64,000 nt of DNA, taken from NCBI GenBank assembly GCA_905160935.1, contig CAJHZI010000892.1:62001-126000 (forward strand), given 5' to 3'. The notes beneath the pieces were generated by a model. The model saw nothing but the letters and a program-made list of their open reading frames with translations. It did no database searches and was not told where the DNA came from. Of this stretch, positions 1-64,000 are shown piece by piece (position 1 is the stretch's first letter; every line of letters begins with the position of its first letter). The translations under genes and the position numbers were made by a program. The stretch is from Enchytraeus crypticus. Lineage: Eukaryota > Annelida > Clitellata > Enchytraeida > Enchytraeidae.

Positions 1-3000
1 ATCGCGGGAGATTCGAATGGGAACATCACACTGTGGAGTCACGATGGAAGCGGTGGGTTTATTCTCAATCAGGAGATTTCTGATCAACTGCATGGGGCTC
101 ATGAGGTATAATAAAATACTGACACCTATGTAATATTATTATAGAATTATAAAAACTAGAATACTATCGTTTGTAATCAATAACCTGTTGAATAGTTTTA
201 CATTTAAACTTTTGAATTCGTTAATAGAAGAGAGAGGACCGTAAGGTCATGAGCTTATGAGCCTCAGATCTGCCTCATATCTTTCATTCATCTCGATCAG
301 TTGGTTCCTTGTAGACTTCGCTCTCTGTCCTCTCTCTCTCTCTCTATCTCTCTTAGTGGACCTATTGGCAGGTCCATGGTATATAACGCCATGATATACC
401 ATACTATTCCCGAGAGAGAGAGATGCTTTGATATGCTTTGCTCCTTCCTCTGTATTATGATTGCTTCTTGTATTTCAATAGATTGAAAAGTCTACGTTGA
501 GAGAATTGTTAATTTTCTTTCAGAAATATCTCTTTCGTTGTTTAACTGTTCAGCAGTCGATTTTGTCGCTTTGCCTAACTGAGAATGGAACCTTGATCTC
601 TGGTGGTGGAAGTCAAATACGCTACTGGGATGTCTATAAAAATTACGATCTAATCAGCACAAAAATGGTGAGTCGTCTATTTGCATAAATTTCACCTACA
701 CCTCGTCATCTCGAGCTCTACAGTAAAATTTAGTCGACGCCTGTTTCGCAATTGAACAGAAGTTGTAATCGAGATAGTCTATTTCTCTGACATATAGCCT
801 ATTTCTCTGAAATATAGCCTATTTCTCTGACATATAGCCTATTTCTCTGAAATATAGCCTATTTCTCTGACATATAGCCTATTTCTCTGAAATATTGCCT
901 ATTTCTCTGACATACCCTATTTCTCTGACATATAGCTTATTTCTCTGAAATATATCCTATTTCTCTGATATATAGCCTATTTCTCTGACATATAGCCTAT
1001 TTCTCTTAAATATAGCCTATTTCTCTGAAATATAGCCTATTTCTCTGACATATAGCCTATTTCTCTGAAATATAGCCTATTTCTCTGAAATATAGCCTAT
1101 TTCTCTGATATATAGTCTATTTCTCTGAAATATAGCCTATTTCTCTTAAATATAGCCTATTTCTCTGACATATAGCCTATTTCTCTGAAATATAGCCTAT
1201 TTCTCTGACATATACCCTATTTCTCTGACATATAGCCTATTTCTCTGAAATATATCCTATTTCTCTGAAATATAGCCTATTTCTCTGACGTATAGCCTAT
1301 TTCTCTTAAATATAGCCTATTTCTCTGACATATAGACTATTTCTCTGAAATATAGCCTATTTCTCTGACATATAGCCTCTTTCTCTGAAATATAGCCTAT
1401 TTCTCTGACATATAGCCTATTTCTCTGACATATAGCCTATTTCTCTGAAATATATCCTATTTCTCTGAAATATAGCCTATTTCTCTGACATATAGCCTAT
1501 TTCTCTTAAATATAGCCTATTTCTCTGACATATAGCTTATATCTCTGAAATATATCCCATTTCTCTGACAGATAGCCTATGTCTCTGAAATATAGCCTAT
1601 TTCTCTTAAATATAGCCTATTTCTCTTATATATAGCCTATTTCTCTGACATATAGCCTATTTCTCTGAAATATAGCCTATTTCTCTGAAATATAGCCTAT
1701 TTCTCTGATATATAGTCTATTTCTCTGAAATATAGCCTATTTCTCTTAAATATAGCCTATTTCTCTGACATATAGCCTATTTCTCTTAAATATAGCCTAT
1801 TTCTCTGAAATATAGCCTATTTCTCTGATATATAGCCTATTTCTCTGAAATATAGCCTATTTCTCTTAAATATAGTCTATTTCTCTGAAATATAGCCTAT
1901 TTCTCTTAAATATAGCCTATTTCTCTGACATATAGCCTATTTCTCTGAAATATAGCCTATTTCTCTGACATATAGCCTATTTCTCTGAAATATAGCCTAT
2001 TTCTCTGACATGTAGCCTATTTCTCTGAAATATAGCCTATTTCTTTGACATATACCCTATTTCTCTGACATATAGCTTATTTCTCTGAAATGTATCCTAT
2101 TTCTCTGATATATAGCCTATTTCTCTGAAATATAGCTTATTTCTCTGAAATATAGCCTATTTCTCTGATATATAGCCTATTTCTCTTAAATATAGCCTAT
2201 TTCTCTGAAATATAGCCTATTTCTCTGATATATAGCCTATTTCTCTGAAATATAGCCTATTTCTCTTAAATATAGTCTATTTCTCTGAAATATAGCCTAT
2301 TTCTCTTAAATATAGCCTATTTCTCTGACATATAGCCTATTTCTCTGAAATATAGCCTATTTCTCTGACATATAGCCTATTTCTCTGAAATATAGCCTAT
2401 TTCTCTGACTATAGCCTATTTCTCTGAAATATAGCCTATTTCTCTGATATAGCCTATTTCTCTGAAATATAGCCTATTTCTCTGACATATAGCCTATTTC
2501 TCTGAAATATAGCCTATTTCTCTGAAATATAGCCTATTTCTCTGAAATATAGCCTATTTCTCTGAAATATATATAGCCTATTTCTCTGAAATATAGCCTA
2601 TTTCTCTGACATATAGCCTATTTCTCTGAAATATAGCCTATTTCTCTGACATATACCCTATTTCTCTGACATATAGCCTATTTCTCTGAAATATATCCTA
2701 TTTCTCTGAAATATAGCCTATTTCTCTGACATATAGCTTATATCTCTGAAATATATCCCATTTCTCTGACAGATAGCCTATGTCTCTGAAATATAGCCTA
2801 TTTCTCTTAAATATAGCCTATTTCTCTTATATATAGCCTATTTCTCTGACATATAGCCTATTTCTCTTAAATATAGCCAATTTCTCTGACATATACCCTA
2901 TTTCTCTGACATATAGCCTATTTCTCCGAAATATATCCTATTTCTCTGAAATATAGCCTATTTCTCTGACATATAGCCTATTTCTCTTAAATATAGCCTA

Positions 3001-6000
3001 TTTCTCTGACATATAGCTTATATCTCTGAAATATATCCCATTTCTCTGACAGATAGCCTATGTCTCTGAAATATAGCCTATTTCTCTTAAATATAGCCTA
3101 TTTCTCTTATATATAGCCTATTTCTCTGACATATAGCCTATTTCTCTTAAATATAGCCTATTTCTCTGACATATAGCCTATTTCTCTGAAATATAGCCTA
3201 TTTCTCTGAAATATAGCCTATTTCTCTGATATATAGCCTATTTCTCTGAAATATAGCCTATTTCTCTTAAATATAGCCTATTTCTCTGACATATAGCCTA
3301 TTTCTCTGAAATATAGCCTATTTCTCTGACATATAGCCAAATTCTCTGAAATATAGCCTATTTCTCTGACATATAGCCTATTTCTCTGAAATATAGCCTA
3401 TTTCTCTGACATATACCCTATTTCTCTGACATATAGCTTATTTCTCTGAAATATATCCTATTTCTCTTAAATATAGCCTATTTCTCTGACATATAGCTTA
3501 TATCTCTGAAATATATCCCATTTCTCTGACAGATAGCCTATGTCTCTGAAATATAGCCTATTTCTCTTAAATATAGCCTATTTCTCTTATGTATAGCCTA
3601 TTTCTCTGACATATAGCCTATTTCTCTTAAATATAGCCTATTTCTCTGACATATAGCCTATTTCTCTTAAATATAGCCTATTTCTCTGAAATATAGCCTA
3701 TTTCTCTGATATATAGCCTATTTCTCTTAAATATAGCCTATTTCTCTTAAATATAGTCTATTTCTCTGAAATATAGCCTATTTCTCTTAAATATAGCCTA
3801 TTTCTCTGACATATAGCCTATTTCTCTGAAATATGGCCTATTTCTCTGACATATAGCCTATTTCTCTGAAATATAGCCTATTTCTCTGATATATAGCCTA
3901 TTTCTCTGAAATATAGCCTATTTCTTTGACATATACCCTAATATAGTTATTTCTCTGAAATATCTATTCTCTGCCTATTTCTCTGAAATATAGCTTATTA
4001 TCTGATATAGCCTATTTCTCTGACATATAGCCTATTTCTCTTAAATATAGCCTATTTCTCTGAAATATAGGCCTATTTCTCTGACATATAGCCTATTTCT
4101 CTGAAATATAGCCTATTTCTCTGATATATAGCCTATTTCTCTGAAATATAGCCTATTTCTCTGACATATAGCCTATTTCTCTGATATATAGCCTATTTCT
4201 CTGAAATATAGCCTATTTCTCTGAAATATAGCCTATTTCTCTGATATATAGCCTATTTCTCTGAAATATAGCCTATTTCTCTGACATATAGCCTATTTCT
4301 CTGAAATATAGCCTATTTCTCTGACATATAGCCTATTTCTCTGAAATATAGCCTATTTCTCTGACATATAGCCTATTTCTCTGAAATATAGCCTATTTCT
4401 CTGACATATAGCCTATTTCTCTGAAATATAGCCTATTTCTCTGAAATATAGCCTATTTCTCTGAAATATAGCCTATTTCTCTGATATATAGCCTTTTTTC
4501 TTACATATAGCCTATTTCTCTGAAATATAGCCTATTTCTCTGACATATAGCCTATTTCTCTGAAATATAGCCTATTTCTCTGACATATAGCCTATTTCTC
4601 TGACATATTGCCTATTTCTCTGACATGTACCCTATTTTTCTGATATATACCCTATTTCTCTAACATTTAGCCTATTTCTCTGACATACTAATAACAGATT
4701 TCTTATAATTTTATTACAGTGCCTTTCAGAGAAGCTGATCAGAGTAAATTGCAAACACATATAGAAATAAAATTAAAACAAAATACATTGTACAAAATAC
4801 AAGTTTCAAAATAAAAACGCAAAATACATTGAAAATTGAACAATCCGTCGACGAGCTATATACCTGGTGAGAACTAATTAACTCGTCATGATTATTTAAA
4901 ATCACTGAAGGCGTATTTAAATATCGATGTGTCGTTTTATTATTTTAGTTAGCGGAATCCGCAGGTAACGTAAGATGCCTGATCCCCAGTATGCAGACAA
5001 TCGGGGCTTCCTCTCACAATAAAGTCGAGGCTTCCTCTCAATATAGAAGGGAAGTAGAATCCCTTCTAATTGGCACCACAAACAACACCGTGCTTAAGGA
5101 AATCGTAGATGAATCCGCGTTCGACGTTTTGGTTCAGGTTCATATATTCTCCAATACAAAGTGTATGCTAATTATTGTGACTATTGTGAGTACTTTGAAA
5201 GAAGTTGTAATGCATTAAAAGTCAAAAGTCAGATTCTTAATTCTTTCTTTCAGAGCATCTCGACACATACCAGCTACCGTCACAGAAAAATGAGTTGAGC
5301 ATGATAAAATTTTCGCTTCTCGTAAATTAGTGTCGGGTAATTAAATCACTATTTGGATCATGTTGTGGATTTATTTGCAACACCTAATAGCGGAATATGT
5401 TTAGATTTCAGCAAAGACACAAAATGCATAAGCGACATACAATGCCTTAACAGCAATTCCTACATCTATTGCAAGAAAAATTGTCGTCAGTGAAGAAAAT
5501 TCTCGTAAGTGAAGAAAATTGTCGTAAGTGAAGAAAATTGTCGTAAGTGAAGAAAATTGTCGTAAGTGAAGAAAATTGTCGTAGATGATACAGGGTATCT
5601 TATCTAGCTGACTATCATGATAATTATGTTACTTACAGTTCTTAATAAAGCTAGTATTACTAGAGGAATCTTGGTTTAGTCAAGACATATCGGCTCACAA
5701 ATAAACGAATATTTATATTGTAGTCAGTCCCGCTTATATTGGTGATTTAGTAAATTAGAATATACTCAAAATGTCTCTAGGTATTAGCTCGTATGTTAAA
5801 TGTCTCTATGTATTTCTCGTATGTTAAATGTCTCTCGGTATTAGCTCGTATGTTAAATGTCTCTAGCTATTAACTCGTATGTTAAATGCCTCTAGGTATT
5901 AGTTCTTATGTTACACGTCGCTAGGTATTAGTTCTTATGTTACACGTCTCTAGGTATTAGTTCTTATGTTACACGTCTCTAGGTATTAGTTCTTATGTTA

Positions 6001-9000
6001 CACGTCTCTAGGTATTAGTTCTTATGTTACACGTCTCTAGGTATTAGTTCTTATGTTACACGTCTCTAGGTATTAGTTCTTATGTTACACGTCTCTAGGT
6101 ATTAGTTCTTATGTTACACGTCTCTAGGTATTAGTTCTTATGTTACACGTCTCTAGGTATTAGTTCTTATGTTACACGTCTCTAGGTATTAGTTCTTATG
6201 TTACACGTCTCTAGGTATTAGTTCTTATGTTACACGTCTCTAGGTATTAGTTCTTATGTTACATGTCGCTAGGTATTAGTTCTTATGTTACACGTCTCTA
6301 GGTATTAGTTCTTATGTTACACGTCTCTAGGTATTAGTTCTTATGTTACACGTCTCTAGGTATTAGTTCTTATGTTACACGTCTCTAGGTATTAGTTCTT
6401 ATGTTACACGTCTCTAGGTATTAGTTTTTATGTTAAATGTCGCTCGATATTAATTCGTACCTAAAATGTATCTAGGTGTTAGTTCGTAAAATTAAATGTC
6501 TCTAGGGTCGTACGTTAAATGGCACATGCTATCATTGCTGCAGGGGTACGTGAAGGAGGTGTGGGGGGTGGCTGGACACCCCACCCTACCCCTCATGTTG
6601 ACGGCAGGATTTGATGGAACCATTGCTCTGTGGAATCTACTGGAACATAGAACAATATGGACTGTTCGGATGGAGGTACGCATTAATTATTAATTTACTT
6701 CTTTTATAATTTTATTTACTTATTTGTCCTCTAGTGTCATTTAGTCATTTGTAATTTATTTTACATATATTATACACTGTTTATGTATCTATTTGTTTAT
6801 TGATATATTTATTAATAAATTAATATATTTATTGTTTAATAATTTGTGAACTATTAATTCGCATAGACTGTATCTTGTCTAGTGATGGTTTATCTATTTA
6901 TATTTATGTGTTTATTCTATTTATTTCTTGCTCAACTTAATTTGTGCATCACTTAGTCATACATACTGTATATCTTTCCATCATTGATTAATTTATGCAT
7001 ATTTGTGTATTTATGTATTGCTAATATTTATATACTTTTTATATATGCGATCATTTTTATATTTGTCTATTTATTGCTTTTTAACTCAAGATTTGTGGAT
7101 TTCTAAATTTATAACTAAACCAAATGATGACATAATTATGGATTGACTGATCGATCGATAGTTGCATCGATTGATTGATTAGTTGCTGAGAGATAAATTA
7201 GCAGGATGGTCGAAGTAATAATCAATTTAATCAACTACAGTAGCTTAGTGAATAGCTAGCACACTTGCTAAGCCAGTGGTCTAGGATTCGGGTAAAAGAA
7301 AAAGATTTCAAACTAAATTGAAGTCTGTTAAGCACTATAAAAATACTGTTCCTGTTAGACAGGGTCCGGGTGAGATTAGAACCAGTGGTATCTTTGTTTT
7401 TAACTTATTATCAGTTTGCGTACCAATAACGAATATGTTTCCCATATGCCAGGGCGAAGTAAACTGCAGTAACTATTGCAGTTAACTACTTTATGTGACT
7501 TATTTTTGCTATATGTGTTCAGGGCACATGTTAGTGCATTAGTGGCCTTTGTGTCCTTTTTCACTTTATCTCCATGTGTTTCAGGTGTACGATTTTACCG
7601 AAGTGAAACAAACGTGAATCAATTCAATCCAATTCAATACATTGCAAGAAACGAGAGGAATTTCCAAAATATAAAAATAAAGCATCTGACATTTGTTTCC
7701 AGGAGCCTTGCCTATCCGCAGCTTTCCACCCTAGTGATCCAGTTGCTGCTATAGCAACCACCCAGGGCAGGATACTGGTGCTTAGGAACCTGGATGGAGC
7801 CTGTCTCGTCTCTATCCAAGTTACCATCGAGCCTCTGGACCCTCTACTGTTCTCACCCGGTTCTTATTATACAATTTGTACTTCCAACATCCAATATAAA
7901 TGAACTTTTAGTATAGCACTTTTTAATTTTTAGCTTTTTAAATAGAACTTTTAAATAGAACTTTTGAATAGAACTTTTTAACTAGAACTTATTTTAACTT
8001 AATTATTTTCTTTTAATCGGGAAGATTACAATTTTATTTCGAATCAATATAGTAATAGCGTTTTTATCATTAATTTAAGTTACAAATGAATGAATCAATT
8101 AATTAATCAATAGGACTTTAACGTCCGGTTCATCGCCATAGGGCAATGTCAGGGAAGTCAACCAGGGTGAATGATGCCTGCCTCCTCCTTAAAGTAGTCT
8201 GAGTAGGGAAACGTGCTTTATTAATGTATCTCTCTCTCTTAGTTCACTGCCTACTGGCAGGTCCTTAGCATGTAACGCCTCCACTCTTCTCTGTCTTCCG
8301 TTTCCCTCTTCATGTCCACATTAGAGTGGATCTTTAAATCATCTAACGTTCTTATCTTCCTAATGTGGTATGCCTCTGCTTCTATTTCCTTTCATTTGTC
8401 AGTAGGCCCATACTAACGTATACTTCGGGAAAACGTTTCTTTATAAGAGAATGAACAAGATGCGTGAAATAGTAAAATTACTTGCAAGTCAATGTAATGT
8501 TTCTATGAAGTGATGACGATAAATTCAAGTTTTATTCACGTTGAAGTAATTTTTTACTGCATTGTTATCATTTAAGATTGATACAGCGGATATTAATTAC
8601 GCAATGTTGTTTCTTCAGATGGCAAGCTGCTCGCTGCAGGATGCTATGATTCTAACATCTATCTCTTCACAGTTCATGACAATGGACTCACCCTTCAAAA
8701 ACATTTCAGTGGTGTCTTAACGGTAGGTTACTTTCTTTGCAGCAGCTAAATCAAACAAATCAATAATTACATTAAGATATCTATGGAAATGGAATACAAA
8801 GTGAAAATTATAACATAGATTGGTGTAACTCTGTTCCGCTTACTTTTAATTGAAATTATTCCAAGGATTGTGACCAGCCCGTAAACCTCCTTTTCTTTAA
8901 TTCCCTTATCTCTTTTTACTGATTTTCTGAATGTTGGAACTTATACCGTTTTAGGACCTTCTTTTTGCTCGACGGCTTGGATTTGTCTCAGTGGTGCTCG

Positions 9001-11231
9001 ATGTTGTAATTGATGACTGTAATTTTGTTATGTTACTTTACGCTATTTAGGGTCACAAGAGCTTCATCGCAAATCTGGAATGGTCTTCAAACAGTCACTA
9101 TTTGAAAACCCGCTGCGGCGATTCTCAGCTAAAGTTCTGTATGTAGAATATATTCTTAGCTGATTCTCTGATCTCTTGCTCTATATTGTTTTGTGCACAA
9201 TCACGATTGATCAGAGATATGATAAATACGAATGATACATACTATACGTAAGCAACTATATAATCTATATTATAATTAAGAATACATAGTTACATATATA
9301 ATTACACAATAATAAATATAATTAATCAAAAAAATTGAGCGTGTTATACTTTTATTCCTCAAAATTCTACAATTTTAATATAATAAATGGTTTCTATTTA
9401 TTAAATTTTATTTTTTAATTAATAATTTAATAATTTTTTATTATTAATTTTATTTATATATATATACATAATTTATATATATATATTATATTATATATAT
9501 ATATAATGTATATAATTTATAATTAAAATATAAAATTTTAATTCTCAAAATTCAATAATTTTAAAATAATAAATGGTTACAATTATATGGATGTGAAACA
9601 TGGACCTTAAGGAAAGAAGATTTTAGGAAACTAGAGGTATTGGAAATATGGATATGAAGAAGAATGGAGAGGATTAGCTGGACTCAAAAGGTTACAAATG
9701 AGGAAGTTCTGGAGAGAGTTGGTACAAATAGACAGTTGATTAATGTATTAAGAAATAGGAATAAGAGTTGGATAGGACACATTCTAAGGCGGAAACATAT
9801 TTATTTAAATTTAAAGCAAAAGATAGCTGTAATAATAATAGTTTAAGAATTAATGAGTTGACTAATGGACGATTGATTCATTGATAGGGGACTTACAGCT
9901 GATGGTGGAGATTGACAAGCCGGTGACTGATAGTGACACACACAAGATATCCACCTCTCTGGGATTCCAGGATACAGGTTCTATATCCTGTTCTATATCC
10001 GGTTCACTTTTATACTGATTTGCTGCCTTTTGGTGAAATAAAGATTGATATATAGCCTTTATTGAAACATATAGGCCTAACTGAGGAAGTCAACGGGAAA
10101 CCACCTCAGAGTCCATACTTTTCCCAAGCTATTGGCTACATAAGGTATGGATAAGGTATAGACTTTGTGAAGGGATTAACTTGTTGATCTAAGGAGTGCT
10201 CTTATGGAGCGAGAAAACAGACTTTTACTATGAACATGTACCCTAGCCCTGCCACTTGGCAGTGCACTGAAGTGAGACAGAGATAGGCCTATCATCAGAG
10301 TTAAGTAGCTAAATAATTAATTCAAATAATTGCATAATTTAGACGTAAGACTGGATTGGAATGTAGTCTTTGAATGGAAAGAAGGAAGATAGTAATAGGG
10401 TAGCAGCGATAAGAAAAGTTAATAACTGAAGTTGGGTAAAAATGTGGACTAACGTTACATACACTTTGTTACAATGACATTAAACAGAAGATGATACTTA
10501 TAAGACTAAGAATAGGCGTCCTCCGGTTAGATATCTGTGTGTATGTGTTTGTGTGTGTACGTATGTTTGTGCAGGTATAGCAAGCGTGTATTTGCATGTA
10601 ATGTGCAGATTTATGGTCGATGCGGCAAAAAGAAGAGAATGCAATGGTTGTTAGCACATCACGTGACATGAAAGAAGCTTTGAGAGGAGGTTTTCCCATC
10701 TACGGTCATGCTGATTTTATTCTCTCCATTAATCGTATAGAGGTAAAGTTAAAATTATTTATTTCTAGTAATTGGACAACCGCTTAGTATAGACCAATTA
10801 AAAATTCTGAACAATAGTTTAACCAACAACAGATGCGTAAGTGATCAATTGATTAAAGAAAAGTTAGTAAATGCGGGTATTAATATAGACTCAATTAAAT
10901 AGACTTTCTTCACGACGTTCGTTTCCATTTGCGCACGTTAATCAATAGAACGAATTAATATTAATCATCTTCATCATCTTCCCGTCAATCCCAGTTGAAC
11001 CATATGATCGGATTCGAATAAATTATATTCGACTCCTATATTGACAGCCAAAAGTTCTTTGTTATATTAATTAAGATTGATTGATTGATGTTTCAGTCTG
11101 AACGCATAGAGACAGAGTTAAATCCAAGCCTTGTGGTGCCACCTGGTGTTACAGCTGGTCGTAGATTTCTACTCGAGACCAAGGGACCTGAAGCCATGGT
11201 GGTACAGTGGGAGATAATGTCCCAACAGTAG
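1..11231 (+). CDS. EML: EML-like WD40 microtubule-associated protein, 3' part (10 exons)
   Basis: This is the C-terminal part of an echinoderm-microtubule-associated-protein-like (EML) protein; the family binds microtubules through paired beta-propellers. Exons, all phase-consistent: 1-105 (partial), 554-667, 4949-5137, 6544-6675, 7703-7859, 8619-8722, 9051-9138, 9888-9977, 10609-10742, 11097-11231 (stop TAG). They give about 415 residues. Motifs recalled from EML1-4 appear in the right order: GDSNGNITLW, DGTLISGGG-like NGTLISGGG, LLIGTTNNTVL, VKEVWGVAGHPT, SAAFHPSDPVAAI, FSPDGKLLAAGCYDSNIYL, GHKSFIANLEWSSNSHYL, LKFWD and a final VVQWEI matching the EML VLQWRV end. The exon 5/6 join rebuilds FSPDGK across a split codon. 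The last two blades (exons 8-10) are very divergent. The exon 3 donor is weak (GTTCAT). Exon 2 could start at 524 instead, but 554 keeps the family spacing. The N-terminus and HELP motif lie outside the window. Family confidence is high; the paralogue is not resolved. Confidence 0.87.
325..410 (-). repeat. SINE-like family E fragment
   Basis: CT-rich stretch followed by a module reading 'ggcaggtccatggtatataacgcc', which also occurs at about 8229, 18895, 42660 and 50165. It lies in EML intron 1. The orientation is arbitrary. Confidence 0.5.
774..4689. repeat. 3.9-kb satellite, 20-bp unit
   Basis: About 195 head-to-tail copies of a 20-bp unit (cctatttctctgaaatatag) fill most of EML intron 2. 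Units carry aaa, aca, ata or tta variants at the gaXata position, often alternating as 40-bp dimers. A rare variant block containing 'gacagatag' then 'atgtctctg' recurs at about 1571, 2772, 3052 and 3532. Those spacings are near multiples of 20 bp, which shows larger segments were amplified. The unit has stops in every frame and is not coding. It ends about 260 bp before exon 3. Confidence 0.97.
4690..4948. other. Unique intron sequence before EML exon 3
   Basis: AT-rich unique DNA containing several AAAATA stretches, ending in the exon 3 acceptor (tattattttag). A second acceptor-like 'tttattacag' lies near 4719. No gene seen. Confidence 0.5.
5473..5585. repeat. 19-bp tandem repeat carrying GTAAGT
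   Basis: About six copies of a 19-bp unit (gtcgtaagtgaagaaaatt) in EML intron 3. Most copies contain GTAAGT, a consensus-grade 5' splice core, and lie about 370-440 bp downstream of the weak exon 3 donor GTTCAT. Confidence 0.9.
5769..6506. repeat. 29-bp minisatellite next to EML exon 4
   Basis: About 24 copies of a 29-bp unit ending in 'ttatgttacacgtctc'. Copies are nearly identical in the middle and degenerate at both ends. Decayed units (gttaaatgtctctag) run to within about 40 bp of the exon 4 start at 6544. Confidence 0.95.
6676..7487. other. EML intron 4, AT-rich unique DNA
   Basis: Long intronic stretch of ATTTATTTAT-like sequence. A possible decayed tRNA-like repeat around 7255-7420 (ggattcggg) is too weak to call. 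No coding potential seen. Confidence 0.4.
7488..7632 (+). repeat. Interspersed repeat, copy 1
   Basis: About 140 bp (core 'gtgttcagggcacatgtta') that reappears on the minus strand at 33235-33382 with many substitutions. This copy ends about 70 bp before EML exon 5. Any reading frame through it looks spurious. Confidence 0.65.
8229..8425 (-). repeat. SINE-like family E
   Basis: CT-rich start, then 'ctactggcaggtcc', 'taacgcctccactcttctct' and 'tggatctttaaatcatc'. The same modules occur at 18895-19030 and 42660-42890, and in the opposite orientation near 52555-52612. Located in EML intron 5. Confidence 0.65.
8870..9040 (+). repeat. SINE-like family F
   Basis: Contains the modules 'gaccagcccgtaaacctcc', 'ctttttgctcgacggcttgg' and 'gtgctcgatgttgtaattga', shared with 28155-28300, 41675-41870, 44030-44235 and, inverted, 36695-36845 and 47740-47895. 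It ends about 10 bp before the acceptor of EML exon 7, so the exon's upstream splicing context is repeat-derived. Confidence 0.65.
9574..9815 (+). pseudogene. LINE reverse-transcriptase C-terminal fragment
   Basis: Translation gives the typical tail of non-LTR retrotransposon ORF2-like proteins: YGCETWTLRKEDFRKLE, then RRMERISWTQKVTNEEVLER and WIGHILRR. A TGA interrupts the frame just before RRMER, where relatives usually have an aromatic residue. It is truncated at both ends and lies in EML intron 7. Dead fragment. Confidence 0.8.
10078..10295 (+). repeat. SINE-like family D
   Basis: Modules 'ctgaggaagtcaacgggaaa', 'ccacctcagag', 'cccaagctattggctacat' and 'gccacttggcag'. The same order recurs at 36195-36480, 37495-37740 and 61450-61690, and inverted at 50150-50405. 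Located in EML intron 8. Confidence 0.7.
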
Positions 11232-11387
11232 CGCTACACCCTTGTCCTACGATTTCATGTGACCAGTATTCGTAGTATATAATAACAATCGTATTAGTAA
11301 TACATATATAAGTTTACACTACTAACAATAATACCATAATCATAGTATAGTATATAATAATAGTATATAATAATAATAATATTAGTA

Positions 11388-11394
<7 letters not shown>

Positions 11395-11453
<59 letters not shown>
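11395..11453. repeat. (TA)n microsatellite
   Basis: Pure alternating TA tract, about 58 bp, in the presumed 3' UTR or flank of the EML-like gene. Confidence 0.95.
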
Positions 11454-11456
<3 letters not shown>

Positions 11457-11734
11457 TTTATATTACTAATATTAATACCAGTAGTCATGCTCTATTCCTG
11501 TTTGGAGATACGCTGTGATTATTTTTAATATTGAAATTATTTTTGTATTTATTTATAAACAGGAATGTAGAACATAGTGTGCCAATAATTTGGTTTTATT
11601 CTTTTCTTCCAATTGAATGTATTTTAATTGTGCATAACTCTATATTGCAGACGTGTGTTTGTCCCTAGCATGTATTAACTAGTCAGAAAATGATAAAAGC
11701 ATGTAGGCCTACTGCAAGAAACAACATTCTACTT

Positions 11735-11740
11735 AATAAA
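11735..11740 (+). terminator. Possible poly(A) signal of the EML-like gene
   Basis: AATAAA about 500 bp after the TAG at 11229. Plausible position only; no transcript evidence. Confidence 0.3.
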
Positions 11741-11777
11741 TATGTCACAGAAATATCAAAAATCAATTCTTTCGTGT

Positions 11778-11945
11778 TGTGTCCGGGTTGATGAAGAATA
11801 GACCAACCGTGGACTGCATGTGTCGTAAAAGGCGACAAAGCACTAAGATCCAAACCAACATTCTATAGGGTAGTCGGTTGATGAAAGGAATTAAAAGCTT
11901 AATCACGACCCTAGTTAAACTAGAAATAAAGAGACGATGATGGTG
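11778..11945 (+). repeat. SINE-like family C
   Basis: Head 'gtgtccgggttgatgaagaa', then 'tagaccaaccg', 'cgtaaaaggcgac' and 'accctagttaaact'. The same modules occur at 14655-14875, 16048-17250 (split by a LINE) and 17770-17905. Confidence 0.7.
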
Positions 11946-12124
11946 ATGATCAATAGCATTAATCGATTACATTTCAACAAAATCAATGGTACATATCGAA
12001 TGAGCTCCCCCCATAATATAACTTGTCAAACAGTCAATTCTTATTATCTCTTCTGTTTAGAATGACTAAACTGTCGCGTGTCGAAGTCAATGCAATATAT
12101 TGTTAGAAATGTGATTGCAGATTA

Positions 12125-12321
12125 GTTACACCCTGTATTAGTTACGGACCCTGAGGTGAATTGAACCCTCGTGGGTTCGAATCCCAGCTGCGCTGATCTG
12201 AGAGTAAAATCTCAGACATTCACTGGACTGGCTACACGGAAAATGAACAAATTGCCTAACGGATTAAACATGCGGTATTAAAAGTGATAGATATCATCCT
12301 AGTTGATCATTTCACTATGTG

Positions 12322-12366
<45 letters not shown>
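12125..12366 (+). repeat. tRNA-derived SINE-like family B with (ATT)n tail
   Basis: Carries a box-B-like 'gggttcgaatccc' and the module 'gagagtaaaatctcagacat', and ends in an (ATT)n tract. Inverted copies lie at 25395-25575, 30790-30990 and 38430-38655. Confidence 0.75.
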
Positions 12367-12624
12367 AGTATTAAACAATGCGCGACAAATTATGCGTTGA
12401 ATCTGTCACTAGGCAGAAAAAATAGAAGTTTAATTATAGCTAAATGAAATTAATTAAAGAAGAAGTAATTAATTAGTCACTGTAAACTAATTTTGCATTT
12501 TCAGTAACATTGTATGAAAAAATCACAGCAGATTATAAATAAAATCAATGTAAGCCTGGAGGCAATACAATTGATAAAACTGCACACATACAAATCCTAA
12601 CTGTAGAATTCCAGGCTTCAAATA

Positions 12625-12835
12625 TTATATATATTATATATATATTATATATATTATATATATATTATATATATTATATAATATATATATATTATACATA
12701 TTATATATATTATATATTATATATATTATATATATATATATATATATTATATATTATATATATTATATATATTATAAATTATATATATTATATATATTAT
12801 ATATAATATATATAATATATATATTATATATATTA
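12625..12835. repeat. AT-rich microsatellite
   Basis: Irregular TATATAT/ATTATATA tract of about 210 bp. Confidence 0.9.
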
Positions 12836-12839
12836 TTCC

Positions 12840-13266
12840 CATTGATGATTTTAATATTACATAAGTGGATTATTAAAAGTAAATCTCATATACTACCTAC
12901 GCACATGTTAACGGCCGTATCTCATCCACGGATTACGTTACGTCTTACGTCTTATATAGATATATAAAAATAATATTAACGCTTAGAAAGTACTACAGAG
13001 TGTAAATTTTCTATTAAAAACGAAATTACTTGAACTTTATGCCTGTTTTCTCGTCCTCAGAGAAAATCAGGAACTTCTTTAGCAATAGAGTATCAGGCAA
13101 TATCAGAATAGCAACACATTATACCACAATATTTACATTTAATTAGTTTCTCAAAGTAATATTTATTACTTTCACTTTCTCGCCCAAATAAGAAAAAACA
13201 CCAGAAATCTTACATAACTAAATAAATAAAGAAGCCGAAGAATAGAGGGCGGTCTACATACACTCG

Positions 13267-13299
<33 letters not shown>

Positions 13300-13327
13300 T
13301 CTATATATATATATATATATCTATATA

Positions 13328-13366
<39 letters not shown>

Positions 13367-14300
13367 TGTACAATCTAAACAGCATACACTTGTACTATAG
13401 AGATGTGTGTACACTCTACAAACAGCATACACTTTTAATATAGATGATCGTGAACACCATACTCTAAACAGTATGATGACATTTATGTTTTGCTTTAATA
13501 ATATAATTAGCAATTTTGTAATAGATTTTTGATGAATGGGGTCAACGTTTAAAGTATAACTTGCATGGAAAGATTCTTTTGCCAGTTAACTATTCCTTCC
13601 AAATGTGGCAGATATAATTGTCAAATATGAAAGCACGCTCTGTATTCTTTAACATCGTAAATATTCCGTTATACACAAAATGTACTAGTACAGTAGTTAC
13701 ATGTACATGTATCTAAATATACGCGTACAGCCGTACAATTGACATATACACATACAAAGACACATAAATAGACACATACATACACGCATAAGCAGACAGC
13801 TCCTCTAATATAAGCAGCAATAAATCCCTTCATACGACAGTGGATTAATTAATTAATTGATCGGAAAGAATGAATGCAATAGATTTATCTAGCAAACCTA
13901 TCAATATCAATTTCTACTCCATTTCTTATATTTAAATGTCAGATCAAGGGCATACAAATCAACTTGTTTCATGTAAACACAATAAATTTAAGACATTCTG
14001 AAGAAAATCGTAAGATGTACAAAGCCTCGACAATAAATTATAAACTACAACTACGCAGACATGATATAGTCAGCAAACTGTAACCGTACAAATAAAGAAG
14101 AGTATAGATAGAGGCCTAGAGGCTGATAAACCCAAGTTTTTAAGTAAGTTCTCGAGCATATAGGCTTATCTGTTAGGTTCAAGTAGCAGAACTAAGTCTA
14201 ATATGAAGTCCAATTTCACAGGTTAAATCTTCTAGATGATGATGATGGACAGTGTGAGTTCTGAAAACTATACAAGAAATATTGTCGCTGACGTGAAATA
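12840..14300. other. Intergenic DNA between the EML-like and CHMP1 genes
   Basis: Holds an (AT)n tract at 13268-13362, an imperfect repeat of about 50-60 bp at 13363-13490 (motif 'acagcatacactt') and otherwise AT-rich unique sequence. It should contain the CHMP1 3' UTR. No gene seen. Confidence 0.5.
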
Positions 14301-14574
14301 GTCTAGACCTGCCTCAGTCTAGACATGACTCAGTCTAGACAAGCCTCAGGCTAGACATGACTCAGTCTAGACATGCCTCAATCTAGACATGTCTCAGTCT
14401 AAACCTGCCTCAGTCTAGAAATGTCTCAGTCTAGACCTGCCTCAGTCTAGAAATGTCTCAGTCTAGACATGCCTAAGTCTAGAAATGCCTCAGTCTAGAC
14501 ATACCTCAGTCTAGACATGCCTCAGTCTAGACATGCCTCAGTCTAGACATGCCTCAACCTAAACCTGTCTCAGC
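14301..14574. repeat. 16-bp minisatellite that includes the CHMP1 stop codon
   Basis: About 17 copies of a 16-bp unit, on the minus strand CTGAGRCAKGTYTAGA. The gene-proximal unit is CTGAGACAGGTTTAG, which encodes the last four residues and the stop (LRQV*) of CHMP1. The array therefore appears to have grown from the end of the coding sequence into the 3' UTR. Confidence 0.9.
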
Positions 14575-15905
14575 CTCGCCAATCTCTGTGAGAGCTCATC
14601 CTGTAACATTGACAACAAACCATTTCATTATTATTCTAAATTAATATATTTACTCGAGTTGTGTCCGGTTGCTGAAGAATATGCCAATAACTAACTACAC
14701 ATATTGTAAAAGGCGACAATGCAATAATGAATTACATAATATCAAAACCATCGTCAGAAAGGGCATTCGGATGGTAAGCGCCTAGGCTCCAGAAATAGCT
14801 ATAAAGTTTTCTAAAACGAACAGAAAAGAAGCCCCAGTTAAACTGGGATTCTATGGATGATGACCCAAAGATTCTGAACACAATACTGTGCGTAATTTTT
14901 GAGTAAAATTTCAGCTTCAAAGAATTGTTCAGCTGTTTGCATAGAGTCTGCAAGAAACGACCCTGAGAGAGTTTATGTTTATTTCCGAATCACACGCCAA
15001 TAAAGTATTACATACACGTTATTAAAAGTCCAAAATAATACACAGTATGAATTCATATCGGAATGAATATTTCAGTCAAAAATATAACCAGCACATTATT
15101 AATAATTGGTCTATTCTATCAGTAGTAGTAGTTCTATGTATTTGATCAGAAATAGAGGCTACCAAAACAGCGACTAGCGCCATCTAGTTGGTAATATCAA
15201 AAAAACAATTGCAATTGACATTTCATTATGCTGAGGAATGAGAAGTTAAATTCTTATTGATTGATTGATGATGATGATTAGATAATTATAACGATGATAA
15301 CACACCTGTTCTTGAGAAGCCTGGCTGGCACTTCCTATAGAGCTCGTCTGAGCCTGGGGCAGATCCATATTGAGTTCCAGTCTGAATTAAACCAGAATAT
15401 CAATCAATCAATCAATCAATATAATCAAACAAGAACATCAATCAATCAATATAATAAAACTAGAATATCAATCAATCAATCAATATAATCAAACCAGAAT
15501 ATCAATCAATCAATGTAATCTAACCAGAATATCAATCAATCAGTATAATCAATCATATAATCAAATTTGGTTTTAATTATAGCAGCTCATTTGAACTTGC
15601 CTTTGAATCAATCAATCAATAGAACAATGAGGTTAATTCCTATTAAGTAATTCATTGATTGATTGAAATTTCTCATAGCTTAATTAATTAAATTAACAAA
15701 TAAACAAAAACCTAAAACTCAACTATCTATCTATCTAATAATCTACCCTGACCATTTCTGATCATTGGACTGGCTTTTCTTTTAGGACCTTACTTCTCCT
15801 CAGCACATTTCTTTTGCAGATTGGTCTGGTGAATTGATCTGTAGTGATGTGTGCTGTGGGGACGTTCCTGACATCATCCTTGGATGAGGAAACGGACGTT
15901 AAACC

Positions 15906-15943
<38 letters not shown>

Positions 15944-18900
15944 TATTATCTATTATTATCTATTCACGTCACATCGCAGTAGAACCCTGACATCATACTT
16001 GGATGAGGAAACGGACGTTAAACCTTGATTATTATTATCTATTCGCCGTGTCGTATCCAGGTTGTTGAAGAATTGACCAACCGGTGACTGCACGTGTCGT
16101 AGAAGGTGACTAAAGCACTAAGATCCATACCAACATCAAAAAGGGCATTCAGTTGGTGAGCGCCTAGGCTCCAGAAATTGCTACACAAATTTAAACGAAT
16201 GGAAAAGTCTCAAATAGGGGATTGGCTGGTGGTGTGGTGTGGGACGGAGGGGATTTATTTATTTATTTATTTAGATCACCAAAAAGGGTCATTCAATCCT
16301 GTACAGTTCACAAGCAATGCAAACAAACAAGTAAATGCAATAAGTGAACACAATTTAAATGTGAACCATGGTGAATTTAAAACGAAAATATAAAGTAGAA
16401 ATTAAAGAGTTGAAATAAAGAAATTCAAAATAAAGTAAATTAATGATAATAGGTAGGCATAATCATACATTTAAGATCAGTATCATTAATAAATATTTAG
16501 AGAGAGAGAGAGAGAAATATGTTTATTTAATAAGTACTGACGAAGATTAATATTGAAACAGTTAACGGAACGAGATGATCGTAAATTAGGTGGAAGGTAT
16601 AGCCAGTATCTAGGGCCTTGTACAGTGATACTTTTCGCGACAGAAGGTTCTGAACGATGGTATAGTAAATTCCGAAACTTTGTCGAAATTTATAAACAGA
16701 ATTTACAACATTATTTAATAGCAACGAATAGTTGTAACATGAAAGCATATCATTATGAATAAGTTTATACAGAAATACGCAACAGCAATGTTTATGAATA
16801 TCACTTAACTTTAAAATTTTAAGTTCTTTATATATATTGCTCGTATGACTACGAAACTCTGCATGTTGAATTATTCTAATTGCTCGTTTTTGGAATACTA
16901 TCAATTCGTTGAGCAAGGTTTTAGAAGCGTTCCCCCAAACAATATTACAATAAATTAGATGCGGATATATTAGACTGCAGTATAAATTTAACATACAATG
17001 TTCAGGTAACTTAGTTTTAACCCGATGGAGTAATCCAATGGATTTAGCTAATTTTTGTGCAGTATAAGAAATATGATATTGCCATGATAATTTTTCATCA
17101 AGAATCACTCCCAAAAATTTAGTCTTATCTATTCTAGAAATGTTGATATCATCTATGTATATATGAACATTTTCAGAATTATGATTTGGATTTGGGACAG
17201 TCTGTTCGTATCCCGACCCTGGTTAAACTGGGATTTAAGGGAGGATGATAATCATGATGTCACACTACAGTAGAACCCATGTAGAGAGCTATTGAGTTAA
17301 CAGCACAATGACTGTACGTTCACTCACCCGGCCTCGTCAGCGACCTCCTGCATGAGAGCGTCGACCTGGTTCTGAGGTGTGGTCAGAGTGGACGAGGCGC
17401 ACATCGTGTTCTCCATCACCTGAGACTGTACGTCCAGGTTCTCAAACTGCTGCTCAAACCTGTCCATCAGCTGCGATATCTGTGAGACACAATCAATCAA
17501 TCAATATCAGCTGTGATATCTGTGAGACAAGATCAATCAATCAATCAATATCAGCTGATATATCTGTGAGACACGATCAATCAATCAATCAATATCAGCT
17601 GAGATATCTGTGAGACACGTTCAATATCAGCTGATATATCTGTGACATGATTAATCAATATCAGCTGATATATCTGTAACATGATTAATCAACATCAGCT
17701 GATATATCTGTGACATGATTAATCAACATCAGCTGATATATCTGTGAGACATGATTAATCAATATCAATTTGATCAAACTAACATCAGAAAGGGCTTTCG
17801 GTAGGTGAGCACCTAGGCTCCAGAAATTGATACAGAATTTTCTAATATGAATGAAAGAAAAATTCCACCTTAGTTAAACTGGAACTCAAGGGAAAATGAT
17901 GATTATTCAATATCATACTAAGGTCTAATAATTCATGGGAATAGTGTCTGAGGTGGTTTACATTTGCCTTCATCAATTCTTACTCAGTTGCCTATTATGA
18001 TCTGTGCAATTGATGTAGAAAAATGTTAAATAAAATCATTACTATTTATTATTGATTAGTAGCGTATTAATATTTCATTACTATTCATTATGACATTACT
18101 ATCCAGTATGCACACTGGCTTGCTAATAGTGATTCGTTTTAAAAAAAAGACCCTCTCAGAAAGAAAGCTTCTCTTTCTCTACCACCAGAGTAGATACATC
18201 TTCACCTAAGCCTCTAATTATATCATTATAGCAGTAAAAGCTAACCTTCTCCAGGTTCATAGACTTCATAGCGGACTCCATTGCCTTCACTACACCAGCC
18301 ATCGAGTTAGTGACCTGAATGAAGCAGCAACAACAACAACACATACAGCCATCGAGTTAGTGACCTGAATGAAGCAGCAACAACAACAGCACATACAGCC
18401 ATCATGTTAGTGACCTGAACAACAACAACACATACAGCCATCGAGTTAGTGACCTGAACAACAACAACAACACATACAGCCATCGAGTTAGTGACCTGAA
18501 CAACAACAACAACACATACAGCCATCGAGTTAGTTACCTGAACAATAACAACAACAACCATCAAGTTAGTGACCTGAACGATGCAGCAACAACAACACTT
18601 AGATATTAACACACGGACAAATAATAGCAATAATAGCTTACAAATTATATTAAAATTACAAGTAAACAGGGATACAGATTATAAAATAAAACCCAGAAAC
18701 AATACACACAGAAGCACAGGAAAACTAAAAGATTCATAAATATACAGATTCTATATGGAAACACAAAACATTCCAAGACAAAAATCGTACTCTCTTTCTT
18801 TCCCACTATACAGTAGTGTTTCGCCACGTTACAGGTCCAAGGTACATATTCCTACTTAAAGTAGAATTTCTTATTCAGTATGAGCACAACAACTCTCTCT

Positions 18901-20454
18901 CTTAGTGTACTGCCTACTAGCAGGTCCATGGTATATAACGCCTCTACTCATCTCTATCTTCCGTCTTTCTCTTCATGTCCACATATGAGTGGGTCTTTAA
19001 ATTATTTACAACATACCTTTTGATATACCATTATTCATGGGAGATTCTGCTTACGCCGAGGTGGGCCCCCTATGCCTTCCTCAGCTTCGACTAACATTTA
19101 CTGGGCAGGGGCGTCATTCCCTGAGAAAACTATCCAACATAAGAGAGCACTCTAAAAAATGACATAATTATCAGTCACACGGTACCTGCTTAGTTGTGAG
19201 CGCTGTCTGTACGCGTGCAGCCACTGCATCTATCCTTGCACTCATGCGCCGGTAGTTCAGCGCCTGGTTCTTCTGACGTATGGCATTCTCTGCGTGTATC
19301 TTGGCTCCCTCCATATTGCCTTTCTGTATGGCCTGGTAAATAGAGCATCGGAATATTAGAAAACAACACGAAGCAACACTGAATAAAAAATATCTTCAAA
19401 TAAAAGAGCTCATAATTATTAATATAAATATAAACTTTAAAAACGATGTGATCAAAAAGGATCAGTCAAAACCAAACATGTAAATTTTAAAATAATTATG
19501 TTAAACTATTATGCAACAAGGTGTCCTATTTCAATTGACTTAAGTGCAAATGGAAATTTCTAATTTATTTTAAAAAGTACCACTTTTATTCAAAATACCA
19601 TTAGATTAGACAAATGTTTAATGTAATAGATAAAGTTGAAAGCAAGTAGATACTATAGCTTATTTTATAAAAATGGATATCAGAGTTATAATTAATCTAT
19701 ATCTAAGAGTAACATACAAAATTAAACCAATTAAAAAGTCAGACCTTTTTTAATTTATTTTTCTCTTCCCTTTCTGATTTCTCACATTTCTTGGCATTTC
19801 GTTCCAAGTCCTTTGCTGCAAACTTGAGATTAAACAAGTGCTCTGGAGGCCGGGGTTAAGGCTAATACAAGTAGGGATGGAGCACTCATACAATACACTT
19901 ATATGACACAGTACTCAACCAAATGAAGCACAGTGTTAACAGCACAATGACCTCATAACATAACATAGCACAGAAACAAATGAAACACAGAGATAACAAA
20001 GCACAATGACCTCATAACGTAGCATTGAAACAAATGAAGCATTGAGTTAACAGCACAATGACATAACATAGCACAATGACATTACATAGCATGAACTAAA
20101 TAAAGCACAGAGTTAACAGCACAATGACATAACATAACACTGGACCAAATGAAGCATTGAGTTAACAGCACAATGACATAATATAGCACAAACTAAATAA
20201 AGCTCAGAGCTAACAGCACAATGACATAACACAAAATCAATTGCAGCACAGTTAACAGCACAATGACTTCAGACCATTCACTCTAGTCAATCATATATCT
20301 ACCATTTGCAAGCTGCATGGCAGATAAATAATTGCATGGTTAAAGACATCATTCAAGACGGCTCAAATTCATTACAATAGTACATCAGAGAAATAATAAA
20401 AATTACAAACTAGTCATAATCAGTAAGGATACGTTCCATTTGTTTACTCGACAT
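14559..20454 (-). CDS. CHMP1B: CHMP1 (ESCRT-III subunit, CHMP1B-like), 7 exons, complete
   Basis: Charged multivesicular body protein 1; in the ESCRT-III family it recruits the MIT-domain ATPase VPS4 and acts in endosomal sorting, abscission and membrane scission. Exons in transcription order: 20433-20454, 19745-19842, 19186-19332, 18246-18314, 17328-17479, 15306-15381, 14559-14600. Phases agree at every junction and give about 201 residues; human CHMP1B has 199. Visible family blocks: HLFNLKFAAKDLERNAKKCE (helix 1), AIQKGNMEGAKIHAENAIRQ, MSARIDAVAARVQTAL, SMAGVVKAMESAMKSMNLEK, MDRFEQQFENLDVQ, TLTTPQNQVDALMQEVADEA, LELNMDLPQ, and a C-terminal MIM helix DELSQRLARLRQV. The start is the only ATG in exon 1 giving the family's short N-terminus. 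Four exon edges abut tandem arrays, two of which duplicate the 3' splice site. Identity is very secure; CHMP1B rather than 1A rests on residue similarity. Confidence 0.95.
14655..14875 (+). repeat. SINE-like family C
   Basis: Modules 'tgtccggttgctgaagaata', 'gtaaaaggcgac', 'cgcctaggctccagaaat' and 'cagttaaactgggatt'. It lies in the last CHMP1 intron, so it is antisense to the gene. Confidence 0.7.
15390..15560. repeat. About 32-bp repeat at the CHMP1 exon 6 acceptor
   Basis: Five imperfect units of 'aaaccagaatatcaatcaat' with ATCA runs. On the minus strand each unit copies the upstream flank of the exon 6 acceptor (ttctggttt) but not its AG. The array starts about 8 bp from the exon. Confidence 0.8.
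15862..16045 (+). repeat. SINE-like family G tails with (ATT)n
   Basis: Two copies of 'catccttggatgaggaaacg' + 'gacgttaaacctt' followed by ATT repeats. The same tail occurs at 39155-39435, 42605-42662 and, inverted, 33850-33940 and 61155-61235. Confidence 0.7.
16048..17250 (+). repeat. SINE-like family C split by a LINE insertion
   Basis: The head (16048-16235: 'gcgcctaggctccagaaatt') and tail (about 17200-17250: 'gaccctggttaaactgggat') match adjacent parts of intact family C copies at 14655-14875 and 17770-17905. They are separated here by LINE sequence, so the LINE landed inside an older SINE. Confidence 0.65.
16255..17200 (-). pseudogene. Truncated non-LTR retrotransposon (reverse transcriptase 3' part)
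   Basis: The minus strand encodes the post-catalytic part of a LINE reverse transcriptase: FLGVILDEKLSW, LYCSLIYPHLIYCNIVWGNA, LNELIVFQKRAIRII and KLSDIHKHCC. The longest open stretch is 16527-17114. The frame then shifts: the conserved continuation (SITVQGPRYW-like) is in another frame. The 5' part including the catalytic FADD box is missing. The 3' end is an (AAAT)n run near 16257-16275, as in CR1/L2/RTE-like elements. It sits in CHMP1 intron 5 in the gene's own orientation. Confidence 0.85.
17465..17770. repeat. Tandem array of CHMP1 exon 5 3' splice-site copies
   Basis: Seven extra copies, plus the real one, of 'tcagctgNNatatctgtgag'-like units at 17507, 17551, 17595, 17627, 17661, 17695 and 17729, spaced 32-44 bp. 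On the minus strand each reads about CTCACAG^ATATNNCAGCTG, that is the exon 5 acceptor plus its first ~12 coding bases. Units are joined by ATCA runs. Confidence 0.9.
17770..17905 (+). repeat. SINE-like family C fragment
   Basis: Modules 'agcacctaggctccagaaat' and 'ttagttaaactgga'. Directly follows the exon 5 acceptor array. Confidence 0.6.
18297..18600. repeat. Tandem array of CHMP1 exon 4 3' splice-site copies
   Basis: Six decoy copies plus the real site of the plus-strand motif 'catcgagttagtgacctgaa', with its 'atcgag/atcatg/atcaag' core at 18301 (real), 18351, 18401, 18440, 18482, 18524 and 18560. On the minus strand each unit is a GTT-rich tract, CAG, then GTCACTAACTCGATGGCTG-like sequence: an acceptor with the first 19 bases of exon 4. 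Spacings are 50, 50, 39, 42, 42 and 36 bp. Confidence 0.93.
18825..19100 (-). repeat. SINE-like families D/E, composite
   Basis: Inverted family D pieces (ggtacatattcctacttaaa) followed by the family E block (ctactagcaggtccatggta, ccacatatgagtgggtcttt). Located in CHMP1 intron 3. Confidence 0.55.
19890..20262. repeat. About 57-bp tandem repeat in CHMP1 intron 1
   Basis: Six to seven imperfect copies built on 'gagttaacagcacaatgaca' and 'aaatgaagca'. A stray copy of the core lies just downstream of exon 5 at about 17290-17312, in another intron of the same gene. Confidence 0.85.
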
Positions 20455-20734
20455 GTTGATGGTGATTTATTAACCGCGACCAGATGAACTTGTCCACAAA
20501 CCTTGAATTTACTCAATTTTTAAAAAATCTCAGTTAAAATAAAAAAAGTAATTAGAGTATCTGTACAAATTTAGGAAACAAATTTTATTCACATCTCTAT
20601 AACGCATACCATTTTATTGAAAGCCTTAAAGTCATACTAATTTATTACATATATAATACACTATTCCACAAATTTAAAATCATAAATTACGATACTACAA
20701 AAATAAAATATATTACTTTAATTTACAAAATACT

Positions 20735-20812
20735 TGTCAGGATTCGAACTGATGACTTCCTGTTACACAGGCAAGCTTGATGACCATTCGGCCATCCAAT
20801 TGGTATAATATA
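20735..20812 (-). repeat. tRNA-like SINE head
   Basis: The minus strand reads TGGCCGAATGG (box-A-like) and, about 30 bases later, CAGTTCGAATCCTG (box-B-like). No seven-base acceptor stem can be formed, so this is a tRNA-derived repeat rather than a functional tRNA. Confidence 0.5.
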
Positions 20813-20854
20813 GAAAGTGTGTAGGAATCTGTAGGAATTTCGTATCTGTTTTAG

Positions 20855-20932
<78 letters not shown>
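20855..20932. repeat. (TA)n microsatellite upstream of CHMP1
   Basis: About 78 bp of alternating TA, 400 bp upstream of the CHMP1 start codon. Confidence 0.95.
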
Positions 20933-20933
<1 letters not shown>

Positions 20934-21858
20934 CTATTTGTTGGAGCAGTTTAAATTTTGTGTTCATTTCTTTTATTGTGTGAATAAAAGGAAGTTAAAA
21001 GACAGTTAGTAGTTTCTAAGTTCCCGCTATATAAACATATATGATTCGGAAAAGCGACAAAGCAAGGACATAGAAGGACATAGCCGCAACATTGGTTAAA
21101 TAAATATAAATTAAGTCCGCTTAAGTTTGGAATTAAGCAGGTATTGCTCAATCTAAACCAATAAAACGAAAGACAATTGTTTTGCCGTTTACATCAAATA
21201 TCATGTAACGCTCTTCTAAAATGTAATTTCTAAGTAACATTTTTAAATTACTTCACTGAAATGTTTTAATTGTACAGTATATTTATTTAGGCGAAGAGTT
21301 ATGATTATTTTACCTGTAAACTAAAAGATTTTATTATGAAAATGAATCGGTTTGTTTTTGTGATGTCTCATTAGGAAATGATGGTCACGTGACCTACTGT
21401 GTAAACAAATCAGTAGCCGTAAATAATGGCTAACTCTTAACTTAATTAGATTTATCATTTATTTGCTTATTGAAAGTTGTTTAATACATTTATATGTTTA
21501 CTAGCATAACTTCAAAGTCGATTTAAATACAGATCAACTTTTACTTATTCGTATTCTTCACTAAATTTTAAAATATTATCACAAAGTTGGGCGTGCCTAT
21601 TTATGGCGCAGTTTAACAACTTTTAATCACAGCAATCGTAACAGTTTATTTTGTTTCCTGTCAATCAGCTGTTTAACCTCAATGTTTATAATTTTATTTT
21701 ATAATAATAATAATATATTATATTATATTATATTATATTATATTATATTATATTATATTTTTGTTATTATTATTATTATTATATAGATATATAGATAATA
21801 TTATTATCGCGTTCAGTGACGCATCTCTTGTTCTTCGATGTCATGTATGCCCGTTCTA
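20933..21858. other. Intergenic DNA upstream of CHMP1
   Basis: AT-rich unique DNA with TATTA/ATT repeats at 21710-21785. The CHMP1 promoter should lie somewhere in 20455-21200, but no motif decides it. Confidence 0.4.
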
Positions 21859-21940
21859 CGACGTCAGAAAGTGACGTCAGTGACGGGAGAGCCCAGGACT
21901 CGAACCCCGCACACTCTGATCCGCAGTCGGATATGCTGTG
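21859..21940 (-). repeat. SINE-like family A fragment
   Basis: 'agcccaggactcgaacccc' and 'tgacgtcagtgacgggag' match the tRNA-like head of family A. It supplies the last dozen or so codons and the TGA of the neighbouring minus-strand reading frame. Confidence 0.7.
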
Positions 21941-24369
21941 GATGATGGTTGATTTAAGTGCGATTCTTCACCACACGGGGAAGTAGAAGTGCGCTCAGAT
22001 TCCCCTCCCATCTCGCTCATCTCCAAATCCGATATCAAAGAAAATTGCTCCCTGCCAATCAGCTGACTGATGCGCTCCTGCCTCATTCCCGTAGCACCAG
22101 GCTGTTGTTGATGTAGCAGTGGCGGACCAAGCTGCTGCTGATCAGATCTCGTGGGAGCAGACTGAGCTCTACCGAGAGGCTGTATCAGAGCGTTGAACTT
22201 TAGACTGGACGGACGGTTGACGTGAAACGGAGAGAGCAGGTCAGCCATGGGTTGAGCGAAGCCATCCTACGGCGGCTGAGCGGTGGCGGAGACAGGACGC
22301 AGATGAACCTGAGGGGTCAACCCAGCCGGTGAGCCGATCGGGTTCTGCTGCACGCGACCCATGAACATCCACGTGGATTGCCTCACTGCGGAGTCACCAC
22401 TCACAGTGGCCAGGCTTGAGAGCTGAGGCCCTGCCCCTTGCAGTGGTATGTGGGTTGAGGAATGCGGTGGGGGAAGGGAGCCAGAAGATCCAGGTGGGCT
22501 CACGGTTAACACGATACGCTGTCGATCAAAGCCCTGATTAAGATGTTGTTGCTCCTGGAGATTGAAATGAAGCACCGGCTGAATCTGAAGGCACGACGAC
22601 TGCAACTTCTTCTTCTGTATCTTATGAAGTGTCTGACGGCTGCGATTATCAATTCGGTCATGCTTCTCATGCTGTTGACGATGATTTTCAGCACCGTGTT
22701 GTTCATGATGATTTTCATCACACTGCAGATCATGATGTTTTCCAGCACCGAGCAGTTCATAATACCTTTCTGCACCGTGCTGTTCATGATGATCTTCAGC
22801 ACCGAGCTGTTCATGATGAACTTCAGCACTAAACTGTTCATAATGACCTCCAGCACAATGCTGTTCATGATGATCTTCGGCACCGAGCTGTTCATGATGA
22901 TCTTCAGCACCGAGCTGTTCGTGATAATCTTCAAAATCGAGCTGTTCAAGATGATCTTCAGCATTATTCTGTTCATGATGACTTCCAGCACCGTGCTGTT
23001 CATGATAACCTTCAGCACCGAGCTGTTCAAGGTGATCTTCAGCACCGAGCAGTTCATGATGATCTTCAGCACTATGTTGTTCATGACGATCTTCAGCACC
23101 ATGCTGTTCATGATAACCTTCAGCACCAATCTGTTCATGAAGATCTTACCCTTGCTGAACATGATCAGCACAGCGATGTTCATGATGTACGTCAGCTCTA
23201 TACTGTTCAAGATGATCTTTAGCACCATATTGATTAGGAACACTTTCATGAGCATCCGTTAATTGTTTTACTCTCTCTTTTCTCTTGAATGCTAGCAGCT
23301 TATCGCTTTGTTCTATGCAAAATTTCATACTTCCCTTGATCTTCTCGTCAGATACACTTACTGCGGACCCTGGAGTTAGATACGTGAGGTTGCTACCTTG
23401 ACTCTCTCCCAGAACTGACTTGATGCAGGTAACAGCTGCCTGTGAGGCTGTTAAGTTGTCCTTGAAAGGGTAGATTAAACTCACTTCTGACTCACGTAGC
23501 ATTGGCTTCATTCCAATTTCTAACCCTGACGCACCGAGCACAGTTGGCGTACCAAAACGAGGTGTCTGCTCAAAAATTGAAATCGGAGTGTCTCTCCCCA
23601 CCTTAACTTCTGAGGAGTCATCGATGAACAGGGATATGCAATTACTATTAGACTGGTTGACTGGGACAGAACCGGCAAATCCAGACTTTCTCTTGTCGGA
23701 CAAGGATTCCTGTAGGATCAGTTGATTGAACTGATGTTCGGAAGATCGACTAGGGGAGTCCACCTCCAGCTCAGCATTAGAAACAAACGTAAGAGCTGTG
23801 TTGACTACCACAGAAGCCTTGACGACGTAACATATTTCAGAGACCTTGACAAATACTTTTTTGGAATAATCTTCCTGGTAGGATTCAGTTTTCGGTATTT
23901 TTGTGGAATCTCCAGCGGCCCCATTAGAGGATTCTCTGGATAAATCAGAGGTTCTGCAGCCAGGTGGCGTCTGATTCAGCATTATCTCCCGAATAGGGGA
24001 CTTTTCTGTAGCAACACTTTGAACTACTAGATGAAGCTTCTTCCTCGACACTGCATCCTCCTCATTCAGAGCTTTCCTCAGCCCCTCCATCACCCTTGAG
24101 CTGTCCCCTACAACCTGCAGTCCTTCTGATCCAGACTCGGAAGTGACGTGGATTGGAGCTGGATTAGAGGAACCGCTAGGAGCTTTCGGACCCGGAAACG
24201 GAAGGCCAGACTTTGTATTAAAGATTTCCGAGTTTATCAATGCTTGCTCAGCCTCAATAGAAAACAAGAAGGGTCTTTTGCCAGAATAGGAGGGTAACCC
24301 TGTTGCGCCGAGGTTCTCGAATTCGCCAAGCAGGAGCGAAGGGGAATGAGCAAAGATTTGGGAATTCAT
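21877..24369 (-). CDS. Unrecognised 2.5-kb reading frame with 9-residue repeats and two internal stops
   Basis: One minus-strand frame is open from 24369 (and upstream to about 24490) to the TGA at 21877, apart from a TAA at 23146-23148 and a TAG at 22267-22269. Segment 1 (about 407 aa) is Ser-rich and probably disordered. It runs into a nine-residue repeat, consensus HHEQLGAED, of about 18-19 units (roughly 22680-23250) that continues on both sides of the TAA. Segment 2 is basic then Gln/Pro/Ser-rich. Segment 3 (from MADLLSPFHVN) is polar with a Gln-rich patch and ends in SINE sequence. The region is much more GC-rich than its surroundings. I do not recognise the family. The TAA replaces a GAA of the repeat (GGG TAA GAT for GCT GAA GAT), which suggests nonsense decay; it also creates a donor-like AAGG^GTAAGA. 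It may be a decaying gene, a retroelement-associated frame or a large exon. Confidence 0.5.
22675..23255 (-). repeat. 27-bp coding-type minisatellite (HHEQLGAED repeat)
   Basis: About 18-19 units of 27 bp, minus-strand form GAAGATCATCATGAACAG + CTCGGTGCT. The frame length (27) keeps all units in register, and copies differ at scattered positions. Long frames on the plus strand and in other minus frames are by-products. Confidence 0.9.
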
Positions 24370-24555
24370 GGGAAGTAATGTTGAAATCCTGGAAGGAGAC
24401 TCATGGAGTATGTTGGAGCTGCTCGACAGAATTTCGTCAGAAGAAGGAGGCGAGTAGGGACGGAAGCAGGATTGATAGGGAAGCCCCGGAGACAGGATGG
24501 GTTCTTAGCTGGAGAGCAAGGAAGGTGAATCTGGAACATCCACTGGAGAAACTGA

Positions 24556-25330
24556 CTATCCCTGCAGGGATGACGACGACCCTGGCTTCATCGTTAGTAA
24601 TGATAGAGGAAGAGCCTTCGAATCTTGAACATTGAATCCAGCTGTAGTTGCAGCATCTCTGGGACCATAGTACTCACCTTGAGAATTAAATGTACCAATT
24701 ACACAGATGGTATTAAATCGCTGCACACAGATAGACAATCTCTGTCTTAGGAAGCAAGTTTCACGTTTTTCACCTGTCACGGAAGAAAGTTTCTTGCCTA
24801 AAGAGGAGATGAATTTATTGCCCTCATCATTCATTGGGCCTAACGTCTCAAAAGCCAGAGGGATGAAGCAGTAGCTAGTACAGAGTTCACTGTACTTGGC
24901 CGTTTTCCTATCTGCAGCCAGTTCAGCTACTTCACCCGCTGACATAGATGAAAAATTCAGGTATGATTTGGTTAGGGAACCAATCACTGTGACGTCCCAC
25001 AGCAGCGATTTACCTTCAGCCCACGGGATCAGGGAGAGGCCATCTGGTCTCTAACCATCTGATGTAGACAAGCCTGTTGGTTCCTTAATGGCTGGACAAC
25101 CAGCTTTATTCAGCGCATGCCACACAATGTCATTAAGATTATGATGTCTGAGGGTCCTACCTGCACTCTTGCGACAAGAAAGTCTGTGATATCCTCTAGC
25201 ATCAACTACGCTGCCACACATACATTTATGGGGTTCACATAACTTTGTGCCTAACTGTAGGCCAACAGCTATCCTTACAGCCTCGTGTTCAAGATTCAAA
25301 CCACAAGAAGCTATTGGAAGAGAGCAAATA
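24556..25330 (-). pseudogene. Retroelement ORF C-terminal region, 5'-truncated
   Basis: The minus strand encodes LPIASCGLNLEHEAVRIAVG, a Cys/His stretch (CEPHKCMCGSVVDARGYHRL), RRSAGR-like CRKSAGR, then after a TAG (25048-25050) RPDGLSLIPWAEGKSLLWD, AADRKTAKYSEL, LAFETLGPMN and RLSICVQRFNTICV. This order is what I know from the region downstream of reverse-transcriptase domains in many invertebrate retroelement ORFs. The TAG falls where relatives have a Lys. The 5' end stops at an AAT microsatellite (25325-25400). At about 24676 the frame meets a perfect donor-like CAAG^GTGAGT. Confidence 0.75.
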
Positions 25331-25394
25331 TAATAATAATAACGTAATAATAATATGTTAAATAATATATAATAACATATAATAATAATAATAA

Positions 25395-25577
25395 TAACAC
25401 GCATTATAGTGAAATGATCAACTGTGTTGATATCTATCACTTTTAATACCACATGTTTTATCCATTAGGCAATTTAGTCCATTTTCCTTGTTGCCAGTCC
25501 ACTGAATGTCCGAGATTTTACTCTCAGATCAGCGCGGCCGGGATTCGAACCCACGAGGGTTCAATTCACCTCAAGGA
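25395..25577 (-). repeat. tRNA-derived SINE-like family B
   Basis: 'gattttactctcagatcagc' and box-B complement 'gggattcgaaccc'. Sits at the 5' side of the retroelement fragment. Confidence 0.75.
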
Positions 25578-26188
25578 ATATAATAATGATTTATAATGAA
25601 ACTAGGTATGGGAAATAAATATGCTTTAATTAAACAGTATAATAAAGATATAAAACAAATAGACACTAAATATAACCTAGCAGAGAGTGATGTTTATGAT
25701 CTTGCCCAGGACCGGTATCAGTGGAGACAGAAGGTTAAAGAGGCTGCTCTGGTGTCCACAAATTGACGTTATTGAGAGAAAATAAGAAGAGATTTTATAA
25801 TGAGATTTTATTTTCTTATATATTTTATATATGATCAAATATCGATAATGAAATTGTTCCTTTGTTACAAATTGGGCTATCAACAGATTTGCATTTGGTG
25901 ATGTCTTATGAAAGTACCCAAATTTCAAAGTATCTTGTTCTTGTTAAAGAAGTTTTTTGGATATTTTTAAATTCGTAGGTCTTCAAATAAAGTGTAGCAT
26001 GTCTTTAGCTTCACACTATTCAGTGACTATTCGTTTTAACGTTAATTATTCACTAAACATACAATCCCGATGGTGATATATATTTTACTTAACTTCATCG
26101 ATGCATATGATTTGTTTAATGCTATTGATTTCAGAACATGAAATTTTATTATACATTTTTACAATTTAACATCAGATAATTTGAAACT
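25578..26188. other. Upstream region of the glycosyltransferase-like gene
   Basis: AT-rich unique DNA containing the presumed promoter and 5' UTR. A frame at 25677-25928 on the minus strand has no coding signature. No clear TATA or initiator can be singled out. Confidence 0.4.
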
Positions 26189-28015
26189 ATGAGAAAGGCC
26201 AGAAGAAAACTAATCATATTGGGATGTGTTGTTGTCGTCTGTGTTATAGTCTTTCATTTTCAGTTTCAACGCAGAATTGAGAAAGAGAGAAATCTGTATT
26301 CAAATCAAGATGTTAATGAAGTGTATAATTTCAGGACACTACCAGAAAAGAATGAGATGAACAACAATCTTCACCTCAGTGTAAAATTAGATCACAGTGA
26401 GGGAGAGGATAAATTAATCTCTGATCAGTCGCCAGATGGCACTGATATTGACATAGATGAAACAGTGAGAAAAATTAAAGCTCAAGAATCGCAGAGAAAT
26501 CTTGATGACAGTTTCCTCCCTGTGCCTTTGAGTAACTTAAACACCTCAGTTCTTCAAATCAGCGATAATGTATCTGATAGTTCATTAAGAGATTTTGTAT
26601 CAAGGGTTTACTTAAATCTGAATCAGATCTCAAGCCATTCTTCTAATCTTCTACATAGAAATTCATACAGCTCTGAAATGGTTGCTCTGAACAAGACTAA
26701 TCAATCTGCTTCGGTTGAATCAACTGGTAGTCTAGATAAACCTGTGAATTCTCATTCAATAGTGACTAGGACCCAAGAACCGTATAAAGATTCTCATCTG
26801 AAAATTAAGTTAACAGACCGTAATGGTCTTAGATTCTCTAGTCTGTCAACATCTGCAAGTCCAACTCTACATTCTTTATCTTTAGATAAACTTGACAAGT
26901 TGTCACGTAATGGAATAAACATTACTAGTAATATAAATAATAAAAACAAAAGGAAAAATATATCCACTTCTTCTATTGACAGTGATAAGGAAGATCTTCA
27001 ACATATAAATGCTGATGGAATATTCAATGCTGAGAAGTTTGCTAAGGACACTTTTGCGGAAGATACAAGTGACTTCAAAAAAGAAGCTTTACCAATGAAA
27101 CCCTTTACACAGCTTCATCCTATGAAATCAAAAGAAAATAGCTCTCCCAATGATTTGGAAAACAAAAATGTCAATTCACAATTAGCAAAGGGAAAGAGCT
27201 CAATGTCAAATGTAGAAGAGGGTATAAAAATTGTTTCCATGTCCTTATATGGAACAAATAGGCGTTACATTGTCGGAGCACTGCGTAACGCTGAACTAAT
27301 CATACGATATTTTCCAGGCTGGACTCTACGTATATACGCCATATCACCTGCCAGTACCTCTGCGTCGAAACATCCTCCTCTATCCTCTGACGTAGTGGAA
27401 TCTCTGCGAAATCTCGGCGCCGACATCCAGTATGTGACTCCAGAACTAGACTTTGTGCCTCCGATGATGTGGCGCTTCCTGGTTGCGGACGATTTATCAG
27501 TCGAGAGATTTATAGTTCGAGATTCGGATTCGAGGTTGAGCGAGCGTGATGCGGCGTGTGTGGCTGCTTGGACTCAGTCGGACAAGGCTTTTCTCTCCAT
27601 CAGGGATCATCCCAGTCACGCTGGTTACGCCATTTCCGGTGGACTCTGGGGAGGTTGCCCTGCTCCCCTCAGAAACATTCTACGAAGATCTTGGCTTGAC
27701 CTAATGAAAGGACTTTCGGCGGACTACCTCAGCGACATGAATTTTCTTAACGATATCGTGTGGCCGAAAGTGAAAGATTGGCATTTGCACTCCTGCGACA
27801 GTGTTTCCTGCGATAAATGGCCGTCGGCTTTTCCGTTTCCAGTGGAACGAAGAGGGTATGAGCATGTAGGGGCAGTTTATAATGAGCATGATCTAGTGAG
27901 ACCAGAAGATGCTAAGATATTGTTACGTGCTGAGACAAATGTGAACTGTCTACCTAATAACACAATTTCGGCAAGTGTTCGGTTGACTGAAGTTTTAAAA
28001 TTTCTTAGGAGGTAA
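26189..28015 (+). CDS. Type II membrane protein with glycosyltransferase-like domain (DxD), single exon
   Basis: A 608-residue intronless frame. Residues 1-7 are basic (MRKARRK), followed by a hydrophobic helix at about 8-26 (LIILGCVVVVCVIVFHF): a signal anchor giving a lumenal C-terminus. Residues about 30-340 are a polar, Ser/Asn/Lys-rich stem with several N-x-S/T sites. The conserved domain starts near 346 (IKIVSMSLYG) and has RNAELIIRYFPGWTLRIY, MMWRFLVADD, FIVRDSDSRL (D445-S-D447, a DxD-like metal/nucleotide-sugar site), SIRDHPSHAGY and GGLWGG. I know this pattern from uncharacterised glycosyltransferase-like proteins of animals and bacteria; the sugar and acceptor are unknown. The ATG is the first in frame and precedes the anchor directly. 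The lack of introns, unlike its neighbours, may indicate a retrogene or horizontal origin of the domain. Real gene: high; GT activity: inferred. Confidence 0.85.
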   Translation: MRKARRKLIILGCVVVVCVIVFHFQFQRRIEKERNLYSNQDVNEVYNFRTLPEKNEMNNNLHLSVKLDHSEGEDKLISDQSPDGTDIDIDETVRKIKAQESQRNLDDSFLPVPLSNLNTSVLQISDNVSDSSLRDFVSRVYLNLNQISSHSSNLLHRNSYSSEMVALNKTNQSASVESTGSLDKPVNSHSIVTRTQEPYKDSHLKIKLTDRNGLRFSSLSTSASPTLHSLSLDKLDKLSRNGINITSNINNKNKRKNISTSSIDSDKEDLQHINADGIFNAEKFAKDTFAEDTSDFKKEALPMKPFTQLHPMKSKENSSPNDLENKNVNSQLAKGKSSMSNVEEGIKIVSMSLYGTNRRYIVGALRNAELIIRYFPGWTLRIYAISPASTSASKHPPLSSDVVESLRNLGADIQYVTPELDFVPPMMWRFLVADDLSVERFIVRDSDSRLSERDAACVAAWTQSDKAFLSIRDHPSHAGYAISGGLWGGCPAPLRNILRRSWLDLMKGLSADYLSDMNFLNDIVWPKVKDWHLHSCDSVSCDKWPSAFPFPVERRGYEHVGAVYNEHDLVRPEDAKILLRAETNVNCLPNNTISASVRLTEVLKFLRR

Positions 28016-28154
28016 TGCAAACTGTCGAGTTTTCTGTTAATTTTTACCTATTTGATTTTGGCATGCCTACTGTAGCTTATACCTCTCACTCTCAAGCATT
28101 TTTAAGCCTCATGATTTCGGCTCTTACTGAAGTGTACATCATTATATCGTGATA

Positions 28155-28300
28155 TGATATACTATGGACTGATTATCTGGATTTTGGAATTTGCACCGTT
28201 TTTGGAGCTTCTTTTTGCTCGCCGGCTTGATTTTGTCGTAATAGTGCTCGATGTTGTCATTGATGACAGTAGCACTCTAATTGTTGTTATTATTACTATT
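28155..28300 (+). repeat. SINE-like family F
   Basis: Modules 'ggattttggaatttgcaccg', 'ctttttgctcgccggcttga' and 'agtgctcgatgttgtcattg'. Follows the glycosyltransferase-like gene by about 140 bp. Confidence 0.7.
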
Positions 28301-29805
28301 ATGATCTCTGTTTATGCTTGTAGCTCACATTGTTTTTAAAACTGATCCATTATCGCTTTCATTATGCCTCGTTGACCTTATACAGTCTGAAGATACCCAG
28401 ATTTTATGAGTTATTCTAATTGATTAAATTGTGTTGTAGATAATTAGTTAGAAAATATAGTTTGAAGTTCTTTGAAATTCAAAATTATGTATTTAATTCT
28501 TTTTATTAAAATTTTCATAAGTGATCAAGTGTCTATATACATTTTAGATAGTGCAATTATATTAATTCACACTAACAAATTGATGTTCTATATAGTGATT
28601 TCATATATTTTATATTAAATTATTTTTAAATTATTCTTTAATTAAATTGACTTTATATTCTAGAGATGACTTTTATAAAATCAAATATAGCTATCTCTTA
28701 TTCAATTGTTGTTATTTAATTAAAGCTGATGCGTTTTCAGTTGACTGTACAAAACTTTATGTAGGAAAAATTTCATGTTTCGCATAAATGTTTCAAAAGG
28801 CAACGATTACTAATAACCATGGAGAGGAAGGAGGAAATAGGTCTTAAAACAAGCATCTGTGTTTCCTGATCCAGTGTGCCGTTATGGTTTATGGTTATGG
28901 TTTAAATTTGTAATTTTTGCATTTAATCAATCATACCTCTTTTATATCAGGAGGATATAGGCTACTTCTGTAACATTCCTCTATAACTGTTTTGATTACT
29001 ATACATACTGTGTTCCATATCTAACGTAACTATTGCATTTTTATTTATTAAACATTTTTCTTGTTTCCATTGACTATAATTAATTATTGTAAATATCTAT
29101 TTTTATGCAGTAAACCTACACCGAAATTTGTAGCTGCTTAGAGTGTAGGCCCTATGATATTTACGTACATATGTATCTAAAGTCACGTAGGCCGGAATTT
29201 ATACCATTTGGAATGTGTGTTGTTTGTATTGCCTTGACTAATCAATGGTTTACGCCACTATTGATGTTTAAACCGCGGATTATCTCTCTGGTAACTACGG
29301 TCATTACTCTTTTAGTGTAGTATCTTTATCTTTTTGCGTTAATAAAATCACAGGAGGCTGAATCCATATTTCGATAAAGCGCAATATCTTGGCCTCTGTG
29401 AACATGCTGTTGGGATAAGAGGGAAGCCTTCCTCCTAGTTTTATGCCGAGTTAACGATAAGTCTGCACATTTCTTTAACATTTATTTTATAGCGAACCTA
29501 CAAACAGTGCCGAGGCATCAGGAAATAGAGGAGCTTGATTCTAGGCTAGAACATTTCATAAACTGAAATATCTAGCTCCTTATTGCTTATATGGACAATT
29601 AAGAAACCGGTTGAAAGCCAGCTAGGGGCTGAGCACCGAATTTAAGGAGCTTTAGCCTCCCGGCCTTTACCCTAGTCTAGTCCCTGGACCCTTAGCCTCC
29701 TTATCCTGACCCTGTCTTCAGTTATTTTGTAATTTTAGAATCAATTTATTGCTCATGATTTAATCTGATCCAGTTTTTCACTTTTATTTGTCAAGCGACG
29801 AACAA
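28301..29805. other. Intergenic AT-rich DNA
   Basis: Unique sequence with no convincing frame on either strand. It probably includes the 3' UTR of the preceding gene (ATTAAA near 28423, AATAAA near 29340). Confidence 0.4.
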
Positions 29806-29809
29806 ATTG

Positions 29810-30028
29810 ATGACGAATATAATTCTATTATTATTAATTCTATTATTATTTTATTCTATTATTATTATTAATTCTATTATTATTTTATTCTATTATTATT
29901 TTATTCTATTATTATTTTATTATATTATTATTTTATTCTATTATTGTTTTATTCTATTATTATTTTATTCTATTATTATTTTATTCTATTATTATTTTAT
30001 TCTATTATTATTTTATTCTATTAATTAT
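29810..30028. repeat. 15-bp ATT-rich minisatellite
   Basis: About 13 units of 'tattattattttattc'-like sequence; open in one frame only because the unit is a multiple of three. Confidence 0.9.
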
Positions 30029-30785
30029 GTCATTATACAAATATACTGGATCAGTGGTTCAGAGTGCACAGGGTGCTTTAATGCTTATAAACATTTTTAT
30101 ATTATCACTTGGCTTCAATATATCTACAGGTTATACTTAATTTGTTGTCATAACCACTGACAATAGCAATAAGCAGCCTCTCCTTTAAATATCCGCTATT
30201 TTATCATCCTTTAAATATCCGCTACTTTATCATCAGCAGAGACTGGTGATGCACATCTACATGTATATTTCTGATAAATTAATAAATCTGATATCGCTCG
30301 ATCATATACGTGCATAGTTTATCATAAGCATAACATATTATGATAACTATGCATAATTATATAGTTTGCATGTGCGTCTTTATTTAGACAAATCTGATCA
30401 TCTCATGACTGTATCCGTCTATTTTAAAATAACATATCAAAACGATTGATAGGAGAGTTGAATTTCATTACTCATATATCGATCATATGCTGGTATAAAT
30501 TATAATATTCGAGATTTCATTTGGTAGATAATATATAGGTTCAGAGCTTGCATGGTTGTAAGTTTATATAGGCTTATTATACCCAAATTAGAATCCTATG
30601 ATTCTTTGAATCCTTTGGTTAGGCAGCCCATAGGCTTTATAGCTAGCCTACATGAATAGTAGTCATTTTAATAGCAGCCTAACTACATATGAAAACCATG
30701 CATCCTTTTGGAAGACTTATCCCAGTAATGTGAGTTACTCATTCTTAGAAAAAAAAGTCTCAAGTACGTGATCCGTATCCTATCT
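30029..30785. other. Intergenic DNA with a short duplication and a hairpin
   Basis: A 28-bp direct duplication (tttaaatatccgctatttta) near 30185-30235 and an inverted repeat at 30311-30354 with a near-perfect 15-bp stem. Otherwise unique. Confidence 0.5.
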
Positions 30786-30789
30786 TAGA

Positions 30790-30990
30790 CATAATAATAA
30801 AAACACATTATAGTGAAATGATCAACTATGTTGATATCTATCACTTTTAGTACCAAATATTATATCCGTTAGGCAATTTAGTCCATTTTCCGTGTAGCCA
30901 GTCCAGTGAATGTCCGAGATTTTACTCTCAGATCAGCGCGGCTGGGATTCGAAACCACGAGAGTTCGATTCACCTCAAGGTCTGTCATTT
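30790..30990 (-). repeat. tRNA-derived SINE-like family B
   Basis: 'attttactctcagatcagcg' and 'gggattcgaaaccacgag', as in the copies at 25395 and 38430. Confidence 0.75.
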
Positions 30991-32757
30991 AAAACTTCAT
31001 GACGTTATCTACACCCTTAACCATTGCGCTATTGAGACATGACAACTTCAAGCATTACACATATGTGAGACAAATCCGAATCTTTTTAAAGTTTTTTGTT
31101 AAAGAGGCTCAAAGACCTATACATAAAGCCTCGTCATACTCGACTACAGGACTTTGTCATTCAATCATGGCATGGTTATAGATCTTTGGGTTATAATGTC
31201 AATGCTGACAATGGCATTCAGTCATGGCATGGCTATAATGTCAGTGTTGCATTATATAAGGAATAAACAATATTTCAGAAGTACCATAAACTTGGGTTAT
31301 GCAAATTAATTACATTAGCAATTACTAATTACTAATTCCGGATTCCATCATTAACTTTGAAGCATTTTTGTTGCCATGTTTAACGGAAGTCTTCGGGGTC
31401 CCCGTTGATCATGTGACAAGGAGATGTAAATATAACAATGGCGGTTAATTGTCGGCACTGGATTGACTTCATATTAATGGATAGTTTAATACCACTGTAT
31501 ACTAAACCCATATTGCAATGTAACTTTTGATTACCCAATTTTAGATGTATGGGTTTAAAAAATAATAATTTTTTTGTTAAACTATGAAAAACTTAGAAAA
31601 TCATTTTATAAAAATAAAGTGATGATTTTTAATCCCTGCCAAAGTTTTAACTTTACGTTATTCATCGCCCTATATCTAAATCTGCAAAACAATAATTTAT
31701 AAACTGCTGCATTTAACCCCAATCATAGCAGCAACAGCATTTCTTCTATTTCTTTTTACGGATGGGACGAAATGCTTACATTTCGATATATTGTACGGAA
31801 ATGTGTATAGGAAAATAATATTTTGCCGGATAGTGTCGGCTGAGATTTAATGGCTTTTAAAGCACATCATATGCCTATCGCTCATTGTTGATAGAATTCC
31901 TACTCGGTACGTTCAGTTATCTGCTGGTAGGTTTGCCTGGCTTATTAATCGTCATGTGCCTGACTTGTGCTCTTCCTAATTCTCTCTAGTTCTCTAGTAG
32001 CCAGCTAATGAAATAATAGGCCTTCCTAAAAGTGTTTACTTCAGTATATAAGTGATTGTGGATCTGTTTCAGTTGCTCAATAAGTTAAAGTTTAAAGTGT
32101 AAGCGCTGGGTTCTTTAAATTATTTATTTTAGAATTTTTTAAATTATTATATCCTTACCTACTTTTATTCATTTTGAAAAGTTTTAGAATATTAATATTA
32201 GGAATTAGTTTAAAGTGTAAAGTTCAATAAATAACACTTTACGTTTATATTACATTACATTACATCGACATTACATTACATTTACATTACATTAAATTTC
32301 ATTTCAAACACATTTGCAAAGTTTATTTTAATAAGTTAAGTTTTTATTCTGTTTTTAATTAATATGTATTCTTGGTATATATATGTATATAGAAATATGT
32401 TAAAATTAAATATTGTTAGATCGTTAAAGAAAGATTGCAATATAATATTATCCTTGAATTTCTATGCTTTTAGTGTTAGAGGTAATAACAAATATAATAT
32501 TTAAAATATAAAATTTCTACTTAGGTGAATGTGCCTTTTGTTAATTCTCTGAATAAACATTATAGATATATTTAATACCCGTTTCAACTGTCAGTGTTCA
32601 TATGCAAAGAACTCAACTTAAATTAGGAGTCAGTTGTTTATAAAATTAATTTATAATTTTTTTGCCAATTTCTAAAAATTTATATGTAATTTCAGCCAAT
32701 AACAGTACAATAGATTATATATTCATTTAAAATCTCCGAGAACAAGATCTGAACAAG
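30991..32757. other. Intergenic DNA upstream of cystatin B
   Basis: AT-rich unique DNA; a TACAT-rich stretch lies at 32250-32295. The cystatin promoter should lie near its right end, but no motif is decisive. No gene seen. Confidence 0.4.
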
Positions 32758-34956
32758 ATGCCTTTGGTTGGTGGAACAAGCGAGGTCAAGCCCGCCGATA
32801 CTGAAGTACAGCTGCTGTGTGATCAGGTATCTCTAAACTTGGCCACTGTTTTCTAACAACAACAATAAGTATGGTGTTACTCTCGTTAGTCACAATGCTG
32901 ACCATTGTAGAATCAAAGCCAAGCTGACAAGCAAAAATATAAATGTAAAAATGGCACGAATTGCGTGTTGAGAAAACCAGTTTTAATAAGTGAATTAAAG
33001 GAAAGGATGCTTAGTACACATATATACATGCATGTACATTATAAATATATTTAATATTACAGCTTTATATATATAAATTATCAATTTATATTTATATTAT
33101 ACTTTGTACTTTATATATTTTATATTTATGGATTACTTGATAGTCGAAATCTATATACCTGATACAAAGGAGGCAAGGTTCCGATACAACTGTGTGAGAG
33201 TGAGGGTAGGGGTTCCCCTCGGTACAATCTCCTCTTGAAGTGAATGGAATCACGTTTATTTCACTTGGGTAAAATCGTGCACCAGAAATATATGGAGATA
33301 AAGTGAAAAAGGATACAAAGGCCACAAAAGCAGTAACATGTGCCCTGAACACATACATGTATAGCAAAAATAAATCATATAAATAAGTTTAAAGTTATAG
33401 CAATCAGTACATTCAATCTAAGAGTATTATTAACTTATACAACTGTGAACAATACCTCTCTCCCGCCGTCACTGATTGATTGATTGTAGGATTAGTTAAA
33501 CTGACTAGTAACGATTGAGTACTAGTTTAGCTTAATTGTTGTATAGCTACTTAAGAAAAGTTATGCTAAAGTCGTGAAGTAATTGATTGAGTGTTTTTTA
33601 TGCGAAGTCGTGAAGTAAATAATTGATGGATTGATTCAGGTGTTTTAGGCTTCTTGTTTCGCCATGTAAGAATGTTAAGAGTAAAACGGGGAAGTGATTG
33701 ATTAATCATGGCTTTGTATTAATGTTTTAAGCTGCGTAAGAAGGTTGAGGGCAAGGCTGGTAAAGAGTTCCAGGAGTTCACCGCCGTGTCCTACACAACT
33801 CAAGTCGTCGCTGGTACCAACTTCTTCGTTAAGGTTACCATCCATTATAATATAATAATAGTAATAATAATAATAATAATAATAACAGTTTAATGTCTGT
33901 TTCCTCATACAAGGATGATGTCAGGGACGTCATGATTGTTTGATATAAGATATAAATATATATCATAAAATTTGATATAAATATATCTGATTTCAAAAGA
34001 CTAAATGTGGAGCACATCGATTAGACATCTGGATTGAGGGTCAGTAGTGGGCTGGTGATTTTTTGTGTCAGGTTGATGGTTTTGTAGGTAAGACATATTC
34101 TAAAATCTTGATTTAGCCCCTTTGTTCTTTCATCTATTTGATGGCCACTTGGAAATACTGGATAATAATTGTAGAATACCATAATTGCAGAGAGCTGAAA
34201 GAACTTTATTGGGTTTGTTGCTGCCTAAGGTGCATGTGGTATTGGTTTGCAGTCCTTTTGTGCTGATAACTGATTGGGAAGTTGTTTACTTGTTATGATG
34301 GAAGTTAAGATGATTAATTTAGTTGATATGATTAATTTATGAAGGTAGCTCATTGATTGATTGATTGGTATGTTGATGAATGATGTATTGATTATGTATA
34401 AATTAACCGATTGACAGATTGTTGTAGATAATTGAGTGATTAATTAGTGTATATAATTGATTGACAGATTGTTGTAGATAATTGAGTGATTAATTAGTGT
34501 ATATAATTGATTGACAGATTGTTGTAGATAATTGAGTGATTAATTAGTGTATATAATTGATTGACAGATTGTTGTAGATAATTGAGTGATTAATTAGTGT
34601 ATATAATTGATTGACAGATTGTTGTAGATAATTGAGTGATTAATTAGTGTATATAATTGATTGACAGATTGTTGTAGATAATTGAGTGATTAATTAGTGT
34701 ATATAATTGATTGACAGATTGTTGTAGATAATTGAGTGATTAATTAGTGTATATAATTGATTGACAGATTGTTGTAGATAATTGAGTGATTAATTAATGT
34801 ATATAATTGATTGGTTTTGATGTGCAGGTTCACGTAGGTAACGAGGAATTCGCTCACGTGCGTATCTTCAGACCTCTGCCGCATGTCAACGAGATGCCAA
34901 CTGTTCATGACTATCAGCTTCCCAAGTCACGTGACGACCCCATAGCTTACTTCTAA
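32758..34956 (+). CDS. CSTB: Cystatin B / stefin-type cysteine protease inhibitor, 3 exons, complete
   Basis: A cytosolic type 1 cystatin that inhibits papain-like cathepsins by inserting its N-terminus and two hairpin loops into the active-site cleft. Coding exons: 32758-32826, 33732-33833, 34828-34956 (TAA), all phase 0, giving 99 residues; stefins are about 98. All three inhibitory elements are present: the N-terminal GG (MPLVGGTSE), the first hairpin QVVAG in TTQVVAGTNFFVK, and the second-hairpin LP in RIFRPLPH. The C-terminal DYQLPKSRDDPIAYF is typical. There is no signal peptide, as expected for stefins. The exon 3 acceptor (gatgtgcag) lies about 16 bp after a 50-bp minisatellite. A likely poly(A) signal is at about 35728. 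Confidence 0.96.
33235..33382 (-). repeat. Interspersed repeat, copy 2
   Basis: Minus-strand counterpart of the repeat at 7488-7632 (tgtgttcagggcacatgtta). Located in cystatin intron 1. Confidence 0.65.
33850..33940 (-). repeat. SINE-like family G tail
   Basis: (AAT)n then 'gtttaatgtctgtttcctca' and 'aaggatgatgtcagggacgt', the reverse complement of the family G tail. Starts about 17 bp after the exon 2 donor of cystatin B. Confidence 0.7.
34402..34812. repeat. 50-bp minisatellite at the cystatin exon 3 acceptor
   Basis: Eight near-identical copies of a 50-bp unit beginning 'ttgattgacagattgttgta' and including 'attgagtgattaatta'. Each unit contains acceptor-like 'ttgattgacag' and 'attgttgtag', resembling the true 'ttgattggttttgatgtgcag'. 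Confidence 0.95.
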
Positions 34957-35725
34957 CTCAACCCTCTCTCCTAAACACCCGTCTCTGTCTCTCTCTCTCG
35001 TACAGCTGTGTTCATTGCGTGTCACTGGCTGTAAATTAGAATGTGATTAGCTTAGATTCTACAGAAGCAGTCAGTTTAGTCATCAGTTGTTATGTAGGTT
35101 GCAAATACTTACACATTCTTAACAAAACTGAAGCTGATATTTTATGTAGCAAGCAGCTGCTAATTTCCACTGTAGTAACTTTACAGTTACAGGATTTGCA
35201 TAGCTAGTTAACTATGATGTATATTGCCAGCAGTTCTTGAATATAACTATCATTCTTTATGGAGTTCCACGTTATATTGCGCTGTCCAAGTTACATTATT
35301 GCTATTGATGCTATCTTGGAATGTTGTCATGCTAAGCTAAGTCGCAGGATATTACAGTCGTTATTTTTCATTGCACCTTCAATGAAATAGAAATTGTCCG
35401 CAGCATTCTGCTTGGTTGCAGAGTCAACTTTTTATCAATTATCTTGAATCCAATAAACAAGTTTGTACATCTGACACGATGGGCCAGGAATTTATATTTG
35501 CCAGTCATCATTTAAGGCTCAGATGCGATAGCTTGATTTTGAGAGTTTCGAGAGAAAGAGAATCGATGGAGAGAGAGAGAGAGAGGGCGGCGAATGTGAC
35601 TGATAAACTCTTCAGCATTTGATCATTGTATTTTTACGATCATTGTTCAGCTTTTGTGTGTTTATTATTAGTATAACACTATTCTTTTTTAACATCTAGT
35701 TTATATATTCATTGTGAACAAGTAC

Positions 35726-35731
35726 CAATAA
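35726..35731 (+). terminator. Probable poly(A) signal of cystatin B
   Basis: 'accaataaaacg' about 770 bp after the stop, followed by a GT-rich stretch (gtgtttgtgtgtttg) typical of a downstream cleavage element. Confidence 0.5.
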
Positions 35732-35739
35732 AACGCTAA

Positions 35740-36190
35740 TGTTTCTCTCAGTGTTTGTGTGTTTGCCGATGAAGTGGATCAGCCGCTGAATTAAAATAAA
35801 TTTTGTTCATTGTTGGATGCAAAATCATGGCCAGACTGCTTATAAATAATTTTGCTTATACTTTATTTAATGAAGGATTTTAAGTACATATTGTAAGGAA
35901 GTAGTCGTTCGGAACGATATCTATCATTTATAGAGCGAATTTTTATCCTTTAGACTCTTTACTGTCAATTTTCTTAAGTTTTCTCTTAATTTATTTCTGT
36001 TAATACAGTAAGTATCTGACTTCAAAACAAAAGAAACTTACTTTTCTTCCTATTGAGGAAATACATAAGCAGATGGAAGAAGATTTAGTTTCGAGTTATT
36101 TCAGTGAAAGTCTCACTATTACTGCACACTAAATAAAATCAATTATTGTTAAAACTATAGAATTAAAATAGATGATACAGATGTAGGCTT
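35740..36190. other. Intergenic unique DNA
   Basis: AT-rich sequence between the cystatin gene and a family D SINE; nothing recognised. Confidence 0.4.
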
Positions 36191-36194
36191 ACCA

Positions 36195-36485
36195 GTGTTT
36201 TTTCCGGGACACTGAAGAATAGACCAACCGCAAACTGTATATATCGTAAAAGGCGACTCAGGAAGAACTGAGGAAACAATGGGAAACCACCTAAGAAGCC
36301 AAAGTATTCCCAAACTATAGGCTACATTAAGATGTGGATAAGGCATAATCTGTTGTAAACTGATTAACACATTGATCTATGGTGTGCTCTTTGTTAAGCC
36401 TGAAAGCAGCATGAGAGTACGAATATGTACCACGGACCTGTCACTTGTCAGAACACCAGAGAGAGAGGGAGAGAGAGAGAGATGC
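36195..36485 (+). repeat. SINE-like family C/D composite
   Basis: A family C head (gaagaatagaccaaccgc, cgtaaaaggcgact) joined to family D (gaactgaggaaacaatggga, aaaccacctaag) and ending in a GA-rich run. Confidence 0.7.
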
Positions 36486-36694
36486 CTCGATTTACAATCT
36501 AAAAACCTCTGTCTACAATGTGTATCTCGATGTTGTGATGAACGGAACACTCCTCACAATCCTTCCATGATTTTAATGTTATACTTCCTGCTTATGTGAA
36601 CTACAGGGCACTCAACACTGATGAAGCCGTTGCTTTATGATAGGCTACAGTGAGATCCCAATAATGAGCTAGTTCTTTTCAACTTGATTAATTT

Positions 36695-36845
36695 TTAACA
36701 ACAACAACAATGCGATTAGAGTGCTACTGTTGTCCATGACAACATTGAACACTGTGGAACTAAATCAAACCGATGAGCAGCATGTGAGTGGTCCATAAAC
36801 GGTGCGAGCCAAAATCCAGGTAGTAATTAGTCCAAGGAAGGGTAC
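36695..36845 (-). repeat. SINE-like family F
   Basis: 'acaacaacaacaatgcgatt', 'gtccatgacaacattgaaca' and 'aaacggtgcgagccaaaatc': reverse complement of the family F modules. Confidence 0.7.
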
Positions 36846-37332
36846 TAGCGGAATGAAGGTTTACGTGATGGTCTCTGTTCGTGGACATCAGGTGATTAGG
36901 AAAGATGGAAGAGAAAAGCTTTTAGCCGCCAAGTTTTACTGAATTTTTCTATCACGAAGTGACGATCTATGCATCAAATGTTTAACACTGGAACAATTAA
37001 ATATTTAAAATACAAAAATCTGTTTTATTCTGTCAGTCTGATATATTGCACTGAAATTCAAGTGAGTTTAACGTTCATTTCGCCATCTGAGGATGACGTT
37101 AAGTACTGCAGTATATTCAACATAATTTACAATCAATAAAAATCACTCTGTCAATCTGACAGTAAAATAAATCAATCGAAGTAATCAACTAATTACACTT
37201 TAATTACAGATTAATCAGAGACTCACCAATGATTTGATATAAATAAATCAATTGCACAATCAATCAATAAAATCCATGAGACTAGTTCGTCGTTCAGTCC
37301 ATCAGTCGTAAATAATTAGCCGTTTAACACTG

Positions 37333-37470
37333 GTAAAGCTGGTAAAAGCTAATGTTAGCGTCAGTTTCGTCACACGAAAGCGATGTCAGTGACGGGCTAG
37401 CCCAGGATTTGAACCCCGCACATACTGATCCGCGGTCGAGTATCTTACCGACATCACCAGGGGCTCCAGC
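37333..37470 (-). repeat. tRNA-derived SINE-like family A
   Basis: 'gcgatgtcagtgacgggcta', 'gatttgaaccccgcacatac' (box-B complement) and 'cggtcgagtatcttaccgac'. Confidence 0.75.
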
Positions 37471-37494
37471 CAGAATAGGTAGAATTTATACTGG

Positions 37495-37740
37495 ATTTGA
37501 CCTAAGAGGCGACTAAGCCGGAGTAGAGACAGGCAAAGGAAAACCACCCTGGAAATCATAATATTCTCAAGACAATGGCTGAAGTGAAAATTGGTTTAAA
37601 GTCATAGCCGTTATGACGGGATCACCTAGTAGGTAAAAAACGTCATATTAATGAGCTTCAAAGATATTGTCCTTAAAATATATACATTGGACCTGCCGTT
37701 TGGCAGAAAACTAGACAGTGATAGAGACAGTGACAGAGGA
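37495..37740 (+). repeat. SINE-like family D
   Basis: 'aaggcaaagga'-like start, 'aaaaccaccctg', 'tattctcaagacaatggct' and 'gacctgccgtttggcag'. Divergent copy. Confidence 0.55.
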
Positions 37741-37861
37741 TAGCAACTTGAAAATTCAAAAACAATTAATAAATCAATCGATCGTTAAATTGATCGATCG
37801 ATCGATTGATCAATCAATCTACCAATAAATCAATCGCTGTAGACTACAAATCAATCAATCA

Positions 37862-51212
<13,351 letters not shown>

Positions 51213-51509
51213 TTCTTAATGTTATATACTTCAAGTCCAATTCAATTAGACAAGGCGGAAACTTATTTATCTCAAAGCGAGTTCTGTATCCACTCTGTCA
51301 ATGTTAGAATTCTGATACAGGCATGACTAAAATCATTGACAAGCAGCCAGTGAAATACGACTTACTAATCTTCTCTCTTTAATTCCAACCCTGCAATATC
51401 CAAGACAAAGATTCCATTATATATGCTAATTTGTTCAGTCAATCAAGCGATAAGATTAGCGTGAATTTTTAAGATATCTGCTGAATAGTTCGTTTGTTAG
51501 CTTAGAATT

Positions 51510-51590
51510 ATCCCAGCGCGACTGGTATTTGACCCAGTATCCGTTAATCGAAAAGCAAAAACGTTACTTACCACACCAAATTCACTGTGC
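51510..51590 (-). repeat. tRNA-like SINE head upstream of the GPCR
   Basis: The minus strand reads TGGTGTGGTAAGTAACG (box-A-like), TTTCGATTAACGGAT, then ACTGGGTCAAATACCAGT (box-B-like). No acceptor stem; a tRNA-derived repeat. Confidence 0.5.
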
Positions 51591-51599
51591 GATAAACGA

Positions 51600-52895
51600 C
51601 GCCATAATTTAGTTTGTGTTTCGTTCTTGACTTCATTATAAACTACGCAATTCACAGTTTTCCAAAAATAGATCGATATAACATAATTACATTACTTTGT
51701 TGGAAATCTAAAATCTAGTACAAGGCTCAATTAAATAACGTCTTTTCATTTTTCCAGTGAGACAGCGAGAACCATAATGTTAACTTCACCATCAAGATAC
51801 TGCATTAGATAAATCGCCAAGTCTGCATTCATTTAGACGATGAATAAGTTCAGAAAACTCATTAATTATATTAACTATAGATAGCAGAACATCTGAAATT
51901 AAAAAATATTCAAATGGACTATATAAAATGCAGGTAAACTGACATTCGACATCAAATCGTGTATAATCATCAGATATCTAATCACCCGATATCTAATCAA
52001 CCGATACCTAATCATCGGATATCTAATCATCTGATAGCTATTCATGAAAATGGATTTTTGAAGAGAGGATTTGGTCTACATTGTGGCCTATGTCAATAAA
52101 ATCAAATAATTTTACATTACGATCTTTGTGCTTTCTTTTCCATCGTCAGGACCAGCATTCCAGATACTGAAACTAAATGCGGTTTAAACGCACATTACAC
52201 ACAGCTACAGTACCTAGGTAGATTGTTTGGAGAGGAGTCGTTGAACTGAAGCATAGCATTCTAACTTACTTGAATCGACACTAAAATAAGAACGTTAACT
52301 ATTAAACGACATAAAATAAGAGTAAAATTAAACGACATGTGTTACTATCTAGAGTTATCCGTTATGCTACTTATCCATTATAGAAGACAGACTTGTAGAT
52401 GATTAAAATCCCTATAATTAGAATAGGTTTATTAATCCTCGAGGAATATGTCAGAGCGTCCAAGTTAAAACTAGCCAGCTATACACAGAGATTCTTTTAG
52501 TCGCCTTTATTATCAAAAAATAAATACCCACAAAACTGATTTAAAGATACACTCATATGTGGACATGAAGAGGAAAGCGGAAGAGAGAGAAGAGTGGAGG
52601 CGTTATATTACCTAAAAGTCAGTCAAATTTTTAGTAAATTGTCTAGGTTCATTTAGCTTATTGAGCTTATTAACAGTAAAGTTCAATACTTTTATATATT
52701 CATAATATTCTCGAAAAATCATATCCAATGTTAGAAACTAACGTACAATTAATATGAAATGCTAGGAACTGACTTTAACTCAACATAGACAGCGCACGAT
52801 TCAGTTTTTGTCTGTAGTTCGACACAAGCACCGTGTAACAGTGAAACTAAGCAGAGCTCACTGACTGAATGAGAGTTAGTCGTCCATGACAACAC
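51600..52895. other. Intergenic DNA upstream of the GPCR
   Basis: Unique AT-rich DNA with a short 14-bp repeat 'gatatctaatcatc' at 51965-52050 and an inverted family E piece at 52555-52612. GPCR promoter or 5' non-coding exons could be here but none is identifiable. Confidence 0.4.
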
Positions 52896-53158
52896 TGCTA
52901 CTCGCTCAGCTGCTGCTTTTCACTCAGCTGTTGCTATTCGCTCAGCTGCTGCTGCTATTCGCTCAGCTGCTGCTATTCGCGCAGCTGCTGCTATTCGCTC
53001 AGCTGCTGCTATTCGCTCAGCTGCTGCTATTAGCTTATCTGCTGCTATTCGCTTAGTTGCTGCTGCTATTCGCTCAGCTGCTGCTACTCGCTCAGCTGCT
53101 GCTATTCGCTCAGCTGCTGCTATTCGCTCAGCTGCTGCTATTCACTCAGCTGCTTCCA
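52895..53158. repeat. 15-bp minisatellite (CAGCTG-rich)
   Basis: About 17 units of 'gctgctattcgctca'. GC-rich relative to surroundings, and every unit carries the palindromic E-box CAGCTG. Confidence 0.92.
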
Positions 53159-53209
53159 CTTTTCTCATGTTAAGATAACGATGTGCGCATTTGATATTCA
53201 TTTTCCCGA

Positions 53210-53392
53210 TTAGTGATGGGTTTTAGAGTTTTGGATTTTAGAGTTTTTGGTTTTAGAGTTTTTGGTTTTAGAGTTTTTGGTTTTAGAGTTTTGGGTTTTA
53301 GAGTTTTGGGTTTTAGAGTTTTGGGTTTTAGAGTTTTGAGTTTTAGAGTTTTTGGTTTTACAGTTTTTGGTTTTACAGTTTTGGGTTTGCAA
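53210..53392. repeat. 15-bp minisatellite (ttttagagttttggg)
   Basis: About 12 units of 'ttttagagtttttgg/ttttagagttttggg'. Open frames across it on both strands are artefacts of the period. Confidence 0.92.
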
Positions 53393-53399
53393 TATATTA

Positions 53400-55270
53400 C
53401 ATAATATGTCCAGTACCGAAAATTAAAACCATGGGGATTTTTCGGGATTGTTTCAACAAATGGAACTGAAATCAAGAAGTTAAATTATATCATCGTTACG
53501 TCATCTAATTACGGTAAGTCTGTAGTCAGAACTTGCAGTCATATTTGTTGTTGCTCTTTCTTATATCTACGTTAGTCGCCCATGAAAATCAACCGCTGAG
53601 AGTTTTCAGTCTGGTACCTGAGTTTAGAGGACCCAACATAACAAGATGTGCATTGGCTCAAACAGTCAATAATAAGCAAATAATCATAATTGTAATAATA
53701 ATAGCATTTTAATTACTAATTAATTAGCTGCTTTAGAGTTGTCTTAAACGATCAATAATAAATAAAAAATCATAGTTGTCATAATAATAGAACCTTAAAT
53801 TACTAAGTAATTAATAGAATAAGTATTAAGCACATTAACTAGGTTACGCAGTACGCCGGGATTCGCTTCACTTCCCTGTAACTTCTGTTTTTATTTGGAA
53901 ATTTCCTTCATTACAATCGAATTCAGACACTGACACCAGACCATGACCCGACGTTGTCGTGTAGAGGTCACCTATTAATAGAAATTTCCAAATAGAATCC
54001 TGGTATTTGTTAACAACTTAATCAACGAATGTTGTCAGGTAACATAATATGCGGGATTGTATGGCTTAGGAATTAAATCAGATACTATAAAATAAATGGT
54101 CGGACTTTTAGACGTTTAAAATGTATCAGTATTTTCGCATGCTATCTTTTGCACTGTAGTACTTCGGTGCTTTACTGTGCAGCTCTATGCAAATATTTAA
54201 ATGATAAATAACTAAAAAATTAAAAATATATCTTCATACCATTAATATGAAAGTTGAAAGGTAATATACTACTTATCAATATTGAAAACAATAAAATCAA
54301 TCATATAAATGTAAAATTATTGTTGTAATAGTATAGTATTTAAATGTAAAATTAATGCGTGGTGAAACCGCTTCTCAGTCTCATGGTTTGAGATTTAGTG
54401 ACATTTTCAATTTAATATCTTCATTTAATTTAAACATTTCTACCATTTTTATTTATTTGATTTCGATCCTTTAGTGGGATAACCTATTACGGACCTGTGC
54501 GTTTACTATGAAGTTAAATTCTTTTTGCAAGAGTTGATTATGTAAAGTGACTCGGATTTTTTTCAAGCATCAATTTCAAATCCAGAGTATTACGAAAGAA
54601 ACAAAAACGGATAAATTCACACATATATGCTATTTGTCTGATCAAAATAGACTCGTATTTAGATTATTTATAGCAGTAATAAATGCTCGTAAATCAATGT
54701 ATACCATATTCAATCCCAAAGCCCAATTAAAGTTACATTTGTTGACACAATCTCATTCTCGTCGAAATTATATGCCCTTTCATAAAACTCGAACATTTTA
54801 CAGCGTTATCCTAATCAAGCTAAGACCCTCAGGTATTTGGATTTACGCTCGAAACATCACATTTTAACACCTTATGTCTATAACTCATAGGCCTATAGAA
54901 GGCAGGCCTGAAAGAGACTTTATGTAAACGATTATTTATAGATATTTAAACAATAGAGCAAACTGTTAGTCTTAAAAGTAGCCGATTTACATCAACCTAA
55001 GTCGGTACTTTAAATAGCTTCAGACTAAAATAAACTGATAAGAATTTTCTGAATAACTCGCTCATTCAGGAGAACTCATGCTATTGTAGATCTTTATTTG
55101 TCTCTTAGATTTTTGTGGAAGACTAGTGGCGTGGTAATTGATCGTTTATCAGAATATATAAAAATACTGTAGAAAATTAAAGAAAGAAATTAAAAAATAA
55201 AATAGAAAAGGAAAAAATAAAAATACTAAAGAAAAATTACTTGCAATAAAAATTGCTCAAAAGGCTAATG
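53400..55270. other. Intergenic unique DNA
   Basis: AT-rich. A frame of 106 codons at 54547-54867 (+) has no recognisable domain, splice context or composition bias, and I do not call it a gene. A 14-bp inverted repeat (tatttggaaatttc) flanks 53892-53992. Confidence 0.4.
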
Positions 55271-55277
55271 GAAGACT

Positions 55278-55462
55278 GACTGATTGATTGCTTTAAAGAT
55301 TGGCTGATAGATTGATTTAAAGATTGGCTGATAGATTGATTTAAATATTGGCTGATAGATTGATTTAAAGATTGGCTGATAGTTTGATTTAAAGATTGGC
55401 TGATAGATTGATTTAAAGATTGGCTAATAGATTGATTTAAAGATTGGCCGATAGATTGATTA
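55278..55462. repeat. 24-bp minisatellite
   Basis: Seven copies of 'gattggctgatagattgatt' + taaa. Confidence 0.92.
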
Positions 55463-56780
55463 TTGAGATGATCATCAAAACTATAATTAACGGAATTAGT
55501 GAAAGTGTCTTTTTGATTTCAATCCGAGTCAATCGATCAACAAATTTTACGCAAAACTATCGAAGTGCACAACAATTACATAATGAGTCCGCTGAAATAC
55601 ATCAATTCACGCCTATCCACAATCCCACTGTCGTCTAGCGTCGTCAATCCACTTTTCTTCCTATCCATAACCCTTCCGTTATCAAATGTCTTCAATCCAC
55701 TTTTCTTCCTCCAAGCAGGGGAGGGATACCCCTTGTTTAACACGACCGGGTTAAAACAAACCCATTACTTAGATTAACGATTTAATTTGGTTTCTTCACT
55801 ATAAAAAGAACGATACCGATATACCAAAAGCAGTACCAACACATTATGCATGATATATCATCAAATGCCTTAATACCTCAATCAAAACATTTTACCTCAA
55901 TAACTAAATCAAAACACCTATAAAATATGACTGAGGATATCAAAATAAGCACACCAACGATTCGATCTCTATAGCTCGATCGTTTAGCGGTCGATCAATC
56001 GATTATTCAATCAAGCAATCATCTAATTAGTCAATTTATCAGTTAATCAATCAGCCAAAATGACAATCAATCCATGAACCAATCTGTCAGTCTCGATAAT
56101 CTCCAGCCATCAAATACCAAGATGAATAAAACAATGAAATGGGCTTCTAACTTTTATCAGATGTCATCTAGGACGTTGGCCTTTCATGCTGGGTGTTTTC
56201 AGTAATGCAGTCTATCCATTAATCATTAAAAATCAATCACTTAATCACAATTGCGACCGGGTGCTTGCTCTATCGTCAATGTCACAAGATAAACACAACA
56301 GACAAGTCATTCTGCAGAAGCAGGCGAGTCAAAAGCACCGGAAATACTAAAGTCAACTTTGCTAAGTACAAAAACAAAGTTTCACCGTTAAAGCACACAT
56401 TGCTGAATAGTTCTGCTTCGCAAAGATTAGTTCTTCAGATTTTTCATGGCAAACCAACAACGTTTTCTAAGTTTAGAAAGGATTAGGAGGAGAGTCGACG
56501 CATTGTTAAAGTCACTGAGAACTGACGCCGTCAGTGAACTAAAATGGTAACACTGTATTTAGACGACTGCATATCAAACAACAGGGAGTTTTGCAGAAAT
56601 TAAAAGTTATGTTCTAGTAGAATGACACGAGCCTGCGATGAACTATAGGCCCTTGTTAAGAACGATTTTATGCTAATCAAATAGATTAGAGGTTAAAATA
56701 ATATAATATATTTATTTGGACCGAGTGAACGGTTAAATACCAGAGTCTCGATCTACATATGTTGTCTAATCGTTCGTCAA
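55463..56780. other. Intergenic unique DNA
   Basis: ATCA-rich then unique sequence; short frames only, none convincing. Confidence 0.4.
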
Positions 56781-56784
56781 TTAT

Positions 56785-56992
56785 CTGTCTCTCTCTCTGT
56801 TACTCCATCAAACGGCAGGTCCAATGTACTCATTCCTATTCACAAACTGCTGCCTCTCTCCATAAAGAGCACTCCATCGATAAACAAACTGCTCCTAAAA
56901 AAGCTAAAGCTAAGGCTAACGCCAGTTTCCTCACTCGAAAGCTATGTCAATGACGGGCGAGCCCAGGATTTGAACCCCGCACCTACTGATCC
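56785..56992 (-). repeat. SINE-like D fragment followed by family A
   Basis: 'cataaagagcactccatcga' (family D) is followed by 'aacgccagtttcctcactcg' and 'gatttgaaccccgcacctac' (family A). Confidence 0.65.
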
Positions 56993-59920
56993 TATGACTC
57001 AAGCAGCTTAGGGTTGTTCAATTATGAAGCGGCCCGGACACAACGCGATATTCTCAGATGTAGGGCTAAAAGAGGAGGATAAACGTAACTGAAGATCATA
57101 TATTCCCTGAATTCACTCGTCTTGTCACAGAACTATGCTTACTAGTTCTTGCTTCAATATTTCTGTTCACATCAATATCTTTGACCTGATTTGCAGATAT
57201 CTTTGATGCATTAGCTACTCCTAACTTTTCTTGATCACTCACATTATTTTAAGAGAAAACTTTGAATTCTTTTTGTATACTTATTGCTGCAGCTTTATAC
57301 ACATAAATCTCACTTTGTTGATTTTAACACCACCTATGATGACGTCACAAGGCGACAATGACAGAACATATAAATTAGCTGAGGTTTAACTGAAATTTAG
57401 TGTAAAACTAGTAGTAAATTTAATTTAATACCAGCTTTAGCGAGCTGCGAACTTGATAGTGGGTAACTATGTACCGCAATTTAACCAAAGAAAATTACAT
57501 GTAACGTTAGTAAGTCATCAAGTGAATTATCACACACACTCTGTGAATTAAACTAATAATAAGAGCACGACGAGGTCAAATATCAACTAAATCACTCAAT
57601 GTAAACTTTGGTCCAGTAATTTATCGATGATTCGATTACGTATCGAGAATTCAAATATATAAAAATATGAGTTATATTCCTCTATTGTATGTCAGTGGCC
57701 ACTTTCCAGCATAATGTACAATTAACCGCAAGTCTATTCTCAAGTTTATGTGTGAACTGGCCAAGCCTGCACTTAACATCTTAACATCAGCATCTCTTAA
57801 CTTACTCCTATTTAAATACGAATAGAAAATCAGTACAAATAGAAAATTGAAAGATTGTATCAATATCAAAATTGAAAATGCTAGGACCTACAAATAGGTA
57901 GTGCAATCTGAATTAGAAGGAACCTAGCGTTTGCTACCATTGAAAGACCTAATAAACTTTAGTCCCGGCTAGGTTGCCTCTGATAGTGTCATCTGTGATA
58001 AGAAACAGACGTTAAACTTATCCTTTATCTAAGTACGATCCGCTATTAAGAATCATCATTTATCACATTTATCTTGATAAATCTGAAACATTTTACATAT
58101 TATTCTAAATTGATTTAACAGAACCGGCTTACCATTCAACTGCGTATCCACTATTCAACCGCTACTGACCACCGTGTGTTCAAAACGGACATATCTACAT
58201 GGGGCATTTTCAATACTACGCTTTAGCCGCAACAGCTACTGCCAATTAATAAAATCTATTTCTACACAATTGACATTCTAGAACCATAGCCTAGCTGAAA
58301 GTGCATTTCATTGGCCCAAATAGCATCCCACAGAGTTTAATAATATACCAATAAAACCGGAATTAACCGGAGTCAAAGCTATTTGGAATTCCACTGCACA
58401 AGTCGCACCCTAAACATTGAAATCCATGACACCTTTTTACATCGATTCTCTGAAATTGATTTGACGGTTTATTTTCTAGCAGTTTCGACTCGTCGTTAAC
58501 TACCTATATGATATACAATTTGTGACAGTTGGCAAGTTGCAGCCCTTAGCAAGCTGCTCTTATACGCTATACACTACAGCCAGTATATATAGACGATTGC
58601 GGACACAGAATGAAATGCACGTCAAACCTAAGGCTCTATTATGAACACATAAATACACGTGACACTGTCATCTCTTTAGATCCTTTCGCTACATTAAGTT
58701 GTCACGTAAACGCATATAGAAAATGTTCAGATGACAGCTCTCTAAGTTATTCCTACAAAAAGTTATTCAGGTATGAGGTTACACGAACAAAAATGCGCTG
58801 AGCTATTGTTACCCTTCTGGTGCTAGTTGAGCACAAAGAGGAGTCATGTGCCGCACAAAGTGCCGCATAAAACTGATACGATCGCATTGTAATGTTCGAA
58901 GCCAAATTTACAATTGAAAGCTATTTGAATATTTAGATATTGTTTGAATGTCTCCATCTGTCTGATTGTCTTTCTATGTCAGTTTTTCATTATCTTAGTC
59001 TGTTAAGAAACAATTCTCTCTGTCTGCCTTTTTGTCGGTCTATCTGTCATGTTCTCGTTATTTTCCCTATCTCTCATTCATAAGTTACGTATATAAAACC
59101 AGTGATAGGAAAAAATTAACTAAGTAAAGTTTAAACTAACGTTAAACTAAGAAAATCCAGCTAATATTTAGTATTTTAGTAGGATAAAGGTGTAAAATTA
59201 TTTGTTAAACTTAACTAAAATATTTAACTACTTTTAAGCTTAGATTTTACAAATCTAATTTAACAACACTTGAATGTCGAAATGGCCTATCACCAGTCAA
59301 GCAAATACCTCTGCTACTATTTATACAATTAATTGCTATTCAATGTATGCAGGTTCCGTGAGATTAAGCTATATATATATCTGCCATTGGAATAAACAAC
59401 GTATCGCATTTAATTGATATACCAATATGGTAGGGTATACAAGACATGTACTCTGACCCATGTTTAACTTTAGCCTACCTTATGTAAATGGCAGTGGAGT
59501 AAGAATTTGAGGAATTTTCCACCTGCCTAATTATATAATCGAGGCTCCGTGATAAGATTTATCTTATTAAATGTAATCTTTATTGTTCGTAGCCATTTTA
59601 CATAGGATTACGATAAGGTGATTATATAACACTAGAGCCAAACGATGGCTTTAAAGTTTAAACAATTTTTCAGGTCCGCTCCATGCGCTAGACATGCCAG
59701 GTACTTTTATTTGAGTTGCTTTATAATTTTTAGCTAATTTTATTCATTTGCGTATTATTCGTAATTACTTTTTATTATTTAATGAATGTTTTAATCAAGT
59801 ATTGCAGCTAATGTGAATATACATACATGTATATCCCTCCAGGGCCTGATCTGAACAAACTTATTGTCTCATTGGTGCCATCAATAGTGAGGGGGCAGTG
59901 CTTAACTGCCCCCTCACTGG
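56993..59920. other. Intergenic unique DNA, 2.9 kb
   Basis: No exon-like stretch with a family signature on either strand. A decayed family G tail lies near 57975-58025 (aaacagacgttaaacttat). Confidence 0.4.
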
Positions 59921-59921
59921 T

Positions 59922-60050
59922 TGGAGCCAGTGGTCATGTCGGTAAGATATTCGACCGAGGATCAGTAGGTGCTGGGTTCAAATCTTGGGCTCGCCCGTCA
60001 CTGTCATCGCTTTCGAGTGAGGAAACTGACGTTAGCATTAGCTTTTTTAA
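59922..60050 (+). repeat. SINE-like family A
   Basis: 'ttggagccagtggtcatgtc', 'ggtaagatattcgaccgagg', 'gctgggttcaaatcttggg' and 'cgctttcgagtgaggaaact': a good reference copy of the family. Confidence 0.8.
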
Positions 60051-60162
60051 ACTAACTAAAACAGAATCTAGAGTCTGTAGCCCATTTAAATTTGGGCTTT
60101 CCTATCATTATCAGCGACGAAACATCTTGGACAGGCACTTTCTCGCTCTACTGATCCTAACT

Positions 60163-60250
60163 GCCTTGATTCAATCAACATCAGATGCCTTGATTCAATC
60201 AACATAAGCTGCCTTGATTAAATCATCATTATCAAATGCCTTGATTCAAT
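60163..60250. repeat. 24-bp tandem repeat
   Basis: Four imperfect copies of 'tgccttgattcaatcaacat'. Confidence 0.8.
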
Positions 60251-60727
60251 CATTAACAGTTTTATCCCTAATGGATGTGGTAGTATAGAATTTAGAAGAC
60301 TACGCAACATGGCAGGAAAAATTATGCAAGCTAAATACTTAAATAATTGACATCTTCAAATGTGAGTTTAAATTAATTTAATAAGGTGCATCATTTAAGG
60401 TTTACTTTTAATTAATTAAGTTTTATCTTTAGTTGAGTAAAAATATATTATAGAAGTGTTAATTAAATGTAACCTTTCAAACAATGACTCAATGTTTTGC
60501 TGTAATTTACCTCTTAATTTACTTAGTTTATTTATTTATTTATTTATTTAATTTACTTAATTTGGCGGAGTTCGTCGGTTTTTAACAACTAACCAGCTGC
60601 TACTGAAGCTGTTCAAGTTACCTTGTTCTATTTGTTGACCCCTCAGAGAACAAATTGAGAGACTTCACCTCTAAGTACAGATAGTTCAACTTTCTATCAG
60701 ATACATAAATGAGAATAGATTATCCTG

Positions 60728-60890
60728 TCTCAACAGTGTTACCATATCTCAACAGTGCTAACATATCTCAACAGTGCTACCATATCACAACAGTGCTACC
60801 ATATCTAAACAGTGGTGGGCTAGTGTTGGACTAGTGTTGGACTAGTGTTGGACTAGTGCTGAGTTAGTGTTGCACTAGTGTTGGTGTATG
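60728..60890. repeat. Two adjacent short minisatellites
   Basis: Four to five copies of a 20-bp unit (accatatctcaacagtgcta) then five copies of a 12-bp unit (tgttggactagt). Confidence 0.85.
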
Positions 60891-61154
60891 CTGTTTCCAG
60901 TCGTCAGAGTTTAACCTGCAATCAACACTGTGTTCCTGAAGTGAATAGGCCAAGATATAATGTCAAAAGCTAAACGTTCCCATGGAGCGAAAAGGTCAGT
61001 AGATAACGACAAATCAACATGCGTAATATTTATCAACTTAGCGCTTGATGAAATTAGCAACTTCACAAAACGACATCTTTACAAATATGAGCAAGTATCC
61101 GACATGTACAGTGAATCAACTTGACTTGGGATGGGCTGAATGTGTCACTTTAAT

Positions 61155-61235
61155 ACTTTTTAAGAATAATAACAATAAAGGTTTAACGTCCGTCCCTCCA
61201 TATAAGGATGATGTCAGGAACGTCCCCACATCACG
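61155..61235 (-). repeat. SINE-like family G tail
   Basis: 'aataataacaataaaggttt', 'aacgtccgt' and 'tataaggatgatgtcaggaa'. Confidence 0.7.
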
Positions 61236-61449
61236 TGTCACTATACATCGATTCACCAAAGCAATCTGAAAGCAATGTCTAAAGAGAACGATACATCCCA
61301 CTACAATCTACATGTATATCTGCAGAATATCTGTGTGCATTATATAAGCATTTTTAGCTTTAGAATCTCTGAAAAGTTACCTGTTAATACTAAATTATTA
61401 ATTAAACATTAATATTCTAATGTTATTCATATAATTGTAAAATAACCCC

Positions 61450-61690
61450 GTGTTTAGCCCGGTGTGGTTAAGACCACTGCAGAATACTGCAACCGCAAAC
61501 AAGCTGCCGTGTAAGTAAGATGCGACTAAGACAGGAGCTGAGGAATGCAAAGGGGATCCACCTAATCATGAACTTTTTCCCCAAGACTAAATGGTAGTTA
61601 GTCTATTATAGAACTGAGGAAGGCAGCGGGAAACCACCTCAGAAGCTATATTATTACCAAGCTACAGGCTACATTACAGAAAAGCAAATA
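61450..61690 (+). repeat. SINE-like family D
   Basis: Two 'gctgaggaatgcaaagg / gaactgaggaaggcagcggg' modules in series and 'aaaccacctcagaagc', suggesting an internally duplicated copy. Confidence 0.65.
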
Positions 61691-63170
61691 GGCTGTGCAT
61701 AAATTGAACTCAAGTCAATAACTTATAGAATTAGGCATATAACCCTACAATAAGCTCAGAACATCAAAGCACCTAACTAGCATATTAGTATTATATAGCA
61801 AACACATTCTAAACTTTAATCTGCAATTAGAAAGTAGAGTATCAAAACTAGGCTATCCGGTTTCTAGCAGCGCGATGGTTAAGCTGCTGCAAGGTTTATA
61901 TTAAAAAATAGTTTAATACATTTATTGTAGCAAGATTAGTATAGCATATACATGTATATGGATAATTTATTTTTTTATTTATTATATTTACATATGCTAT
62001 TGTAATTATTTTATCACTTAATTTTTATTTTATTTTACTTTGTTTATGTAATAATTATTTTAAAATTAAGATATTTAATAGAGTTCGCGATATTTTTACT
62101 AACATTTCTACCGAATGCAAAATTGTTATCAGTTGAAATAGTCCGTTTTTAAAATAATTCAAATAACCGCGTACAAGCTCATACGACTTCTTAGGTTCTA
62201 AAGTAATTGAATGACATTGAGATCTATGTGCATGTGTGCCTATACTATGTGTCTATGTACCTATAAACGAAATAAGTCAACTTTCTGATTCTTTCGCCTA
62301 GCACGCTTGTAAATGGCCAGGGTATTAAGGGTAAATCCAGTATGCATTTATGACTTTTTTGATTCACTTTCAGTGGTAAAATTTCTGCGGCGTTAACAGG
62401 ATAATTATTTGAAGGGGAAGACATTCACATACTGGACCGAATATCATCTTATTTCACCATTTATGTTACGTGATGAAATTGATAAAAGAAAAAAAACGGA
62501 AATGGAAAAATATATAATAAGTTTTTTATTCTATGCTACGATGACACTGAGTAAATGCCTACGCCACTGTTTACATTGGACTATTATTAATCCCACAAAG
62601 AGTTTATTTAACTAGGACCAAAGCGGGGACTTCACTGAATTACTTGACTTTTGGTGTGATAGAAAATAAATTAGAAAATTATGTAATTTTTATTTAAATA
62701 AATTTAAAACTATTTTTTACAATAGTTAAATGGGATCAAAACCTTTCTCTATCTCCTCTCAGGCCCATTCTATTCTTACCTAAGCCACGGGCTCTATGCC
62801 TTAAGCATACAAGCCAGATATGACGGGCATGCATGTATGTTTTGCATATGCATACAACTGCGCACGCACCCAATGGAACATTGTACGTGTGGGTACCACT
62901 TATGTGCATGGAATTTTTCTGTTCATTTAAACGTAAGAAGGAGTAATTGTGCATGTATGCACATTTGAATGTGTGCGTGTACTAAGTCTGAATCTCTGCA
63001 TGGATATGGTCATACGTTCGTGTGTATACGTGGCTGTACGTATATGTATGTGTAAGATGCAGTATGTATGCATTATGAAGTATTTTATCAAGAGATGAGC
63101 GTGTGTTGTATAGGAACGTTGTACGAGGTGAGATGACGGTGCTATAGCTGTATACCACAGGTCAGATAAT
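61691..63170. other. Intergenic unique DNA
   Basis: AT-rich to 62720, then a GT-rich stretch (tgtatgtgtgcg motifs) at 62800-63110. No gene seen. Confidence 0.4.
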
Positions 63171-63184
63171 TGTGGAGTCATGGG

Positions 63185-63520
63185 AAGCGAAAGAAGAGAG
63201 AGCGAGAGGAGTAAGAGAGAGAGACAGAGAGAGACAGCAAGAGAGAGACAGAAAGACAGGCGGTCATACAGACAGAGACCGACAGACAGAGACAGAGAGA
63301 CAGACGGATAGCCTGACAGACAGAGAGACAGAGACAGTCAGAGATAGAGAGAGTGTGAGAGAGAAGACGGAGAGAGAGAGAGAGAGAGTGATAGTGTAGC
63401 GATGAGAAATATAGAGGTAGAACCAAAGAAAGCCAGGAACAGTAAAAACTATAGACAGAGTGAGAGCGATAGAGAATTTGTGAGAGAAGAGGAGAAGAGA
63501 GAGAAAGAAAGCGATAGAAA
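63185..63520. repeat. GA/CAGA-rich simple sequence
   Basis: Purine-rich run of gagaga and gacagaga motifs. Open frames on both strands follow from the composition. Confidence 0.9.
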
Positions 63521-63734
63521 CAAATAAAAATAGCCAATCCAATTAGGAAAGGAAAGATTTTTAATGAGATTCAAAAACTGTGAACAATTTACGAACGAAA
63601 CAAAGAAAATTCAAATAAAAATGTCTTATCTCAATATCGCGATTGTCATAATGTAGCAGCCTACATATAACCTATGTACATTATATGACGATATCTAGAA
63701 CTATATTCTGTACATCTCTGTCATTCCCCACCTA

Positions 63735-63763
63735 TTTATCCCTCTCTCTCTCTCTCTCTCTCG

Positions 63764-63805
<42 letters not shown>

Positions 63806-63806
63806 T
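63735..63806. repeat. (CT)n microsatellite
   Basis: About 60 bp of CT interrupted by 'gatctcta', ending in CA repeats. Confidence 0.9.
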
Positions 63807-64000
63807 ACTCTCTATGTGAGTTCTGCTTTTAGGTTAATTGAATAATACAATAGTATATTTACTGTATTTGTTTAGTGTTTATTTTAGTGTCTCAGCGTGC
63901 TTAGATGTTTATCTACATTATTTTCTAGCAATTTTCTAACCTGCTGCACAGTCAAAGCTCATCATCACAGAAAGAAGAACTTATTCCATGAAGTCACAAG

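Follow-up and report, generated by a model that had tools for sequence, protein, structure and literature searches.

How is the start of an exon recognised when the same start is written several times over in the intron that precedes it, and does such repetition regulate the gene or merely accompany it? The question is raised by a CHMP1 gene of Enchytraeus crypticus, located on the minus strand of a 64,000-nt stretch of contig CAJHZI010000892.1 (assembly GCA_905160935.1, positions 62,001–126,000; hereafter the window). The gene is CHMP1B-like (PDB 8v2q, E = 6e-86; Pfam Snf7, E = 2e-18), and hand splicing yields an open reading frame of seven coding exons encoding 201 residues. Relatives of CHMP1 were sought in viral contigs, and none was confirmed. 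A lancelet origin of the window was rejected on mitochondrial gene order: contig C802 of the same genome reads ND3-ND2-COX1-COX2-COX3, with tRNA-Asn following COX1 and the tRNAs for Asp, Tyr and Gly preceding COX3 (COX1 assigned by Pfam, the other genes by reading), an annelid arrangement; for Enchytraeus crypticus a Lumbricus-like order has been published (PMC8460440).

Decoy acceptors upstream of CHMP1 exon 4

Intron 3 of CHMP1 spans 871 nt and holds at its 3′ end six decoy units, each consisting of a GTT-rich tract, CAG, and a copy of exon 4's opening 19 bases (Table 1). A seventh copy, at 18296, is the true exon start and alone is continuous with the exon 4 body. With up to three mismatches allowed, GTCACTAACTCGATGGCTG occurs seven times in the window, always on the minus strand (four exact copies, three with one or two mismatches), and never in 100 dinucleotide shuffles, confirming the seven copies, the final one joined to the exon, that the first-pass annotation had reported. 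An exact search of the species' own genome (524 Mb) returned just the four exact copies, so that the exact unit occupies a single place. The steps, counted from the 5′ side, are 36, 42, 42, 39, 50 and 50 nt, as had been claimed; the tract is 8 nt longer in the 50-nt units than in the 42-nt units, and slippage of GTT triplets would be the simplest cause of the steps that are multiples of three. Two copies in the centre match perfectly over 55 nt and the outermost stands at 65%, a pattern resembling concerted repeat turnover. NAGNAG-type tandem acceptors lie only a few nucleotides apart; assignment to this type was rejected at exon 4, where the steps are 36–50 nt.

Table 1. Positions of the exons, acceptor arrays and neighbouring repeats. 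Window coordinates; a slash marks the predicted splice boundary.
Feature	Position	Strand	Evidence
CHMP1 exon 4, 69 nt, phase 0/0, VTNSMAGVVKAMESAMKSMNLEK	18246..18314	-	spliced ORF; CHMP1B match
Authentic CAG acceptor of exon 4	18315..18317	-	
Array of six decoy acceptor units	18315..18600	-	
Decoy 1, exon-start copy, exact; shares with the real site the 23-mer across the acceptor	18346..18364	-	
Decoy 2, exon-start copy, 2 mismatches	18396..18414	-	
Decoy 3, exon-start copy, exact	18435..18453	-	
Decoy 4, exon-start copy, exact	18477..18495	-	
Decoy 5, exon-start copy, 1 mismatch; CAG/GTAACT also donor-like	18519..18537	-	
Decoy 6, exon-start copy, 2 mismatches	18555..18573	-	
CACTAAC in last decoy, best branch-point candidate; A 42 nt upstream of real acceptor	18356..18362	-	
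CHMP1 exon 5	17328..17479	-	spliced ORF
Second acceptor-spanning array, seven decoys CAG/ATAT..CAGCTGAT before exon 5	17466..17767	-	
CHMP1 exon 6	15306..15381	-	
30/64-bp repeat, ends 21 nt before CHMP1 exon 6 acceptor; no exon copy	15403..15552	-	
16-bp repeat just past CHMP1 stop codon; units resemble last coding bases	14300..14556	-	by eye
23-bp repeat from GPCR exon 3 donor; no exon copy found	38995..39578	-	
73-bp repeat from 4 nt past GPCR exon 2 donor; no exon copy found	48298..48448	-	
12-bp repeat beginning at an EML-like WD40 donor; no exon copy found	9977..10005	+	
(TTGA)n upstream of window exons	17479, 15381, 9888, 11097		
(TTGA)n upstream of loci L024–L028, L041, L043, L046, L050, L054, L055, L060, L068 and L071			

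The decoys are credible splice sites in their own right. Scored with a small own-genome weight matrix built from 15 local acceptors, they reach 9.2–11.6 against 9.89 for the real site, bearing out the earlier impression of equal quality; the AG is kept in all six, and the nearest decoy matches the real acceptor over 20 intron and 3 exon bases. Joining exon 3 to any of the six introduces a premature stop, at 18292 for the nearest decoy and at 18309 for the other five, as had been foreseen, and in each case the stop falls 275–292 nt ahead of the last exon junction. That the decoys must normally be passed over, if protein is made, is likewise supported. Skipping of exon 4 would leave the frame intact. 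Folding of the array lends no support to an RNA structure that hides the decoys: of 100 shuffled sequences, 99 form structures as good or better (z = +2.64).

These properties, six good acceptors that all lead to a stop well before the last junction, are what speaks for a graded poison-splice switch, one of the two readings offered by the first-pass annotation, in which the decoys would compete and the fraction of decoy use would set the CHMP1 level through nonsense-mediated decay. Its bearing on the wider data is considered below.

The same units could also be read as microexons, each 18 nt long and in frame, that together form a cassette; inclusion would place VTNSMA (or VTNMMA) before exon 4 without a stop and give an open protein of 207 aa. 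Five of the six decoys carry GTATGT exactly 18 nt past the CAG, and this donor-like site, at 4.69, outranks 4 of 16 real donors in a leave-one-out comparison; of the intron's GTs, 12 equal or exceed this score, and 11 of these fall within the array. One of the real donors, that of EML exon 5, itself uses GTATGT, and the score falls to 2.57 when it leaves the training set. The array's own CAG/GTCACT sites outscore GTATGT as donors, an exon of 18 nt would be very short, and the residual intron at the nearest decoy would measure merely 32 nt; we consequently give the microexon cassette scant credence.

Exon-edge copies elsewhere in the gene, the window and the genome

A second array of this type, unmentioned in the first-pass annotation, precedes CHMP1 exon 5. 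Its steps are 34, 34, 34, 32, 44, 44 and 40 nt, the AG is kept in seven of seven decoys, and each decoy, if used, would meet a stop 24–90 nt into the extension. Also unmentioned was the 16-bp repeat that follows the CHMP1 stop codon. Two other genes of the window encode a GPCR (7tm_1, E = 7e-18) and an EML-like WD40 protein (PF23414, E = 9e-43); repeats begin at, or within 4 nt of, three of their donors, where the window edge test found no exon copies. Repeats with a period of at least 9 occupy 17.8% of the window and 3.7–18.6% of each of 13 flanking 10-kb stretches. A repeat hot spot at the window's junctions is not supported, since arrays lie within 20 nt of 5 of the 33, with 6.7 expected.

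Several further elements were noted in the window. A 20-bp unit repeated 196 times forms a 3.9-kb array at 774–4687, and a 611-aa open frame without a Pfam match lies at 26180–28015 (plus strand). By eye, a 231-aa ORF in CHMP1 intron 5 (16527–17222, minus strand; no Pfam match) is a retrotransposon reverse-transcriptase remnant, and GPCR intron 1 holds a Mariner-like remnant at about 49350–50110, with complementary ends (CAGGGTGAGTAAAAAA) and an ORF without a Pfam match.

Exon edges were then surveyed in three families of the same genome: Snf7, CHMP1's own family (12 of 12 hits used, on other contigs), and, as 40 exons outside it, proteasome (20 of 27) and TCP-1 (20 of 57). An edge was scored positive when the 18-mer at the edge of the match recurred with at least 15 of 18 matching bases within the adjoining 250–300 nt. 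Raw script counts were 11/64 edges for proteasome and Snf7 together and 7/40 for TCP-1. Locus L034 was dropped because its match starts in non-coding sequence, and L047 because joining to the next exon places the donor ahead of the matching stretch. Copies then remained at 16 of 104 edges and in 15 of 52 exons, a denominator that retains some other matches starting or ending in non-coding sequence; by family, the edges numbered 6/40 (proteasome), 3/24 (Snf7) and 7/40 (TCP-1). Two borderline loci, L041 and L059, are alike in 7/12 and 6/12 exon bases, respectively, and their removal leaves 14/104 edges. Base-shuffled flanks, three per edge, gave no copies (0/192 and 0/120, total 0/312), nor did exon middles used as a control (0/104; 16 versus 0, p = 2e-5). 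The clear arrays among these loci have units of 42–109 nt in about three to six copies. TCP-1 matches on contigs C259 and C400 share equal scores and spacing, and may represent uncollapsed haplotypes or a recent duplicate.

Whether such copies favour splice sites was approached from two sides. In the window, a similar but not identical test detected copies at 2 of 33 junctions, compared with 16.5% of 1500 random non-coding positions; the window's junctions are no hot spot for copies, lying below the random rate. The edge rate in the sampled families is close to that random non-coding rate, which is what duplication without regard to splice sites would produce. Within the sample, acceptors carried copies more often than donors (13/52 versus 3/52, p = 0.013; 11 versus 3, p = 0.04, without L041 and L059), and this lean counts against blind duplication, as a position-blind process alone would not predict it.

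Fourteen hand-picked candidate exons on the flanking contig added one repeated donor edge and one repeated stop codon, in genes named here from a reading of the translation rather than a database match. On contig C784, a cadherin-like exon end with its GTAGGT donor recurs in 57-bp units, 2.4 times (L011, 181294–181431, plus strand), and the last codons and stop of an EHD-like gene recur about five times in a 48-bp array (L012, 194806–195036, minus strand). Copies of a stop codon indicate that the copying of coding edges is not restricted to splice sites.

Taken against the switch proposed for CHMP1, these data leave it very improbable. Exon 5 and exon edges in unrelated genes show the same anatomy, which is not specific to an ESCRT-III gene, for 12 of the 40 proteasome and TCP-1 exons carry such copies; it also appears at stop codons (CHMP1 and the EHD-like gene), which cannot be splice switches. 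Frame logic offers the switch no help either. Across 14 acceptors examined, the AG is kept in 36 of 47 copies, or 36 of 42 without five out-of-register L030 matches, a retention that is biased high because copies were found by similarity, AG included; the AG-keeping decoys derive from 12 exons, and bases other than the AG are 80–83% identical. The extension lengths of these 36 decoys fall into the three classes modulo 3 as 8, 19 and 9, and the step sizes show no reading-frame logic. There is no sign of decoy purging and none of frame design. The persistence of unpurged decoys fits neutrality, but it fits low-level use as well.

A further alternative is an assembly artefact, in which the length or the existence of the array would be wrong. 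The published Enchytraeus crypticus assembly is described as a PacBio plus Illumina hybrid (PMC8460440), and one of the lancelet "mirages", minisatellite-like duplications of intron–exon boundaries (as described in PMC3087553 and PMC3902484), seemed aberrantly assembled in a draft genome (PMC3087553). Against this, the units of the exon 4 array differ among themselves, the whole runs to only about 300 nt, and arrays of this type turn up on several contigs, leaving an artefact with only the faintest chance.

Branch-point candidates and the choice among acceptors

A branch point usually lies between an acceptor and the preceding AG. For the real acceptor of exon 4, the AG-free zone measures 50 nt and is located inside the last decoy, which makes its best branch candidate, CACTAAC, a piece of copied exon sequence. 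Scored against the branch consensus, CACTAAC is the sole good motif in this zone and the top candidate among 17 acceptors; CTAAC occurs six times in the 871-nt intron, always within decoys. Judged by these motifs, the last decoy probably belongs to the functional acceptor of exon 4. In all 12 acceptor arrays examined, the zone back to the previous AG is contained in the last unit, a direct consequence wherever the last decoy has retained its AG. The branch candidate is weak at some other loci: L041 has an AG-free zone of just 13 nt and L044 has no good motif, so an exon-derived branch point is not a general law.

A further feature of intron 3′ ends is a sense-strand (TTGA)n repeat. Of the 49 acceptors or match starts in the first set, 13 have a sense-oriented TTGA/GATT repeat in the preceding 150 nt and 1 has an antisense one; after donors or match ends the counts are 0/48 and 2/48. 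The TCP-1 exons, tested after the prediction had been fixed, gave 5/20 sense and 0/20 antisense before acceptors (p = 0.047), and one of each on the donor side. Pooled, the sense repeat precedes 18 of 69 acceptors or match starts and the antisense 1 of 69 (p = 2e-5), with 1 of 68 for the sense repeat after donors or ends, a signal that comes mostly from the set that suggested it. Because (TTGA)n repeats overlap with exon-edge copies, and because the sample includes paralogous exons, the observations are not independent. Because TTGAT fits the loose branch consensus yUnAy, (TTGA)n may act as tandem branch sites.

On a broader reading, tandem turnover in this annelid would routinely rebuild intron 3′ ends. 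Units combining a branch motif, a tract and an AG, in many cases with sense (TTGA)n as tandem branch sites, would be duplicated together with exon edges; branch points would repeatedly be recruited from exon copies, and decoys would persist because nearness to the exon body decides which acceptor is used. As a whole, we regard so broad a statement as unlikely, if worth entertaining.

For the exon 4 array itself, another account is likely: it is a mirage, the product of neutral minisatellite turnover across splice sites, and is resolved by exon definition. A minisatellite unit would happen to span the intron–exon boundary, including branch motif, pyrimidine tract, AG and first exon bases, and would have expanded through slippage or unequal exchange in a repeat-rich genome. 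Constraint would act only on the copy joined to the exon body, letting the others accumulate in the intron. As the exon body alone marks the last copy, exon definition is the preferred mechanism: the copy adjoining that body, its enhancers and its donor would be chosen, and the decoy just upstream would supply the branch point (the exon-derived CACTAAC) and the intervening tract. In this account we infer the ignoring of the decoys, the branch point and the mutational process. Overall, the pattern looks like widespread repeat growth tolerated by splicing, not a special CHMP1 switch.

Comparison with known systems

Constructs with duplicated 3′ splice sites are used for studying acceptor choice. 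The CHMP1 array is like them in presenting near-identical acceptors in series, one of which is to be chosen; unlike them, it is natural, has seven acceptors and requires the exon-proximal one. Introns are also said to be gained by tandem duplication of AG/GT sites (the Rogers model; Zhuo 2007; Gao and Lynch 2009). Both processes create extra splice sites, and the Enchytraeus crypticus decoys have acceptor and donor-like ends, but the CHMP1 copies lie within an existing intron and show no new one. In another annelid, the earthworm metallothionein gene is described as having intron minisatellites and exon 4 duplicates absent from the transcript (PMC12783039), and the accessible portion of that report notes no junction-spanning arrays. 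Searches of the open-licence literature, annelids being named in part of them, returned no report of annelid mirages.

The closest relatives are the lancelet mirages, described in the globin genes BflGb6 and BflGb9 and in Adh3, TnC and PGBD5. One globin gene carries 6 and 3 mirage units in two haplotypes (PMC3087553), and RT-PCR suggested regular splicing (PMC3087553, PMC3902484). In both systems the unit straddles the boundary and includes splice signals, an acceptor or donor has several copies, array interiors are homogenised and their ends divergent, and the real copy is recognised by its being joined to the exon. The exon 4 array displays three traits of this kind, namely a boundary-spanning unit, splice signals in its copies, and a homogenised centre with a divergent end. 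The lancelet mirages have been tested for both copy-number variation and splicing.

If the rate of 15/52 exons held genome-wide, there would be thousands of natural cases of near-identical acceptors in series of which the exon-proximal one alone gives the right protein, and acceptor choice among equals would be directly testable in a worm that is already a laboratory model. For gene finders, some exon edges in this species are ambiguous by construction. Set beside the lancelet cases, the annelid copies are frequent in the sample and occur also at stop codons, and exon-copied decoy sequence provides the best branch motif. Mirages seem, on this comparison, to extend from lancelets to annelids, seemingly a new phylum for them, and at an unexpectedly high sampled rate.
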